Shown one piece after another: positions 1 to 64,000 of a stretch of DNA of 64,000 bases. The notes under the pieces are model-generated. The model was not told where the DNA came from and did not search any database. It was given only the letters and a program-made list of their open reading frames with translations. Origin of the DNA: an uncultured Bacteroidota bacterium (GTDB lineage: Bacteria > Bacteroidota > Bacteroidia > Flavobacteriales > Flavobacteriaceae); assembly GCA_902546725.1 (NCBI GenBank), contig CACCLB010000005.1:1-64000 (forward strand), given 5' to 3'. Position numbers and translations under genes: made by a program. How positions within the stretch are numbered: position 1 is the first letter of the stretch; every line of letters begins with the position of its first letter.

Positions 1-863
1 ATAGTAGTAAAAGCGGCTATTCCAATGATTCCATAAGCAGCTTTACCAAGGTTAGTGGTGTACAGTTTTATTAACTGCTGAGCAAAGGCTCCTCCCTGAG
101 TTGAAAACTCAGTTCCCGATCCGAACATGACTAAGGCGCCTAAGCCTAAAAAACACAAAGCGAGTATAATAGTTGCGATATAGCCAACATTAAAATCGAA
201 CAGACTGTCTTTTATAGAGTTGTTCTTTTGGGTTTTATTTTTTTCAAGAGTCCAAATGGAATGCCAAATGGAAATGTCTAAGGGAGCAGGCATCCAACCC
301 AAGAATGCAATGAGGAATAATAGCCCTGAAGACTCAGGGAATACTTGAGTAAATGAAAGAGGCGTTTCGTTTTTTACAAAGGCCACACTAACTGCCAATA
401 TACTACTTACGGCTAAAACTATCATAATGACCTTGATTAGTTTATCAAGCCATTGATATTTCCCTAATACTAAAATAGCACTACAAGAAAGCGTTATGAC
501 GATACCCCAGATTACAATATTTGATGTTAGACCAAATAAGGTAGCTGCGAGGCCAGCGGTCACTATAGTCACCGCACTTTGTATGGTAAACATGGTTCCC
601 ACATTCAGTATAAAATAGGCCCATAAATAACCTTTTCCCAACTTGTGATACCCGTCTAAAAGAGTTTCACCAGTTGCTTGAGCATAACGAGGACCGTATT
701 GGAAAAAAGGATATTTAAATAAGTTTATCAGTAAAAGAGCCCACACCAACCCCAATCCGAAATCTGCACCTGCTCTAGTGGATTGCACCAAGTGAGAAAC
801 ACCAATGGCTGCTCCAGCAAATAAAAGACCTGGACCTAGTTTGGAAAGTTTAAACTTACTCAC
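1..863 (-). CDS. Nramp-family divalent-metal-transporter-like protein, C-terminus off the window
   Basis: The reading frame starts at GTG 863-861 and stays open to base 1, giving about 287 residues. GTG is the start because an in-frame TAG lies two codons upstream. The product is a multi-pass hydrophobic protein opening with GPGLLFAGAAIG, the Nramp TM1 signature context. The canonical metal-binding DPGN at residues 21-24 is replaced by GVSH, and the TM6 MPH motif reads MPAP (M191). It is therefore Nramp-related, but its substrate cannot be assumed to be Mn2+ or Fe2+. The start overlaps the sigma-factor stop by 8 bases, implying translational coupling. Location is the inner membrane. Confidence 0.8.
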   Translation of the reverse strand, partial: MSKFKLSKLGPGLLFAGAAIGVSHLVQSTRAGADFGLGLVWALLLINLFKYPFFQYGPRYAQATGETLLDGYHKLGKGYLWAYFILNVGTMFTIQSAVTIVTAGLAATLFGLTSNIVIWGIVITLSCSAILVLGKYQWLDKLIKVIMIVLAVSSILAVSVAFVKNETPLSFTQVFPESSGLLFLIAFLGWMPAPLDISIWHSIWTLEKNKTQKNNSIKDSLFDFNVGYIATIILALCFLGLGALVMFGSGTEFSTQGGAFAQQLIKLYTTNLGKAAYGIIGIAAFTT

Positions 864-1404
864 GATCTAATTTATTTGCCAACATTTTTTTTGCTCTAAA
901 AAGCTTTACTCTTACAGTAGAAGCAGGTTCGTTTAAGAAATCTTCAATCTGTTTTAGGGATAAATCGTCAAAATAACGGAGTTTTAATATGGTGCGATAG
1001 TCTTCTTTCAAGGACTTAATTTGCAACAATACAAAATCTAAGTTTTGATCCGAAATCAATAGCTCTTCAGGAGAAAGTTCGTAACTAGAAAGTTCCTTTG
1101 AATCAAAATCAGAGATTTGATCTGTGTTTTCAGCTTGTTTTTTTGAGCTTCTAAACTTATCAATATGATGGTTTTTGGCAATAGTCATTATCCAAGAAAC
1201 AAAGCTTAGTTTTTGATCAAAGCTATCGATTCGATCAAAGGCTTTTGAAAAAGTTTCTAAGGCAAGCTCTTCTGCTTTATTTGTATCAGCCGTTCTGGAC
1301 AGTAAAAAAGCGTATATAGGGTCCCAATATTTATTAAAAAGGGTATTGAAAGCAAGTTGGTCGTTTGCTTTTGCTTTCTGGATAACTTCTTCTTCCCTAT
1401 ACAT
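856..1404 (-). CDS. ECF-type RNA polymerase sigma factor
   Basis: This is an extracytoplasmic-function sigma factor of about 182 residues. Region 2 is visible in AFNTLFNKYWDPIYAFLL and SFVSWIMTIAKNHHIDKFR, which cover the core-binding and -10 recognition helices. Region 4 is LKEDYRTILKLRYFDDLS followed by the helix-turn-helix STVRVKLFRAKK. The frame extends upstream to 1476, but that start would overlap the small membrane protein gene by 56 bases. ATG 1404 leaves a 16-base gap and places region 2 normally. No anti-sigma gene is adjacent; the small cysteine-containing membrane protein upstream is the only candidate partner, which is inference. Confidence 0.9.
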   Translation of the reverse strand: MYREEEVIQKAKANDQLAFNTLFNKYWDPIYAFLLSRTADTNKAEELALETFSKAFDRIDSFDQKLSFVSWIMTIAKNHHIDKFRSSKKQAENTDQISDFDSKELSSYELSPEELLISDQNLDFVLLQIKSLKEDYRTILKLRYFDDLSLKQIEDFLNEPASTVRVKLFRAKKMLANKLDRE

Positions 1405-1420
1405 TAACTCGGCTAGGTTC

Positions 1421-1627
1421 TTAGTTATTGAAAGAGGCAGTGCTCTTACAATCAGTTTCTTCGGGCATTTTACCACACAGCCCGCAGGGTTGGTTATCCT
1501 TATTCAAGAATGGGCTTTGGCTTGCACAAGTACCTGCAAACTCACCTCCTTTTTTAACCCATATTTTAATTGAAATTCCAGCAAAAGCCAAAAAAAGTAG
1601 ACCGAATGTGATTAAAAATAATTCCAT
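1421..1627 (-). CDS. small membrane-anchored cysteine-rich protein
   Basis: The product has 68 residues, with an N-terminal hydrophobic helix (about 2-22) followed by a hydrophilic tail with cysteines at 34, 48, 51 and 60, including CGLC at 48-51. It resembles small proteins annotated 'membrane or secreted protein' that sit beside ECF sigma genes in flavobacteria; that is recollection, not a search. The CxxC plus two further cysteines could bind metal or sense redox state. It is the first gene of a three-gene unit with the sigma factor and the Nramp-like transporter. Function is unknown. Confidence 0.75.
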   Translation of the reverse strand: MELFLITFGLLFLAFAGISIKIWVKKGGEFAGTCASQSPFLNKDNQPCGLCGKMPEETDCKSTASFNN

Positions 1628-1644
1628 AAGATAGATATGAGTTA

Positions 1645-1652
1645 CAAAAATA
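1645..1652 (-). promoter_or_regulatory. candidate -7 box (TATTTTTG) for the sigma/Nramp unit
   Basis: On the minus strand TATTTTTG matches the Bacteroidota -7 consensus TAnnTTTG and lies 17 bases upstream of the ATG at 1627. I see no TTG at the expected -33 spacing, so this is only half a promoter match. Confidence 0.4.
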
Positions 1653-1687
1653 CTAATCTTTATCCTAACCTCCCCTTAACTTAAAAC

Positions 1688-1707
1688 TTGTAGGAAATTA
1701 CCTACAA
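1688..1707. promoter_or_regulatory. 20-bp near-perfect palindrome, candidate operator
   Basis: TTGTAGG-N6-CCTACAA has perfect 7-bp arms and a nearly symmetric AT-rich centre. It lies about 35 bp upstream of the -7 box of the unit that ends in an Nramp-like gene. The size and shape suit a dimeric repressor of the DtxR/MntR or Fur type, but the regulator is not identified. It also lies just outside the left arm of the inverted-repeat element, so an alternative is that it belongs to that element. Confidence 0.4.
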
Positions 1708-1714
1708 ATAAACT

Positions 1715-2395
1715 ACCCCTTAAAACCACTACACAGGAATCTCATCTAAAGGCAATGATATCAATGAGTTAGAAGGGATTTGGATTGTATCCATTTGTGA
1801 AACTAGTTATTGAATCATAAATTTTGATCTAGCTATACTTTATAGTTTATATGCTTTTATGTATGAAATATTATTTCTTAGCCCAAGAGCTAAACTTTTG
1901 AATAATTAATATTTAAAGATTTCTTTAGAATTTCGGCTGCTAACTCAGGAGTAATATCTCTTTGAAGTTCAGCAAACATCTCTTATCCTGCCATAAATTT
2001 TTTAATATCTGCAGATCGTAGTAAAGGTTTATTGGTAATGGAGCATGGAAATCTTAGATATTAAAATAACATAAAAAATGGTTGTAATAAAATCCTATAA
2101 GAAAGAGGATAATTTAAATTAAAACTATTTTGAGAGACTTGATATTTCTCCTTTAAAAATCACACCTCATTCTATTTGTTTATATATTTAATAAAAATCA
2201 TCTTATGCTAAATAAACAAAGCTTGCTGCTGTTGTTGTTTTTTTTGATACTTTCTCAGATGAATGCACAGTTAAAAAAATTAGTTTAATAGAAAAACATT
2301 AAATTCTACACCAATGGATACAATCCAAATCCTTTCTAATCTATTGATATCATTGCCTTAACATAAGATTCCTGTGTAGTGGTTTTAGGGGGGGG
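1715..2395. repeat. approximately 680-bp element bounded by long inverted repeats
   Basis: The left arm (about 1715-1797) and right arm (about 2311-2394) are reverse complements over about 80 bp. The match includes a perfect 22-bp block (1721-1742 with 2366-2387) and a further 55-bp stretch with about 8 mismatches. The left arm ends in CCCC where the right arm has a run of nine G. The 510-bp interior has no intact gene: it holds an orphan signal-peptide ORF near the right arm and short open stretches on both strands that look like decayed coding sequence. The 1628-2427 interval contains nothing else I can support. It could be a non-autonomous mobile element remnant or paired intergenic repeats. 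Confidence 0.75.
2205..2288 (+). pseudogene. orphan signal-peptide ORF, remnant of a secreted protein gene
   Basis: This 27-codon ORF reads as a signal peptide (MLNKQ, a run of Leu/Phe, then ending near NAQ) and then stops after five more residues. NAQ is a typical flavobacterial signal-peptidase I end. Nothing downstream continues the mature protein, because the right inverted-repeat arm begins 22 bases later. It is best read as the 5' stump of a secreted-protein gene truncated by an insertion or deletion. Confidence 0.45.
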
Positions 2396-2427
2396 GTTGT
2401 TTGGTGAAAGGGTTTGCTTTATGAGTT

Positions 2428-2928
2428 TTAAAACAATACTCCCCGAGCACTCCAGACAAAACGGATAAAGTAAAATCCAAAGGCAAGACCTACGATAAAT
2501 TTCAGAAAAACGCCAGATAGAAAGCCGATAAGTGATCCAAATGCGGCATTTAAGGCTCCTTTTTTATTGGTTTTGTTGACAATGAGTTCTCCAAAAAAAG
2601 CACCCAAAAAAGGTCCAATAAGTATTCCAAAAGGACCTAAAAATAAAATTCCCATTACAAGACCAATACTTGCTCCATAAGTACTTCCTTTACTACCACC
2701 AAATTTTTTTGCTCCTACAATAGGTATAAAAATATCCAATAGAAAAATAAATAATGCTATGGAAAAACTGATGATTAGAAAGTCAGTAGAGATGGTAACT
2801 GCTGAGCTAAAGTTTAGTATTAACAATCCTATCCACGAGGTCAACGGACCTGGAATAACAGGTAAAAAGCTACCTGCTATACCGAGTAAAATAAAGAAAG
2901 CTGCGGCACAAATTAAAAAAAGATCCAT
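2428..2928 (-). CDS. DUF456 family membrane protein
   Basis: The product has 166 residues and is almost entirely hydrophobic. The N-terminal helix is followed by GIAGSFLPVIPGPLTSWIGL, the signature start of DUF456. Glycine-rich segments around GILFLGPFGILIGPFLGAFFGE (split here only by eye into two helices) and a hydrophobic C-terminus complete about four to five membrane spans. The length is normal for the family. Function is unknown. It is a single gene, divergent from the lipoprotein-ruvC-hemW unit. Confidence 0.85.
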   Translation of the reverse strand: MDLFLICAAAFFILLGIAGSFLPVIPGPLTSWIGLLILNFSSAVTISTDFLIISFSIALFIFLLDIFIPIVGAKKFGGSKGSTYGASIGLVMGILFLGPFGILIGPFLGAFFGELIVNKTNKKGALNAAFGSLIGFLSGVFLKFIVGLAFGFYFIRFVWSARGVLF

Positions 2929-3016
2929 AAGTACTTGTATTGATTTAGATTTGATAAAGGAGCATTGTAAGGTCCAAAATAAATAAAAATTGTAACTTTA
3001 TTTGATAATTTATCAC

Positions 3017-3514
3017 ATGATTCATTTTTCAAAATACCACCTACGTTTTTTAATGGTTTTATTTTTATTTCAGTTTACAAGCTGCCATTTATTTGAATCA
3101 ACAGCTGTTACAACTAAAGAAATAAATGAGGCTTCCGCTTGGTCTTCACAGGATATTGGTCCAAGTTTTGATTCTTGTGATGAACTTGAGGCAGAGGAAA
3201 TGATGAATTGCTTTCAAGGCGTTATCACTTCTACCATAAGTGACTATCTCAACCAAAACTTACCAGAAGCTAATAGCCAAATTGACGAGGAGTTTTTAGT
3301 ATCCATTATAGTCGATCAGCAAGGGAATATTTCACTTGAGAATGCGGAATATTCAAATGTATTACGCGATGCCCTACCCGATATAGAAACGATTTTATTA
3401 GATGCTATTTACCAACTTCCCCTAGCGAAGCCAGCTGTCAAGTTTAATGTTGGGACCTATGTAGAAACAGAATTTCAATTGCCCATCCGTATTTTAGCTC
3501 AGCAATCAAACTAA
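3017..3514 (+). CDS. hypothetical lipoprotein upstream of ruvC
   Basis: ATG 3017 gives 165 residues; a TTG 15 bases earlier is possible but would only lengthen the n-region. The N-terminus is a lipoprotein signal with the lipidated cysteine at about residue 23 (FTSC). The mature part has CDELEAEEMMNC and a C-terminal region (LVSIIVDQQGNISLENAEYS, then VGTYVETEFQLPIRI) that resembles the TonB C-terminal fold used by many Bacteroidota lipoproteins. This resemblance is weak and unverified. The stop overlaps the ruvC ATG by one base (TAATG), so the two genes are probably co-translated. Confidence 0.7.
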   Translation: MIHFSKYHLRFLMVLFLFQFTSCHLFESTAVTTKEINEASAWSSQDIGPSFDSCDELEAEEMMNCFQGVITSTISDYLNQNLPEANSQIDEEFLVSIIVDQQGNISLENAEYSNVLRDALPDIETILLDAIYQLPLAKPAVKFNVGTYVETEFQLPIRILAQQSN

Positions 3515-4068
3515 TGCAGGAAGAGCAGATCATTTTAGGTGTTGATCCAGGGACCACAATCATGGGGTTTGGATTGATCGCCATTACTCAAAAATCCATG
3601 AGGTTGATTCAAATGCATGAGCTCCATCTTAAGAAATACGACAATCACTTTTTAAAATTACACCACATTTTCAAACGCACCATTGAATTGATAGATGAAT
3701 ATCATCCAGATGAAATGGCACTGGAAGCTCCATTTTTTGGAAAAAATGTCCAGTCCATGCTTAAGTTGGGAAGGGCTCAGGGGGTGGCAATGGCAGCTGG
3801 TTTGTCCAGAGAAATTTCCATCACAGAATATTCTCCAAAAAAAATTAAAATGGCCATCACAGGTAATGGGAATGCATCCAAAGAGCAGGTCGCTAAAATG
3901 CTTCAGCAGATTTTAAAAATCAAAACACTACCCAAAAATTTAGATGCTACTGACGGACTTGCTGCAGCAGTTTGTCATTATTACAATATGGGTAAAAAAA
4001 CCAACGAAAAAAATTATTCAGGTTGGGGGGCTTATGTAAATCAAAATCCCAAAAAAATAAAATCCTAA
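3514..4068 (+). CDS. ruvC: crossover junction endodeoxyribonuclease RuvC
   Basis: RuvC resolves Holliday junctions with RuvAB in the cytoplasm. The product has 184 residues, normal for the family. Acidic active-site positions are visible: D11 in LGVDPGTT, the Glu in MALEAPFFGKN, and the aspartates of LDATDGLAAAVCH near the C-terminus. It starts inside the stop codon of the lipoprotein gene and lies 12 bases upstream of hemW, so the three genes form one unit. Confidence 0.95.
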   Translation: MQEEQIILGVDPGTTIMGFGLIAITQKSMRLIQMHELHLKKYDNHFLKLHHIFKRTIELIDEYHPDEMALEAPFFGKNVQSMLKLGRAQGVAMAAGLSREISITEYSPKKIKMAITGNGNASKEQVAKMLQQILKIKTLPKNLDATDGLAAAVCHYYNMGKKTNEKNYSGWGAYVNQNPKKIKS

Positions 4069-4080
4069 AGGGGTTATTCA

Positions 4081-5205
4081 ATGTCTAATCTCTACTTTCA
4101 TTACCCTTTTTGCAAGCAGGCTTGTCACTATTGCAACTTTCATTTTTCCACCTCTTTAAAAAATAAAGACAGCTTATGGGAGGCCATGAAAAAAGAGTTA
4201 AAACAAAGATCTGATGAGCTAAATTCCCCTATTGAAAGCATCTATTTTGGTGGTGGTTCACCGTCCTTATTAAATTCAGGAGCGATAGAAAATGCGATAG
4301 GCCTGATACATTCGCTAGTTGAGGTAACTTCAAACGTGGAAGTAACCTTAGAAGTTAATCCAGACGATGTGAGTTCTGAATATTTAAAAGGTTTAAAAAC
4401 AGCTGGAGTCAATCGACTCAGTCTAGGAGTTCAGTCATTTTTAGATCGAGATTTAGCGTTGATGAACAGGGCACACAATAGCAAAGATGCACTTAAAGCT
4501 TTGGAACTAGTGTCCACTCATTTTAACAATTATTCCTTGGACCTAATCTATGGAATGCCCTATTCTACACTGACAGAATGGGAGCAAAACCTCAATACAG
4601 CAATGGCGTTTAACCCCCCTCATTTATCCTCCTATGCCCTTACTGTAGAACCCAAAACAGCATTGTACCACCAAGTTCAAAAAGCAGAAGTGCTACTGAT
4701 TCCTGAAGAAGCAGTTCAAGAACAATACCAGTTAATGATCCAAAAATTGGAGGATTTGGGCTATGTCAATTACGAGTTTTCAAATTTTGGGAAGCCTTCT
4801 TTTTTTTCGGTCAACAATCAAAATTACTGGAAAGGCAAGCCCTACCTTGGCATTGGTCCAGCTGCACACAGTTATGACGGCAAGAGCATTCGAAAGTGGA
4901 ATGTATCCAATAATCAGTTATATCTCAAAGCGATTGAAGGGGGTAAGCCCCCTTTAGAGCAGGAGGAACTTACTGTAAAAGACAGATACAATGAATATTT
5001 GATGACTGGTTTAAGAACTATCGAAGGAATTTCTCTGGAATTTGTCAAATCAACATTTGGTCTGCGCTATGCGATGTATCTCGAAGAACAAGCCGCAAGA
5101 CACTTAGAAGGACAGCATTTTTACTGGGATGGCGATCACTTAAAAATATCTAAAAGCGCCAAATTTTTGACTGATGGATTGGCAGCTGATCTCTTTATGG
5201 TTTAG
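4081..5205 (+). CDS. hemW: radical SAM heme chaperone HemW
   Basis: This 374-residue protein belongs to the HemW/HemN-like family. The radical SAM cluster motif is C11-x3-C15-x2-C18 (FCKQACHYCNF), followed by the glycine motif GGGSPSLL. The cysteine found just after CxxxCxxC in true coproporphyrinogen dehydrogenase HemN is not present (CNFHF), which favours HemW, a heme-binding chaperone, over the oxidase. Family members were long annotated as coproporphyrinogen III oxidase. Its end overlaps the convergent dipeptidase gene by 4 bases. Confidence 0.9.
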   Translation: MSNLYFHYPFCKQACHYCNFHFSTSLKNKDSLWEAMKKELKQRSDELNSPIESIYFGGGSPSLLNSGAIENAIGLIHSLVEVTSNVEVTLEVNPDDVSSEYLKGLKTAGVNRLSLGVQSFLDRDLALMNRAHNSKDALKALELVSTHFNNYSLDLIYGMPYSTLTEWEQNLNTAMAFNPPHLSSYALTVEPKTALYHQVQKAEVLLIPEEAVQEQYQLMIQKLEDLGYVNYEFSNFGKPSFFSVNNQNYWKGKPYLGIGPAAHSYDGKSIRKWNVSNNQLYLKAIEGGKPPLEQEELTVKDRYNEYLMTGLRTIEGISLEFVKSTFGLRYAMYLEEQAARHLEGQHFYWDGDHLKISKSAKFLTDGLAADLFMV

Positions 5206-6587
5206 ACTGATTCTTTTTGAAGTCTGATGTAGTGCTCGTAAAATTTTGGTATAGTTTCAATACCCATAAAAAAATTAAAGAGCCCGTAATGTTCGTTTGG
5301 GGAATGAATGGCATCAGAGTCTAAACCAAACCCCATCAAAATTGATTTTACTCCTAATTCATTTTCAAACATGGGTACTATAGGAATACTTCCCCCTCCA
5401 CGACTTGGTATGGGTGCGATACCAAAAGTATCCAAATAAGCTTGGTGCGCCGCCTTGTAAGCTAGGTTTTCCGTTGGGGTAACATAGGCATACCCTCCAT
5501 GATGCGTTTCAATTTCAACTGTCACACCCTCAGGTGCGAGTGATTGAAAATGGGTTGTGAATAATTCACTGATTTCATTCCAGTCTTGATCAGGCACCAA
5601 ACGCATAGAAATTTTTGCATGTGCTTTACTCGGGATAACTGTTTTAGCCCCTTCACCAATATAGCCTCCCCAAATCCCATTGACATCTAAAGTTGGTCGA
5701 ATTGTTCTGCGTTCTTCATTGGAGTAGCCAGCTTCACCTGAGACTTCGTTGATTCCTATAGATCCCTTAAATTCAGCTAAATCAAAAGGCGCTTTGGCCA
5801 TTTCCTCTCTTTCGGTTTTTGAAAGTTCATCAACCCTGTCATAAAAGCCAGGGATGGTCACTCGTTTTTGATCATCGTGTAGTTTAGTAATCATTTCACA
5901 TAGCACATTGATTGGATTGGCAACAGCTCCTCCGTATAACCCAGAATGTAAGTCGCGGTTGGGCCCAGTTACTGTAACTTCCATATAACTCAAACCTCTA
6001 AGACCTGTTGAGATAGAGGGTTGTTCTTTTGAAATCATTCCTGTATCGGAAATCAAAATCACATCGCATTCTAATTTTGATTTATTGTTTTTAACAAACT
6101 CTTCTAGATGGTCGCTTCCAACTTCCTCCTCTCCTTCAATCATAAATTTGATATTACAGCCGAGTAAGCCTTCTTTTTTCATTATTTCAAAAGCCTTAAT
6201 ATGCATAAATAGTTGTCCTTTATCATCACAGGCTCCTCTGGCAAAAACTGCACCATCAGGGTGTATGGAAGTGTTCTTAATCACCGGCTCAAATGGTGGG
6301 CTGTCCCATAATTCAAGTGGGTCTGGGGGCTGTACATCATAATGACCGTAAACCAAAACAGTTGGGAGCTTAGGATCAAGATATTGTTCGCCATACACTA
6401 TAGGATGTCCTTGGGTAGGAATAATTTCTGTATTGGCACAGCCCACTTTATCAAGTGCATTTTTTACCCATTCAGCGGCATTAGCGACCTCTTGGTCAAA
6501 TGCAGGATCTGCACTTACTGATGGTATTTTTAAAAAATTCATCCATTCCTCTAAGTAGCGTTTTTGGTCGTTTGAAAGTGACATCAT
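5202..6587 (-). CDS. M20 family dipeptidase
   Basis: This is a zinc metallopeptidase of the M20A dipeptidase/carnosinase type. Metal-site motifs are present: VYGHYDVQP (first His-x-Asp), GACDDKG (bridging Asp), EGEEEVGS (catalytic Glu pair) and a C-terminal HSPNE histidine. The frame extends to a GTG at 6608, but a TAGCTTTG -7 box occupies 6608-6615 on this strand. The tandem ATGs at 6587 and 6584 are therefore the likely start, giving about 461 residues. No signal peptide is seen, so it is probably cytoplasmic. Confidence 0.9.
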   Translation of the reverse strand: MMSLSNDQKRYLEEWMNFLKIPSVSADPAFDQEVANAAEWVKNALDKVGCANTEIIPTQGHPIVYGEQYLDPKLPTVLVYGHYDVQPPDPLELWDSPPFEPVIKNTSIHPDGAVFARGACDDKGQLFMHIKAFEIMKKEGLLGCNIKFMIEGEEEVGSDHLEEFVKNNKSKLECDVILISDTGMISKEQPSISTGLRGLSYMEVTVTGPNRDLHSGLYGGAVANPINVLCEMITKLHDDQKRVTIPGFYDRVDELSKTEREEMAKAPFDLAEFKGSIGINEVSGEAGYSNEERRTIRPTLDVNGIWGGYIGEGAKTVIPSKAHAKISMRLVPDQDWNEISELFTTHFQSLAPEGVTVEIETHHGGYAYVTPTENLAYKAAHQAYLDTFGIAPIPSRGGGSIPIVPMFENELGVKSILMGFGLDSDAIHSPNEHYGLFNFFMGIETIPKFYEHYIRLQKESV

Positions 6588-6662
6588 AATCGTTCGTTGA
6601 ATAGCCACAAAGCTAACTAATGTATTTTTTTTAGAAGTAGAAAATTAATAGGAAAACTTAAT

Positions 6663-6670
6663 TATATTTG
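6663..6670 (+). promoter_or_regulatory. -7 box (TATATTTG) of the tRNA-Leu gene
   Basis: TATATTTG fits TAnnTTTG exactly and ends 10 bases before the tRNA 5' end, the expected distance for initiation just upstream of the mature tRNA. No clear -33 TTG was found. Confidence 0.55.
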
Positions 6671-6680
6671 TCCTCCTTAA

Positions 6681-6762
6681 GCGGGTGTGGTGAAATTGGT
6701 AGACACGCTAGATTTAGGATCTAGTGCTTCACGGCGTGGGGGTTCGAGTCCCTTCACCCGCA
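6681..6762 (+). tRNA. tRNA-Leu (anticodon UAG)
   Basis: The 7-bp acceptor stem GCGGGTG pairs with CACCCGC at 6755-6761, followed by discriminator A. The D-arm has TGGTAGACACG, the anticodon stem CTAGA/TCTAG encloses loop TTTAGGA with anticodon TAG, there is a short class II variable arm, and the T-arm is GGGGTTCGAGTCCC. CCA is not encoded. Length is 82 nt. Confidence 0.97.
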
Positions 6763-6768
6763 CTCTTA

Positions 6769-6797
6769 AAACCTCAACAGTAGTTGGGGTTTTTTTA
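6769..6797 (+). terminator. rho-independent terminator after tRNA-Leu
   Basis: AAACCTCAAC (6769-6778) pairs with GTTGGGGTTT (6783-6792) around a 4-nt loop with one G-T pair, and is followed by more T residues. It begins 7 bases after the tRNA. Confidence 0.8.
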
Positions 6798-6909
6798 TTT
6801 CTCAGCATATTTTTTTACAAAAACACTATTTCCCAAGTCTTTAGTCAGAGAACTCTAATCTATACTAAATCATTTTAAATTAGTATTTTAACAAAAAATA
6901 AGTTCTAAA

Positions 6910-9672
6910 ATGATTCGACTGGTTAATTTCGGTATTGTAGGAGTCTGTTTTATATGTCTTCTTTTTTTTGGTGCTTGCCAACGATCCACTCAAATAGACT
7001 TTAATACTCAAATTAAACCTATAATTAATGAAAAGTGTATCAGCTGTCACGGCGGTGTAAAAAAGAATGCAGGCTTTAGTTTTTTGTTTGAAAAAGATGC
7101 CTTAGGAAATACTAATGAAGGAACACCTGCTATCATTCCTGGGAACTCTAAAAAAAGCAGGATGATTCAGCGCTTACATGAGACGGATTTGGAATTGCGC
7201 ATGCCTTACGAAAAGCCTGCCTTAAGTAAGGAAGAAATAGAGCTTTTTACAAAATGGATAGATCAGGGGGCAAAGTGGGGTACACACTGGGCCTATGTTC
7301 CACCGAAAAAAGATGAACTTCCTCAGGTGGACTCCCGATTTAAAAAAGCCAATTTTCTACAAACACCTATAGACTTTTTTATCGCAGCCAGAATGGAAGA
7401 TTTAAAGGTAGAGCCAAACGAGGAGGCAAAGACAGATGTGCTTGCTCGCAGACTGGCTTTTGATGTTACTGGGCTTCCTCCCAGGCAATCTCTCTTTGAT
7501 GCTTATATCCAAAAAGAAATTACTTATGAAAACTATTTAGACAGCCTCCTGGCTCAGTCTAGTTTTGGAGAAAAGTGGGCAAGTTGGTGGTTAGATTTAG
7601 CTCGTTATTCAGACACCAAAGGATATGAAGCGGATCGTGGAAGAACCATTTGGCAATACCGTGATTGGGTCATTAAAGCCCTGAATAAAGATTTAAAGTT
7701 TGATGAATTCACCATTCAGCAAATTGCAGGAGACCTGCTTCCTAATCCTAGCTACGATCAGTTGTTAGCAACTGCATTCCACAGGAATACGATGAACAAT
7801 GATGAAGGGGGAACTTCTGATGAAGAATACCGAACAGCTGCTGTAATTGATCGGGTTAATACCACCTTTGACGTGTTTCAAAGCACTACTATGAGTTGTG
7901 TTCAGTGTCACGACCACCCCTATGATCCTTTTGTCCAAAAGGAGTATTATCAACTAATGTCTTTTTTTAATAATACAAGAGATGAGGACCTGATGGATGA
8001 AGCCCCTAATCTAAGATCCTACAGCGATGAAAACAATGAGCGAATTGAAAATATATTGGCGTGGATTTTGGAATATGGAGATCAAAAAACACATGATTTT
8101 TACAACGATTTTTTCCAATTTTTAGAGCCAAAATATCAAGCGCATAATTCAGTGGTCTTGAATTCTGACAATGCCTATGTTTCAGGTGTATCCCTTTCTA
8201 TGCGAAATAAAGGACAGGCTGTTTATAAAAATGTCAGTACGAATGGAAATCAAAACATGTATTTTAAATACAGCCCTACGAAGCATAAGACAGTTTTAAC
8301 TTTCCGTAAAAATAGCCCAAAAGGTCCTTTATTGGGCAGTATACAGTTGAATGAAGAGGGGAATCCTCAATTCCACAATTCAAAAAATCAATACGCCAAA
8401 CTTAAGATTAAAGATACCCAAGAACCTTTTGATTTGTATGTAGAAGCTCGAAACCCAAAACTGACAACAGACACAAAAAATGGCTACCGTTACAACGATA
8501 TCGCTGTTTCCCTTCATTGGTTTTCTTTTACTCCTGAACTCTCAGGAAAAGCAAAGCAGGGTTTCTACAGGATTGAAAGGGATATTCGTACTGTATTGAA
8601 TAATCCAGAACACCTCACTCCCATCATGGTTGAAAATAAAGACTTTATGAAAAGGAAAACACATTTATTTGACCGAGGGAGTTGGTTAAGTAAAAAGGAA
8701 GAGGTTTCTACTGCTGTTCCCCAAACTTTGAATCCATGGGATAAAGAATTGGAAAACAATCGACTTGGGCTCGCCAAATGGTTGGTCAGTGAGGAAAACC
8801 CCTTAACTGCAAGAACATTGGTTAACAGAGTATGGTATCAGATTTTTGGAAAAGGATTGGTATTGACATTAGAGGATTTGGGTACTCAATCTGAACCACC
8901 CACTCATCCTGCACTTTTGGACTGGTTGGCAGCTGATTTTGTCAGCGGACAAGATTGGAGTCTTAAAGGATTGATCAAAATGATTTTGATGTCTGCTACT
9001 TACAGACAAAGTTCGACCATAGAGGAAACAAAATACGCTTTAGACCCTGAAAATTTATTTTATGCACGAGGACCTAAATTGCGTTTGAGTGCAGAAGAAA
9101 TAAGAGATCAAGCACTATTTGTATCAAATTTATTAAGCGATAAAAAATACGGTCCTGGTGTCATGCCTCCGCAACCTGATGGAATTTGGGAGCATGCCTA
9201 CCTCGGAAATTTATGGAAAGAAAGCAAGGGAGAAGACCGCTACCGCAGGGCGATTTATACCTACCTCAAAAGAACCAGTCCCTATCCTTCTTTAATTTCT
9301 TTTGATGCAGGAAGCAGGGAAGTGTGCTTGGTTAGAAGATCGCCGAGTAATACTCCATTACAAGCATTAGTAACTTTAAACGACCCAGTATTTCTTGAAG
9401 CGGCGTTGAACCTCGCCAATTTAAACTCAGATTTACCCAAACGTCAAGCCATAAAAAAAATGTACAAGACAGCAGTATATCAAGAAATTGATGATCAAAT
9501 TCTAGACTTGCTGGAAAGACTTTTTGATGAAGCCTATCAGGATTTTGATCAGACCCCAGAAAAATTGCAAGACTTCTTTAACCAAGAAAGTGAAGTCGAT
9601 CAAAAATTAGCAGCTCTGGCTGTGGTAGGGAATGCGATTATGAACTTAGATGAATTTTTGACCCATGGATAA
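6910..9672 (+). CDS. planctomycete-type cytochrome c / DUF1549 / DUF1553 lipoprotein
   Basis: This 920-residue exported protein has a lipobox cysteine at residue 23 (FFGAC). A planctomycete-type cytochrome domain follows, with heme motif C43-I-S-C46-H47. The middle contains the DUF1549 (PSCyt2) region with a second cysteine motif, CVQCHDHPYDPF, and the C-terminal part is DUF1553 (PSD1), for example ENPLTARTLVNRVWYQIFGKG and RRSPSNTPLQALVTLNDPVF. The family is abundant in Planctomycetes and Verrucomicrobia and is found in marine Bacteroidota; its reaction is not established. It overlaps the DUF1501 gene by 8 bases, a pairing typical of this family. Confidence 0.92.
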   Translation: MIRLVNFGIVGVCFICLLFFGACQRSTQIDFNTQIKPIINEKCISCHGGVKKNAGFSFLFEKDALGNTNEGTPAIIPGNSKKSRMIQRLHETDLELRMPYEKPALSKEEIELFTKWIDQGAKWGTHWAYVPPKKDELPQVDSRFKKANFLQTPIDFFIAARMEDLKVEPNEEAKTDVLARRLAFDVTGLPPRQSLFDAYIQKEITYENYLDSLLAQSSFGEKWASWWLDLARYSDTKGYEADRGRTIWQYRDWVIKALNKDLKFDEFTIQQIAGDLLPNPSYDQLLATAFHRNTMNNDEGGTSDEEYRTAAVIDRVNTTFDVFQSTTMSCVQCHDHPYDPFVQKEYYQLMSFFNNTRDEDLMDEAPNLRSYSDENNERIENILAWILEYGDQKTHDFYNDFFQFLEPKYQAHNSVVLNSDNAYVSGVSLSMRNKGQAVYKNVSTNGNQNMYFKYSPTKHKTVLTFRKNSPKGPLLGSIQLNEEGNPQFHNSKNQYAKLKIKDTQEPFDLYVEARNPKLTTDTKNGYRYNDIAVSLHWFSFTPELSGKAKQGFYRIERDIRTVLNNPEHLTPIMVENKDFMKRKTHLFDRGSWLSKKEEVSTAVPQTLNPWDKELENNRLGLAKWLVSEENPLTARTLVNRVWYQIFGKGLVLTLEDLGTQSEPPTHPALLDWLAADFVSGQDWSLKGLIKMILMSATYRQSSTIEETKYALDPENLFYARGPKLRLSAEEIRDQALFVSNLLSDKKYGPGVMPPQPDGIWEHAYLGNLWKESKGEDRYRRAIYTYLKRTSPYPSLISFDAGSREVCLVRRSPSNTPLQALVTLNDPVFLEAALNLANLNSDLPKRQAIKKMYKTAVYQEIDDQILDLLERLFDEAYQDFDQTPEKLQDFFNQESEVDQKLAALAVVGNAIMNLDEFLTHG

Positions 9673-11161
9673 TTTAAAGAGACTTTTAGCAGAGAATAAA
9701 GAGTTTGAAGCCAGATTGAATAGCAGGCGTCATTTTTTAAAAGATTGTACGCTTGGGCTTGGAGGAATAGCCCTTGGGAGTTTATTGAATTCTTGTTCTT
9801 TTGATCAAAAAAAAGCATACGACTATAGTGCAAGTAGGGCACTAAATCCGATGGCTCCACTCGCACCACCCTTATCTCCTAAAGTAAAGAGTGTGATTTA
9901 TTTACACATGGTTGGTGCTCCCTCCCAGTTGGAACTGTTTGATTACAAACCCGAGTTGGCAAAGTTGCACAACAAACCGTGCCCAGCTTCTTTAATAGAG
10001 GGGAAGGAGTTTGCTTTTATTGAAGGTGTTCCCAATATGCTAGGCCCCCAAGCTACCTTTAAAAAAGCAGGTGATTCAGGAAATTGGGTGTCGAATCATT
10101 TGCCTCATTTTAAAAATGTAGTTGATGAAGTTTCCTTTTTAAAAGCAGTTCACACAGATCAATTTAACCATGGACCAGCCCAACTATTAATGTTTACTGG
10201 TAGTGCACGATTTGGGAGACCCTCCTTGGGCTCTTGGATAACCTATGGGTTGGGGTCAGAGAACAACAACCTTCCTGGTTTTGTAGTTTTAACTTCTGGT
10301 GGAACTCCCGATGCAGGAAAAAGCCTTTGGGGTAATGGATTTTTACCATCAATATATCAAGGAGTTCACTGCAGGTCTAAAGGGGACCCCGTTCTTTATC
10401 TCAAAGATCCGAAAGGTATTTCCAGAGACCTGAAAAGGAAAGTAATTCAATCCATCAATGAAATAAATTACAAAGAATTTCAAAAGTTTAAAGACCCTGA
10501 GGTATTGACTCGAATAAGTCAGTACGAAATGGCATACAGAATGCAAGTCTCCGTGCCAGAGGTTATGAATATTGACGACGAACCTGAATATATTAAAGAA
10601 ATGTATGGGGTCAAACCGGGTAAAGAGTCTTTTGCAAATAACTGCCTCTTGGCGAGGAAAATGGTTGAAAAAGGAGTCCGATTTGTACAGCTATACGACT
10701 GGGGATGGGATTCGCATGGGGCAAGTGAATCTGAAGCATTGAGCAAAGGGTTTTTAAACAAATGCAGAGACATGGACAGACCTGTTGCTGCTTTATTGCT
10801 CGATTTAAAACAAAGGGGATTATTGGAAGATACCCTAGTGGTATGGGGAGGAGAATTTGGAAGAACTCCTATGTGGGAAAACCGTGCTGGAATCCAAAAT
10901 TCACTAATTGGAAGAGATCACCAAGGAGAGGCATTTACCATGTGGATGGCCGGTGGCGGGGTTAAAAAAGGATATGTACATGGCGCAACAGATGAAATTG
11001 GTTTTAGAGGAGTGAGTGGAAGGGTTTCTGTTCACGATATTCAAGCGACTATATTGCACTTACTTGGTTTTGACCATGAACAATTTACTTTTGACTTTCA
11101 GGGGCGTCCTTTCCGACTTACAGATGTAGAAGGTCGCGTAATCCATGAAATCTTATCCTAA
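9665..11161 (+). CDS. DUF1501 family Tat-exported protein (sulfatase-like fold)
   Basis: The product has 498 residues with a twin-arginine signal (SRRHFLKD, Arg 21-22) followed by a glycine-rich hydrophobic stretch ending in LLNSC. It therefore appears to be exported folded and possibly lipidated. The body is DUF1501: VIYLHMVGAPSQLELFDYKP near the start, FVQLYDWGWDSHG, and VVWGGEFGRTPMWEN with conserved acidic and His residues as in the alkaline-phosphatase/sulfatase superfamily. It is the standard neighbour of DUF1553 proteins. The substrate is unknown. Confidence 0.9.
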   Translation: MDNLKRLLAENKEFEARLNSRRHFLKDCTLGLGGIALGSLLNSCSFDQKKAYDYSASRALNPMAPLAPPLSPKVKSVIYLHMVGAPSQLELFDYKPELAKLHNKPCPASLIEGKEFAFIEGVPNMLGPQATFKKAGDSGNWVSNHLPHFKNVVDEVSFLKAVHTDQFNHGPAQLLMFTGSARFGRPSLGSWITYGLGSENNNLPGFVVLTSGGTPDAGKSLWGNGFLPSIYQGVHCRSKGDPVLYLKDPKGISRDLKRKVIQSINEINYKEFQKFKDPEVLTRISQYEMAYRMQVSVPEVMNIDDEPEYIKEMYGVKPGKESFANNCLLARKMVEKGVRFVQLYDWGWDSHGASESEALSKGFLNKCRDMDRPVAALLLDLKQRGLLEDTLVVWGGEFGRTPMWENRAGIQNSLIGRDHQGEAFTMWMAGGGVKKGYVHGATDEIGFRGVSGRVSVHDIQATILHLLGFDHEQFTFDFQGRPFRLTDVEGRVIHEILS

Positions 11162-11175
11162 ATCAAAAAGAAAAG

Positions 11176-12054
11176 ATGAAGTACTTTTCGAAGATGTTGA
11201 TTTTGATGCTCTTGTTTACTCAGTCAGTATGGACACAAAATGAACTGTTATTTTTTCAAACCAATTGGGGTTTTGAAGGTTCTTGGCAAGCCTTTTTTTT
11301 AAAAACGAAATCTTCAGGATATGATGGAGTTGAAGTCTGGCTTCCAAAAAATGCGAGGGTACAGCAAGAGGTTTCAAAGGGATTAAAAAAACATCAATTG
11401 AAAGTCATTTATTTATGTGGGACAAACAAAAGTCTTTCCTTTAAAGAGAGTTTGCTGGCTTACGAGAATGATTTAAAAAAAGTAATTGTACAAAAGCCAT
11501 ATGCGATTAATTCCCATACAGGAAGTGACTTTTTTTCATTTGAACAAAATATGAAATTTCTTAAGTTGGCGAATGACTTGAGTAATAAATACAATATTCC
11601 AATTCATCATGAGACTCATAGGGGGAGGTTTAGTTACGCTCTACCCGAAACAAAACGTTATTTAAATTCGGATTCCGCTTTTCGGTTGACCTTAGATATT
11701 AGTCATTGGATGGTAGTTCATGAATCTTTGTTAGCACAGCAACAACAACTTTTAGATGAGGTGATGGAACGGACTGATCATGTTCACGCTCGTGTTGGTT
11801 TTGAAGAGGGTCCTCAGGTCAACAACCCTAAAGCTCCAGAGTGGGACAAAGCTTTAAATCGACATTTGTCAATTTGGGAATCTATCATATTGAGTCACTG
11901 GAAAAAAGGAAAGCCTATGACCATTACAACTGAATTTGGCCCTCCCAACTATCTTCCTACAGCTCCTTTTACTCAAAAGCCTTTAAGCAACCAATGGGAG
12001 GCGAATGTCTTTATTATGAAAGCAATTAAAGAACAAATGAATATTAGCAATTAA
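11176..12054 (+). CDS. secreted sugar phosphate isomerase/epimerase-like TIM-barrel protein
   Basis: The 292-residue product begins with a signal peptide ending near SVWTQ. The mature part resembles the AP endonuclease family 2/xylose isomerase-like TIM barrel: GYDGVEVWLP, INSHTGSDFFSF, IPIHHETHRGRF, LTLDISHWMVV, DHVHARVGFEEGPQV and ITTEFGPPNY provide the His, Glu and Asp residues expected of a metal site. It sits 14 bases after the DUF1501 gene and 4 bases before the next cytochrome gene. A periplasmic sugar-processing role is inferred from the fold only. Confidence 0.75.
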   Translation: MKYFSKMLILMLLFTQSVWTQNELLFFQTNWGFEGSWQAFFLKTKSSGYDGVEVWLPKNARVQQEVSKGLKKHQLKVIYLCGTNKSLSFKESLLAYENDLKKVIVQKPYAINSHTGSDFFSFEQNMKFLKLANDLSNKYNIPIHHETHRGRFSYALPETKRYLNSDSAFRLTLDISHWMVVHESLLAQQQQLLDEVMERTDHVHARVGFEEGPQVNNPKAPEWDKALNRHLSIWESIILSHWKKGKPMTITTEFGPPNYLPTAPFTQKPLSNQWEANVFIMKAIKEQMNISN

Positions 12055-12058
12055 TTGT

Positions 12059-13444
12059 ATGGATAGCTTTTTAACATTTATCGGTCGGTTTCATCCTTTG
12101 ATGGTTCACTTGCCTATAGGTTTTATATTGCTTGCCTTGCTTTTAGAATTCAGCAGAAATAAATTTAAAGAAGCCGAAAAAGTCCTCAGATTCATCATGC
12201 TATGGGTAATTATAAGCGGATTATTTTCCATTGCGACAGGCTATTTTCAGTACCTCCAAGAGGGCTATTTATGGGAAACGATTCAAGCTCATTTTTACCT
12301 AGGTTTGATAACACTACTGCTGTCGATTGGGTTTTATGTTTTCCTAAAAGGGGGCACAATTTTAAATCAGCTTCCTCGGCTTTTCTTTTCACTTGGACTC
12401 TTGCTGAGTATCGTTATTACAGGTCATTTGGGAGGCAATATTACTCATGGGGAGGATCATTTAACAGAGCCTTTGAAAGAACTCTCATCAACTGTTTTAG
12501 GGATTGAAAAGGAGGAAAACGAATTTTCTTTAAATGAAAAAAACTATCGAGAAAAGCCCATTTACAGTGGAATAATAGCTCCAATACTTTCGAAAAAATG
12601 CGTGAGTTGTCACAATACAAAAAGAACCAAAGGAGGCTTGCAAATGCATACCTATGCGGCCTTTCAAAAAGGAGGTAAAAATGGACCCATTGTCAATTAT
12701 GACAATCCAGAATTGAGTGAGCTGTTTGTGAGGATACACCTTCCCCTTGAGCAAAAAAAACACATGCCCCCTAAGTCTAAAAAACAACTTACTAAAGCCG
12801 AGATTAAGCTGATGAGCTATTGGATAGAAGTCGGGGCTCCAGAGCAACAAACACTTGGGCAAATTGGTATAGAACGCAACCTCATTGAGCCTTTTCTTTT
12901 TAAAGAAGAGGAGCGTTTTTACCCAGAGCTTGAACTTGATGCTCCAGACCCTGAGACAATCAAAATCTTAGAGTCAAAAGGCATTATTGTTTCCCCTGTA
13001 AAACGAGAATCAAACCTTTTAACACTAAGCACACTCAATGCACCAAAATTCAGTGTTCAACAGCTGCAAAATTTAGAGGGTATTAAGGAGCAATTGGTCA
13101 GTATTGACTTGAGTTATAGTTCTGTTAATGACTCTGTTTTTATTGCATTAACAAAGTTTCCCAACTTGGTTCAGATCAAATTAAACCATACTGAGATAAC
13201 AGGATACGGGATTGGTTCATTGAGTAAATTAAAAAATTTAAAAAAGCTCTACATGGTTGAAAATGCACTTAAAGGTTCTGAACTTTCATCCATTCAAAAA
13301 TTTCCTTCCATAGAGCAGGTTTTTGTTTTTCAATCAAATAGAAATTTGATTGAAGAAGTAGAATTAACCCCTAGACTTCAATCAATAATTGAATTTGGAG
13401 ATTTTATTTTACCAAAACTGCCTACTGATGATGTAGTCTATTGA
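12059..13444 (+). CDS. membrane cytochrome c-like protein with DUF2231-type N-terminus and C-terminal leucine-rich repeats
   Basis: This 461-residue protein has three visible parts. Residues 1-130 form about four membrane helices beginning RFHPLMVHLPIGFILLALLL, a DUF2231-like start. A planctomycete-type cytochrome domain has heme motif C181-V-S-C184-H185 and the HMPPKSKKQLTKAEIKLMSYWI tail motif (read here in two pieces). From about 330 to 440 there are leucine-rich repeats such as FPNLVQIKLNHTEITG and LKNLKKLYMVENALKG. It is the last gene of the cytochrome set and plausibly its membrane electron-transfer partner, which is inference. Confidence 0.8.
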   Translation: MDSFLTFIGRFHPLMVHLPIGFILLALLLEFSRNKFKEAEKVLRFIMLWVIISGLFSIATGYFQYLQEGYLWETIQAHFYLGLITLLLSIGFYVFLKGGTILNQLPRLFFSLGLLLSIVITGHLGGNITHGEDHLTEPLKELSSTVLGIEKEENEFSLNEKNYREKPIYSGIIAPILSKKCVSCHNTKRTKGGLQMHTYAAFQKGGKNGPIVNYDNPELSELFVRIHLPLEQKKHMPPKSKKQLTKAEIKLMSYWIEVGAPEQQTLGQIGIERNLIEPFLFKEEERFYPELELDAPDPETIKILESKGIIVSPVKRESNLLTLSTLNAPKFSVQQLQNLEGIKEQLVSIDLSYSSVNDSVFIALTKFPNLVQIKLNHTEITGYGIGSLSKLKNLKKLYMVENALKGSELSSIQKFPSIEQVFVFQSNRNLIEEVELTPRLQSIIEFGDFILPKLPTDDVVY

Positions 13445-13515
13445 TTTCATCAACCAAAGACTTAAACAAAGTTTGATTTAATAAAATCAATATATTTAAC
13501 TAGAATTAGGAATAG

Positions 13516-14526
13516 ATGACCCACGAAATAAAAAATCTTCTCGACTTGATTTGGAAGGCCCAACAGCTAGGAGTCAAATCTGTTTTGGCTACAGTGGTTG
13601 CATTAGATGGATCTTCTTACCGAAGACCAGGGGTACGCATGCTAATTCAAGAAAACGGAAAAACTTTTGGTGCAGTAAGTGGTGGATGTGTAGAAAAAGA
13701 AGTTCAACGTCAAGCCCAGTCAGTTTTTGAAACTTCAGTTCCAAAAGTAATGACTTATGATGGAAGATTTCGATTGGGTTGTGAGGGTATTATTCATATC
13801 CTTATTGAACCTATACGGCTTACAGAGGATTTAAAAGCTAAATTTGAAAAGGTATTCAACCAGCGAGTAACTTTTCAAAGTGAATCCTTTTTTGCCATGG
13901 AGGAAGGTTCCGACTCAGCCTTTGGCACCCAATTTATTTTTAATGAGGAACGCTATTCTTTAAGGGAGAAATTTTCTCCTTTGGAGGGAAATAACTGCTT
14001 TAAACAAACATTCAATCCTTTGTTTCAATTGTATCTATTTGGTGCTGAGCACGATACCGTTAGGCTGTGTAAGGCTGCGAGTGATTTGGGATGGCAAGTG
14101 ATTGTGGTAGCTGCAGCTGATGAGGAGAAAACCAAGGCTTTTTTTAAAGGAGCACATCGGTTTATTACGCCTACTTTTGAAGCACTTGACCTAAGTGGCA
14201 TAGACGCGCAAACAGCTGTGATGTTAATGACTCACAGTTTTAATAAAGACGTACAATATTTATTAGCGCTCGCTAAAACAAAGCCTGCCTATTTTGGAAT
14301 TTTAGGTCCCAAACACAGAAGAGAGCGCGTATTGGAAAAAGCTTTGGATTTTAATCCAGAACTATCGATTGAATTTTTAGAAAGGCTTCATGGACCAGCA
14401 GGAATCAATATAGGTGCTGAAAGTGCGGAAGAAATTACTGTTTCTATTTTGGCTGAAATTTTAAGCGTGATACGTAATCAGCAGCCAGTTCAACTCAAGG
14501 AAAAGTCTGGTACTATTCATGACTAA
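13516..14526 (+). CDS. XdhC/CoxI family molybdenum-cofactor insertion protein
   Basis: XdhC proteins bind the molybdenum cofactor, protect it and hand it to xanthine-dehydrogenase-family enzymes. The product has 336 residues. The N-terminal domain carries VVALDGSSYRRPGVRMLI and GAVSGGCVEKEVQ, the XdhC signature. A C-terminal Rossmann-like domain follows (LYLFGAEHDTVRLCKAASDL and FGILGPKHRRERV), ending in the family's HGPAGINIGAESAEEI motif. It overlaps mocA by 8 bases; XdhC and MocA act in consecutive steps. Confidence 0.9.
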   Translation: MTHEIKNLLDLIWKAQQLGVKSVLATVVALDGSSYRRPGVRMLIQENGKTFGAVSGGCVEKEVQRQAQSVFETSVPKVMTYDGRFRLGCEGIIHILIEPIRLTEDLKAKFEKVFNQRVTFQSESFFAMEEGSDSAFGTQFIFNEERYSLREKFSPLEGNNCFKQTFNPLFQLYLFGAEHDTVRLCKAASDLGWQVIVVAAADEEKTKAFFKGAHRFITPTFEALDLSGIDAQTAVMLMTHSFNKDVQYLLALAKTKPAYFGILGPKHRRERVLEKALDFNPELSIEFLERLHGPAGINIGAESAEEITVSILAEILSVIRNQQPVQLKEKSGTIHD

Positions 14527-15121
14527 AATTCCTCATATACTCTTAGCTGCTGGAACATCAAAAAGAATGGGTCAGCCCAAGCAGCTTTTGAAGTGGGCAG
14601 ATAAGCTTCTTATTCAACATCAAGTAGAGACAATTTTGTCTACAACTGAAAAACTTTATGTGGTGCTAGGAGCCTATGCTGAACGGATAGCTCCTCAGTT
14701 GGAACAATACGACATCGAACTCTTTCGATTTGATGGCTGGGATAAAGGAATGGGAAATTCTTTAGCATTTGCTGTGCAGCAGTTGCTAAAGGTACATTCC
14801 TCCGTTGAAGGAGTTCTTATATCACTGATTGATCAACCTTTAGTGAAGGGCTCTCATTTTCAAAAAATGAGAGCCGTATTTGAAAGTGGAAAAAAACAAA
14901 TTATAGCCTCAGAGTCAGATTCAGCTTGGGTAGGTGTCCCCGTTTTATACGATGCTTACTATCTCGATCAAATTCAATCCTTGAGTGGTGAAGAGGGAGC
15001 CAAAGTCATTTTAAAAAAACACAGAAAATACGTGCATACTATTCCTGCTGGGAAAACATTAGTGGATATGGATACTCCAGAAGCATATCAAAAACTATAC
15101 AAAGCATTTAGCCCCCAATAG
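14519..15121 (+). CDS. MocA-like molybdenum cofactor cytidylyltransferase (NTP transferase)
   Basis: This 200-residue nucleotidyltransferase shows the family start ILLAAGTSKRMGQPKQLLKW, with the nucleotide-binding Gly/Arg/Lys residues, and the metal-site segment VLISLIDQPLV. MocA attaches CMP to the cofactor for xanthine-dehydrogenase-type enzymes, which fits the neighbouring molybdenum hydroxylase and XdhC better than a MobA guanylyltransferase would. The assignment as MocA rather than MobA rests on context. It converges on moaA with a 14-base overlap. Confidence 0.85.
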   Translation: MTKIPHILLAAGTSKRMGQPKQLLKWADKLLIQHQVETILSTTEKLYVVLGAYAERIAPQLEQYDIELFRFDGWDKGMGNSLAFAVQQLLKVHSSVEGVLISLIDQPLVKGSHFQKMRAVFESGKKQIIASESDSAWVGVPVLYDAYYLDQIQSLSGEEGAKVILKKHRKYVHTIPAGKTLVDMDTPEAYQKLYKAFSPQ

Positions 15122-16112
15122 TAATCATGCTTCTGTTTTGTTGGTGTTTTTTAGGATCCTCAAATTCAGGGCCCTCCATACCGGATCGCACGGCAAATTT
15201 TGAAGAGATGTTCTTACGGATAATGGGTTCAATATCCTCCTGATTTCTCAGGGCAGTAAGTAAGTCATTTTCCTTTTGAGAGAAGAGACAATTTTTTAGT
15301 TGGCCATTTGCTGTAAGTCGAATCCGATTGCATTGATCACAAAAAGGGTTAGTCACTGTGCTGATAATTGCAAAGGTCCCCCGATGTCCCTTTATGGTGT
15401 AATTTTTTGCTGTATCGTTAGGAGCATCCTGAAGACGAATGATTTCATCTTTGGAATAAGCGGTCTTGATTTGCTCCATGATTTCTTGATAAGAAACGGT
15501 TTTTTCACGCTTCCATTGGTTTCCATCAAAAGGCATAAACTCAATAAATCGAAAACCGACAGCATGGTTTTTAGTAAAAGCAATAAAATCTAAAATTTCA
15601 TCATCATTTACCCCGCGCATCAGAACGGCGTTAATTTTTACTTTAAAACCCTCATCGATCAGTTTTAAGATGTTTTGATAAACCTTATCAAAATAGTTTC
15701 TAAAAGTAATATCGTGAAACCTCTCAGCACTTAAAGTATCCAAACTGATGTTTACGGTTTTAACCCCCGTCTTTTTTAAAAGCTCAATATGTCGGTCAAT
15801 AGAAACGGCATTACTTGTAATGGAAAGTTCTACACCCAAAGTAGATAGAGTCTGAAGGATTTTAGGAAAGTCTTTTCTTATCAAAGGTTCACCACCTGTC
15901 AGGCGAATTTTGGTAACACCGAATTTTACAAAGCTTTGCGCAATGCTAAAAATTTCATCCGCATTCATAAGATGCTCTGCAGGACTGAGTTTTACGCCGT
16001 CAACTGGCATACAGTAAGAACAGCGCAGATTGCATCGTTCTGTGAGGGAAATTCTGAGATAGTTATGCTTTCTACCGAAAGAATCTGTTAAAGGAGAGGA
16101 TGGTGTATTCAT
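15108..16112 (-). CDS. moaA: GTP 3',8-cyclase MoaA
   Basis: MoaA is the radical SAM enzyme that starts molybdopterin synthesis from GTP together with MoaC. The product has 334 residues. The N-terminal cluster cysteines are C27, C31 and C34 in RCNLRCSYCMP. The C-terminal cluster motif is NPFCDQCNRIRLTANGQLK followed by NCLF. The protein ends in the required Gly-Gly tail (TIGG). It overlaps moaC-moaB by 4 bases and is the last gene of the minus-strand moe/moa unit. Confidence 0.96.
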   Translation of the reverse strand: MNTPSSPLTDSFGRKHNYLRISLTERCNLRCSYCMPVDGVKLSPAEHLMNADEIFSIAQSFVKFGVTKIRLTGGEPLIRKDFPKILQTLSTLGVELSITSNAVSIDRHIELLKKTGVKTVNISLDTLSAERFHDITFRNYFDKVYQNILKLIDEGFKVKINAVLMRGVNDDEILDFIAFTKNHAVGFRFIEFMPFDGNQWKREKTVSYQEIMEQIKTAYSKDEIIRLQDAPNDTAKNYTIKGHRGTFAIISTVTNPFCDQCNRIRLTANGQLKNCLFSQKENDLLTALRNQEDIEPIIRKNISSKFAVRSGMEGPEFEDPKKHQQNRSMITIGG

Positions 16113-17020
16113 GCTTTGTGTTGTGCTCCTTTGATTATGTCAAAAAGGTGTAAAGCTTCAGGGAATATAGCATGTAATGATTCTACTGCACCTTTAGTTG
16201 AACCAGGTAATGCCATGATCAAACTGTCTCCTTTCATTCCCACAAGGCTCCTAGATAAAGCAGCATAAGAAGTACGGTCTTGACCGTATTTTCTGATTGC
16301 TTCTTCCATTCCAGGAATTCTTTTTTCCAAAAAGGGACTGATGGCTTCTGGAGTTTGGTCTCTAGGCGAAAGACCTGTCCCTCCTATAAAAAGAATTAAG
16401 GAGGTCTTCGCAGCGGTAAAGGATTTGAGTTGAGCTTGAATTTTGTCAATATCATCCGGGATTACAGTGTAATCATCCACTTTGACATTCCAATTTTCTA
16501 ACGCTTTGATGACTTGTTTACCCGCAACGTCTTCCTTTTCTCCTCTGGAAATGGTGTCTGAACATACAATTACAGCACTATTGATTTTTGCTTTTACAGC
16601 ATGTCTATCACTTTTACCCCCTTTTTTTGAAATCAGCCTAATGGAGCCAATTTCAACACCTTTGTCCAGGGGCTTGAGCATATCATACATGTTTAGAGCA
16701 ACAATACTGGCACCGTGCATGGCTTCTACTTCAACGCCTGTCTTATATATCGTCTTAAGGGTGCATGAAATCTTGATTTCCAAGCCATTGATTGCAAATT
16801 CAAAACCAGCGAATTCGATTGGTAATGGATGACAATCTGGTAGTAATTCTGGTGTTTTTTTTACTCCCAACAATCCAGCTGCTCGACTCATTTCAAAGAC
16901 GTCACCTTTAGGTACTCTATTGTTTTCAATAGCTTCAATGGTTGCTATCTTACTAACTTTGAGTAGCGCTTCAGCGGTTGCTATGCGAAGGGTATTTTTT
17001 TTATGTGTAATATCAACCAT
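16109..17020 (-). CDS. MoaC-MoaB fusion (cyclic pyranopterin monophosphate synthase / molybdopterin adenylyltransferase)
   Basis: The product has 303 residues in two domains. Residues 1 to about 150 are MoaC: PKGDVFEMSRAAGLLGVKKT, LLPDCHPLPI and VEAMHGASIVALNMYDMLK, with the catalytic Asp/Lys region. Residues from about 150 to 303 are MoaB/MogA-like: AVIVCSDTISRGEKEDVAG, LILFIGGTGLSPRDQTPEAI and IMALPGSTKGAVESLHAIFP. One chain thus covers the second and fourth steps of cofactor synthesis. Such fusions are known in Bacteroidota. Confidence 0.93.
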   Translation of the reverse strand: MVDITHKKNTLRIATAEALLKVSKIATIEAIENNRVPKGDVFEMSRAAGLLGVKKTPELLPDCHPLPIEFAGFEFAINGLEIKISCTLKTIYKTGVEVEAMHGASIVALNMYDMLKPLDKGVEIGSIRLISKKGGKSDRHAVKAKINSAVIVCSDTISRGEKEDVAGKQVIKALENWNVKVDDYTVIPDDIDKIQAQLKSFTAAKTSLILFIGGTGLSPRDQTPEAISPFLEKRIPGMEEAIRKYGQDRTSYAALSRSLVGMKGDSLIMALPGSTKGAVESLHAIFPEALHLFDIIKGAQHKA

Positions 17021-17022
17021 AT

Positions 17023-17463
17023 CTATTGATTAACCTTCCATTGGTGAGTTTGATCTTCAAATAGTTCTTTTCCAAATATGGGGAGTTTGGCTTTAATATC
17101 ATTGACTAATTTGCTTAAACTATTAAAAACGGGGTCACGATGGGCACTGGAAACAAAAACAAAAAAGCAAATCTCTCCCGCTTTAACCTGTCCATGACTG
17201 TGATAAATATGCATGCAGCTGAGCTCGTATTTGGAAAAAGCCGCCTCGCGAATTTCATGACAAACCTGATTTGCTATTTCAGTTTGAGCCGTATATTCAA
17301 TTGCACTGACTGTTTTTCCATCAATTAGATCCGCTCTTACTTGACCTAAAAAAATAGCATGGGCACCTATCTTTGTTTTGGATTGATGGTGCGCTATAGA
17401 TTCAGCAATTTTTGTAGGAGAAATAGCTCCTTCAACAAAGATGTTTTTTATTTTTTCTTTCAT
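17023..17463 (-). CDS. moaE: molybdopterin synthase catalytic subunit MoaE
   Basis: MoaE forms the heterotetramer with MoaD that puts the dithiolene sulfurs into molybdopterin. The product has 146 residues, normal for the family. Visible motifs are GAHAIFLGQVRADLIDGKTV, IEYTAQTE, HSHGQVKAGE, HRDPVFNSL and the C-terminal LPIFGKELFEDQTHQW holding the conserved lysine region. It begins one base after the MoeB-like gene and ends two bases before moaC-moaB. Confidence 0.94.
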   Translation of the reverse strand: MKEKIKNIFVEGAISPTKIAESIAHHQSKTKIGAHAIFLGQVRADLIDGKTVSAIEYTAQTEIANQVCHEIREAAFSKYELSCMHIYHSHGQVKAGEICFFVFVSSAHRDPVFNSLSKLVNDIKAKLPIFGKELFEDQTHQWKVNQ

Positions 17464-18525
17464 TTACACCTGACTTTTTTGACTCCATTTTTTAAGTTCC
17501 GCTGCACCTTCTTTAAGGCTAAAACAGTTTTCAATTCCTTTATTTTTTAGTTTTTGCACAAAAATTTTACTTCTCATACCTGTTTGACAAAAGGCGACTA
17601 TTTTTTTATTGCTTTCAAGCAGGGTATCTAAAGCGGTCGAATAATTTATCGGATTTAAATGAGTTACACGAGGCAATTCATCTTCTTCTCGAACGTCAAT
17701 CCACTTAATTTTTTCCTTTGAGGAAAGCTGAGTTAAAGATACTTCAAAATTCAAGAAACAGTCTTGATTTTCGATTGGAATTGGCTTTCCTTGCTTTTTG
17801 ATTTTATCAATTTCTTGCTGGTTTTTATCAAAATCTAGAACAGTATTTCGGTGAGTCAAGAGATTTACGGTCAGTAGCTTACCACTTAAAATACCTCCTA
17901 ATTCCAACATGACTTTTAGTGCTTCTGTAGCCTGGTACACCCCGATAATCCCCGGTACAACTCCTAGAACACCTATTTCACTACAGTTTGGAATTTCACC
18001 GATTTTGGGAGGTAAAGGAAAAAGACAGCGGTAAGTAGGACCATTCTTATAATTAAATACTGCGACCTGACCTTCGAATTTGAATAGGGCTCCATAGATC
18101 ATGACCTTGTTTAGTAAAACACACTGATCGCTGATTAAATAGCGGGTGTAGAAGTTATCTGTTCCATCGATTACCAGGTCAAATTCACCAATAATTTCAG
18201 CTGCATTTTCATGGGTTAAGGCAAATGGAAATGCTTGAATAGTTACTTCCGTATTTAATTTTTGCAAGTGCTTTTTTGCACTTTGAGCTTTGTTTCTGCC
18301 CAGGTCTTTTTCTTTAAAGAGAATTTGACGTTGTAGGTTGGTAAGTGTAACCACATCAGGGTCTATTATTCCGAGAGTACCAATACCTGAAGCAGTTAAG
18401 TATTGCATGGCTGGACACCCCAAACCACCAGCTCCTACCACTAGTACTTTAGAATTTCTTATTTTTTTTTGACCTTCAATCCCGATCTCTTTGAGCTGTA
18501 TATGTCTTTGATACCGTATTTCCAT
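17464..18525 (-). CDS. MoeB/ThiF-type adenylyltransferase fused to a rhodanese domain
   Basis: The 353-residue protein activates the MoaD C-terminus by adenylation and probably delivers sulfur through its own rhodanese domain, as in MoeZ/MOCS3. The E1-like domain shows RHIQLKEIGIEGQKKI, VLVVGAGGLGCPAMQYL and DGTDNFYTRYLIS. The rhodanese part (about 270-350) carries the active-site loop VAFCQTGMRS with the persulfide cysteine. A CxxC zinc pair common in MoeB is not evident by eye. It follows moaD by two bases. Confidence 0.92.
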   Translation of the reverse strand: MEIRYQRHIQLKEIGIEGQKKIRNSKVLVVGAGGLGCPAMQYLTASGIGTLGIIDPDVVTLTNLQRQILFKEKDLGRNKAQSAKKHLQKLNTEVTIQAFPFALTHENAAEIIGEFDLVIDGTDNFYTRYLISDQCVLLNKVMIYGALFKFEGQVAVFNYKNGPTYRCLFPLPPKIGEIPNCSEIGVLGVVPGIIGVYQATEALKVMLELGGILSGKLLTVNLLTHRNTVLDFDKNQQEIDKIKKQGKPIPIENQDCFLNFEVSLTQLSSKEKIKWIDVREEDELPRVTHLNPINYSTALDTLLESNKKIVAFCQTGMRSKIFVQKLKNKGIENCFSLKEGAAELKKWSQKSQV

Positions 18526-18527
18526 AA

Positions 18528-18761
18528 TTATCCGCCAGAAAATGGGGGGAGTAAATCGATTAGTTGTCCTTTTAAAGGACTTGAATCGGAGGTGATTTTG
18601 TTGTCTTGAGCGATCTTAAAGTTCATAGTTCCCAATTTAGGATAAAGTGTTTTTAAAAACCTCCTCAAGCTGGCTGTAGTGTCAAGAGTTAACTCAAAGT
18701 GTTCTTCACTTTTACCAGTCACTTCTTGTAATTGCCCAAAATATCGAACCTTGATTATCAT
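18528..18761 (-). CDS. moaD: molybdopterin synthase sulfur carrier subunit MoaD
   Basis: This 77-residue ubiquitin-like protein starts IIKVRYFGQLQEVTGK and ends in LLPPFSGG, with the C-terminal Gly-Gly that becomes the thiocarboxylate. The size is normal. It lies one base downstream of the TauE-like gene and two bases upstream of the activating enzyme. Confidence 0.95.
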   Translation of the reverse strand: MIIKVRYFGQLQEVTGKSEEHFELTLDTTASLRRFLKTLYPKLGTMNFKIAQDNKITSDSSPLKGQLIDLLPPFSGG

Positions 18762-18762
18762 A

Positions 18763-19497
18763 TCAAAACAAGATAAGCTTAATTCCTGCTGAGGTCAATA
18801 CCAAGGCTAAAAAATATTCAAGACGCCTGTTATTCCAACGCTGACTGCCGTAATAGCTTCCAAAAATTCCTCCAACCAAAGCCAGTCCAACGAGCACAAA
18901 GGCATTTGTTGTAAGATTAACACCACTGCTTAATTGACCGAATAGCCCTGATGCAGAATTGACCCAAATAAACAAGGCAGATACAGCCGCAGCTTCTTTC
19001 ATAGTGCCCCAGTGAAATAATAAGATGACTGGTGTGAGTATAATTCCTCCTCCAATTCCTATTAAGCCTGAAAAAAGTCCGATTACAATACCGATTATCA
19101 AGCCGATAGGTGCGGCGACTTGTTTGTTTTTCTGTTGAGTAGATTCTTTTTTAAAAAGCATCCTTGCAATGGCAAAAAATAAAATGAATCCCAACATTTT
19201 TTTATACAACCAGGGGTCGAGAGACCAAAGCCCACCAAGAAATGCGGCAGGTACTGAACCTAATGCAAAAAATAAAAACAAGCTCCTGTTGAAGTACCCT
19301 CCTTTATAGTATTGGTAAAACGCAATTCCAGCAACAAATAAATTAAGCAATAAAGCAGTTTGTTTCATCATATCGCTAGGAAAGGAAAATACAGCCATTA
19401 AAGCCAAATATCCACTTGCTCCACCGTGGCCTACACTTGAATACAGAAAGGCAACTATTGGGATAAGAGCATAAAATAAATAGGATTCGATGGCCAT
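18763..19497 (-). CDS. TauE/SafE family sulfite/anion transporter-like membrane protein
   Basis: The product has 244 residues and about seven to eight membrane helices. Family hallmarks are SSVGHGGASGYLALMAVF near the N-terminus and GLFSGLIGIGGGIILTPVIL in the second half, the duplicated glycine-rich repeat of TauE/SafE. It lies between moeA (9 bases) and moaD (1 base), so it is co-transcribed with cofactor genes. An anion (sulfite, or a sulfur or molybdenum oxyanion) is a reasonable but unproven substrate. Confidence 0.85.
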   Translation of the reverse strand: MAIESYLFYALIPIVAFLYSSVGHGGASGYLALMAVFSFPSDMMKQTALLLNLFVAGIAFYQYYKGGYFNRSLFLFFALGSVPAAFLGGLWSLDPWLYKKMLGFILFFAIARMLFKKESTQQKNKQVAAPIGLIIGIVIGLFSGLIGIGGGIILTPVILLFHWGTMKEAAAVSALFIWVNSASGLFGQLSSGVNLTTNAFVLVGLALVGGIFGSYYGSQRWNNRRLEYFLALVLTSAGIKLILF

Positions 19498-19506
19498 AGT
19501 AGTACT

Positions 19507-20697
19507 TTAAGTCAATACGGTATTGGGTAAAAGTAAGACTTCTACCAGTGCTCCTTTTTTTAGCGAGGCTCCGTTTTCGGGTATATAAACTAAAGCATTG
19601 GCTTTTGCAAAGCTCACAAGCATCGAAGAGTGTTGCCGATCTAAAATACTCACTGATTTATCAGTCACACTTGCTTTTAAAAATAAAGCTCTTGGTTCCT
19701 CTGAACTAAAATCGTGGGCAAGTGGTATAGCAACCCTGACAAGTCCTTCACTTTGACTCCCTTTTAACCTGGCTAGAAGTGGAAGTACGTAAACATAAAA
19801 GCAACTCAAGGTAGATGCGGGATTACCAGGAAGTGCAAAAACGAAACTTTTTTCTTTTTTTCCAAAAAATAAAGGTTTTCCAGGGCGTTGTCTGACCTTG
19901 TAAAAGAGTTCTTCAACTTCTAGAAGTGCTAAAGCTTTTTTGACAAAATCGTAATCCCCTACTGAAATTCCACCAGAAACTAAGACGAGGTCTGAAGTAA
20001 AAAAGGCCTCTTTTAAACTGTGGACAGTTGCTTCTAAAGTATCCTCAGAAAAGGAAACTAAATTGGGTGTTATTCCTTGCTGTTGCAAAGCGGCTTTGAG
20101 TAACACACTGTTACTTTCGTATATTTTTCCTCTACTAAGCTTTTCAGAGGGTGAAATCAGTTCATTACCAGTTAGGATAAGTGTTACTTTAGGAGTTCGA
20201 ATGACTTCAAGCTCACGTATTCCTAAGCTTTGTAAAAAAGCCAAACCAGACGCTTGGAGAATCTGTCCCTTTTCTAAGGTTAAGTCTCCTTTTTGAACTT
20301 GAGAACCTACAGCTCTTATGTTTTGGCCTTTATTTATGGAGGCCCTAACCTCAACTATCGTTCCTTTGGCAACAGTTTTTTCCTGCATAACAACTGCATA
20401 TGCAGTATCAGGCACTACTGCTCCAGTAAAAATACGCACGCATTCACCTGGATTTAGCTTTGGATTTGCTGAATCGCCTGCCTTAATTTCACCCACAAGG
20501 GTATAGGTATGGCTGTCGCCTAAAGACATTGCATAGCCATCCATAGAAGATTGTCTATAGCTGGGTAAGTCAATAGGTGCTTGTACTGCTTTTGCTAGGC
20601 ATTTATTCAAACACTGTTCTAATGGGAGTAGTTCAGTTTCTTTTAATGAAAAACTGTGATCTAAAACTAAAGCAAGTGCTTCTTCTACTGATTTCAT
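19507..20697 (-). CDS. moeA: molybdopterin molybdenumtransferase MoeA
   Basis: MoeA inserts molybdate into adenylylated molybdopterin. The product has 396 residues, normal length. Motifs include DLPSYRQSSMDGYAM near the start, IFTGAVVPDTAYAVVMQEK, LVLVSGGISVGDYDFVKKAL, RQRPGKPLFFG and FALPGNPASTLSCFYVY. The ATG lies only a few bases downstream of a strong hairpin with a T tract (20702-20748), so its translation or transcription may be modulated by that structure. Confidence 0.95.
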   Translation of the reverse strand: MKSVEEALALVLDHSFSLKETELLPLEQCLNKCLAKAVQAPIDLPSYRQSSMDGYAMSLGDSHTYTLVGEIKAGDSANPKLNPGECVRIFTGAVVPDTAYAVVMQEKTVAKGTIVEVRASINKGQNIRAVGSQVQKGDLTLEKGQILQASGLAFLQSLGIRELEVIRTPKVTLILTGNELISPSEKLSRGKIYESNSVLLKAALQQQGITPNLVSFSEDTLEATVHSLKEAFFTSDLVLVSGGISVGDYDFVKKALALLEVEELFYKVRQRPGKPLFFGKKEKSFVFALPGNPASTLSCFYVYVLPLLARLKGSQSEGLVRVAIPLAHDFSSEEPRALFLKASVTDKSVSILDRQHSSMLVSFAKANALVYIPENGASLKKGALVEVLLLPNTVLT

Positions 20698-20701
20698 GGT
20701 T

Positions 20702-20748
20702 TAAAAAAATAAGACAGGAATTTACCTCAATTAAAGTAAATTCCTGTC
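20702..20748 (-). terminator. perfect 13-bp hairpin plus T tract between the Mo-hydroxylase and moeA
   Basis: GACAGGAATTTAC pairs perfectly with GTAAATTCCTGTC (20713-20725 and 20736-20748) around a 10-nt loop. Read on the minus strand the stem is followed by TTATTTTTTT, a complete intrinsic-terminator layout. The T tract ends about 4 bases before the moeA ATG. A second short hairpin (20762-20768 with 20776-20782) overlaps the preceding stop codon. Confidence 0.8.
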
Positions 20749-20775
20749 ATCAATATTCATGAGGATAAGCCTTGT

Positions 20776-23025
20776 TTATCCTGCTAGTGGTTTGTCTGTA
20801 ATAAAAGGTTGATTGTATCGACGTACACCAGTTGCTTTATAAATTGCATTTGCCATTGCTCCCATGATTGGGGGGAATGGAGGCTCGCCGAGACCGGTAG
20901 GATCTATTTGATTGTCTACAAAATGCACTTCAATCTCTTTTGGAGCTTCACTGTGACGAATGAGTCGGTATTTATCAAAATTACTTTGTTCAGGAGCCCC
21001 ATCTTTAAAAGTTAGGGCACTGTACATTGCATGACCGATTCCATCAACGACTCCTCCTTCCGCAAGGTTGACAGCAGCATCTGGATTGACCACTATTCCA
21101 CAGTCAATGGCACAATAGACTTTTTTGACCACTGGATTTCCGTTTTGCATCTCCAAATCCAACACATTGGCAACATAGGAATTGTGGCAGTAGTAAGCAG
21201 CAGTTCCTCGGTGGATATCAGAATCAGCTCCTGACCAATTTGATTTTTCTTTCACTAATTTTACAACTCCTGCATAACGAGAGGCTTCATAATCATTGTT
21301 TTCTCCAACAGGATTGTCTTCAGCTTTTTTAAGCAGTTCCAGTCTAAAGTCGATGGGATCTTTACCCATAGCTTCCGCAACTTCATCCAGAAACGACTGT
21401 TCTGCCCCTGCAATAAAGTTTGATCGTGGTGCTCTAAAGGCTCCAACAGTAATATTTGTTTTTTCTTCCCATTCCTCTGCTAGATAATGATCAATGGCAC
21501 CAGCTGGAAAGCGATTTGCTGCCAAAGGACTTTCAGGGATACCTCCAGTTTTAACATGAAAAGCAATAAGCTTATCATCCTTATCTAGGGCTGCTCTGTA
21601 GATTGCTTGATAAGCAGGTCTGTAGGTACCTTGTGTCATATCATCCTCTCGGCTGTAGATCAATTTTACAGGCTGTCCCATTTCTTTGGAAATCACTGCA
21701 GCCTCAGTCATAAAATGACCATAAAGTCGTCTTCCAAAGCCACCACCCATACGGGTCATTTGGATATCGATTTTTTCTTTATCCATTCCTAAACGCTTGG
21801 AAATACTGCCCTCCATAAATTCAGGTGTCTGAATTGGACCTGCTAAATTAGCGCGTTCAGAAGTAACATCCGCATAAAAATTCATGGGCTCCATAGTATT
21901 GTGAGCTAAAAATGGACAGGTATATGTCCTTTCAATGATTTTTGCAGCTTTACTAAACATTATTTCTGGGGTTCCGTCTTTGCGAACAACTTTCCCCTTT
22001 TTGTTGGCCATTTTTTCAAAAACCAATCTGTGGTCTTCGCTACTCTCAAGCCCTGCAGGAGTTTCAATTGTTCTTGTTCGCCCAAACATATTGAGTTCCT
22101 CCTTTTTGGCAGGAGACATTTCCCACTCTACTTTTAAAGCCTCTTTGGCTTTCATTACTTCCCAAGTAGAGTCTCCAACCACAACCGCTACTTCATTAAA
22201 GGCATCGTTGTCAAAAGCACCAAGACTGTAGTCTTCGAGATGGGTTTTCATGGTAAATACTTTTTTGATACCCGGCATATTAGCTGCATCACTTTCATCA
22301 ATTGACTTAAGTTGCATACCAAAAGCGGGAGGGTGTACGAGCATTGCAATGAGCATATTGTCAGTGGAGTAGTCCAAACCATAAAGTGGTTGACCGGTCA
22401 CTATCTTAGTTCCATCCACATTTTTTCTGGAGCTTCCAATGATTTTAAAATCAGAAATGTCTTTGAGTTGCACTTCTTCAGGCACTTCCATTTCTGCCGC
22501 TAAAGACGCCATAGGTCCAAATCCTGATTTGCTTCCAGACGCTCGGTGTATCAGCTGCCCGTTTGAGGTTGTTATTTCACTTGCATCTACACCCCAAGTT
22601 TGAGCTGCTGCTTGTACAAGCATCGCACGAGCTGTGGCGCCAGCCATTCTTAAACTGTTCCATCCTTGACGAATAGACTGACTTCCTCCAGCAAGCTGGC
22701 GTTTGAAAACACTAGTGTTTAGAGGAGCTTGTTCAACGATGACATCATTCCAGTCCACATCCAATTCCTCTGCAACCAACATGGGCATTGAGGTTTTTAC
22801 ATTTTGACCAATCTCTGGATTAGGAGACATGACGGTAACTAAGCCATTTTCTCCAATTTTTAAAAACCCATTGATTTTAAACCATTCCTTGGGGAGGGCT
22901 TTGACTTGGCTTGGTGACATATCACAAGAAGCCAGCCAATTAAAGCTCAACATAATTCCTCCTCCTGCTAGGGTACTTCTTTTTATAAAAGAACGTCTTC
23001 CGATTGATGTTTTAATAGTTTTCAT
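20776..23025 (-). CDS. Tat-exported molybdenum hydroxylase large subunit (IorB/aldehyde oxidase type)
   Basis: The product has 749 residues with a twin-arginine signal (GRRSFIKRSTLAGGG). It belongs to the xanthine dehydrogenase family molybdopterin-binding subunits of the isoquinoline 1-oxidoreductase beta type, which oxidise aldehydes or N-heterocycles in the periplasm. Cofactor-site segments include RMGGGFGRRLYGHF, TVGAFRAPRSNFIAG and, near the C-terminus, PTGLGEPPFPPIMGAMANAI with the catalytic glutamate. The 2Fe-2S subunit gene lies 10 bases upstream. The substrate cannot be read from sequence. Confidence 0.92.
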   Translation of the reverse strand: MKTIKTSIGRRSFIKRSTLAGGGIMLSFNWLASCDMSPSQVKALPKEWFKINGFLKIGENGLVTVMSPNPEIGQNVKTSMPMLVAEELDVDWNDVIVEQAPLNTSVFKRQLAGGSQSIRQGWNSLRMAGATARAMLVQAAAQTWGVDASEITTSNGQLIHRASGSKSGFGPMASLAAEMEVPEEVQLKDISDFKIIGSSRKNVDGTKIVTGQPLYGLDYSTDNMLIAMLVHPPAFGMQLKSIDESDAANMPGIKKVFTMKTHLEDYSLGAFDNDAFNEVAVVVGDSTWEVMKAKEALKVEWEMSPAKKEELNMFGRTRTIETPAGLESSEDHRLVFEKMANKKGKVVRKDGTPEIMFSKAAKIIERTYTCPFLAHNTMEPMNFYADVTSERANLAGPIQTPEFMEGSISKRLGMDKEKIDIQMTRMGGGFGRRLYGHFMTEAAVISKEMGQPVKLIYSREDDMTQGTYRPAYQAIYRAALDKDDKLIAFHVKTGGIPESPLAANRFPAGAIDHYLAEEWEEKTNITVGAFRAPRSNFIAGAEQSFLDEVAEAMGKDPIDFRLELLKKAEDNPVGENNDYEASRYAGVVKLVKEKSNWSGADSDIHRGTAAYYCHNSYVANVLDLEMQNGNPVVKKVYCAIDCGIVVNPDAAVNLAEGGVVDGIGHAMYSALTFKDGAPEQSNFDKYRLIRHSEAPKEIEVHFVDNQIDPTGLGEPPFPPIMGAMANAIYKATGVRRYNQPFITDKPLAG

Positions 23026-23035
23026 AAATAATGTT

Positions 23036-23491
23036 TTAAGAATTGGCTGCCGTTTTAATCGCTGCTTTTATTCGCGTGTAGGTTCCGCATCTGCATATAT
23101 TTCCATTCATAGCAGATTCAATTTCTTCATCTGAGGGGTTGGTATTGGCTTCCAAAAGTGCAGAGGCACTCATAATTTGTCCTGACTGGCAATAGCCACA
23201 TTGAGGAACATCGTGTTCCAACCATGCTTGTTGAACAGGATGGTCTCCTTTTTCAGATAAACCTTCAATAGTAGTCAGTTGATTGTTTCCAACCGAGGAA
23301 ACAGGTAGTTGACACGAACGAACGGCAACACCATTTAGATGAACAGTACATGCTCCACATTGGGCAATACCACATCCGTATTTAGTCCCCACTAGCTTTA
23401 AATGATCACGAAGTACCCAGAGAATTGGGGTAGAGGGGTCGACATTTAGCTCGTGAGTCTTTCCGTTGACATTAAGTTCAAATTGTGCCAT
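23036..23491 (-). CDS. (2Fe-2S)-binding small subunit of the molybdenum hydroxylase (IorA type)
   Basis: Starting at ATG 23491 ([11 protein letters not shown]) the protein has 151 residues; an upstream in-frame ATG would add 18 non-conserved residues and cross the likely promoter. The N-terminal plant-type ferredoxin cluster motif is [18 protein letters not shown], and the C-terminal cluster motifs are CGYCQSGQ and [14 protein letters not shown] -7-like TATTTTTG lies at 23513-23520 on this strand. It carries electrons from the molybdenum site; no cytochrome acceptor gene is adjacent. Confidence 0.93.
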
Positions 23492-23614
23492 TTTGTTAAG
23501 TGTTGGTTTGATCAAAAATATAAAAAAACAATTTTTACACTCCACTTTTAAATGTTAAAATTCAACAGAAACAGCTGGTTTTAAATCAACTGGGTCGTTT
23601 AATAATGAAAAATA

Positions 23615-25330
23615 CTAGTAATTTGACTTTGTTTTTTTGATATAACTTAAAATTTGATCCTCCAATAAAGGGAGTGTAAGGGTTCCTTTTTCGAGTATTT
23701 TTTCGTGGAATTCACGAATATCAAATCGACTGCCCAATTCTTTTTCTGCCAAACTTCTCAATTCACGAATTTTAAGTTCTCCAATTTTATAGGCGAGCGC
23801 TTGACCGGGCCAAGAAATGTATCGATCTATTTCAGTATTGATTTCGTGAATAGAGAGGGCTGTGTTTTCTGCCATAAAATCAACTGCTCTTTGTCTTGAC
23901 CAGCCGAATACATGCATACCAGTATCGACAACCAATCTACAAGCTCTCCACATTTCGTAAGTCAACTTGCCAAAATGCTCATAAGGAGTGGTGTATATCC
24001 CCATTTCATTAGCCAGAAATTCTGTATAAAGTCCCCAGCCCTCACCATAGGCTGAGAGGTATAGATTTCTTCTAAACTGAGGAATAGTTTTAGGGAGTTC
24101 TTGATTTAAAGCACCCTGTAAGTGATGTCCAGGTACAGCTTCATGAGCTGTGAGCGAGGGAATGGCATATAAAGGCCTACTGGGAAGGTTATAGGTATTT
24201 ACCCAATAATATCCTGGCTCGGTACTTTCAGGAGAAGTACCGAGATAGCGCCCACTAGTATATTTGGGTGCAATAGCAGCTGGAACTGGAGCAACTCCGT
24301 AGGGCTTGCGAGGCAGTGTTTTAAAGAAGCGAGGGAGTTGTTCGTCTAGTTTCTTTGCAATATTTCGAGCGTGTTTGAGAAGCTCTTCAGGAGTTTTGGC
24401 ATAAAACTGAGGGTCGGTTCTTAGAAAAGCAATAAACTCTTGGATGCTTCCATTAAATTCAACTTCTTTGAGTATGGCCTCCATTTGTTTTTTAATTCGC
24501 GAAACTTCATCAAGTCCTTTTTGATGAATTTCCTCTGGACTCATTTCAAGGGTAGTGTAATAATCGATTCTACTTTGATAATAAGCTTTCCCTTCTGGTG
24601 TTTCAGAAATCCCTATTGCTTTTCGTGTATTGGGATAATACACTTTTTCAAATAAGGCTTTAACCGATTTAAAACTGGGGATAAGTTGTTCTAAAACTAC
24701 TTGTTTTGCTGCTTTTTGAAGCGAATCTTTTTCTTCCTGACTGAGGGGATTGGGCAGACTTTGAAAAGGACTGTAATAAAAATTTTCCTCTGCCGTAGGG
24801 GTAATGTGCTGATCGTAAGTCGTTTCATAACCTTTGAAAATGACTAAAGGCTGCCCCATGCCAGCCTTGAGTCCCTTTCTGATAAGTTCAGACTGTTGTT
24901 CTATATAGAGTGGAATTGCTTTTAATTTATTTAAATAGTTTAGAGCTGCTTTTTTACTGGTTAGAGGCCTGACTTGATAGGTTAAACTTGAATGAAATCC
25001 AGCATCTGATAAGATCGGATTCCAATGCGTTTTGAATTTGTATTTATTTAGCGCTTCATGGAGAACAAATTCTAGCAGTTCATAAGATATTTTATCATCT
25101 TCACCGAAGGTGTTTGGCTTGATTTTTTTTAATTGACTTTGAAGTGAATCACAAAAAGACGCACGCCTTTCAAATTTGGTTTCGCTATAATCACCCAAGG
25201 GGAAGTCGGGGTCTTTGTCATTTTGAAAATTTTGATAAGCTTCAATTAACTTAGCAAGTTCTTGCTCTGGCGTTTCGTTGTTACATCCAATTGAAAGGAC
25301 TAATACTAACCCTAAAAGTATTTTTTTCAT
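23615..25330 (-). CDS. DUF885 family lipoprotein, putative metallopeptidase
   Basis: The 571-residue product has a lipoprotein signal with the cysteine in SIGCNN near residue 16. The C-terminal half contains LTAHEAVPGHHLQGAL, the HExxxGHH zinc motif of DUF885 proteins, and later Glu-containing helices (YGEGWGLYTEFLANEMG). Length and layout match the family, whose members are probably zinc peptidases of the cell envelope. It is a single gene with gaps of over 90 bases on both sides. Confidence 0.88.
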   Translation of the reverse strand: MKKILLGLVLVLSIGCNNETPEQELAKLIEAYQNFQNDKDPDFPLGDYSETKFERRASFCDSLQSQLKKIKPNTFGEDDKISYELLEFVLHEALNKYKFKTHWNPILSDAGFHSSLTYQVRPLTSKKAALNYLNKLKAIPLYIEQQSELIRKGLKAGMGQPLVIFKGYETTYDQHITPTAEENFYYSPFQSLPNPLSQEEKDSLQKAAKQVVLEQLIPSFKSVKALFEKVYYPNTRKAIGISETPEGKAYYQSRIDYYTTLEMSPEEIHQKGLDEVSRIKKQMEAILKEVEFNGSIQEFIAFLRTDPQFYAKTPEELLKHARNIAKKLDEQLPRFFKTLPRKPYGVAPVPAAIAPKYTSGRYLGTSPESTEPGYYWVNTYNLPSRPLYAIPSLTAHEAVPGHHLQGALNQELPKTIPQFRRNLYLSAYGEGWGLYTEFLANEMGIYTTPYEHFGKLTYEMWRACRLVVDTGMHVFGWSRQRAVDFMAENTALSIHEINTEIDRYISWPGQALAYKIGELKIRELRSLAEKELGSRFDIREFHEKILEKGTLTLPLLEDQILSYIKKTKSNY

Positions 25331-25428
25331 AACAAAGGTTTTGGTTGAAAATTAAATACGAGATCGCATTATTAGATTTAATAATGCAAACTAAAAATCA
25401 AGATACAACTTTGTGAGCTGTTTGAAAA

Positions 25429-26169
25429 TTATTTTCTTTTGACCCTAAACAACTTTAGTTTGATATCATCCAAGCCTTCATCGTCAAATGGATATTCCAT
25501 TTGATCTTGAATGTTGTAGAGAGAAATCAAAATAAACTCACTTAGAATGACAATAAAAAAGGTAAGCCAACTCGGATTGTCAATTCCAATTTTATTGATG
25601 ATGGTTGGGCTGTAAATGATCGGGAAAATATAGATAAAAATTAAACAGTAGGCTTTTAAGCTGATGGGGGTTCTGTGAGAATGGATACCAATTAAATTAT
25701 CCGCACTGTCTAGTACGTCCTTTAGGAAGCGAAATATTTTTTCCCTTGTCCCTCCACTAATAGTTTCACTTTTTGCTTTTATAAAGTCAAGGAACTCATT
25801 GTAAGCCTTGTCAAATTCAACAGGACTTTCATCTTTAGTGGTCAAATGATGGTATAGGGCATGGTCAAGGGCATAAATTTTTTCTTGAGCTTCGAGTTTA
25901 TCGGCATCACTGATTTTTTGTGAAAAATAAATTAAATTTTCAATTGTTTTTAGGCCAGCTCTAAAGAGACTTAAATGTTCTAGAGCTTTTTCCCTTCTTC
26001 TGAATGCCCCGCGAATTGTAAATACCAAAGGGAAAATAATTGCGATACTCATCAGCGTTAGATCGATATTGTAAACCACTTCAAATTGATAAGCTGCCAA
26101 TGGAACTACAAGTGATAAAATCAATGTAATCAGGGTTCTGTAGTTGATTATACTAAGATATCTAGACAT
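25429..26169 (-). CDS. bestrophin-like membrane protein
   Basis: The 246-residue protein has two hydrophobic segments near the N-terminus (LITLILSLVVPLAAYQF and IDLTLMSIAIIFPLVFTIRG), a charged central region, and two more near the C-terminus, ending with YNIQDQMEYPFDDEGLDDIKL. That last motif resembles the acidic PFD cluster of bestrophin chloride channels. Similarity is by eye, and the family name is tentative. It is divergent from the next gene across a 44-base gap. Confidence 0.55.
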   Translation of the reverse strand: MSRYLSIINYRTLITLILSLVVPLAAYQFEVVYNIDLTLMSIAIIFPLVFTIRGAFRRREKALEHLSLFRAGLKTIENLIYFSQKISDADKLEAQEKIYALDHALYHHLTTKDESPVEFDKAYNEFLDFIKAKSETISGGTREKIFRFLKDVLDSADNLIGIHSHRTPISLKAYCLIFIYIFPIIYSPTIINKIGIDNPSWLTFFIVILSEFILISLYNIQDQMEYPFDDEGLDDIKLKLFRVKRK

Positions 26170-26184
26170 AAAAAAAACTATTGT

Positions 26185-26192
26185 TATATTTG
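26185..26192 (+). promoter_or_regulatory. -7 box (TATATTTG) upstream of the secreted protein gene
   Basis: TATATTTG is a full TAnnTTTG match 21 bases upstream of ATG 26214. It lies just inside a longer ORF reading from 26181, so it argues for 26214 as the real start. No -33 TTG at good spacing. Confidence 0.5.
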
Positions 26193-26213
26193 AGTGAATT
26201 TATTAACTATAAT

Positions 26214-27233
26214 ATGAATAAGCAAGCAATATGTGCAATCATTTTGTTGATTACAGGAGTGCTTTCTGCACAAAATGAAATTAAATCGGACCGGTTGTAC
26301 AAAGATCAAACCCCTTTGGAAATCAAAATAGGGTATTCGAATAAAGATTTGAATAAAAACACAAATGATTCAACTTTTATCATTACTTCAATGGCCTATC
26401 TCAATGAGGGTAAATGGGCAGAAATAGAAGTGAATCTAAGGGCAAGAGGGAATTTCCGTCGAAATCAATGTTATTTTCCTCCTGTAAAAATGAAGATTAA
26501 AAAGAAGCAGTATGAAGGGACACTTTTTGATGGGAACAAAACCATGAAATTAGTACTCCCTTGTAAAATTGAAAGTGAGAAAAACGATAATGTTCTTCAG
26601 GAGTTTATTGCATATAAAATATATGAGCGTATCTCACCTTTTCATTTTAAAACTCGTAGAGTCAATATCGAGTTTACAGAGCCTAGAGGGAAAAAAATCA
26701 AAGAGTTTCAGTTGCAAGGATTTTTAATTGAGGATGACAAACGTGTTGCTAAACGCCATGAAGGTAAGGTCATGGAACGATTTATTCATCCAATGGCTAT
26801 GCAACATCTCACTTCAGTTCAAAATGCCTTTTTCCAATTTTTACTTGGAAATACTGACTTTTCAGTTGCGTACCAACATAACGGAAAGTTATTATATGTA
26901 GATAAAGAAATTATTCCTCTACCTTATGACTTCGACATGACAGGTTGGGTGAATCCCAGTTATGCAACTGTTAATACTACTTTGGGGATTAATTCAGTTC
27001 AAGACAGAAAGTATAGAGGATTTAAAAGAGAGCAGCAGTATTTTGATCAAGTAAGAGCCGAATTTTTGGCTAAAAAATCTGAATTGATGGACATGGTTGC
27101 ATCTTTTGAGAGTGATTTTTCTGATCCAAAAGAATACCAAAATATGTACGACTTTATGGGATCCTTTTATGAAGTACTTGAAGATGATAAAAAATTCGAA
27201 AAAGTAATTGTAGCTGAGGCTCGAACTAAATAG
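26214..27233 (+). CDS. secreted protein of unknown function, weakly CotH-kinase-like
   Basis: ATG 26214 (MNKQAICAIILLITGVLSAQ) gives a clean signal peptide and 339 residues. The body has repeated basic segments (VNLRARGNFRRNQCYFPPVK) and a C-terminal part FFQFLLGNTDFSVAYQHN followed by PLPYDFDMTGWVNPSYA. That order of an N-T-D motif and a D-F-D motif recalls the active-site layout of CotH-type kinases, but I would not assign activity. It converges with the alkaline phosphatase gene. Confidence 0.7.
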   Translation: MNKQAICAIILLITGVLSAQNEIKSDRLYKDQTPLEIKIGYSNKDLNKNTNDSTFIITSMAYLNEGKWAEIEVNLRARGNFRRNQCYFPPVKMKIKKKQYEGTLFDGNKTMKLVLPCKIESEKNDNVLQEFIAYKIYERISPFHFKTRRVNIEFTEPRGKKIKEFQLQGFLIEDDKRVAKRHEGKVMERFIHPMAMQHLTSVQNAFFQFLLGNTDFSVAYQHNGKLLYVDKEIIPLPYDFDMTGWVNPSYATVNTTLGINSVQDRKYRGFKREQQYFDQVRAEFLAKKSELMDMVASFESDFSDPKEYQNMYDFMGSFYEVLEDDKKFEKVIVAEARTK

Positions 27234-27234
27234 T

Positions 27235-28284
27235 TTAATTTCCTTTTACAGTGCTGAGCATTTTATCGAAAATTGCAGTGTTTTCATAAATACCTGAAAA
27301 TTGTTTTGAACTCGGTCCAAAACTAAAAACAGGAACCATGGCTGCGGAGTGATTTTTTGTAGTGAATTCTGCTTTAATTTTTCCTCTTTTAAGAGTACCA
27401 CCACTGATTGCCATACCGCCTGTTTCGTGATCAGCAGTTACTATAACTAAGGTATTGCCATTTGCTTTTGCAAACTCCAAAGCATTGCGAATAGCACTGT
27501 CAAATTCTTTAAATTCAGAGATAACATAGTCGGTATTATTGCCGTGACCTCCCCAGTCAATTTGTGAGCCTTCTACCATCATAAAGAACGGTTTACCAAG
27601 GGCACTTATTTTTTCTAAACTGATTTTTGTTAATTCGGCTAAAGAAGGTTCTCTGCCTTTTAAAAGAGGTGGGGGTTCCTCATCGTAAGTTAAAAAACCT
27701 ATTTTTTTAGAAGAGCTTTTTCTAAAAGCTTCAATATCACTCACAAATTCATAAGCACTCATTTCATTTTTTAAATTTTTTCCATCTTCTCTATTTACAA
27801 AAAACTTTCTTCCTCCACCCACAAAAAGATCAACATGGTGTTGACTCAATTGCAATGCTATATCTTCATACATTCTTCTAGAGGGGACATTTGCATAAAA
27901 AGAGGCTGGTGTTGCATGAACAATACTCGATGTAGCCAATAGTGCAGAAGTATACCCCAGTCCATGGCAAATTTCTAAAATACTTTGATGAGAAACATTT
28001 TTCGAGTCGATTCCGATGACTCCGTTGTAGGTTTTTACACCTGCTGCCATGGCTGTGCCGCTGGCAGCGGAATCGGTGATCAGTTGATCCGTCGCATAAG
28101 TTTTAGACAAGCCGACATAGCTAAATTCTTCTAAAGCGGTCGTATTGCCATTGGCGTACATACCCGCACTTATTTGGGTAAGTCCCATACCGTCGCCAAT
28201 CATTAAAATGATGTTGGGAGATTTGTCTTGAGCTTGAACAATCAGGCTTAAAGTGAGTAAGAGTAATAGAGTGATTTTTTTCAT
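27235..28284 (-). CDS. alkaline phosphatase (PhoA family)
   Basis: The 349-residue exported enzyme has a signal peptide ending near VQAQ. The N-terminal metal-site motif is NIILMIGDGMGLTQIS, the nucleophile serine lies in TDSAASGTAMAAGVKTYNG, and further metal ligands are in FMMVEGSQIDWGGHGN and VTADHETGG. It hydrolyses phosphate monoesters in the periplasm or outside the cell. It is shorter than E. coli PhoA but typical of compact flavobacterial forms. No PhoB-type box was identified. Confidence 0.93.
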   Translation of the reverse strand: MKKITLLLLLTLSLIVQAQDKSPNIILMIGDGMGLTQISAGMYANGNTTALEEFSYVGLSKTYATDQLITDSAASGTAMAAGVKTYNGVIGIDSKNVSHQSILEICHGLGYTSALLATSSIVHATPASFYANVPSRRMYEDIALQLSQHHVDLFVGGGRKFFVNREDGKNLKNEMSAYEFVSDIEAFRKSSSKKIGFLTYDEEPPPLLKGREPSLAELTKISLEKISALGKPFFMMVEGSQIDWGGHGNNTDYVISEFKEFDSAIRNALEFAKANGNTLVIVTADHETGGMAISGGTLKRGKIKAEFTTKNHSAAMVPVFSFGPSSKQFSGIYENTAIFDKMLSTVKGN

Positions 28285-28407
28285 TTTTTTAAATTATTCT
28301 TCTCTCAAATATACAACTCCTTTACATTTGGAAATCATAATTCAATTCTAAATTCATCGTTTTGATCCCGAATACAATTGCCTACCTTTATTCCAGTTTA
28401 AACGAAG

Positions 28408-29415
28408 TTGAAAATAAAAGAAAAAAATCCTATTGATATTGTAATAGCTTGGGTTGATGGTGACGACCCAGTGCTAAGGAAGAAGCGTATGAGCTATCTG
28501 AATCCAAATCAAAGCGAAAATTATCCAGGAGCTGCTCAAACGCGTTTTCACTCTTTAAATGAGGTAGAGTATTGCGTGCTTTCCATTTTAAAATTTGCTC
28601 CTTTTGTGCGTAAAATTTTTATCGTGACTGATCAACAAGATCCAAAAATCAACCAAGCCGTAAAACTTCACTTTCCAGAACGATTAAAAGATATACGACT
28701 GGTAGATCACACCGAAATATTTGAAGGCTATGAACAGTTTCTTCCTACATTTAACAGCATCTGTATCAGTAATATGCTTTGGCGAATTAAAGGCTTATCA
28801 GATCAGTTTGTTTATTTTAATGATGATATTTTTTTATTGCGATCAGTATCCCCAACCGATTGGTTTGTTAACGACAAACCAGTACTTAGAGGGAAGTGGA
28901 GGTTTCCTCCCTACGAACGTTTGCTTTGGGATGGTTTAAAGGAAAGTGTTCAACGGTTACTTTTTGCAAAGAGTAAAAGTGAACGGTCCTCTTCATTTCA
29001 GGTAAATCAGTGGAATGCTGCCAAACCGTTGGGATTTCTTTTCCGTTATTTTAGATCAGGACATACTCCCTTGGCTATGCGGAAAACAACACTCGAAAAT
29101 TACTTTAATACCTACCCTGAACGCTTGAAAGAAAACATTGCTTTTCGATTTCGCAATTACTATCAGTTCAATACGGTTGCACTTGCGAATCATCTTGAGA
29201 TTCAATCAGGGAATAAAAATCTCAAAACATCCCAGGCGATATATTTGCAGCCTCACAACAGGGGAGCAGAATATGTCAACCGTAAATTTAATCGTGCGAT
29301 AAGGGACGAAAGCTTGCTTTTTATCTGTGCTCAAAGTTTGGATTTAGCTAGTCTAGAAGATCAAGAAAGAGTCATACAAAAAATGAAGTCAATACTTGAA
29401 ATTGAAACAGAATGA
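28408..29415 (+). CDS. Stealth-family sugar-phosphate transferase
   Basis: The 335-residue protein has the Stealth conserved regions in order: CR1 PIDIVIAWVDGDDP, CR2 FHSLNEVEYCVLSILKFAPF with IFIVTDQQDP, CR3 FVYFNDDIFLL, and a shorter CR4 (QPHNRGAEYVNRKF). Stealth enzymes transfer hexose-1-phosphate to build phosphodiester-linked surface glycans. The start is TTG: an in-frame TAA lies three codons upstream and no ATG precedes CR1. The glycosyltransferase gene follows with a 4-base overlap. Confidence 0.9.
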   Translation: MKIKEKNPIDIVIAWVDGDDPVLRKKRMSYLNPNQSENYPGAAQTRFHSLNEVEYCVLSILKFAPFVRKIFIVTDQQDPKINQAVKLHFPERLKDIRLVDHTEIFEGYEQFLPTFNSICISNMLWRIKGLSDQFVYFNDDIFLLRSVSPTDWFVNDKPVLRGKWRFPPYERLLWDGLKESVQRLLFAKSKSERSSSFQVNQWNAAKPLGFLFRYFRSGHTPLAMRKTTLENYFNTYPERLKENIAFRFRNYYQFNTVALANHLEIQSGNKNLKTSQAIYLQPHNRGAEYVNRKFNRAIRDESLLFICAQSLDLASLEDQERVIQKMKSILEIETE

Positions 29416-30254
29416 CCAAAGAAAAGTCAATAGCAGTAGTCTCCATGGTTCGAAATGACAGTTTTTTTGCTGATAAATGGATCACTTACTACGGCAGCCA
29501 GTTTGGTTATGATAACTTATATCTTTTTGTTGATGGAATGGATCAAAAATTGCCTTCGCTTTCAAAAAAAATAAACTGCTTCCAGGTTCCTCATATCGAA
29601 TACAAACGTGCCAAAGGGGATCGAAAGAGAGCCCAGCACATTTCAAAATTTGCACAAGAGTTGTTCCAGAATTATCAGCTCGTGTTGGCAATGGATATTG
29701 ATGAATTCCTGGTTTTAGATCCAAATCAAAAATGGTCACTTAAAGCCTACTTATCTCAGGAGTTTAATAGCAGCTCGCTCTCGGCCCTTGGATTAGATGT
29801 TGGACAACACCCAAGCTTAGAACAGCCTATTGACTTAAAAAAGCCCTTTCTTTCACAACGAGCATATGCTCAAGTTTCAGATCGTTATACCAAGCCTATA
29901 GTGGCTTTAAGACCGCTAAACTGGGGCTCTGGTTTTCACCGAGTAAAAGGAAAAAATTACACTATAGATTCTAATTTATTTCTCTTTCATTTTGGACTAG
30001 TGGATTACGAATATGCCAAAAAAAACACTCAAAACAATCAGTTGCTTTCTTCAGGTTGGAAAGGACATTTTGATCGGCGGTTTCAGTTGTATTCCAATAT
30101 AGAAACACAACAGCCTCATGAAGCAGATGCTTTTTTCAAAAAAGCGAGAGTATTGCTAAGCAGGCGCAGAAAATGGTTTGCATGGAATAAACCCGCTCCA
30201 TTAAAAGGTACTGCTTTAGTGCGAATTCCTGAACGTTTTAAAACATTGGTCTAG
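29412..30254 (+). CDS. glycosyltransferase (GT2/GT92-like)
   Basis: The 280-residue product begins IAVVSMVRNDSFFADKWITYY, a common start in glycosyltransferases that act on surface polysaccharide, and has the DxD-type motif VLAMDIDEFLVLDP. No signal peptide or membrane helix is evident. Overlap with the Stealth gene (ATGA) indicates the two act on the same glycan. Donor and acceptor are unknown. Confidence 0.82.
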   Translation: MTKEKSIAVVSMVRNDSFFADKWITYYGSQFGYDNLYLFVDGMDQKLPSLSKKINCFQVPHIEYKRAKGDRKRAQHISKFAQELFQNYQLVLAMDIDEFLVLDPNQKWSLKAYLSQEFNSSSLSALGLDVGQHPSLEQPIDLKKPFLSQRAYAQVSDRYTKPIVALRPLNWGSGFHRVKGKNYTIDSNLFLFHFGLVDYEYAKKNTQNNQLLSSGWKGHFDRRFQLYSNIETQQPHEADAFFKKARVLLSRRRKWFAWNKPAPLKGTALVRIPERFKTLV

Positions 30255-30303
30255 TTAGGAAAATCAGTCTTTTTTTTAACTAATTTGCGACAAAATTTAA
30301 GCG

Positions 30304-31434
30304 ATGAAAAAAATCCAAATGGTGGATTTAAAAAGTCAGTACGACTTTATTAAGCAGGAAGTAGCAGTTACTATGGATGAAGTGCTTAAAACTACTTCCT
30401 TTATCAACGGACCCATGGTACAAGCTTTTCAGTCTGATCTGGAGGCTTATTTAGGTGTTAAGCACGTAATTCCTTGTGCAAACGGAACGGATGCGCTTCA
30501 AATCGCTTTAATGGGACTTCAATTGGTCCCAGGAGATGAGGTAATTACCGCAGATTTTACTTTTGCTGCTACGGTGGAAGTCATCTCTTTATTGAAGCTA
30601 AAACCAGTACTCGTTGATGTGGATCCCAAGACATTTAATATAGATCCAAAAGCTATTGAAAAGGCCATAACCCCAAAAACAAAAGCCATTATTCCAGTCC
30701 ATCTTTTTGGACAATGTGCTGATATGGACTCCATATTAGAAATCGCAAATAAACACGATTTAGCAATGGTTGAAGATAATGCTCAGGGTATCGGAGCTAC
30801 CCATACCTTTGAAGATGGAACGAAAGCTAAAACGGGAACTTTAGGTCACATTTCAGCAACTTCCTTTTTCCCTTCCAAAAACCTTGGAGCTTACGGTGAT
30901 GGCGGTGCTATTTTTACCAATGATGACGATTTGGCTCACTTTATTCGAGGAATTGTTAATCACGGTATGTACACCCGTTACTATCACGATGTTGTGGGAG
31001 TAAACTCAAGGTTAGATGCTCTGCAAGCAGCTGTCCTAAAAGTTAAATTACAGTATTTGGATTTTTACAATGAGCGTAGAAAAGAAGCAGCCATTAGGTA
31101 TACTAATTACTTTAAAAATCACGATCAACTTATCACCCCTTTTAGATCTAAGGATTGTGACTCCCACGTCTTTCACCAATATACACTGAGAGTACTCAAA
31201 GCTGATCGAGATGCTTTAGTAGCCCATTTAAACAAGCACCAAATTCCCTGTGGAGTCTATTATCCAGTTCCTTTACACGCTCAAAAAGCTTATGCCGACC
31301 CCAGTGTAGATCCTGCTAATTTTCCAGTAACTAACCAATTGGTCAAAGAGGTTATTTCTTTACCCATGCATTCCGAATTGACTACCGATCAAATTGAGTA
31401 TATTGCTAGCACAGTTCTAGATTTTTTTAATTAA
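30304..31434 (+). CDS. DegT/DnrJ/EryC1/StrS sugar aminotransferase
   Basis: This is a PLP-dependent aminotransferase acting on nucleotide-linked keto sugars. The 376-residue chain shows PCANGTDALQIALM, VEDNAQGIGATH (PLP-ring contacts) and the lysine motif SFFPSKNLGAYGDGG. Length and motifs match the WbpE/DegT group. It lies 49 bases after the glycosyltransferase, so a role in amino-sugar supply for the same glycan is likely but inferred. Confidence 0.93.
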   Translation: MKKIQMVDLKSQYDFIKQEVAVTMDEVLKTTSFINGPMVQAFQSDLEAYLGVKHVIPCANGTDALQIALMGLQLVPGDEVITADFTFAATVEVISLLKLKPVLVDVDPKTFNIDPKAIEKAITPKTKAIIPVHLFGQCADMDSILEIANKHDLAMVEDNAQGIGATHTFEDGTKAKTGTLGHISATSFFPSKNLGAYGDGGAIFTNDDDLAHFIRGIVNHGMYTRYYHDVVGVNSRLDALQAAVLKVKLQYLDFYNERRKEAAIRYTNYFKNHDQLITPFRSKDCDSHVFHQYTLRVLKADRDALVAHLNKHQIPCGVYYPVPLHAQKAYADPSVDPANFPVTNQLVKEVISLPMHSELTTDQIEYIASTVLDFFN

Positions 31435-31443
31435 AATTTTTAT

Positions 31444-32721
31444 ATGAAAACGAGATACACTTTATGTTTCTTTTTAATCTTTGGTCTCATCTCTGCACAA
31501 ACGACTTATCTCCATTGCGGGGAAGTTTTTGATGCTAAAAAAGGAAAATTTGTAGGACCACATACGATTGTGGTTGAAGGAGACCGTATCAAATCCGTTG
31601 ATAAGGGGTACCAACAACCTAAAGAAACGAGTACGAATGTTATTGATTTAAAATCAAAGACGGTTTACCCAGGGTTTATCGACATGCATGTTCACATAGA
31701 GGGTGAATACAGTCCAGATCGGTATTTAAAAGTTTTTCAGAACAATCCTGAGGATACCGCTTTTGAAGCGGCAGAGATAGCCAATCGCACCTTGATGGCT
31801 GGATTTACAACTGTTCGTGATATGGGAGGTACCGGGGTAAATATTGCCCTTCGCAATGCGATTAATAAAGGACTAATTCCTGGGCCAAGAGTTTTTACTG
31901 CGGGTAAAGCTATCAGTACAACAGGTGGTCACGCAGACCCTACCAACGGTTTTAAAAATACTTTTGAAGGAGATCCAGGACCGAAAGAGGGAGTGATAAA
32001 TTCCGTAGATGATGCTAAAAAAGCAATAAGACAGCGTTATAAAAATGGAGCAGATTGGATTAAAATTACTGCTACTGGTGGGGTATTGAGTGTAGCTAAA
32101 AGCGGACAAAATCCTCAATTTACAGATGAAGAAATTGCAGCCATAACTCAAATAGCTACTGATTATGGTTTTAAAATTGCTGCTCATGCCCATGGGGATG
32201 AGGGAATGTATCGCGCAGTAGCCAATGGTGTAAAGACTATTGAACACGGAACCCTGATCGAAGAGCGAACCATGGAATTGATGAAAGAAAAAGACGCCTA
32301 TTTAGTTGCAACCATTTCTGCGGGAAAATTTGTTGCTGAACAAGCAAAGATTCCAGGTTCTTATCCCGCTATTATAGTTCCAAAAGCAATTGCAATTGGA
32401 GCACAAATTCAGAATACATTTAAAAAGGCTTATGAATTTGGAGTACCACTTGCATTTGGAACAGATGCTGGGGTTTATCCTCATGGAGACAATGCCAAGG
32501 AATTTATTTACATGAACGAGCTGGGTATGCCCATTAGTGAAGCTTTGCATCTAGCCACTTTTGTAAATGCTGATTTATTGGATGAAGCCGATCAGTTAGG
32601 GCAATTAAAAACGGGTTATTTGGCAGATATAATCGCTACGGATGAAAATCCAGAGGATGAAATTTCCACACTGACAAATGTGAGCTTTGTTATGAAAAAT
32701 GGTACTGTTTACAAAAATTAG
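31444..32721 (+). CDS. exported amidohydrolase (imidazolonepropionase/prolidase-like)
   Basis: The 425-residue protein has a signal peptide ending near GLISAQ. Metal-dependent amidohydrolase motifs are in order: GFIDMHVHIEG (HxH), WIKITATGG with the bridging lysine, AAHAHGDEG and TIEHGTLI histidines, and FGTDAGVYPHG with the catalytic Asp. Such secreted amidohydrolases in Bacteroidota often act on dipeptides or cyclic amides. It lies 9 bases after the aminotransferase and converges with fabD. Confidence 0.9.
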   Translation: MKTRYTLCFFLIFGLISAQTTYLHCGEVFDAKKGKFVGPHTIVVEGDRIKSVDKGYQQPKETSTNVIDLKSKTVYPGFIDMHVHIEGEYSPDRYLKVFQNNPEDTAFEAAEIANRTLMAGFTTVRDMGGTGVNIALRNAINKGLIPGPRVFTAGKAISTTGGHADPTNGFKNTFEGDPGPKEGVINSVDDAKKAIRQRYKNGADWIKITATGGVLSVAKSGQNPQFTDEEIAAITQIATDYGFKIAAHAHGDEGMYRAVANGVKTIEHGTLIEERTMELMKEKDAYLVATISAGKFVAEQAKIPGSYPAIIVPKAIAIGAQIQNTFKKAYEFGVPLAFGTDAGVYPHGDNAKEFIYMNELGMPISEALHLATFVNADLLDEADQLGQLKTGYLADIIATDENPEDEISTLTNVSFVMKNGTVYKN

Positions 32722-32724
32722 GTT

Positions 32725-33603
32725 TTAGCTCCCTGAAGCCGTTTCTATATTGCGATATATTTTTTTGACCAACCCTTGAAGGACCTTTCCAGGACCAACT
32801 TCAGTAAAATGCAGGGCTCCGTCAGCTATCATCTGCTGAACACTCTGCGTCCAGCGTACTGGAGCAGTAAGTTGTGCTACTAAATTTGATTTAATTTCAT
32901 CAGCATTTAAAGTTCCTTTTGCAGTCACATTTTGATATACAGCACAGCTAGGAGCATTGAAAGTGGTGTTTTCAATCGCTTTTGCCAAACGAGCTTTGGC
33001 AGGCTCCATCAAAGGAGAGTGAAAAGCACCACCTACAGGCAGTAAAAGGGCACGACGGGCACCAGCATCTTTAAATGCCTCACAGGCATTTTCAACAGCA
33101 TCAACAGCTCCAGAAATAACCAATTGTCCTGGGCAATTGTAATTGGCCGGAATCACAACCCCTGGAGTTGACTCACAAATGGATTCAACCTTTTCTTCTT
33201 CCAAACCTAGAATCGCTGCCATAGTTCCTGGTGCTTCATTGCATGCTACTTGCATGGCTAAAGCACGTTCGCTAACAAGAGACAGGCCTTCTTCAAAACT
33301 GAAAATACCTGACGCTACTAGGGCGGAAAACTCGCCAAGCGAGTGACCAGCAACCATCTCAGGCTGAAAGCGGTCGCCCATGACCTCACTTAAAATGGTA
33401 GAATGTAAAAAAATAGCAGGCTGAGTTACTTTGGTTTGTTTTAATGCTTCGGCATCTTCACCAAACATGATTTCAGTGATTTCAAAACCTAGAATTTCAT
33501 TGGCTTGATGAAATCTTTCTTTTGCTATGGCGCTGCTTTCAAAAAGGTCTTTTCCCATACCGGGAAATTGAGCTCCTTGCCCTGGAAATACAAATGCGTT
33601 CAT
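32725..33603 (-). CDS. fabD: malonyl-CoA--acyl carrier protein transacylase FabD
   Basis: FabD loads malonyl units onto acyl carrier protein for fatty acid synthesis. The 292-residue protein shows FPGQGAQFPGMGKDL at the N-terminus, the nucleophile motif VAGHSLGEFSAL, the Q-P motif TQPAIFLHS and the histidine region GGAFHSPLM. The length is normal. Its ATG overlaps the folA stop (ATGA). Confidence 0.95.
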   Translation of the reverse strand: MNAFVFPGQGAQFPGMGKDLFESSAIAKERFHQANEILGFEITEIMFGEDAEALKQTKVTQPAIFLHSTILSEVMGDRFQPEMVAGHSLGEFSALVASGIFSFEEGLSLVSERALAMQVACNEAPGTMAAILGLEEEKVESICESTPGVVIPANYNCPGQLVISGAVDAVENACEAFKDAGARRALLLPVGGAFHSPLMEPAKARLAKAIENTTFNAPSCAVYQNVTAKGTLNADEIKSNLVAQLTAPVRWTQSVQQMIADGALHFTEVGPGKVLQGLVKKIYRNIETASGS

Positions 33604-34112
33604 TTAGTCTTTTTTTTATAAGTCAAATAGGAATAATCATAAGGCTGGTCAAATGAACTGTGATGCTTTTCTTCTTCAACTAAATCCCATTGAGTAGAAT
33701 CCACTTCTGGGAAAAAAGCATCTGCTTCAAAGCTGCTGTGTACACGAGTAAGCTCAATTTTATCAGCAATTGGAAGGAATAGCTTATAAACTTCTCCGCC
33801 TCCAATAATAAAAGGTTGAGGGTCTCCATCAGTCAAACGCAATGCTTCATCAATTGAATGAGCCACCCAAGCATCTTTAACCTGATAGTCCTTATTGTTC
33901 GTCAGCACTATATTTTTTCGATTGGGCAAGGCTCTTGGCATGGATTCAAAAGTTTTTCTCCCCATGATAATGGCATGGCCTTGAGTCAGTCGTTTAAAAC
34001 GTTTTAAATCTTCGGAAAGATGCCAGATGAGTTTGTTGTCCTTCCCAAGGGCATTGTTTTCTGATGCCGCTGCAATTAAGGTTATTTCTTTTGAAGATTT
34101 TGATTCATTCAT
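33600..34112 (-). CDS. folA: dihydrofolate reductase
   Basis: This enzyme reduces dihydrofolate to tetrahydrofolate with NADPH. The 170-residue chain shows LIAAASENNALGKDNKLIWH, with a W-H-L-x-x-D substrate motif, then HAIIMGRKTFESMP and FIIGGGEVYKLFL for cofactor binding. thyA lies 1.1 kb away on the same strand, beyond an opposite-strand aminotransferase. Confidence 0.95.
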   Translation of the reverse strand: MNESKSSKEITLIAAASENNALGKDNKLIWHLSEDLKRFKRLTQGHAIIMGRKTFESMPRALPNRKNIVLTNNKDYQVKDAWVAHSIDEALRLTDGDPQPFIIGGGEVYKLFLPIADKIELTRVHSSFEADAFFPEVDSTQWDLVEEEKHHSSFDQPYDYSYLTYKKKTK

Positions 34113-34161
34113 CCTACTAAAAGGTTAATTTTGAAGCAAAAATACACTTTCTCTTCAACCC

Positions 34162-35226
34162 ATGATAAAAGCGTACTATCCGTTATTAACAAATACAACA
34201 TACCTCAATACTGCTTATGTGGGTTTGATGTCCACTCAATTAGCTGAATTTAGAAGAGCACACGAAGAGTTCTACCTCCAAAATGGGGGAGACCAATATA
34301 AAATGCAAGCTTACGATGACTTGGATTCTATACATCAAAATTTTGCATCATTTTTCGGTCTAACTGCTGACCGCTGCTTAGGTACCTCAAATTTTTCTAC
34401 TGGAATCCGAACAGCACTTTCTTTTTTGCCCAAAAAAGCGAAGGTCTTATTGATAGAAGAAGATTATCCTTCTTTGACTGATGCATTTAGGGAGGAAGGC
34501 TTTGATAGTACTAAAATTGCTATGCAACCACAGATAGAGAAGGCCATTAAAGAAAAATTAAAATCAGAGACCTTTGGAATTTTGGCCTTGAGTATAGTGC
34601 AATATACTTCCGGTTTGTTGATTGATCAAGAGTTTTTATTCAGTTTAAAAAAGGAGTACCCTAGCTTGATCATCATTGGTGATGGAACTCAATTTTTAGG
34701 GGCACACCCATTTCATTTTGATAAATCTCCATTTGATTTAGTTGCGGGCAGCGGATATAAATGGCTACTCGGAGGTTTTGGCAACGGTATAGTAATGCTT
34801 TCTAAAGCTTTTGTTGCAATGACAAGCCAAAAAGTTGATGCAATTAGAGAACGTTTTTTTAATGGACATTTCAACATACTTGGGATGGCGAGTCTAGATT
34901 TTGCGATTCGAGAATTGGTTCAACACGACTTTCAATCCTTAGTTAAAGAAAAAGCTGCTTTGAGTGAAGAAGTAAAAAGCCAGTTGATAGCAAATGAATT
35001 TTTACCCCAATGGGTAAGTGAACGATCAAAACACAGTTCAATTTTTAATATCAAAGGAGGGGAAGAACTATTTGCCTTTCTTCATAAACACAATATTCGA
35101 TGTGTACAAAGAGGTTCCGGTGTGCGTGTTTCCTTTCATTTTTACAATACAGAAAACGACCTTAATAAGTTGTTAAAAACCTTAAAGACTTTTAGGGAAC
35201 TAAATAGCCACCTTGCCTTTGATTAA
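34162..35226 (+). CDS. class V aminotransferase (cysteine desulfurase-like fold)
   Basis: The 354-residue PLP enzyme has the lysine motif [15 protein letters not shown] and the upstream PLP-phosphate region [15 protein letters not shown] and [14 protein letters not shown]. It resembles isopenicillin-N epimerase/kynureninase-like class V proteins of Bacteroidota. No catalytic cysteine loop of a true desulfurase is evident. The 3' end overlaps thyA by 27 bases on the opposite strand. The substrate is unknown. Confidence 0.82.
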
Positions 35227-36024
35227 GGGATGTGGATCGTAGTTTAAAAGCTCAAAATCTTCGTAAGTAAAATCAAATATATTTTTGATCTCTGGGTTGA
35301 GTTTCATGGTGGGTAAAGGCTTGGGAGATCGTGACAATTGTTCTTTGATTTGCTCCTGATGGTTGGAGTAAATATGTACATCACCGAAAGAATGAACAAA
35401 ATCACCAGCTTCAAATCCACAAACTTGAGCAACCATCATGGTCAATAGGGCATACGAACCGATATTAAAAGGAACACCTAAAAATACATCAGCACTGCGT
35501 TGGTACAACTGGCAAGAAAGTTTATTATCCGCAACATAAAACTGAAAAAATGCATGACAAGGGGGTAGCGCGGCTTTGTTGTTGCTTACATTTTCAGAAA
35601 ACGAAACACTGGTGTCTGGAAGCACACTTGGATTCCACGCTGAAACAAGCATCCTGCGACTATCTGGATTAGACTTTAAGGCATCAATAACACCCTGAAT
35701 TTGGTCGATGCCTTCACTGTTCCAGTTCCTCCATTGATGACCGTAAACAGGACCTAAGTTTCCATTTTCATCTGCCCATTCATTCCAAATCCGAACGCCA
35801 TTTTCTTGAAGGTATTCGATATTGGTCGATCCTTTTAAAAACCAAAGCAATTCGTGTACTAAAGATTTTAAATGGATTTTTTTGGTTGTTACCAAGGGAA
35901 AACCCTCCAACAGATTAAACCGCATTTGATATCCAAAAACACTCTTTGTTCCAGTTCCAGTGCGATCAGTTTTCTCAACCCCGTGGGTATCGATATGTTG
36001 CAGTAAGTCTAAATATTGTTTCAT
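35200..36024 (-). CDS. thyA: thymidylate synthase
   Basis: ThyA methylates dUMP using methylenetetrahydrofolate. The 274-residue chain begins [24 protein letters not shown] (here noted by its TDRTGTGT phosphate loop), has the catalytic cysteine in [12 protein letters not shown], and [18 protein letters not shown] and [12 protein letters not shown]. It is about 10 residues longer than the E. coli enzyme because of a small insert ([14 protein letters not shown]) before the catalytic loop. The gene is convergent and overlapping with the aminotransferase. Confidence 0.96.
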
Positions 36025-36121
36025 TCGTTTGTGTGAATAGCATTACTCAAAAATAGCTGCAATTCAAAGAATGGAAGTCTGACTTTTAAAAAAATTGTTC
36101 AAAAAAAATTAACAAAGCAGT

Positions 36122-36736
36122 TTAGCTTTTTCTTTTGGAGAGCTCATCCCTTACTCGTGCTGCCTTTTCGTAGTTTTCTTGAAGGACAAGTGTACTCAGA
36201 AGGTCTCTGAGTTTTTTTACAGAAAGTTCACTAAGTTCCTCATTAGAGATGGTCTTTTTACTTTGTTCGGTTACAAAGTTTTGAATCCAATTGTCTTCAG
36301 ATAATTTTTTCTCACCAGAGGATACCGCAGCGGTAAAGCCAGCCTTTTTCAAAATAGAGTCATAGGTGTATATGGGTGCTCCGAAGCGCAGGGCTAAAGC
36401 AATGGCATCCGAAGTACGAGAATCAATAATTTCTTCTATTTTATCGCGTTCGCAGATCAAACTGGCGTAAAAAATACCGTCTACCAGTTTATGGATAATG
36501 ACCTGTTTTACAATTATTTCAAAACGCTCACCAAAACTTTTAAAAAGATCATGAGTCAGTGGTCTACTGGGTTTGACCTCTTGCTCTAAAGCAATGGCAA
36601 TGGACTGAGCCTCAAATCCACCGATGATTACAGGGAGTTTTCTATCACCTTCGCTTTCACTCAAAATCAGGGCATAGGCTCCAGTCTGCGTTTCGCTGTA
36701 GGAGATTCCTTTAACCGTCATTTGTATTAGTTTCAT
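36122..36736 (-). CDS. bifunctional nuclease family protein (DUF151) with UVR-type tail
   Basis: The 204-residue product has an N-terminal DUF151 domain (KLPVIIGGFEAQSIAIAL, IDSRTSDAIALALRFGAPIY) and a C-terminal UVR-like segment (LQENYEKAARVRDELSKR). The two-domain form is standard in Bacteroidota. DUF151 proteins have been described with DNase and RNase activity in plants and mycobacteria. The role here is unknown. Confidence 0.88.
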   Translation of the reverse strand: MKLIQMTVKGISYSETQTGAYALILSESEGDRKLPVIIGGFEAQSIAIALEQEVKPSRPLTHDLFKSFGERFEIIVKQVIIHKLVDGIFYASLICERDKIEEIIDSRTSDAIALALRFGAPIYTYDSILKKAGFTAAVSSGEKKLSEDNWIQNFVTEQSKKTISNEELSELSVKKLRDLLSTLVLQENYEKAARVRDELSKRKS

Positions 36737-36846
36737 AAGGACAAAATTATGTTTTTAGTACACTCTTTTTTAATAAATCAAGGACTATTTTTTTCTAACG
36801 CTTATTTTCCTTGTTTATTGAGTAAAGCAAATAGATAATTATTGAT

Positions 36847-36854
36847 TAAATTTG
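36847..36854 (+). promoter_or_regulatory. -7 box (TAAATTTG) of pdhB
   Basis: TAAATTTG matches TAnnTTTG and lies 21 bases upstream of ATG 36876. Because it overlaps the ATT codon at which a longer ORF could begin (36852), it supports the shorter, conserved start. TTG triplets upstream are at non-ideal spacing. Confidence 0.55.
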
Positions 36855-36875
36855 CGCCTCAATGATAACGGATAC

Positions 36876-37853
36876 ATGAAAACCATACAATTTAGACAGG
36901 CCATTGCAGAGGCGATGAGCGAAGAGATGCGGAGGGATGAGACCATCTACCTGATGGGTGAGGAAGTAGCAGAATACAATGGGGCGTACAAGGCCTCAAA
37001 AGGCATGCTTGATGAATTTGGAGAAAGAAGAGTAATCGATACTCCGATTTCAGAAGCTGGGTTTTCAGGTATAGGAGTAGGATCTACCATGACCGGTAAT
37101 CGTCCTATAATCGAATTTATGACCTTTAATTTTGCCTTGGTAGGTATTGATCAGATCATTAATAATGCAGCTAAAATTAGGCAAATGTCTGGGGGACAAT
37201 TCCCTTGTCCTATTGTCTTTAGAGGGCCTACAGGATCTGCGGGTCAGTTGGCAGCAACCCATTCTCAAGCTTTTGAAAGCTGGTATGCAAATTGCCCAGG
37301 TCTAAAAGTAATTGTGCCTTCAAATCCCTACGACGCAAAAGGACTTTTAAAATCAGCGATCAGAGATAACGATCCCGTAATTTTTATGGAGTCTGAACAA
37401 ATGTATGGGGATAAAGGAGAAGTGCCAGAAGGAGAATACACCTTACCCATAGGTGTTGCTGATATCAAGCGCGAAGGCAAAGACGTCACCTTAGTTTCCT
37501 TTGGAAAAATTTTAAAAGAGGCCTTGAAAGCTGCTGAAATTCTCGCAGAAGAAAATATAGACTGTGAAGTCATCGATTTGAGAACCATCAGACCGATGGA
37601 TTATCAGACTATTTTTGAATCAGTCAAAAAAACCAACCGCCTCGTGATACTCGAAGAGTCTTGGCCATTTGGAAACATTGCAACTGAAATCACCTATCAG
37701 GTTCAAAGTGAAATCTTTGATTATTTGGATGCACCTGTTGAAAAAATCAATACCGCAGACACCCCTGCTCCCTACTCACCAGTACTGTTAAAAGAGTGGT
37801 TGCCCAATGCGGAAGATGTTGTAAGATCAATCAAAAAAGTACTTTATAAATAA
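36876..37853 (+). CDS. pdhB: pyruvate dehydrogenase E1 component beta subunit
   Basis: PdhB pairs with the alpha subunit to decarboxylate pyruvate. From ATG 36876 the protein has 325 residues, the usual length. Motifs include TIQFRQAIAEAMSEEMRRDE, GEEVAEYNGAYKASKGML, DTPISEAGFSGIGVG, and VFRGPTGSAGQLAATHSQ with the active-site Glu and His region. The alpha and E2 genes are not adjacent. Confidence 0.93.
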   Translation: MKTIQFRQAIAEAMSEEMRRDETIYLMGEEVAEYNGAYKASKGMLDEFGERRVIDTPISEAGFSGIGVGSTMTGNRPIIEFMTFNFALVGIDQIINNAAKIRQMSGGQFPCPIVFRGPTGSAGQLAATHSQAFESWYANCPGLKVIVPSNPYDAKGLLKSAIRDNDPVIFMESEQMYGDKGEVPEGEYTLPIGVADIKREGKDVTLVSFGKILKEALKAAEILAEENIDCEVIDLRTIRPMDYQTIFESVKKTNRLVILEESWPFGNIATEITYQVQSEIFDYLDAPVEKINTADTPAPYSPVLLKEWLPNAEDVVRSIKKVLYK

Positions 37854-37982
37854 TTTTAAACTGAAGAGTAGTCAATTGCTGTTTCCTCCCTTGCCAAATA
37901 GATTATTGCTGAGGTTTTGAATTCAGCTTTGTTTTACTACTTTTACCGACGAAAAATCACAAACTAATCATAAAAAATCACG

Positions 37983-40307
37983 ATGGAACTAATCATTCAA
38001 TTTTTACCTGCTTTTGGAGTTTTAGCGCTTCTCTTTGTATTTATTAAAAACAATTGGGTCTCTAAGCAAGAAGTTGGAAATGAGAAAATGGCTCGTATAG
38101 CTAAAAATATCGCTGACGGGGCAATGTCCTTTTTAAAAGCGGAATATAAAATCTTATCCATTTTTGTAGTTGCAGTTGCAATCCTTTTATTCTTTAAAGG
38201 ACAGGCAGAAGCTGGGTCCAACGGTATGGTAGCAGTGTCCTTTATTGTAGGGGCGATCTGTTCAGCACTGGCTGGATTTATCGGAATGAAAGTAGCCACT
38301 AAAGCAAATGTTAGAACGACCAATGCTGCCAGAACATCATTAGGAAAAGCACTAGAAGTCGCTTTTGCCGGAGGAGCTGTAATGGGCTTGGGTGTTGTTG
38401 GATTAGGTGTATTGGGTCTAAGTAGTTTATTCGCCATCTACAGCGGTCAAGGTTGGGAGATTACAGAAGTACTTAATTTGCTCTCTGGATTTTCACTTGG
38501 AGCCTCATCCATTGCATTGTTTGCACGTGTGGGTGGGGGTATTTATACCAAAGCGGCCGATGTAGGGGCTGATTTAGTAGGAAAAGTAGAAGCAGGTATT
38601 CCAGAAGACCACCCCTTAAACCCTGCAACTATTGCAGATAACGTAGGTGATAATGTAGGGGATGTTGCCGGTATGGGAGCTGACCTTTTTGAATCTTATG
38701 TAGGGTCAATTATTGGAACCATGGTATTGGGAGCATTAATCATAACCCCTGGCTTTGACGGTTTAGGTGCTGTTTACCTCCCTTTAGCTTTAGCTGCGGC
38801 AGGAATCGTAATGTCTATAATCGGTACTTTCTTTGTACGAGTTAAAGAAGGAGGTTCTCCACATGCGGCCTTAAACTTGGGAGAGTTTGGTTCAGCTGGA
38901 TTGATGCTTGTAGCATCGTATTTTTTAATAAACGCATTTATCCCGGAAAGTGTTGAAGGTTTACCTTCAGGAGCTATGGGAGTTTTTTATGCTACCATTG
39001 CTGGACTCGTTGCCGGATTGGCAGTAGGTAAAGTAACAGAGTACTATACAGGCACAGGGACCAAACCTGTGAATTCTATTGTAAAGCAATCGGAAACTGG
39101 AGCAGCTACAAACATTATCGCTGGTTTAGGAGTAGGAATGATGTCAACTGCAGTTCCCATTATCTTAATTGCAGGAGCGATTTTGGTTTCACATTATTTT
39201 GCAGGTCTTTACGGTATTGCAATTGCTGCAGTAGGAATGTTAGCAAATACAGGTATTCAGTTGGCAGTAGATGCTTACGGACCGATTTCTGACAACGCTG
39301 GTGGAATTGCTGAAATGGCAGAACTCCCTAGCGAAGTTCGCGAGCGAACTGATAAATTAGACGCAGTTGGAAATACCACTGCTGCGATTGGAAAAGGCTT
39401 TGCAATTGCTTCAGCAGCCTTGACTGCCTTAGCTTTGTTTGCAGCCTTTATGAAAACTGCAGGTGTAGTTGCCATTGATGTATCACAGCCTAAAATTATG
39501 GCGGGACTACTCGTTGGAGGAATGTTGCCATTTGTATTTTCTGCCTTGTCGATGAATGCGGTAGGTAGAGCAGCCATGGCGATGATCGAAGAAGTACGTC
39601 GTCAGTTTAGAGATATTCCTGCTTTAAGAGCAGCACTTGACGTGATGATCAAATACGATTCAGATATGTCCAAGGCGACTGCAGCAGACAGAAAAATATT
39701 TGACGCCGCTGATGGTGTAGCAGAATACGACAAATGTGTTGCAATCTCAACAACAGCTTCTATCAAAGAAATGGTATTGCCTGGTGTACTTGCAATTTTT
39801 GTCCCCGTAGCCGTTGGTTTTATAGGGGGTGCTGAAATGCTTGGAGGCTTACTCGCAGGAGTAACTACTTGTGGGGTGTTGATGGCCATCTTCCAGTCTA
39901 ACGCCGGTGGAGCTTGGGATAATGCTAAGAAAATGATTGAAGAGCAAGGAAGAAAAGGAACAGAAGCTCACAAAGCTGCTGTAGTTGGTGATACTGTAGG
40001 AGATCCTTTTAAAGATACTTCTGGACCTTCATTAAATATCCTTCTCAAATTGATGTCTGTAGTAGCTTTGGTCATCGCACCAAGTATTGCAATGGACAGT
40101 TCAGAAATGACCGCTTACAACTTAAGTCAGTCGGCTCAAGAACAAACCGTAGAATTAGTCGTTCCTGGTGAAAAAACTGATAAAATGGTTGAGGTTACCA
40201 TCACTACTGAAAAAGGTGAGGATGAAATGACCGTTCAAGTAACTGCTGATTCAAAATCTCAACCCGAACTTCACAAACATATAGAAGAAGAGGGAACGCA
40301 AAAATAA
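37983..40307 (+). CDS. hppA: membrane-bound ion-translocating pyrophosphatase (K+-dependent type)
   Basis: This integral-membrane enzyme couples PPi hydrolysis to Na+ and/or H+ pumping. The 774-residue chain has about 16 helices. Substrate-site segments are [20 protein letters not shown] (from residue 193), [19 protein letters not shown] and, near the C-terminus, [29 protein letters not shown] (residues 463-472) has Ala and Gly at the two positions that distinguish K+-dependent enzymes from K+-independent ones. A charged extension of about 60 residues follows the last helix. Confidence 0.95.
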
Positions 40308-40330
40308 AAAGTAAGTTTTAGAAACTTTTA

Positions 40331-40356
40331 AAGGTCAGCTTTGCTGGCCTTTTTTT
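40331..40356 (+). terminator. rho-independent terminator of hppA
   Basis: AAGGTCAGC (40331-40339) pairs with GCTGGCCTT (40343-40351) around a 3-nt loop with one G-T pair, followed by a run of T. It lies 24 bases after the hppA stop. Confidence 0.88.
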
Positions 40357-40455
40357 ATGCAATCTTAGTTAGCCCCTTAATACTGTTCAATCCCTAGAGC
40401 TATAAAAAGTGGCTGTAGTGACACCTTTAACTTGGTAAATTTCGTTAATTTCATA

Positions 40456-40607
40456 TGAATGAATTGTCATTCAGAAGAGTGATTAAGTGCTATTTTGCAT
40501 TAGTTATCATTCATAAGTGGTAAATAATTATAATTTAATAATTATATTTGCATTAGAAAGCATTCAAAAAAAACAGAATTAAGCTACTATGAATGAAAAA
40601 TCATACA
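40456..40607. promoter_or_regulatory. four similar palindromic sites around the hipBA promoter
   Basis: Four 18-bp sites share the layout TGnATnA-N4-nCATnCA: 40456-40473 (TGAATGA-ATTG-TCATTCA, perfect), 40496-40513 (TGCATTA-GTTA-TCATTCA), 40549-40566 (TGCATTA-GAAA-GCATTCA) and 40590-40607 (TGAATGA-AAAA-TCATACA). Start-to-start distances are 40, 53 and 41 bp, near whole helical turns. Site 3 abuts the -7 box and site 4 covers the hipB start codon. They are the natural operators for the encoded HipB-like repressor. Confidence 0.7.
40543..40550 (+). promoter_or_regulatory. -7 box (TATATTTG) of hipBA
   Basis: TATATTTG is a full TAnnTTTG match 38 bases upstream of the hipB ATG. Its last two bases are shared with the third palindrome, so repressor binding there would block the promoter. 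No well-spaced -33 TTG was seen. Confidence 0.55.
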
Positions 40608-40942
40608 CAGAATGGGAAGCAATGACAGATAAATCTATCATGGAAACCATTGGAAGATTTATTAAGTCACATCGTTTAAATCAAAACAAATCCCAAGATC
40701 AAGTGGCTAAAACAGCAAGTATCAGTCGTTCTACATTAAGCTTATTGGAAAGAGGTGAAAAAGTAAGAGTTGACAGCTTAATACAGGTATTAAGAGTTCT
40801 TGATTTACTATACATAATGGATGTATTCAAGGTTCAAGACCAAATAAGCCCAATCGAATATGCGAAGCTGAAGAAAAAGGAAAGAAAACATGCCTCATCA
40901 AAAAGAGTTGACCATAGTAAAAACGAAGATTTAGGATGGTAG
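40589..40942 (+). CDS. HipB-like XRE-family antitoxin/repressor
   Basis: The 117-residue protein has a helix-turn-helix at about residues 18-70: IGRFIKSHRLNQNKSQDQVA, then KTASISRSTLSLLERGEK. This is the layout of HipB antitoxins, which bind operators as dimers and hold HipA inactive. The C-terminus is basic and probably flexible. It overlaps hipA by 7 bases. The first 11 codons also contain the fourth palindrome, so a bound repressor would sit on the coding start. Confidence 0.88.
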   Translation: MNEKSYTEWEAMTDKSIMETIGRFIKSHRLNQNKSQDQVAKTASISRSTLSLLERGEKVRVDSLIQVLRVLDLLYIMDVFKVQDQISPIEYAKLKKKERKHASSKRVDHSKNEDLGW

Positions 40943-42237
40943 ATGTCGCAGAGGTAAAGATATGGAATGAATTGGCTGGAGCTATTCGATGGGATGAATC
41001 GCAACAACTAGGTTATTTTCAATATGACCCAAGTTTTATTGAAAGAGGGTGGGATTTATCTCCAATTAAAATGCCGATTGCTCAAGGTTCAAGGATATAT
41101 AGTTTTCCAGAAAATAGAAAGGGGCGTAATGAAACTGAAGATACTTTTAAAGGACTTCCAGGATTGCTATCCGATGCCCTACCAGACAAATACGGAAATA
41201 AATTGATCAGCACATGGCTATCTCAACAAGGAAGGTCAGAAAACAGTATGAATCCAGTTGAGAAATTATGCTTTATTGGAACAAGAGGGGTGGGCGCAAT
41301 GGAGTTTGAACCTGCACAAATAAAAACTGGAATAAAAACCTTTTCACTCGAACTTAACAACTTGATTGAGCTTGCAAAAAATATCTTAAACGAACGTGAG
41401 GATTTCTTGACTAATCTTAATGAAGATGAGGAGAAAGCAATGATGGAAATATTGAAAATAGGGACATCGGCTGGTGGAGCTCGACCAAAAGCAGTAATTG
41501 GCTACAACCCTAAAACTAAAGAAATAAGGTCTGGACAAGGAAATGTTCCTAAAGGTTTCGAGCATTGGTTATTAAAACTTGATGGTGTTAGTGGAGAACA
41601 GTTTGGTGAAAGTTTTGGTTGGGGTCGAGTAGAATATGCATATTACCTTATGGCAATAGATAGTGGTATAGAAATTAGCGAATGTCAATTGTTAGAAGAA
41701 AATGGGAGAGCGCATTTTATGACAAAACGTTTTGACAGACAGGACAATACCAAACATCATGTCCAATCATTGTGTGGCCTACAACACTACGACTTTAATG
41801 ACATGTATGGCTACAGTTATGAGCAAGTGTTTCAAACCATGCGATTGTTAAAACTAACCTACCCTGAAGCGGAACAAATGTTTAGAAGAATGGTATTTAA
41901 CGTAATAGCAACCAATTATGACGACCACACTAAGAACTTTTCATTTATACTAAAAAAGAATGAAAAATGGAGATTAGCACCCGCTTATGATTTAATTTTC
42001 TCTTTTGACCCAAATAATTATTGGGTAAACAAACAAACATTGAGTGTTAATGGAAAGAGACTGGAGATCAATAACGACGATTTAATGACAATAGCAGAGG
42101 ACAACAATATTAAAAAAGGAAAGAAAATTATTGAGGAAATAAATGACGTAATAAAATCATGGGAAAATTATGCCGAAAAGGCACAATTAAGAAACGATTT
42201 AAAAAAAAGAATTCATCATAATTTAAATACATTCTAA
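40936..42237 (+). CDS. HipA-like serine/threonine kinase toxin
   Basis: The 433-residue protein has the HipA N-terminal subdomain and C-terminal kinase domain. GTSAGGARPKAV (from residue 176) matches the loop that holds the autophosphorylated serine in HipA, and NVIATNYDDHTKN (from 322) contains the catalytic aspartate and metal-binding asparagine. LAPAYDLIFSFDP follows, with the family D-x-x-x-S-type motif in altered form. HipA of E. coli phosphorylates glutamyl-tRNA synthetase; the target here is unknown. All key residues appear intact. Confidence 0.9.
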   Translation: MVDVAEVKIWNELAGAIRWDESQQLGYFQYDPSFIERGWDLSPIKMPIAQGSRIYSFPENRKGRNETEDTFKGLPGLLSDALPDKYGNKLISTWLSQQGRSENSMNPVEKLCFIGTRGVGAMEFEPAQIKTGIKTFSLELNNLIELAKNILNEREDFLTNLNEDEEKAMMEILKIGTSAGGARPKAVIGYNPKTKEIRSGQGNVPKGFEHWLLKLDGVSGEQFGESFGWGRVEYAYYLMAIDSGIEISECQLLEENGRAHFMTKRFDRQDNTKHHVQSLCGLQHYDFNDMYGYSYEQVFQTMRLLKLTYPEAEQMFRRMVFNVIATNYDDHTKNFSFILKKNEKWRLAPAYDLIFSFDPNNYWVNKQTLSVNGKRLEINNDDLMTIAEDNNIKKGKKIIEEINDVIKSWENYAEKAQLRNDLKKRIHHNLNTF

Positions 42238-42341
42238 AATTGTAAAAAATTCTTTTTTACATGGAAGAAAAATATCAAAATAAATAAAACTATTGAATTC
42301 GTTTAACTGATTATTTAAATTTGAACAAGGATACTATCCTT

Positions 42342-42956
42342 TTATACAATTTTACCTAGACCCTTATCAATTTCGGCGAGTACCGTTCCCAGGTCGTCTT
42401 TATTTTCAACAAAGTCCAAATCATCGACATCTATGATGACCATTTTATTTTTATCATAGGCACTGATCCATGCCTCATAGCGTTCATTGAGTCTGCTGAG
42501 GTAATCAATACTGATACTGTTTTCGTATTCACGTCCTCGTTTGTGGATTTTATTGACCAAATTGGGAATACTGCTGCGTAGATAAATCAACAGGTCTGGA
42601 CCTTCGATTAAGGATTCCATCAAATCGAATAATTCACGATAATTTTTAAAGTCCCGTTGATTCATTAATCCCATAGCGTTGAGGTTAGGAGCGAAGATAA
42701 AAGCATCTTCATAAATCGTCCGATCCTGGACTATGGTTTTTTTATTGTTTTGAAACGCCAAGAGTTGTTGAAATCTGCTTTTTAAGAAATACACCTGAAG
42801 GTTGAAAGACCAGCGCTCCATATGGGTATAAAAATCGTCGAGATACGGATTGTCAATTACATCCTCATAATGGGCTTCCCAGTTGTAGTGTTTAGCAATG
42901 AGTTCGGCTAAACTCGTTTTTCCTGCTCCAATATTTCCCGCAATTGCGATATGCAT
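42342..42956 (-). CDS. deoxynucleoside kinase (deoxyadenosine/deoxyguanosine kinase type)
   Basis: The 204-residue kinase phosphorylates deoxynucleosides for salvage. It has the P-loop IAGNIGAGKTSLAEL at the N-terminus, the DRT/ERS-like motif VQDRTIYEDAFIF, and the arginine-rich lid HKRGREYENSISIDYL. It is a single gene, divergent from the metK riboswitch region. Confidence 0.9.
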   Translation of the reverse strand: MHIAIAGNIGAGKTSLAELIAKHYNWEAHYEDVIDNPYLDDFYTHMERWSFNLQVYFLKSRFQQLLAFQNNKKTIVQDRTIYEDAFIFAPNLNAMGLMNQRDFKNYRELFDLMESLIEGPDLLIYLRSSIPNLVNKIHKRGREYENSISIDYLSRLNERYEAWISAYDKNKMVIIDVDDLDFVENKDDLGTVLAEIDKGLGKIV

Positions 42957-43056
42957 TGTTCCTCTTAAAAGTATTACTGCAAAATAGCTGCTTTTTTGAA
43001 AACAAAAAAGGAAACGGCTTTTTAAAAACGGGAATTAAAGTTTTTTTAGGGAAACT

Positions 43057-43085
43057 TTGCATTTTAAAAAAAATATGTAATTTTG
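43057..43085 (+). promoter_or_regulatory. Bacteroidota-type promoter of the methionine operon
   Basis: TTG at 43057-43059 and TAATTTTG at 43078-43085 are separated by 18 bp, within the range for the Bacteroidota housekeeping consensus TTG-N(17-23)-TAnnTTTG. Initiation a few bases downstream would place the start just before the riboswitch P1 stem at 43096. Confidence 0.7.
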
Positions 43086-43095
43086 TACCGTTAAA

Positions 43096-43144
43096 CGAGG
43101 AAGGATTTGACTGATTGCAACCTCGATAAAAAAATGCTAAAGCA
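43096..43144 (+). promoter_or_regulatory. SAM-II riboswitch aptamer
   Basis: P1 pairs CGAGG (43096-43100) with CCTCG (43121-43125). The conserved SAM-II elements follow in order: GATTT in the loop (43104-43108), TTGCAA (43115-43120), ATAAA after P1 (43126-43130), and GCTAAA (43136-43141) that folds back to complete the pseudoknot. Spacing agrees with the known alphaproteobacterial metX/metA aptamer. The location directly upstream of metK in a methionine operon fits SAM feedback. Confidence 0.92.
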
Positions 43145-43189
43145 GTGTTGCTTTATAAACGCACCGTTTGAATCCTTCCGTAAAGCAAC
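43138..43189 (+). promoter_or_regulatory. riboswitch expression platform with alternative hairpins
   Basis: TGCTTTA (43149-43155) can pair either upstream with TAAAGCA (43138-43144), which includes part of the aptamer's GCTAAA, or downstream, as GTTGCTTTA (43147-43155), with TAAAGCAAC (43181-43189), ending 6 bases before the metK ATG. In addition GGAAGGATT (43099-43107) is fully complementary to AATCCTTCC (43171-43179). With SAM bound, the aptamer would hold the upstream partners and free the start-proximal sequester hairpin; without SAM the reverse. This predicts translational control. Confidence 0.75.
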
Positions 43190-43195
43190 TTATAA

Positions 43196-44452
43196 ATGTC
43201 ATATTTTTTTACTTCTGAATCGGTAAGCGAAGGCCATCCTGATAAAATTGCTGATCAAATCAGTGATGCTTTATTGGATAATTTTCTCGCATTTGATCCC
43301 GAAAGTAAGGTAGCCTGCGAAACCTTGGTAACTACAGGTCAGGTGATCTTAGCCGGAGAGGTCAAAAGCGGTACTTATTTAGATGTGCAATCCATTGCAC
43401 GTGAAACCATTAATGCCATTGGCTATACCAAAGGAGCCTACCAATTTAGCGGCGATTCTTGTGGGGTAGTTTCTTTAATACACGAACAATCCCAAGACAT
43501 CAACCGTGGAGTTGACCGAGCGGAAAAAGAAGCCCAAGGAGCAGGTGACCAAGGAATTATGTTTGGCTATGCCTCTAATGAAACGGATAATTACATTCCA
43601 TTGGCCTTAGATCTTTCGCATAAAATTTTAATCGAACTTGCAGCCCTGAGAAGAGAAAACGACGCGATTACCTATCTGCGTCCTGATGCAAAATCTCAAG
43701 TGACCATAGAATACGATGATCATAATCAAGCGCTGAGAATTGACACCATAGTAGTCTCTACCCAGCACGACGATTTTGATTCCGATGAAGACAAAATGTT
43801 GGAAAAAATAAAGTCTGATATCGTTTCTATCCTGATTCCAAGAGTATTGGCAAAATGCGAAGCTCATGTCCAGCAACTTTTTGGATCCGATATTACCTAT
43901 CATGTAAATCCTACTGGGAAATTTGTAATCGGAGGACCTCACGGTGATACGGGATTGACTGGAAGAAAAATCATAGTGGACACTTACGGAGGTAAAGGAG
44001 GTCACGGAGGAGGAGCTTTTAGTGGAAAAGATCCCAGCAAAGTAGATCGCAGTGCTGCTTATGCATCACGGCATATGGCAAAAAATCTCGTAGCTGCAGG
44101 CGTAGCCGATGTGATACTTGTTCAATTGAGTTATGCAATTGGTGTGGTAGAGCCCACCTCAGTATATGTCAATACTTATGGTACCGCAAAAGTAGATTTG
44201 ACCGATGCGGAAATTGCTGACAAAGCAAAAGCCCTATTCGACTTACGTCCTTACGCAATCGAACAACGCCTCAAGTTGAGAAATCCTATGTATTTGGAAA
44301 CAGCTTCCTATGGGCATATGGGGCGTACGCCTCGTACGATAACCAAAACGTTTGAATCTCCCTACAACGGAAAAGTGTCGAAGGAAGTAGCACTTTTCAC
44401 CTGGGAACAATTAGATCATGTAGAAACAATTAAAAATTCATTTAAATTATGA
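43196..44452 (+). CDS. metK: S-adenosylmethionine synthetase MetK
   Basis: MetK makes SAM from methionine and ATP. The 418-residue protein starts [20 protein letters not shown] and has [32 protein letters not shown] and [19 protein letters not shown], all family signatures. It is the first gene after the SAM-II riboswitch, so the product's ligand controls its own synthesis. It overlaps metY by 4 bases (ATGA). Confidence 0.97.
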
Positions 44453-45720
44453 GTAATCAACTCGCAACTCAAGCACTTCATGCAGGGCATGATGCTTCAA
44501 CTTCAAAAGGAACCCAAGCAGTTCCAATTTATCAAACAACTTCGTACGTATTTAATGACTCTGACCATGCTGCCAATCTTTTTTCTTTGGCAGAGCCGGG
44601 TTTTATCTACACCCGACTAAACAATCCAACCAATGATGTATTGGAGCAGCGATTGGCCGCTATGGAAGGTGGTGTAGCCGCTGTGGCAACTGCCTCGGGC
44701 ACTGCAGCTATTGCAACTACACTTATGGTCATCCTAAAAACAGGGGACCACATAGTAGCCTCAAATAGTTTGTACGGAGGAACCTATAACCTATTGTCTA
44801 ATACCTTGCCTCGTTTTGGTATTACAACAACTTTTGTAGATCCAGACGACGCTGAAAATTTTGCTAATGCCATTCAACCGAATACACGACTCTTTTTTGC
44901 AGAGTCTTTAGGAAACCCTAAACTGGATGTCTTGGATTTAAAAGCAATTTCAGATCAGGCAAAAGCTGCAAAAGTTCCTTTTGTAGTTGACAACACCGTT
45001 GCTTCTCCAGCCTTGTTAAACCCAATTGAGTATGGAGCCAACATAGTCATTCATTCGTTGACCAAGTATTTGACAGGTAACGGAACTTCGTTGGGTGGTG
45101 TGATTATCGATGCCGGAACCTTTGATTGGGGTAATGGAAATTTCCCTGAGTTTACGGAACCCAATCCCAGTTATCACGGACTCAACTATCACGAAGCTCT
45201 TGGAGCTATAGCCTTTATAGCTAAGGTTCGGATAGAAGGCTTAAGAGATTTGGGAAGTGCGCCCAGTCCGTTTAATAGTTTTCAAAGTATACAAGGAATC
45301 GAAACCTTGGATATTAGAATGAAAAAACATTCCGAAAATGCACTTAAACTGGCAGCCTGGCTTTCAACCAATAAAGAGGTGGCTTGGGTTAATTATCCAG
45401 GACTCAAAACCTCTAAATACAATGACCTGGCTCAGAAGTATTTGCCTAAAGGACAAAGTGGAATCGTAACCTTTGGACTTAAAAAAGGTTTTGAAGGAGG
45501 AAAAGTTGTTGCTGATAAAACTAAGCTTTTTGCGCTATTGGCCAATATTGGTGATACTAAATCATTGATCATTCATCCTGCAAGTACTACCCACCAACAA
45601 TTGGACGAGGAAGCTCAAAAAGCAACTGGGGTAACTCCAGATTTGATTCGTCTATCTGTTGGTCTAGAAGACGTAAAAGATCTGATTGAGGATTTGGAAA
45701 ATGCCTTTGCTTCATTGTAG
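44449..45720 (+). CDS. O-acetylhomoserine aminocarboxypropyltransferase (sulfhydrylase), MetY type
   Basis: This PLP enzyme of the Cys/Met metabolism family makes homocysteine from O-acetylhomoserine and sulfide. The 423-residue length is typical of MetY rather than MetB. The PLP lysine is in [18 protein letters not shown], and the insert [20 protein letters not shown] is characteristic of MetY. It is tightly packed between metK and the metX-like gene. A second family member, closer to MetZ, lies in the same operon. Confidence 0.93.
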
Positions 45721-45726
45721 ATTCGC

Positions 45727-46692
45727 ATGAACCCGATTCAGTGTCTTTCCTTAACTGATCTAAAAACAGATGCTGGTACGTCCTTGGCAAAGCTCGATTT
45801 GTATTATCAACATTTTGGGCAAGCCTTAGACAAAGCACCAGTAGTTTTAATCAATCATTCCTTGACTGGCGACTCCGATGTTGCCGGTCAAAAGGGGTGG
45901 TGGAAAGAACTTGTTGGGCCAAATAAGACCATAGATACCAATCGATACGCCGTATTAGCCTTTAACATACCGGGTAACGGAGTCAAAGGTCAAATCTTTT
46001 CAAATGCTAAGGATTTTCATACCGGTGATATTGCCCTCTTCTTTTTAAAAGGACTGGAGCTTTTAGGGGTTAGCAAACTGCACGCCTTGGTCGGAGGATC
46101 TATAGGGGGAGGAATAGCCTGGGAAATGGCAGTTATGCAACCACAACTGGCAAAATACATCATCCCTGTCGCCGCCGATTGGAAAGCCAATGACTGGATT
46201 TTGGCCAATACATTTTTACAACAACGGATTCTAGAAAACTCAAATAATCCTCTAGAAGATGCGCGTATACACGCAATGCTTACTTATAGAACCCCGCAGT
46301 CGTTTAGCCAACGATTTGATCGGACTATAAACGAAGAAATGGGAATTTACAATATAGAAAGTTGGTTATTGCATCACGGAAAAAAGCTGGCTGAACGTTT
46401 CTATTTGGAAGCATATATTTTAGTCAACCATTTGTTGGCATCCATCAATATTGAACGCAAAGGAGAAAAAGCGCTAGATCTGATAAAAAAAATCGAAGGT
46501 GAAATTCACCTTATCGCAGTTGACAGTGATTTATTTTTTACTCCCGTTGAAGACCAGAAAACTTATGAAATGATCAAACCTGAAAAGACTTCTATTTTCT
46601 ATCACGAGCTCAAGTCGATTCACGGACATGACGCCTTTTTAATCGAAAATGACGCCATGATCAAAATATTAAACCCAATTTTTAACAATTAA
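45727..46692 (+). CDS. homoserine O-acetyltransferase-like alpha/beta hydrolase (MetX-like)
   Basis: The 321-residue protein keeps the MetX layout: INHSLTGDSDVAGQKGWW, a nucleophile elbow GGSIGGG with Ser125, VDSDLFFTP carrying the catalytic Asp, and IHGHDAFLIE with the His. It is shorter than classical MetX (about 350-380), mostly in the lid region. Together with metY it forms acetylhomoserine-based sulfhydrylation. Confidence 0.87.
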   Translation: MNPIQCLSLTDLKTDAGTSLAKLDLYYQHFGQALDKAPVVLINHSLTGDSDVAGQKGWWKELVGPNKTIDTNRYAVLAFNIPGNGVKGQIFSNAKDFHTGDIALFFLKGLELLGVSKLHALVGGSIGGGIAWEMAVMQPQLAKYIIPVAADWKANDWILANTFLQQRILENSNNPLEDARIHAMLTYRTPQSFSQRFDRTINEEMGIYNIESWLLHHGKKLAERFYLEAYILVNHLLASINIERKGEKALDLIKKIEGEIHLIAVDSDLFFTPVEDQKTYEMIKPEKTSIFYHELKSIHGHDAFLIENDAMIKILNPIFNN

Positions 46693-46703
46693 ACCTCTTA
46701 ACT

Positions 46704-47129
46704 ATGGAAGTCTCTTTAGAGCGTATCAACGAAGATTATTTATTTGAAGTTAGCAACCCCAATGGGCATAAAGTCCTTTTGGACAACAAATCAAAAACCA
46801 GTGGAGAAGTCCAGGGTGTGAGTCCAATGGAGCTCTTGCTGATGGGAGTTGCCGGATGTAGCGCAATTGATATTGTTGCCATATTAAACAAGCAAAAGAT
46901 CAATCCTAAGGTCTTGAAAATGGAAGTCAAAGGACATCGCAATGCCGATGAGGTACCAGCCCTATTTTATCAAATTGACATTATCATTTATTTAGAAGGC
47001 GATTTTTCAGCCGAAAAAGCCAAACGTGCTGCACAACTTTCCTACGACAAATACTGTTCAGTATCAAAAACCCTAGAACCCACAGCAGAAATCTACCATA
47101 AAGTAATCCTAAATGGAGCAGAAGTCTAA
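46704..47129 (+). CDS. OsmC family protein
   Basis: The 141-residue protein belongs to the OsmC/Ohr-like fold. SPMELLLMGVAGCSAIDIVAIL holds the first conserved cysteine, and the second lies in YDKYCSVSKTL. Such proteins reduce organic hydroperoxides through this cysteine pair. Its presence inside the methionine operon, overlapping the next gene by 17 bases, suggests a link to thiol or methionine oxidation, which is inference. Confidence 0.88.
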   Translation: MEVSLERINEDYLFEVSNPNGHKVLLDNKSKTSGEVQGVSPMELLLMGVAGCSAIDIVAILNKQKINPKVLKMEVKGHRNADEVPALFYQIDIIIYLEGDFSAEKAKRAAQLSYDKYCSVSKTLEPTAEIYHKVILNGAEV

Positions 47130-48291
47130 CTATTTATTTGAAACAGAGGCGATCAGAACCCAGATGGAGCGCTCTTCTTTTGCAGAGCATTCTACCCCTT
47201 TACACTTAACCTCAAGTTTTGTTTTTGAAGATGCGGAAGAAATGCGCGCCACTTTTGCAGAGGAAAAAGAGCGAAATATTTACAGTCGTTTTTCAAATCC
47301 TAACACCTCAGAATTTGTCCAAAAAGTAGCTCAAATGGAAGGCGCTGAAGATGGAGTATCCTTTGCCAGTGGAATGGGAGCAGTGTTTGCAACCTTTGCC
47401 ACTTTTTTAAATGCAGGCGATCACATCCTTTCAGCAAGAGCAATTTTCGGTTCTACCCATACCCTGTTTACCAAATATTTTCCCAAATGGGAGATTGCTA
47501 CTACCTATTTTGCTGTAGATGCACTAGCAGATTTAGAGAGCTCGATCCAACCAAATACCCGCTGTATTTACGTGGAATCACCCACAAACCCTTGGGTCGA
47601 TATTTTGGATCTTGAAGCCATAGGTGCACTGGCAAAAAAACACAATTTATTATTTGTAGTTGACAATTGTTTTGCCACACCTTATCTACAACAACCCATT
47701 AAGTTTGGAGCCGATTTGGTCATTCACTCTGCCACCAAGCTGATGGACGGACAGGGGAGAGTACTCGGAGGAGTTACCGTAGGAAAAAAAGAGTTGATAC
47801 GAGAACTTTATCTCTTTGCTCGAAATACAGGAGGATCACTCTCTCCTTTTAATGCTTGGGTTTTGTCCAAGAGTTTAGAAACCCTTGCTGTAAGAGTAGA
47901 TCGCCATTGTGAAAGTGCATTAGAAATCGCTAAAAAACTTGAGCAACATCCTAAAGTAAATTGGGTGAAGTACCCCTTTTTGAGTTCTCATCCCCAACAT
48001 CAACTTGCCTTAAAACAGATGAAAAAAGGAGGAAATATCATCTCTTCTGAAGTCAAAGGAGGTCTTGAAGTGGGAAGAAAATTCATCAATGCAATTCAAT
48101 TGTGTTCGCTTTCTGCAAACTTAGGAGATTCCAGGTCCATCATCACTCACCCTTCCTCAACCACCCACAGTAAATTGTCAGATACAGAGAGAGAAGAGGT
48201 AGGAATCAGCCTAGGAATGATCCGACTTTCAGTAGGATTAGAACACCATCAGGATATTTGTAACGATATTAAAACAGCTTTAGATGCCTAA
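47113..48291 (+). CDS. MetZ/MetB-like trans-sulfuration PLP enzyme
   Basis: The 392-residue PLP enzyme of the Cys/Met metabolism family resembles O-succinylhomoserine sulfhydrylase (MetZ). The PLP lysine is in [18 protein letters not shown], with [21 protein letters not shown] (in part) upstream and [20 protein letters not shown] at the C-terminal substrate site. It could act as sulfhydrylase, cystathionine gamma-synthase or a lyase; sequence alone does not decide. It overlaps the osmC-like gene and the following methyltransferase gene. Confidence 0.9.
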
Positions 48292-49297
48292 ATTGGAGAT
48301 ACATTCAGCCTTAGAAAAGCGCATCTTGGTTTTAGATGGAGCTATGGGAACCATGATACAGCAACACCCACTCGAGGAGGCTGATTTTCGTTCCACCCGA
48401 TTTAAAGACCATCCCTGTCCGCTTAAAGGGAATAATGACCTGCTTTCGCTGACTCAGCCTGAAATTATCAAATCCATTCACCGCGCCTATTTTGATTCAG
48501 GTGCCGACATCGTTGAGACCAATACATTTTCTTCAACTTCCATAGGAATGGCGGATTATCAAATGGAATCTTTAGCCTATGAGTTGAATTTCGAAAGTGC
48601 AAAAATCGCCAAAGAAGTCGCAGAAGAATACAGAGATAAAACACCCGATCAGCCACGTTATGTTGCGGGTTCTATCGGTCCAACGAATAGAACAGCCAGT
48701 ATGTCTCCTGATGTAAACGACCCTGGTTTTAGAGCGGTGACCTTTGATGAATTGGTAACAGCCTACAAAGAACAAGTAGAAGGTTTGATTGACGGAGGTG
48801 CTGATTTGCTTTTGGTAGAAACCATTTTTGACACACTAAATGCCAAGGCGGCACTATTTGCCATAGAAGAGATAAGAGCTAAAAAAAGCGCTTCAACCCC
48901 CATCATGATTAGTGGAACTATTACAGATGCTAGTGGTAGAACACTGTCTGGACAAACCGTTGATGCCTTTAGAATTTCATTGAGTCATATTCCTGTACTC
49001 AGTATTGGGTTTAATTGCGCCTTGGGCGCTGATCAGTTATTACCCTATGTCAAAAGACTTTCCAAGCAAAGCGATCACTTTATTTCTGCTCATCCCAATG
49101 CAGGACTTCCCAATGCCTTTGGTGAATACGATCAAACTCCAGAGCAAATGCGTGATTTGATTGAAGATTACCTCAAACAAGATGTGGTCAACATCATTGG
49201 GGGTTGTTGTGGAACCACACCCGAACACATTCGATTGATAGCTGAGCTTGCCAAAAAATACAGTCCTAGAAACCCCAAAGCCCTTCTGAATGACTGA
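48284..49297 (+). CDS. homocysteine methyltransferase domain of split methionine synthase (MetH N-terminal part)
   Basis: This 337-residue protein corresponds to the first module of cobalamin-dependent MetH. It has [20 protein letters not shown] near the start, [20 protein letters not shown], and the zinc-binding cysteines: one in SIGFNCALG and the pair C308-C309 in [10 protein letters not shown]. It overlaps the larger MetH part by 8 bases. Splitting MetH into two genes is known in Bacteroidota. Confidence 0.93.
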
Positions 49298-51974
49298 TTT
49301 TAAGAAAAAACCGTTGAGATTATCCGGCTTGGAGCCCCTTGTCATTGACGAACAAACCAATTTTGTCAATATAGGTGAACGCACCAATGTGACTGGATCT
49401 CGAAAGTTTTTACGCTTGATAGAAAACCAACAGTATGATGAAGCTATAGAAATTGCCCGTGAACAAGTTTTAGGTGGAGCACAGATTATCGACGTCAATA
49501 TGGACGAGGGAATGATAGACGGAGCAGTGGCAATGACGACCTTCCTCAATCTGATTGCTGCTGAACCCGATATTGCCCGTGTCCCCGTGATGATCGACAG
49601 TTCCAAATGGGAAATCATCGAAGCAGGACTCAAAGTAGTTCAGGGGAAATGTGTAGTCAATTCCATCAGCTTAAAAGAAGGTGAAGCTAACTTTTTAGCT
49701 CATGCAGCTACCATAAAAAAGTTTGGAGCAGCGGTCATCGTTATGGCTTTTGACGAAGAAGGTCAGGCAGATAATTTAGACCGTCGTATCGCCATTTGTA
49801 AACGCTCCTATAATTTACTCATCAACCAAATCGACTTTGCTCCCGAAGACATCATCTTCGATCCTAATATTTTTCCCGTAGCAACCGGTATGGAAGAGCA
49901 TCGAAAAAATGCTTTGGACTTTTTTAATGCGACCAAATGGATACGCGCCAACCTCCCCCATGCCCGTGTGAGTGGAGGAGTAAGCAATGTGTCCTTTTCT
50001 TTTCGTGGAAACAATACAGTACGTGAAGCCATGCACGCTTCTTTTCTGTACCACGCCATTAAAAATGGGATGAATATGGGAATTGTCAATCCAACCTTAC
50101 TCGAAGTTTACGACGAGGTTCCCAAAGAACTTATGGAGTACGTCGAGGACGTACTGCTAGATCGAAAAGAAGATGCGACCGAACGTTTGCTAGAATATGC
50201 AGAACAATTGGCATCCACCTCCAAGACCAGAAAAAAACAAGACGATAGCTGGAGAAAAGAAAGCTTGGAAAGCAGAATTAGCCATGCCCTAATCAAAGGA
50301 ATTGACAGCTATATAGAAGCCGATACTGAAGAAGCGCGATTGAAAGCTAATGAGCCAATAGAAGTTATCGAAGGGCCCTTGATGGACGGTATGAATATCG
50401 TTGGTGATCTCTTTGGAGAAGGGAAAATGTTTTTACCTCAGGTAGTCAAATCAGCACGAGTTATGAAAAAGGCGGTTGCGTATTTACAGCCCTTTATCGA
50501 AGCTCAAAAAAGCGGGGACAAACAGCATGCAGGGAAAGTATTGATGGCTACTGTAAAAGGTGATGTCCACGATATAGGAAAGAATATTGTAAGTGTGGTT
50601 TTGGCGTGTAATAACTACGAGATCATCGATCTGGGGGTAATGGTGCCTCCTGAAGTAATCATCCAGCGTGCGGTAGAGGAGCAAGTAGATGTAATCGGAC
50701 TGTCTGGACTCATCACTCCCTCTTTGGATGAAATGGTGTATGTGACCAAAGAACTCAATCGATTGAATATTGACATCCCCGTTCTTATTGGGGGTGCAAC
50801 CACATCCAAAGCGCATACGGCGGTCAAAATTGCACCAGTATCAAAGTCCGCAGTGATCCATGTCAACGATGCCTCTCGAGCTGTAGGAGTGGTAAGCAAT
50901 CTTTTACAAAAAGATAAAAAGGAAGCTTATACCCTTAAAATAAGAGAGGATTACGAAGCCTTTAAGGCTAAATTTATGTCTAGAGGCTCTGAAAAAGAAT
51001 ACCTCAGTTACAGCCAAGCCCAGCAGAACCCCTTTCCAATCGATTGGGATGAATTCAACCCACAGCGACCTAAGACCTTAGGAACGCAAACCATCAAATC
51101 CTTGGATTTAGAGTTGTTGTTGCCCTTTTTTGATTGGACTCCGTTTTTTAGGTCTTGGGACCTTCACGGAAAGTACCCCGATCTGCTGGAAGATGAGGTA
51201 GTGGGTGAACAGGCAAAGGTTTTGTATCAAGATGCACAAACCATGTTGCATCAAATGATTGAAGAACAATGGGTGACTGCCAAGGCGCGTTTTGGCTTAT
51301 TTCCTGTAAATGCTGTGGGAGACGATATTGAGATCTATTCAGATGAAAATCGATCTAAAACCCTTGGGCAGTGGATCACCCTCAGGCAGCAATTAAAAAA
51401 AACCAAAGCCCAACCCAATATCGCGCTAGCCGATTTTATCGCACCAAAAGCTTCAGGGAAAATTGACTATATGGGAGCTTTTTGCGTGACTACTGGTTTT
51501 GGTACAGAAGAAAAGGCCAAGGCATTTGAAGAGGCGAATGACGATTACAGCTCCATCATGGTCAAGGCCCTGTCGGATCGTTTTGCTGAAGCTTTTGCGG
51601 AATATTTACATCACCAAATCCGAACTGAACATTGGGCTTATGTAAGCGAGGAAGGCCTGTCCAATGAAGAATTGATACAAGAAAAATACCAAGGTATCAG
51701 ACCTGCACCGGGTTATCCCGCCTGTCCAGATCACTTGGAAAAAAAGACACTGTGGAAACTGCTAGAGGTAAAAGAAACTATAGGCGTAAGCCTGACGGAA
51801 AGCTTGGCGATGTGGCCAGCCTCTTCGGTTTCAGGCTACTATTTTGCCCATCCACAATCGCGTTATTTTGGTCTGGGTAAAATCAAAGAAGACCAATTAG
51901 TCGATTATAGTAAACGCAGAGGAATAGCTTTAGAAGAAGCCAGAAAATGGTTGAATCCCAACCTTGCTGAATAA
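49290..51974 (+). CDS. metH: cobalamin-dependent methionine synthase, C-terminal modules
   Basis: The 894-residue protein lacks the homocysteine module supplied by the previous gene. The folate (pterin) domain shows [19 protein letters not shown]; the cobalamin cap follows; the B12-binding domain has D425-V-H427-D-I-G (His427 as lower ligand) and [13 protein letters not shown]. The C-terminal activation domain has [19 protein letters not shown] for SAM-dependent reactivation. It catalyses methyl transfer from methyltetrahydrofolate to homocysteine. Confidence 0.95.
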
Positions 51975-51991
51975 CTTAGAACAGAGAATAA

Positions 51992-52948
51992 ATGAAAATA
52001 ACAGAACATATAGCCCAATCCCCTGGAACTACTCAATTTACTTTTGAGATACTTCCTCCGCTTAAAGGGCAAAGTATCAACCAACTTTTTGATGTGTGTG
52101 ATGAATTGATGGAATTCAACCCTCCTTTTGTGGATGTGACCTATCACAGAGAAGAGCATATTTACAAGAATGCAGGAAATGGATTGTTGGAGATGAAAGT
52201 GATAAAAAAACGACCCGGTACAGTCGGGATTTGTGCTGCGATTCAGGGGAAATATAAGGTGGATGCCATACCCCATATACTCTGTGGTGGTTTTTCTAAA
52301 GAGGATACGGAAAACTTTTTGATCGATTTGGACTTTTTAGAAATTGACAATGTAGTTGCCCTCCGAGGCGATGCCTTAAAATCAGAAACCTATTTTAAAC
52401 CCAATCAAGATGGACATCAGTACGCCAATGAGTTGGTTGGGCAAATTGCCGACCTCAATAAGGGAATTTATTTGGACAATGAACTGCTCAACTCCCATGC
52501 TACAGATTTTTGTATTGGGGTGTCTGGGTATCCTGAAAAACATATGGAAGCCCCGAGTATGGAAAGCGACATTCATTTTTTAAAGAAAAAAGTAGCTGCG
52601 GGAGCGGAATATGTGGTAACCCAAATGTTTTTTGACAACCAAAAGTATTTTGATTTTGTCGAACAATTACGTGCACAAGGAATTGAGGTACCCATCATCC
52701 CGGGACTAAAACCGCTTTCTACTTTAAAACAGCTCAACATGATTCCCCACCGTTTTCATATTGATTTACCCGAAGCCTTGGTAAAAGAAGTCATCAAATG
52801 TAAAGACAACAAGGCGGTAAGGCAAGTGGGAATTGAATGGTGTATCACCCAAAGTAAAGAACTTAAAAAAGCCAAAGTGCCTTTTTTACACTATTATTCC
52901 ATGAGTAAATCAGACAATATTAAAGCCATAGCCAGGGAGGTGTTTTAG
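51992..52948 (+). CDS. metF: methylenetetrahydrofolate reductase
   Basis: MetF supplies methyltetrahydrofolate for MetH. The 318-residue flavoprotein shows TFEILPPLKGQSINQLFD, FVDVTYHRE, DNVVALRGD and GAEYVVTQMFFDNQKYFDF, all typical. It begins 17 bases after metH and is the last gene of the operon; no clear terminator follows. Confidence 0.95.
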   Translation: MKITEHIAQSPGTTQFTFEILPPLKGQSINQLFDVCDELMEFNPPFVDVTYHREEHIYKNAGNGLLEMKVIKKRPGTVGICAAIQGKYKVDAIPHILCGGFSKEDTENFLIDLDFLEIDNVVALRGDALKSETYFKPNQDGHQYANELVGQIADLNKGIYLDNELLNSHATDFCIGVSGYPEKHMEAPSMESDIHFLKKKVAAGAEYVVTQMFFDNQKYFDFVEQLRAQGIEVPIIPGLKPLSTLKQLNMIPHRFHIDLPEALVKEVIKCKDNKAVRQVGIEWCITQSKELKKAKVPFLHYYSMSKSDNIKAIAREVF

Positions 52949-52967
52949 GGGGACAGATTAAACTAAA

Positions 52968-53309
52968 TTAGAGTTCTATATATTCAGACTTTCCAGAGGT
53001 TTTGTTGCCGTTTAACCATTCCCAGTCCAAACTTAGCTTGATTTTTTGATTTTCGGTCACTGTGATGTTTGCAATGGCTTTACCCGCCTTTAGCTGGTTG
53101 TCAGTTGTCAAACATTGGTATAACATATCTAATTTATCCTTGTTTAGCAAGGCAATAATTTTTCCATACTTGATACTCCCTCCATGATAATCTGCTGTCA
53201 CTAGATTTCCCTTTTGTTTGTAAATAAAAATGGTATCCGTATCTACCTTTCCATTTGTGGAATTCCCTAGTAAAGCAAATTTTTTGTTGTTAAAATTTAG
53301 GGTTTTCAT
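52968..53309 (-). CDS. small conserved protein of unknown function (often mislabelled N-acetylglutamate synthase)
   Basis: The 113-residue protein is rich in beta strands: NFNNKKFALLGNSTNGKVD, TIFIYKQKGNLVTADYHGGS and LDWEWLNGNKTSGKSEYIE. I recall similar flavobacterial proteins carrying the label N-acetylglutamate synthase, but it lacks any GNAT or amino-acid-kinase motif, so that label should not be trusted. It converges with metF and starts a lower-complexity accessory stretch. Confidence 0.7.
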   Translation of the reverse strand: MKTLNFNNKKFALLGNSTNGKVDTDTIFIYKQKGNLVTADYHGGSIKYGKIIALLNKDKLDMLYQCLTTDNQLKAGKAIANITVTENQKIKLSLDWEWLNGNKTSGKSEYIEL

Positions 53310-53417
53310 AGGTCTTGAATTATTAGGGGTATCGATGATGGGATAACGATTTGTGTATGATGTCTTAGCATCCCATAGGGTGTTATTGATTGTAGGTTTT
53401 GTTCCATAGTATTTTTT

Positions 53418-53702
53418 TTATTCAGAATCTTTCTTGAGTAAAATATAAACTCTGTTCAATACCATTAGTAGGGTCAGTAAAAATTTACCGAGTAAAAAGT
53501 ATGTCAAACCGAGTGTAATCTTCTTTACAAGCCAATCAAATTGGAACTCTGGTAGCTTGGTTGTACAACCAATTAATACAATAATTATTAAAAGCGAAAG
53601 TACTATTGAGTAAGATATATTGATATGTATTTCTTTAACAAATACTTTCTTCAATTCATTCTGTTCATTGTTTGCATCGTCACGAATCTTGTCTATTTGA
53701 CT
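53418..53702 (-). pseudogene. C-terminal half of an interrupted four-helix membrane protein
   Basis: This frame continues directly, in the same phase, after the TAA that ends the N-terminal half at 53703. It reads SQIDKIRDDANNEQNELKK with no stop, then two hydrophobic segments (INISYSIVLSLLIIIVLIG and LTYFLLGKFLLTLLMVLNRV) and ends at 53418. A TTG at 53654 could start a 78-residue product on its own, but the open 16 codons between the stop and that TTG suggest one original protein of about 174 residues split by a nonsense change. Confidence 0.6.
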
Positions 53703-53942
53703 TTAAATAATTGCTAATAAGTTGAAAAGAAAGCCACCAAAAATTGCTACTGCTGCAATCAGATTGCCAACAAACGGTTTAATAGAAAATCCTTTGCAAG
53801 CCAACCAAACTCCGAGAATAGCAGGAAGACCAATGAATAATACTAAATCTTTCCAATAGATTCTTTTGGATTTAGAATCAAGTCTTGTTAAAGTACCAAA
53901 ATGATCTTTGACAATGCTCAGTATGTTAATTCGCTTAAACAT
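53703..53942 (-). CDS. N-terminal half of the four-helix membrane protein (stops at TAA 53703)
   Basis: The 79-residue ORF begins MFKRINILSIVKDHFGTL and has two hydrophobic segments (DLVLFIGLPAILGVWLAC and FVGNLIAAVAIFGGFLFNL). It overlaps the upstream 320-residue gene by 8 bases, so the two were made together. The stop falls in the likely loop after helix 2, and the next helices lie in the same frame downstream. It could be a truncated but expressed protein, or the stop could be a sequencing error. Confidence 0.65.
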   Translation of the reverse strand: MFKRINILSIVKDHFGTLTRLDSKSKRIYWKDLVLFIGLPAILGVWLACKGFSIKPFVGNLIAAVAIFGGFLFNLLAII

Positions 53943-54897
53943 TTGGTGGTCTAATTTCTATTATGTCTTGCACCAATTCTTCGCATTGTGTCAATAGCGA
54001 TTCAGTTGTGGGTGTTCCATCTGCATTCAATTCAAGTTGGCTTGTAACGTCAACGTCAGGTTGAATTTTTTGCTTGTTAGCCACATAGAAAGTCTTTTTC
54101 TTTCCATTTAATTCAAGTTCAAATTCAAGTTCAAATTCAAGTTCGTCAAATTCTTCATCAATGCCGTTGATTTCAACTCTTTCAAGATCTGGGTCACGAA
54201 AAAGGCTGTCGACAAGGTTTCTACACGCCTTTGGTAAACTTGTACCTGAACTCATAGAAGTTCTAAGCTTTCCTGGAATCTCTTCAGGATTTCCGTCATT
54301 TTCATAGTATTCTTCAAGGGTCGAAGGAATTCTCTTTTTAATCAGCTCTACTTTTTTGAGATTTCCATGCTCAATCATTCTTCTGTAAACTCGGCCATGA
54401 AGTAGGTTGTTTACTTCTACTTTATAGATTTGATAACCTTGCTCTCTCATGTAACGGTTAATCGTTCTTTTAAAGATTGTTTTAATCCCATATTTAGCCT
54501 TTTTCTGAAGAATTAACGCTCCTGAATTCCGCCCATTTGGTATCTGCATATAGAAAAAGAGATTCCTAAAAGCTGCGTGTCCTGTTTCAACGTCCAATAG
54601 GTTATTTTGAGTTTCAAGGTCGCGAATTTGATATTCGTCTCCACTTACTCCTGAAGAAAAATACCCATAAATCCGCCTATTATGTATATCTACTGTCGGT
54701 GGTGATTCCAAAGTCAAATGCAGAGAAGTGGTTCCACTTCCATCAGTTTCTGCTCGAATATTCGTGAAGATTGCATTGAGATAGTTTTTAAACGTTCTTA
54801 GGAAGTCATCTGTTCCGTTGAAACGACTCAATATCTGTTCATTCTTATTGTTGTCTAAAATTTTTACAACGTATGTAGATAGTAGAATTTTACTCAT
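53935..54897 (-). CDS. unrecognised 320-residue soluble protein, candidate defence-module component
   Basis: I do not recognise this family. The protein has no signal peptide or membrane helix. Visible features are an N-terminal beta-rich part, a central HAAFRNLFFYMQIPNGRNSG then LILQKKAKYGIKTIFKRTIN region, a basic helix-rich middle, and an acidic repeat (FELEFELEL) caused by a 12-bp tandem repeat, ending in a Glu/Asp-rich tail. It overlaps a membrane-protein gene by 8 bases. A soluble sensor plus small membrane effector in an accessory spot resembles abortive-infection modules in layout only. Confidence 0.7.
   Translation of the reverse strand: MSKILLSTYVVKILDNNKNEQILSRFNGTDDFLRTFKNYLNAIFTNIRAETDGSGTTSLHLTLESPPTVDIHNRRIYGYFSSGVSGDEYQIRDLETQNNLLDVETGHAAFRNLFFYMQIPNGRNSGALILQKKAKYGIKTIFKRTINRYMREQGYQIYKVEVNNLLHGRVYRRMIEHGNLKKVELIKKRIPSTLEEYYENDGNPEEIPGKLRTSMSSGTSLPKACRNLVDSLFRDPDLERVEINGIDEEFDELEFELEFELELNGKKKTFYVANKQKIQPDVDVTSQLELNADGTPTTESLLTQCEELVQDIIEIRPPNV
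54111..54144. repeat. in-frame 12-bp tandem repeat
   Basis: The unit ATTCAAGTTCAA occurs about 2.8 times in a row inside the 320-residue gene. It encodes alternating Glu-Phe/Leu residues (LEFELEFELEL), so copy-number change would add or remove four residues without shifting frame. Confidence 0.8.
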
Positions 54898-55154
54898 GAG
54901 TCTCTTTTTTTATAATAAGTATATAGTGGGTTTACAAGAGTATCTGTTTTATGGGGAATTGCAATTTTTAAGCGATTGTATCCAATGCTATGCAATTCTC
55001 GATTAACAGTTGCTTGGATAACGGATTGTTGTGGGTGAGTATTGGCTATAAGCCGTAGGCCTTTCATAGGGAGCATCAATTGGGGACTGAACTACTAATT
55101 TATAAAATATATTTAAAACCATCAGAATCAAAACTTATGGGTTTATCTAAAAAA

Positions 55155-56912
55155 TTAAAATTGATAATAGAGGTTTACTCCCAAGCCATAGTTGCTTTGA
55201 ATGGGCTTGCTATTCTTAGATTGGACCCCATTTTTGTCAACGGCTTTTTTCCTATTCCAAAACCAAAACTCGTTTTTTTCTTTGGCGTATAAACTTGTAG
55301 AACTGCTAAGTGGGGAAAAATAATTTGCATTGACTCGCAAATACAATAGGGGGCTTATTCGAAAAATAAGACCCATTGAAGGGTTAAAAAAGACCTCATT
55401 ATTTTGAGTATAGAGTGCTAAGTTCCCGCTGTCAAACCGCTTACCTCCAAACTGAAATGGGTTATTAAAATCAAATGTTCCGTGAGGAATATTGATAACT
55501 CTATGCCCAACATTGAGTGCGGAAAATAGGTAAACCCGATCCCTTTTTGACAGGTCTTGAAAATAATTGATACCTAAGGATGTTGACTGGTATTGTTTTT
55601 TGGAAAAAGAGGATGCACTGTCAAAACTCAGACTTAATTTGTTATTGAGTTTGTACTCCAAATTATAGGTCAAGACACCAAGCCATTGGTTGGTTTCTTT
55701 ATTTTCGACTGCAAGGGACAAAGGGCTAAAATCTAGTTGATGCGGATGAACAAGAATTTTGTGGAAAGAAGCTCCTATCATGGATCGAAATTTTTGGATA
55801 GTGGCAATAAGCTTGTCTTTTTCACTGAGTTGTAAATCTATAGAATCTGAGGTTTGAGAAATGATATGATCTGACAGTATAGCTCCATAGGTAAATCGAT
55901 CTTTTTGGGGAATAAATTTAGTTTGATCAAGGTGTTTTTCAATGGTAAGGCGGGAGTCTAGATAAAAAAACTGTGGTATTTTTTTCCACCTAAATCCTGT
56001 TTGATAGTGTACACTTTGGATGCGCCATTTTTGATCATTTCTTTTTTTATAAATGGAAGTTTGTTCAAACAATAGCCTTTGAAAATTACCGATACTCTTT
56101 ATACTATCAACAGAGTTGGGGTCAACTATTCGATCCACTTTTACTACTGCAAATGTGTTCTCATCAACCAAAAGTGTCCCTTTTGATTTTTTGGTTTGGT
56201 AATCGAGTTGTATGACTCTTTTTCCATCGTACTCTAAGGTGTCAATGATTTTTAGTTTATAGTCGTTCAACTTCTTTAAGCTTAGAGGTCCTTGCCTTCT
56301 GTGAACAAAGTCACCAGTATGAACCTTATGGGCAGTCCCATAGATTCTTAAGTTGACCGTATCCAAATCTACAGAGTCAATCTGAAACTCCAAAAGTTGA
56401 ACGTTTCCAGATGTAGATTTTTTTGAATAAGAGATTTTATCAGCTCTTATCTTGGCTTCTGCTTTGTAAATCGGATTTAAATGTAAACTGTCCCTATAAG
56501 CACTTTCCTCTATGATCCCAAAAAGTTGTTCCTCTTTGGTGGTGTAATTTTCCGGTATGGCTTTAACAATTTTACGAACCAGTTCCTTTGCAGGGTCAAT
56601 ATTCTCTAGAACAACCTCACTGAGTTCTTCTGTCTTTGGTTTTAAATAAATAGTGTTTTCCCTTTCTGGGTAAAGTAGGGTGTTTTTAGCACGATAACCT
56701 AGAGCAGTAATTTTTACGTTTAAGCTAGGATCGTCAACAGTTAGCTCAAAGTTTCCATTTTTATCTGCATAAAATCCTTTGCCTTTTTGAACAAAAAAAT
56801 GACCTAAAGGAATCCCTTTATTAGTTATGGAATCTACTAATTTCCCATAAAAATGATTTTGAGTATGGGCTAATTGTATCCATAAAAAGAGCAGGAAGTA
56901 GCAGGCTTTCAT
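55155..56912 (-). CDS. DUF5686/carboxypeptidase-regulatory-like outer-membrane protein
   Basis: The 585-residue exported protein has a signal peptide ending near AHTQ. It then has a CarbopepD-reg-like domain (GKLVDSITNKGIPLGHFFVQ, KNGNFELTV, ITALGYRAKNTLLY) seen in Bacteroidota surface proteins, followed by a long region of alternating beta strands matching DUF5686. The last residue is Phe (LYYQF), as in outer-membrane beta barrels. Function is unknown. Confidence 0.82.
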   Translation of the reverse strand: MKACYFLLFLWIQLAHTQNHFYGKLVDSITNKGIPLGHFFVQKGKGFYADKNGNFELTVDDPSLNVKITALGYRAKNTLLYPERENTIYLKPKTEELSEVVLENIDPAKELVRKIVKAIPENYTTKEEQLFGIIEESAYRDSLHLNPIYKAEAKIRADKISYSKKSTSGNVQLLEFQIDSVDLDTVNLRIYGTAHKVHTGDFVHRRQGPLSLKKLNDYKLKIIDTLEYDGKRVIQLDYQTKKSKGTLLVDENTFAVVKVDRIVDPNSVDSIKSIGNFQRLLFEQTSIYKKRNDQKWRIQSVHYQTGFRWKKIPQFFYLDSRLTIEKHLDQTKFIPQKDRFTYGAILSDHIISQTSDSIDLQLSEKDKLIATIQKFRSMIGASFHKILVHPHQLDFSPLSLAVENKETNQWLGVLTYNLEYKLNNKLSLSFDSASSFSKKQYQSTSLGINYFQDLSKRDRVYLFSALNVGHRVINIPHGTFDFNNPFQFGGKRFDSGNLALYTQNNEVFFNPSMGLIFRISPLLYLRVNANYFSPLSSSTSLYAKEKNEFWFWNRKKAVDKNGVQSKNSKPIQSNYGLGVNLYYQF

Positions 56913-56943
56913 TATATGATTTTTGGGAATTACAAGTTATGAG

Positions 56944-56975
56944 GGGTTTAAGCTAGTTTGTTAAACCCTTTTTTT
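56944..56975 (+). terminator. hairpin with T tract, plus-strand orientation
   Basis: GGGTTTAA (56944-56951) pairs with TTAAACCC (56961-56968) and is followed by seven T on the plus strand. It overlaps the stop codon of the minus-strand DUF2306-like gene. No plus-strand gene lies directly upstream, so its role as a terminator is uncertain. Confidence 0.4.
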
Positions 56976-57601
56976 ATTTAATTTATTGATCCAATAGGCG
57001 ATATAAATACTTCCTACTGGGGTAGGGACAAACCAATTCCAAACACTGGGTAATATTTGATTGACTACAAAAAACGCACTTACAGCAGCGATATAGCCTC
57101 CAGTCATTTTTCCTAAATGCAACTTTAGCCATCCTTTTCTCAGGCGTTTTACATTTTTAAGTCGCGAGAGATCTCTTAGTCCAAAAACGATACTCGCCAA
57201 TCCAAAAACAGTTAAAATAAGATTCAATTTACTGTAGAGAATTATGGGGTAGGTTACCATTGCAAATCCAGTGATACAAATTAAATAAGTGATGATTTTA
57301 TCGATACTTAGACGAACTGCCTTCCGTTTGTACCTCAAGCTTAAAATTCCGCTGATTAAAAAATAAGAGCTAAAAATTCCAATGGAAAACAAAAAGGGAC
57401 TTTTATGATTTGGTAAAACAGAGACCACTAAAGCTGAAAAAGCAGACAGAAGCATGGAGTAAAAAAAACTTTTCCCGATTTTTTACGGAAAAGGCTCCCC
57501 TTTTTACTGACTAAAGAAATACCCCCACTAAGCAATGCAATTCCTCCAAGGGGTGCGTGTATATATTGAATTAAAAATTCAGCGAATTGTTCCATCTGCA
57601 T
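56961..57601 (-). pseudogene. DUF2306-like membrane protein gene with a frameshift at a poly-T tract
   Basis: Two frames together make one membrane protein. The 5' part starts at ATG 57601 and reads HAPLGGIALLSGGISLVSKK up to RKKSGKVFF. The 3' part (56961-57455 as an ORF) reads MLLSAFSALVVSVLPNHKSP and on through several helices. They join at a run of eight T (plus-strand A at 57461-57468); nine T would give KVFFYSMLLSA in one frame. The combined product would be about 213 residues. It may be inactivated, phase-variable or a sequencing error. Confidence 0.75.
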
Positions 57602-57750
57602 ACTTTGAATTATTGAATTTGTTCCAAGTCTGCCAAATACATTACGATCAATCTTAATGAAAAATATCCAAATAGATCACGGCTATACAGTATGGATTTC
57701 ATGTATTGGGGTCAGATTGGGGTTAGCATAACGAATTTATAAAATATAAA

Positions 57751-58647
57751 TCAATTGGCTGTCAGTTCGTTAAAAAGAGCTTCAAGGCTTTCGTTTTTAA
57801 GTTGTAGGGATAAGATTTTAAGTCCGTTATCATGGGCAAAGTCAAAGACTGCAGGGCGTTGATCTTCATTGCCTTTAAGGTAAATTTCATAGTCAAAATC
57901 ATGAGTATTTTTAACCTTTTCTACTTGAGGAAGTCTTGCCAAGGCCTCAGTTTCTATTCGGTAGTCAAAACTGACTTCGATGATTTGCTGTTGGTTTTTT
58001 CGCAGTCGATCTAAAGACTGATCCAAGACGATTTCACCTTTGTTAATGATGACCACCCGATCACAAATGGCATCTACTTCCTGAAGGATGTGGGTAGATA
58101 GAATCACGGTTTTGTTCTTACCCAGCTCTCGTATCAACTTTCGAATTTCAACGAGTTGGTTGGGGTCTAGTCCTGTAGTGGGTTCGTCTAAAATGACAAC
58201 TTCTGGATCGTGGAGCAGTGCTGCAGCCAAGCCAACGCGTTGTTTGTATCCTTTGGAAAGGGTGTTGATTTTTGATTTGTCATGTTGTTCCAGTCCCGTT
58301 TTTTGGATGATTTCATTTAGTGAAGGGTTGGAAATTTGGTAGAGGTCTGCATTGTATTTTAAATACTCTATCACGTACATTTCAGGATAGAGCGGGTTAT
58401 TTTCCGCTAGATAGCCAGTCTTTCTTTGGATGTGTTCGAGCTGAGTGTGCAGGTCTTGATCAAAAAAATGAATCTGGCCCTCCCAATTGGTATAATAGCC
58501 TGTCAGTATTTTCATCAGTGTAGATTTTCCAGCACCGTTGGGGCCCAACAGTCCAACGACCTCCCCTTTTTTAAGTTTGATGCTGATGCCTTTTAATGCC
58601 TGAACGCTACCGTAGTTTTTGCTGACATCCGCAATGACTAAACTCAT
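57751..58647 (-). CDS. gldA: gliding-motility-associated ABC transporter ATP-binding protein GldA
   Basis: The 298-residue ATPase has Walker A GLLGPNGAGKSTLMKIL, signature LSKGYKQRVGLAAALLHDP and Walker B VVILDEPTTGLDPNQL. The length and C-terminal extension match flavobacterial GldA, which with GldF and GldG forms an ABC transporter needed for gliding in Flavobacterium johnsoniae. gldF and gldG are not next to it here, so the specific name is likely but not certain. Confidence 0.85.
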   Translation of the reverse strand: MSLVIADVSKNYGSVQALKGISIKLKKGEVVGLLGPNGAGKSTLMKILTGYYTNWEGQIHFFDQDLHTQLEHIQRKTGYLAENNPLYPEMYVIEYLKYNADLYQISNPSLNEIIQKTGLEQHDKSKINTLSKGYKQRVGLAAALLHDPEVVILDEPTTGLDPNQLVEIRKLIRELGKNKTVILSTHILQEVDAICDRVVIINKGEIVLDQSLDRLRKNQQQIIEVSFDYRIETEALARLPQVEKVKNTHDFDYEIYLKGNEDQRPAVFDFAHDNGLKILSLQLKNESLEALFNELTAN

Positions 58648-58667
58648 TTTTTTTGTTTTAAAGATAC

Positions 58668-59537
58668 TTATTTCTCCTCAGTTGTTTGGGTGCTTTTTTG
58701 TTCGATCAATACGGTCAGTATGATCAAGATACCTCCGAATATACTTCGATTAGAAGGAATTTCACTGAGGAAGACGACACCTAATAGAATCCCGTAAATG
58801 GGTTGAATTCCACTCATGATACTGACAGTACCTACCGAGAATTTCTTAAAACTGTTGAGAAAAAGAGTATGCCCCACAGCCGTAGTCACTACACCTAAAA
58901 TAAGGATAAAAGGCAGTTTGTCGATATAGGATTCCGGTTCAAGGTAATACAGGGCCGGGAGTAGAATGACCATGGTTACTCCCATTTGGTAAAGCATGAG
59001 TACAGAACCGTCCACCGTTGCAATTTTTTGCTTCATAAAAATATTTCTAAGGGCATAGCACAAGGATGACAACAACCCCATCAGCACCCCTTGAGTAATG
59101 CTTTTGTTCAATTCAAAGCTGGGAGCCAAAAGATAGACTCCTGCTAAAATCATCACCCCTAGGAACAAATGTCTCTTTTGATATTTTACATCAAAGAAAA
59201 AGGGTTCCAATAAGAGGGTAATCATAGGGTAGGTAAACAGGGAGAGCATTCCTATAGCAACTGAGCTCCATTGAAGCGCAAAGAAATAGGCAACCCAATG
59301 TCCTGCCATTAAGATTCCACTGATAAAGGCTGTAAATCCTTCTTTTTTAAAGTTTAAAAGGATGTGCTTTTTCTTCCAAATCACATAGATCAATAGCAAT
59401 ACAAAGGCGACTACAGCTCTCGACCAAATGGTTAGGGGTGGGGGTAAGTTAATATAACGCCCCAAAGCTCCAGAAGTTGAAACACATAGCATTGCGATAT
59501 TCAATAATATAAAATGGAGGTAATTGTTTTTTGACAT
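58668..59537 (-). CDS. EamA/DMT family transporter
   Basis: The 289-residue protein has ten hydrophobic segments in two five-helix repeats, the EamA pattern: first repeat with PPPLTIWSRAVVAFVLLLI, second ending IQPIYGILLGVVFLSEIP. Members export small metabolites and amino acids; the substrate is unknown. It lies 20 bases upstream of gldA on the same strand and 4 bases after the DUF819 gene. Confidence 0.9.
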   Translation of the reverse strand: MSKNNYLHFILLNIAMLCVSTSGALGRYINLPPPLTIWSRAVVAFVLLLIYVIWKKKHILLNFKKEGFTAFISGILMAGHWVAYFFALQWSSVAIGMLSLFTYPMITLLLEPFFFDVKYQKRHLFLGVMILAGVYLLAPSFELNKSITQGVLMGLLSSLCYALRNIFMKQKIATVDGSVLMLYQMGVTMVILLPALYYLEPESYIDKLPFILILGVVTTAVGHTLFLNSFKKFSVGTVSIMSGIQPIYGILLGVVFLSEIPSNRSIFGGILIILTVLIEQKSTQTTEEK

Positions 59538-59541
59538 AGAG

Positions 59542-60669
59542 TTAAAGGAGTAAAAATTGAATTAGACCTACGGTAACCATTCCCCAAAATGTTCCCGTAG
59601 CCATACTGATTACTGCCAAGATGATTGCGTGTGGCATCCATTTTTTTTCGTAGGCAGCCGTAACGGCTGGAGCAGTGGCAATTCCTCCTACATTGGCCAT
59701 ACTCGCAATAGGAACCCAAGCCGCATGGACGTTTAAAAGCTTTGCTGCACCGAGCATAACTAAAAAATGGCTGCTTAACCAAACGACCAAAAAGACCATA
59801 AATACGATGTCAAACTGGATCAGATCAAATTGCAGTTTAAGACCCAAAACGGCCATCACCAAAAGAATTAAAATACTGCCCAACTGAAGGGTAAATTGGC
59901 TATTCCAGGATTTGATAAAAAATCCAAATCCCAAGCCCAATAGAGAAAGAGCAACTACTTTACCTACAAAAGAGGGGAGGCTGATGTGTGCTAAAAACAC
60001 GCTGCCCAAAAGGATGGAGATGCTTAACAGTGGACTTTGACTTTTATTTTGATTGGTATTGACCTCAGATGGAAGTTCATAGGATTGTATTCCCAACAGT
60101 CTGTTTACGCTATCACTTTTTTTGATGGTTTGGAACATACCTATGGTCCACAGATTGACCAGTATATTGTCCAAAACAAGTATGGTCAGGAATAAAGCTT
60201 CAGGACAGGCAACCAATTCCTTTAATACCAATTGACTGGTACTTCCCCCAATCCAACTTCCAACTATGGGTGGAATCCCTTTCCAACGCTCAAGTCCGAG
60301 TAAACTCTCCGACACAAAATCAGTATTTTGAAAGAACAGTAAAAATCCTACGGGAAAAATAGCGATCCACAAAGACCCTGATAAAAAAACGGCTATAGGC
60401 TTCCATCCCACCTTCTTGAGTTGGGAGACTGATAGACTACTCATCACAGCGACTATAGCAAGAGGGATAAAAAGATCTTTACTCCACTGATGAATAGTCA
60501 CCTCTGAAAAATCTCGATTTAGGATGTATGAACAGACTGCGGGGATGAGGTAAGCTAGAAGTATAGAGGGTAGCCAATTAAAAATTTTTTTAATCCAAGT
60601 GGAATTTAAACGCTCTAAAAATAAAACCAAAAGCACTGTAAAAATGGTAATCAGTACTGCTGCAGTCAT
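59542..60669 (-). CDS. DUF819 family membrane protein
   Basis: The 375-residue protein has about ten membrane helices. Family motifs include KGIPPIVGSWIGGSTSQLVL, the glycine-rich segment typical of DUF819, and PIASMANVGGIATAPAVTAA near the C-terminus. These are predicted transporters of unknown substrate. It is the first gene of a three-gene minus-strand run with the EamA transporter and gldA, divergent from the pheA leader. Confidence 0.9.
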   Translation of the reverse strand: MTAAVLITIFTVLLVLFLERLNSTWIKKIFNWLPSILLAYLIPAVCSYILNRDFSEVTIHQWSKDLFIPLAIVAVMSSLSVSQLKKVGWKPIAVFLSGSLWIAIFPVGFLLFFQNTDFVSESLLGLERWKGIPPIVGSWIGGSTSQLVLKELVACPEALFLTILVLDNILVNLWTIGMFQTIKKSDSVNRLLGIQSYELPSEVNTNQNKSQSPLLSISILLGSVFLAHISLPSFVGKVVALSLLGLGFGFFIKSWNSQFTLQLGSILILLVMAVLGLKLQFDLIQFDIVFMVFLVVWLSSHFLVMLGAAKLLNVHAAWVPIASMANVGGIATAPAVTAAYEKKWMPHAIILAVISMATGTFWGMVTVGLIQFLLL

Positions 60670-60768
60670 TGAATGTACTTTTTGTGTAGTTAAGATAGTT
60701 TATTTCACTTCATTTTTATCCAAACGGCTTTTTTTCTGTTGAAATCGTTAAAAAAAAGGAGGAAGTGT

Positions 60769-60798
60769 TTGTTTTTTTAAAAAGCTATGCTACATTTG
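60769..60798 (+). promoter_or_regulatory. promoter of the Phe/Tyr biosynthesis operon
   Basis: TTG (60769-60771) and TACATTTG (60791-60798) are separated by 19 bp, an ideal match to TTG-N(17-23)-TAnnTTTG. Initiation shortly downstream would give a short untranslated lead before the leader-peptide ATG at 60815. Confidence 0.8.
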
Positions 60799-60814
60799 TG
60801 CCGATTTAAAAGTC

Positions 60815-60883
60815 ATGAAAAACAATTTTTCTTATTACAATGCCTTCTATTACTTCTATAACGAAGCTAAGGGGACTTTGTAG
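60815..60883 (+). CDS. Phe/Tyr-rich attenuator leader peptide
   Basis: The 22-residue ORF has eight aromatic codons within residues 5-15: F5, Y7, Y8, F11, Y12, Y13, F14, Y15. Stalling of the ribosome on these codons when Phe- or Tyr-tRNA is short is the basis of attenuation. Its last sense codons (GGG ACT, 60872-60877) are identical to the 3' arm of the downstream terminator. It lies between a good promoter and pheA. Confidence 0.88.
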   Translation: MKNNFSYYNAFYYFYNEAKGTL

Positions 60884-60909
60884 TAAGATCATTACAACAT
60901 ATACAATTA

Positions 60910-60940
60910 AGAGTCCTGATTTTTTCGGGACTTTTTTTTT
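60910..60940 (+). terminator. attenuator terminator with competing antiterminator
   Basis: AGTCCTGA (60912-60919) pairs with TCGGGACT (60925-60932), followed by a run of nine T (60932-60940). The same 5' arm (AGAGTCCT, 60910-60917) can instead pair with GGGACTTT (60872-60879) at the end of the leader peptide, giving an 8-bp antiterminator with two G-T pairs. A ribosome finishing the leader would cover GGGACT and let the terminator form. Confidence 0.85.
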
Positions 60941-60948
60941 GAATTAAA

Positions 60949-61782
60949 ATGGAAGACAAACCAAAAATAGCGATACAAGGAAACCGAGGTTCGTTTCATC
61001 ATGTGGTGGCTAAGAACTACTACGGAGAGGATTTTTCTCTTGTAGTGTGTGAGACCTTTAACGATTCAGTAAAGGCCCTACTCAACGGTTCAGCAGATCA
61101 AGCAGTCATGGCTATTGAAAATTCCATAGCAGGTTCCATTATTCCGAATTATGCTTTGATTGATCGCAATAAACTTGCTATAGTTGGCGAATACAGTTTG
61201 AGTATCCATCACCATTTGATGGCTTTAAACGGTCAACAAATTGAGGACATCAAAGAAGTCCATTCCCATCCTATGGCTTTATTACAATGTCAGGATTTTT
61301 TCCATCAATACCCTCATATCCGTTTGGTTGAGTCGGAGGATACGGCTGACGAAGCTCGACGTATTTCAGAGCATCAACTTAAAGGTATAGGGGCAATTGC
61401 CAGTCAGGAAGCAGCAGAACTCTACGGAATGAATATTTTAGCTCCTTCCATTCAAACGATTAAAAACAACGTAACCCGATTTGTAATCATCCAAAACAAC
61501 GGTCAGCTTATTGCTGAGGACAAGATCAACAAGGCTGCGTTAAAATTTATATTAGACCACCAAAGAGGAAGTTTGGCTGCGGTACTCAACGTAATGAGTG
61601 ACTGCCAGCTGAATTTGACCAAGATTCAATCCCTACCGGTAATTGAAACTCCAGGGAAATATTCCTTTTTTGTGGACGTTACTTTCGATGCGTTTTCCAA
61701 TTATGACAAAGCTCGAAAACTGATTGCCATCATGGCTTCTGAATTTAAAATTTTAGGTGAATACGCCCAACATAAGAGATGA
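60949..61782 (+). CDS. pheA: prephenate dehydratase PheA (no chorismate mutase domain)
   Basis: It converts prephenate to phenylpyruvate. The 277-residue protein has IAIQGNRGSFHHVVAKNYYG, AIENSIAGSIIPNY and the TRF substrate motif in NNVTRFVII, followed by an ACT domain (GSLAAVLNVMSDCQLNLTKI) that usually binds Phe for feedback. It begins 9 bases after the attenuator T tract. The chorismate mutase step is expected from the fused enzyme at the end of the window. Confidence 0.95.
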   Translation: MEDKPKIAIQGNRGSFHHVVAKNYYGEDFSLVVCETFNDSVKALLNGSADQAVMAIENSIAGSIIPNYALIDRNKLAIVGEYSLSIHHHLMALNGQQIEDIKEVHSHPMALLQCQDFFHQYPHIRLVESEDTADEARRISEHQLKGIGAIASQEAAELYGMNILAPSIQTIKNNVTRFVIIQNNGQLIAEDKINKAALKFILDHQRGSLAAVLNVMSDCQLNLTKIQSLPVIETPGKYSFFVDVTFDAFSNYDKARKLIAIMASEFKILGEYAQHKR

Positions 61783-62930
61783 AGACAACAGCAAGACGTT
61801 TAGAAAGTGTACAGGAATACTACTTTTCCAGAAAATTGAGAGAGGTAGCAGCACGTGTAAAGGCAGGCCAACCCATCATCAATATGGGGATAGGGAGTCC
61901 TGATCTACCCGCTCATCCTTCCGTAATTTCCGCATTAGAAAAAGCACTTTCTCATCCTCGAGCACATATGTACCAAAGTTATCAGGGGCTTCCTGAACTG
62001 CGAGAGGGAACTAGTGATTTTTATAAAACACATTATCAAGTAGCATTGGATCCCAATTCCGAAGTTTTACCGCTGATGGGATCAAAAGAAGGGATAATGC
62101 ATATATCTATGGCCTTTCTAAACCCTGGGGATCAAGTATTGATTCCAAATCCGGGGTATCCAACTTATGCCGCTGTAACACGTTTGATGGAGGCTGAAGC
62201 TGTTTGCTACGAATTGGCAGAGCGCAACAATTGGCAGCCTGATTTTACTGCACTTGAAAAGTTGGACACCTCAAAGGTAAAAATCATGTGGGTTAACTAT
62301 CCTCATATGCCTACGGGAACTGATGTTGACCCTGCTGTTTTTGATCGGTTAATTGCCTGGGCAAAAGCGCGAGAAATTTTATTGGTCAACGACAACCCTT
62401 ACAGCTTCGTATTGACAGATAAGCCCCAAAGTATCTTGTCACGTCCTGGAGCCAAGGAGGTTGCACTCGAATTGAATTCTTTGAGTAAGTCGTTCAATAT
62501 GGCCGGTTGGCGTGTGGGTATGCTGAGTGGGAAAGCAGAGACCATACAGTCCGTCCTCAAAGTAAAAAGCAATATGGATTCCGGTATGTTTTATGGGATT
62601 CAACAAGGAGCAATAGCAGCTTTAAAAATGAATCAATCATGGTTTGATGAGCTTAATCAAATCTACCACAGGCGCAGAGCTTTGGTTGAGAAATTAGCAA
62701 ATCGATTGGGCGCTCAGTTTGATTCAAACAGTGTAGGGCTATTTGTCTGGGCTAAATTGCCCCAAGGAGCAAAAGACTCAGAAACCTATATCGATAAGAT
62801 TTTGGATGAACAGCATGTCTTCATTACCCCTGGGACTATTTTTGGATCTCAAGGAGAGGGTTATATTAGGTTTTCTCTATGTGTTCCAGAAGAAACCATA
62901 GTTGAAGTTTTAAAGCGATTTGAATCATGA
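61779..62930 (+). CDS. class I/II aromatic aminotransferase
   Basis: The 383-residue PLP enzyme probably transaminates phenylpyruvate and hydroxyphenylpyruvate. It has NMGIGSPDLPAHPSVISAL, YQSYQGLPELREG, the Asn-Pro-type segment WVNYPHMPTGTD and the PLP lysine in ELNSLSKSFNMAGWRVGM. It overlaps pheA and tyrA by 4 bases each. Role is inferred from operon position. Confidence 0.92.
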   Translation: MKTTARRLESVQEYYFSRKLREVAARVKAGQPIINMGIGSPDLPAHPSVISALEKALSHPRAHMYQSYQGLPELREGTSDFYKTHYQVALDPNSEVLPLMGSKEGIMHISMAFLNPGDQVLIPNPGYPTYAAVTRLMEAEAVCYELAERNNWQPDFTALEKLDTSKVKIMWVNYPHMPTGTDVDPAVFDRLIAWAKAREILLVNDNPYSFVLTDKPQSILSRPGAKEVALELNSLSKSFNMAGWRVGMLSGKAETIQSVLKVKSNMDSGMFYGIQQGAIAALKMNQSWFDELNQIYHRRRALVEKLANRLGAQFDSNSVGLFVWAKLPQGAKDSETYIDKILDEQHVFITPGTIFGSQGEGYIRFSLCVPEETIVEVLKRFES

Positions 62931-63799
62931 ATATAGGAGTAATTGGTTTGGGATTGATTGGTGGTTCATTTGCTTTAGCAGCTAAGGAGCATCTGGAGGA
63001 TGTAGTCCTTTATGGGGCGGATCAAAATCAAGCACATCTCGAAGAGGCTATTGAAAGCGGTATAGTTGACCAAAGTCTAAGCCCTGAGCTTTATCCGAAG
63101 ATGGATGTGATGATATTGGCTATTCCGGTCAATGCGGCTTCTCTTTTGATTTTAAATCTTTTGGATCAAATCAATGACAATGCGCTTCTTTTTGATGCAG
63201 GTTCCACCAAAGCATCGATTTGTAAGATAGTATCGCTCCACCCAAAACGCAATCAGTTTTTAGCTACCCACCCAATTGCGGGTACGGAATTTTCTGGACC
63301 TTCAGCTGCTTTTGCGGATTTGTATGTCAACCAGACTCAAATTTTATGTGAAGCACAAAAGACGCGTCCAGATTTATTGGAATGGGCAGTGCAGTTTTTC
63401 CGTTTGATGAAAATGAATATTGAGGAAATGGATCCCCAAGCACACGATCAGCACATTGCCTATGTTTCTCATATATCGCATATTTCCTCTTTTATGCTAG
63501 GAAAAACAGTAATGGAAAAAGAACAGGACGAACGTACAATTTTTGATATGGCTGGGAGTGGATTTGCATCCACCGTTCGATTGGCTAAAAGTTCCCCAGA
63601 AATGTGGACACCTATTTTTGAACAAAATAGTGTGAATATACTGGAAGTGCTCAACGAATATATTGCCAATTTAAAAGAATTTAAAAAACTATTAGAAAAT
63701 AAAAACTGGTCGGCTATGCACGAACAGATGCAAGAAATCAATGCAATCAAGACGATACTTGAGGGCATACCAGAAGGAAAAAACAACTTTAAAAACTAA
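62927..63799 (+). CDS. tyrA: prephenate dehydrogenase
   Basis: It oxidises prephenate to hydroxyphenylpyruvate for tyrosine. The 290-residue protein has an N-terminal Rossmann motif GVIGLGLIGGSFALAAKEH and the substrate-side motifs THPIAGTEFSGPSAAF and AYVSHISHISSFML with the catalytic histidine. No ACT domain is visible, so regulation may rest on attenuation. It lies 22 bases before the next gene. Confidence 0.94.
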   Translation: MNIGVIGLGLIGGSFALAAKEHLEDVVLYGADQNQAHLEEAIESGIVDQSLSPELYPKMDVMILAIPVNAASLLILNLLDQINDNALLFDAGSTKASICKIVSLHPKRNQFLATHPIAGTEFSGPSAAFADLYVNQTQILCEAQKTRPDLLEWAVQFFRLMKMNIEEMDPQAHDQHIAYVSHISHISSFMLGKTVMEKEQDERTIFDMAGSGFASTVRLAKSSPEMWTPIFEQNSVNILEVLNEYIANLKEFKKLLENKNWSAMHEQMQEINAIKTILEGIPEGKNNFKN

Positions 63800-63821
63800 A
63801 TACGAATTAATACTTAACACC

Positions 63822-64000
63822 ATGGAAAATAAAAAAGAAATGCGCCAGTGGCTAGATGATTTTGGATTGGATCACCCTTTAGTGATTGGAGGACCCTGTA
63901 GCGCAGAAACAGAAGAGCAGGTTTTAAAAATTGCACACGAACTCAAAGATACAGATGTAACCGTGTACAGAGCAGGTATTTGGAAACCACGTACACGCCC
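63822..64000 (+). CDS. 3-deoxy-7-phosphoheptulonate synthase, probably fused to chorismate mutase (5' part)
   Basis: Fifty-nine codons are visible before the window ends. LVIGGPCSAETEEQVLKIAH and VYRAGIWKPRTRP are the start of a KDO8P-type DAHP synthase. In this operon position flavobacteria usually carry the bifunctional DAHP synthase/chorismate mutase; the mutase domain would lie beyond the window. Confidence 0.9.
   Translation, partial: MENKKEMRQWLDDFGLDHPLVIGGPCSAETEEQVLKIAHELKDTDVTVYRAGIWKPRTR

Follow-up and report, generated by a model that had tools for sequence, protein, structure and literature searches.

The DNA preceding pheA in the flavobacterial sequence studied here is very probably a ribosome-mediated transcription attenuator, predicted to govern an operon of pheA, an aminotransferase gene, tyrA and a DAHP synthase gene. 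Within the window, as the whole 64,000-nucleotide stretch of analysed DNA is called below, its parts occupy the coordinates listed here. In related genomes these parts are conserved, and the alternative pairings co-vary.

60768-60798, + strand: Bacteroidota sigma-A type promoter (TTTG at 60768-60771, a 19-base spacer, TACATTTG at 60791-60798)
60815-60883, + strand: leader peptide ORF of 22 codons, MKNNFSYYNAFYYFYNEAKGTL (ATG at 60815, stop codon TAG at 60881-60883)
60827-60859, + strand: control codons 5-15 (F S Y Y N A F Y Y F Y; five Tyr, three Phe)
60830-60848, + strand: region 1; 60830-60840 pairs with 60878-60888 and 60844-60848 with 60870-60874 (protector 1:2, minimum-energy fold)
60872-60879, + strand: region 2, GGGACTTT, codons 20-22, the 5' arm of the antiterminator, pairing with 60910-60917
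60910-60919, + strand: region 3, AGAGTCCTGA, common to the antiterminator (2:3) and the terminator (3:4) (fold, alignments)
60925-60932, + strand: region 4, TCGGGACT, the 3' arm of the terminator (fold, alignments)
60932-60940, + strand: nine-T tract of the intrinsic terminator (sequence)
60949-61782, + strand: pheA, prephenate dehydratase, the first controlled gene (PF00800, E 1.2e-57)
61779-62930, + strand: class I/II aminotransferase (PF00155)
62927-63799, + strand: tyrA, prephenate dehydrogenase (PF02153, PF20463)
63822-64000, + strand: DAHP synthase, 5' part only, running off the window (PF00793 on 63816-63998)

Promoter, operon and leader peptide

The four genes run in the same direction, with frames that lie close together or overlap; the start of the DAHP synthase frame, at MENKKEM, was chosen by eye. 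Their Pfam assignments bear out the sequence-only reading of this DNA, which had matched the Phe and Tyr codons of the leader to an operon of these four functions. The C-terminal stretch of PheA is weakly ACT-like, with PF01842 scoring below its cut-off, and the closest named match to pheA (97% identity) is that of Flavobacteriaceae bacterium TMED48. As the gene 5' of the promoter is divergently oriented, both the promoter and the terminator can be assigned to the pheA operon.

The promoter, the 22-residue leader, its eight Phe or Tyr residues in eleven codons and the nine-T terminator all lie where that reading had placed them, save that it began the promoter one base late. The leader ATG is 16 nt beyond the -7 element. 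Both promoter elements agree with the TTTG/TAnnTTTG consensus of the Bacteroidetes primary sigma factor, as given in a passage of PMC7366714, and the same motif is present 15-19 nt upstream of the leader ATG at all 30 own-genus loci (L001-L030).

A density of eight Phe or Tyr per 12 residues is reached by no other of the 1056 short ATG ORFs in the whole window (8-60 aa, both strands), the runners-up having six, and it does not recur in any of 200 dinucleotide-shuffled versions of the upstream DNA (row L124). The combination of promoter, short frame and terminator likewise occurs at a single site when both strands of the window are scanned for the pattern. The predicted leader is rich in codons for what the operon produces, and its use of both Phe and Tyr fits because the operon makes both amino acids. 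One account describes translation initiation in this phylum as proceeding without Shine-Dalgarno pairing (PMC10931766).

The leader stop codon stands 65 bases ahead of the pheA ATG. This distance bears on the proposal that control is exerted on translation only, the leader boosting translation of pheA through ribosome reinitiation while the hairpin is incidental. Reinitiation has been proposed for gene-proximal leader ORFs, for which a section of PMC4833913 gives a Bacteroidetes peak at 11-14 bases; with 65 bases separating the two frames here, and a strong T-tract terminator lying among them, it is barely credible as the explanation of this leader.

RNA structure in the window

The helix formed by 60912-60919 with 60925-60932 constitutes a predicted intrinsic terminator between the leader and the first gene (-14.2 kcal/mol, z -5.1, none of 200 shuffles as good), and the leader RNA folds with a z of -4.9 relative to shuffles. 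The motif GGGACT is found at 60872-60877, in codons 20-21, and again within 60925-60932, and the sequence agrees with the earlier claim that these two copies share one partner, the AGTCCT at 60912-60917. The predicted antiterminator takes up the 5' arm of the terminator and lies close enough to the control codons for a ribosome stalled on them to affect it. In the window considered alone the 2:3 pairing is less extreme, being equalled by 7 of 200 shuffles (fold z -1.95, 8 of 200), and the backing for this predicted pairing is comparative.

The minimum-energy fold contains a further hairpin, the main helix of which joins codons 6-9 (60830-60840) to the end of the leader and its stop codon, thereby hiding region 2; the whole of this protector spans codons 6-12 and the leader end. 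Added to the 2:3 and 3:4 pairings, it gives the predicted element the complete architecture of a classical four-region attenuator. The attenuation mechanism put forward in the sequence-only reading is supported, but the two-way switch that it described left out this 1:2 hairpin, which the window contains and for which the genus provides support.

A smaller hairpin (GTAA/TTAC) is nested between regions 2 and 3 at the leader stop, at 60883-60895, and an equivalent GTATT/AATAC hairpin is found at four other loci (L011, L015, L017 and L027). It may bring regions 2 and 3 together, or pause the polymerase.

A conserved, structured 5' element accompanied by a terminator might also be a T-box or a riboswitch, in which an RNA binding a tRNA or a metabolite would operate the terminator independently of translation. 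Nothing in the element matches Rfam at a gathering score, the best of 4227 families, the leader-peptide family Phe_leader, being itself sub-threshold, and the ORF occupies about half of the stretch from the leader ATG to the T-tract; an RNA of this type is accordingly given next to no weight relative to attenuation by a translating ribosome.

Conservation and covariation among close relatives

A leader with 6-9 Phe or Tyr per 12 residues precedes pheA at every one of the 110 loci fetched from the genus, Flavobacterium and near kin (L001-L110, from at most 97 distinct genomes). These comprise the best 30 own-genus matches, namely the window's genome and 29 others after exclusion of the contig-end matches G005 and G007, and the best 80 of 223 matches in named genomes; the upstream DNA of L031-L043 is identical to that of 13 of L002-L030. 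The aromatic codons, on whose conservation the sequence-only reading had staked its interpretation, are thus kept throughout. A comparison of 22 equally long own-genus leaders shows Phe or Tyr at positions 7, 8 and 11-15 in 19 to 22 of them, with occasional swaps between the two, and variable residues at positions 3, 4, 10, 16 and 19. The typical Flavobacterium leader is MSNNRFYFSNSFYFFF, and in all 63 aligned leaders from that genus the sequence GGATTGT is unbroken, being coding in 45 and lying just past an earlier stop codon in 18. That region 2 is kept whether it is coding or not implies selection on the RNA and the aromatic codons, rather than on the peptide.

This has a bearing on the alternative in which a small functional peptide, such as a membrane peptide, is the product of the short ORF, with the hairpin serving as an ordinary terminator of this ORF or of a neighbouring gene. 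The terminator is indeed directly 3' of the ORF, and the aromatic positions of the peptide are kept. However, conservation is found mostly at those positions, with leader ends differing between close relatives, and region 2 is retained irrespective of its translation. Furthermore, the frame precedes the matching biosynthetic gene at all 110 close loci and at many distant ones, and the divergent upstream gene needs no terminator here. A functional peptide is consequently a very improbable explanation, and attenuation remains the preferred one.

The terminator arms (3:4) are paired in all 240 cells of the 30 own-genus rows and in all 522 cells of 58 distinct Flavobacterium rows. For the antiterminator (2:3), the paired fraction is 92.5% of 240 cells in the own genus and 464 of 464 in Flavobacterium. 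Because region 3 is common to both helices, any change within it requires two answering changes. This is observed in five of the 58 Flavobacterium rows, in which CCT has become CCC in region 3 and is matched both in region 2 (AGG to GGG) and in region 4, and between the genera, where the three arms move jointly from GGACT/AGTCC/GGACT to GGATT/AATCC/GGATT. The GGGACT/AGTCCT pairing noted in the window is hence either kept in relatives or exchanged for another complementary pair, with a few mismatched rows; region 2 is mismatched in six own-genus rows, four with AGGTCT (L024, L025, L028 and L029) and two with GGACC (L007 and L008). Column shuffles are uninformative for these two pairings in the own genus, since both hardly vary within genera.

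The 11-pair part of the protector hairpin is paired in 79.7% of cells across the 30 own-genus leaders, and five of the 11 pairs are changed on both sides. The paired fraction is reached by 2 of 500 column shuffles and the covariation score by 4 of 500; at least as many doubly changed pairs arise in 51 of the 500. Sliding the partner by three columns gives a covariation of 0.124, compared with 0.121, but only 68.8% of cells are then paired. In Flavobacterium a different 1:2 pairing is found, with 96.2% of cells paired, and this is so nearly invariant that there is little to judge it by.

Distribution in the class and phylum

A prephenate dehydratase domain was found in 44 of 158 sampled genomes of the class. 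Apart from the window's own, 27 of 43 class genomes with the domain have a leader with at least six Phe or Tyr in 12 residues; this figure combines 26 of 42 from the main scan with one further genome (G088), the leader of which has six. The upstream scan covered 53 regions, made up of 43 of the 44 class hits, nine from order relatives and one from an own-genus genome (L199). At least six Phe or Tyr in 12 are present in 34 of them, 31 at a level reached by no more than 2 of 200 shuffles. These leaders, of which MNTFATYFFFFFYYFYFSNEVKREFVYVR and MNRFSFTYYFYYFYFSRVKAGVCM are examples, come from 18 families when order relatives are included (f1, f2, f3, f9, f13, f17, f21, f28, f30, f45, f46, f49, f50, f53, f57, f62, f69 and f75). 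In the rest of the class genomes scanned, such as all five examined from f27, no leader of this kind was seen.

Searching 1000 bases before the domain in 20 genomes from 20 families of other classes in the phylum detected no leader of this kind. The best frame outside the class has five Phe or Tyr in 12 (L271) and the others at most four; in L264 and L271 the open frame starts 372-411 bases upstream of the domain. In the genomes sampled here, the element seems to belong to the class and not to the phylum.

The leaders share a common layout. The set in which this was studied consists of 72 leaders and combines the 30 loci from the own genus with 34 of the 53 scanned regions and eight of the 67 loci L044-L110, L124 duplicating L001. 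In all 72 a terminator lies between the leader and pheA, and in all 72 the distance from the last control codon to the start of region 2, the best partner of the terminator 5' arm, is 3-14 nt. The 2:3 pairing is equalled by at most 10 of 200 shuffles in 63 of them and by more than 10 in nine. Over the same set the letters of region 2 are highly diverse, including GGGACT, AGCCGGGA, TGAAGCGGGAG and AGAGGT. Fixed spacing with changing letters is the pattern that a ribosome footprint would be predicted to impose.

Regions with four or five Phe or Tyr (L122, L136, L189, L190 and L194) were left out of this set. Among these, L190 resembles a leader, and L136 and L189, with the pheA leaders MKLTQTYFWFYPTLSTGG and MQLLNTYFWFYPSPETGG, have the pattern YFWFYPxxxxGG in common, in which the Phe and Tyr codons are fewer and accompanied by one Trp. 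These may possibly represent a variant that senses Trp as well.

Simulated ribosome positions and proposed mechanism

Equilibrium folding with a ribosome mask was tried as a test of the switch, and failed to discriminate between states: in the window the terminator wins at every position (P 0.93-1.00). It was hence replaced by folding of a transcript that lacks region 4. With the terminator favoured at equilibrium, any switch must be kinetic, the 2:3 helix forming first and persisting.

The replacement simulation placed a ribosome mask of assumed footprint size on 71 leaders, the RNA of each being cut off short of region 4. Sequestration of region 3 has a mean of 0.85 when the ribosome is stalled on the control codons, against 0.36 when it is at the stop codon; the corresponding means in a control with shuffled spacers are 0.62 and 0.51. 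A margin of 0.3 between the best stalled position and the stop position is reached in 57 of the 71 leaders, compared with 17 of 71 shuffled, the remaining 14 leaders falling short of this difference. Outside the own genus and Flavobacterium, the same contrast is present in 22 of 33 leaders and 4 of 33 shuffled. The window itself has values of 0.93 stalled and 0.59 at the stop codon, a weaker contrast than the average.

The element is best explained by the following sequence of events. Transcription would begin a few bases past the TACATTTG element, and a ribosome would load near the 5' end of the RNA, at the leader ATG. When either charged Phe-tRNA or charged Tyr-tRNA is scarce, this ribosome would stall on codons 5-15, covering region 1 and leaving region 2 free; GGGACTTT could then capture region 3 as it emerges, before region 4 exists, and allow readthrough into pheA. 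If both tRNAs are plentiful, the ribosome would reach the stop codon and cover region 2, such that the 3:4 terminator ends the RNA near 60940. Were the leader not translated at all, region 1 could pair with region 2 and termination would again be expected.

Folding without a ribosome sequesters region 3 with a mean of 0.70 (0.46 in the window). This implies that the leaders do not generally possess a firm 1:2 protector, and that many relatives may read through if the leader is untranslated. The enterobacterial trp attenuator differs in this respect.

Leaders of other amino acid operons

Similar elements are found upstream of other biosynthetic genes. All 12 own-genus hisG loci are preceded by a His leader, that of the window's genome (L150) being MKTTTLHGHHNTTRSNEM, and have a terminator and antiterminator with only 0 to 6 of 100 shuffles as good. 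A Trp-Trp leader (MNRTIIFLNEWWNTFQQ) and a conserved terminator lie upstream of trpE at all 11 own-genus loci (L153-L163). These hisG and trpE loci fall within L141-L163, the partial locus L164 having been left out; L150 and L153 are on other contigs of the window's own genome. No antiterminator was found in the 11 trpE leaders, at each of which 20 to 96 of 100 shuffles paired equally well. The terminator upstream of trpE, AAGGCTTGTCATCACGACAAGCCTT, hardly differs between the 11 loci, and all except L154 have the loop ATCAC.

Across the class, hisG matches were found in 56 of 119 genomes. Of the best 30 class-wide loci, 25 have a frame with at least three His in 12 codons, and 22 do so at a level reached by at most 2 of 100 shuffles. 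Within the genus, no convincing leader could be identified at ilvD (12 loci from 11 genomes, 10 of them usable), leuA (8 loci) or aspartokinase (16 loci). The window's own genome is incomplete; no ilvD match was found in it, and its large aspartokinase gene is broken by a contig end.

Elsewhere in the window, a SAM-II riboswitch (43091-43150, + strand; 79.6 bits against a gathering score of 44) directly precedes an S-adenosylmethionine synthetase gene at 43196-44452. On the same strand 3' of this gene are two Cys/Met PLP enzymes, an alpha/beta hydrolase and a B12-dependent methionine synthase, and the genes behind the riboswitch are probably a methionine cluster.

Possible age of the system and its implications

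We lean, if only slightly, towards the view that control of aromatic and histidine synthesis by leader-peptide attenuation is old and has been vertically kept in the class Bacteroidia, independently of its proteobacterial counterpart. The grounds are the presence of Phe/Tyr leaders in 18 families of the class and in none of 20 families from other classes, along with His leaders at 22 of the best 30 class-wide hisG loci. If this were true, classical attenuation would be a standard regulator of amino acid synthesis in a large class whose regulation is poorly mapped, and ribosome and RNA polymerase would have to stay in close step in the phylum. No specific treatment of transcription-translation coupling in Bacteroidota was found in the portions of the literature searched; the attenuator would provide a natural reporter for it in organisms in which initiation lacks Shine-Dalgarno pairing. 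Amino acid attenuators would then not be a gammaproteobacterial invention. Such a history would be evidence against the suggestion, made in 2013 for the four attenuator motifs that Rfam contained at the time, that amino acid attenuators may have arisen in gammaproteobacteria, with few transfers (PMC3766115). The interest of the element lies in its spread through the class, the apparent edge of that spread and the handle it would offer on coupling.

Comparison with known attenuators

The sequence-only reading was right that such attenuation is much less documented in Bacteroidota, but there is a flavobacterial precedent. A 2021 study of Flavobacterium psychrophilum (ISME Commun) reports, in the relevant section, clues of leader-peptide attenuation at amino acid operons, and a conserved structured 5' element upstream of pheA, i.e. 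at the same gene in related bacteria; the pheA and hisG elements were also found in other Flavobacteriaceae genera, without Rfam hits (PMC9723704). Section 19 of that report does not give the pheA leader sequence, its arms or the mechanism by name, which table S7 or appendix D9 may hold. Leader-peptide-like small frames within long 5' UTRs are mentioned in part of the B. thetaiotaomicron transcriptome report (PMC7366714), and the word 'leader' is absent from the main text of a 2021 paper on Bacteroidota his genes (PMC8305728). No description of the pheA attenuator itself in Bacteroidota or Flavobacterium was found in the literature covered, which included few subscription papers. The attenuator is not new in kind; its anatomy, its spread and its apparent edge are, as far as this search extends. 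In 2010 Lopatovskaya, Seliverstov and Lyubetsky published a comparative study that may already predict Bacteroidetes attenuators.

No Rfam leader family matched the window at its threshold. The top match over the 301 bases searched was RF01859, Phe_leader, which we take to represent the enterobacterial phenylalanine leader attenuators of pheA and pheST. The whole model was spanned, at 22 bits compared with a cut-off of 55 (E 0.17). With its score below that threshold, the element would work like Phe_leader without counting as a member of that Rfam family. The likeness consists of an aromatic leader ORF and a terminator upstream of pheA, and four alternating regions occur in the enterobacterial phenylalanine leaders as they do here. 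The window differs in having more Tyr (five) than Phe (three) control codons, which fits an operon yielding both products, in an operon that additionally holds tyrA, the aminotransferase and DAHP synthase, and in a Bacteroidota promoter with, on the account cited above, initiation lacking Shine-Dalgarno pairing. The four-region logic is also that of the E. coli trpL and hisL attenuators, and the comparison with these extends beyond pheA, as the window's genus has Trp-Trp and His-rich leaders as well.
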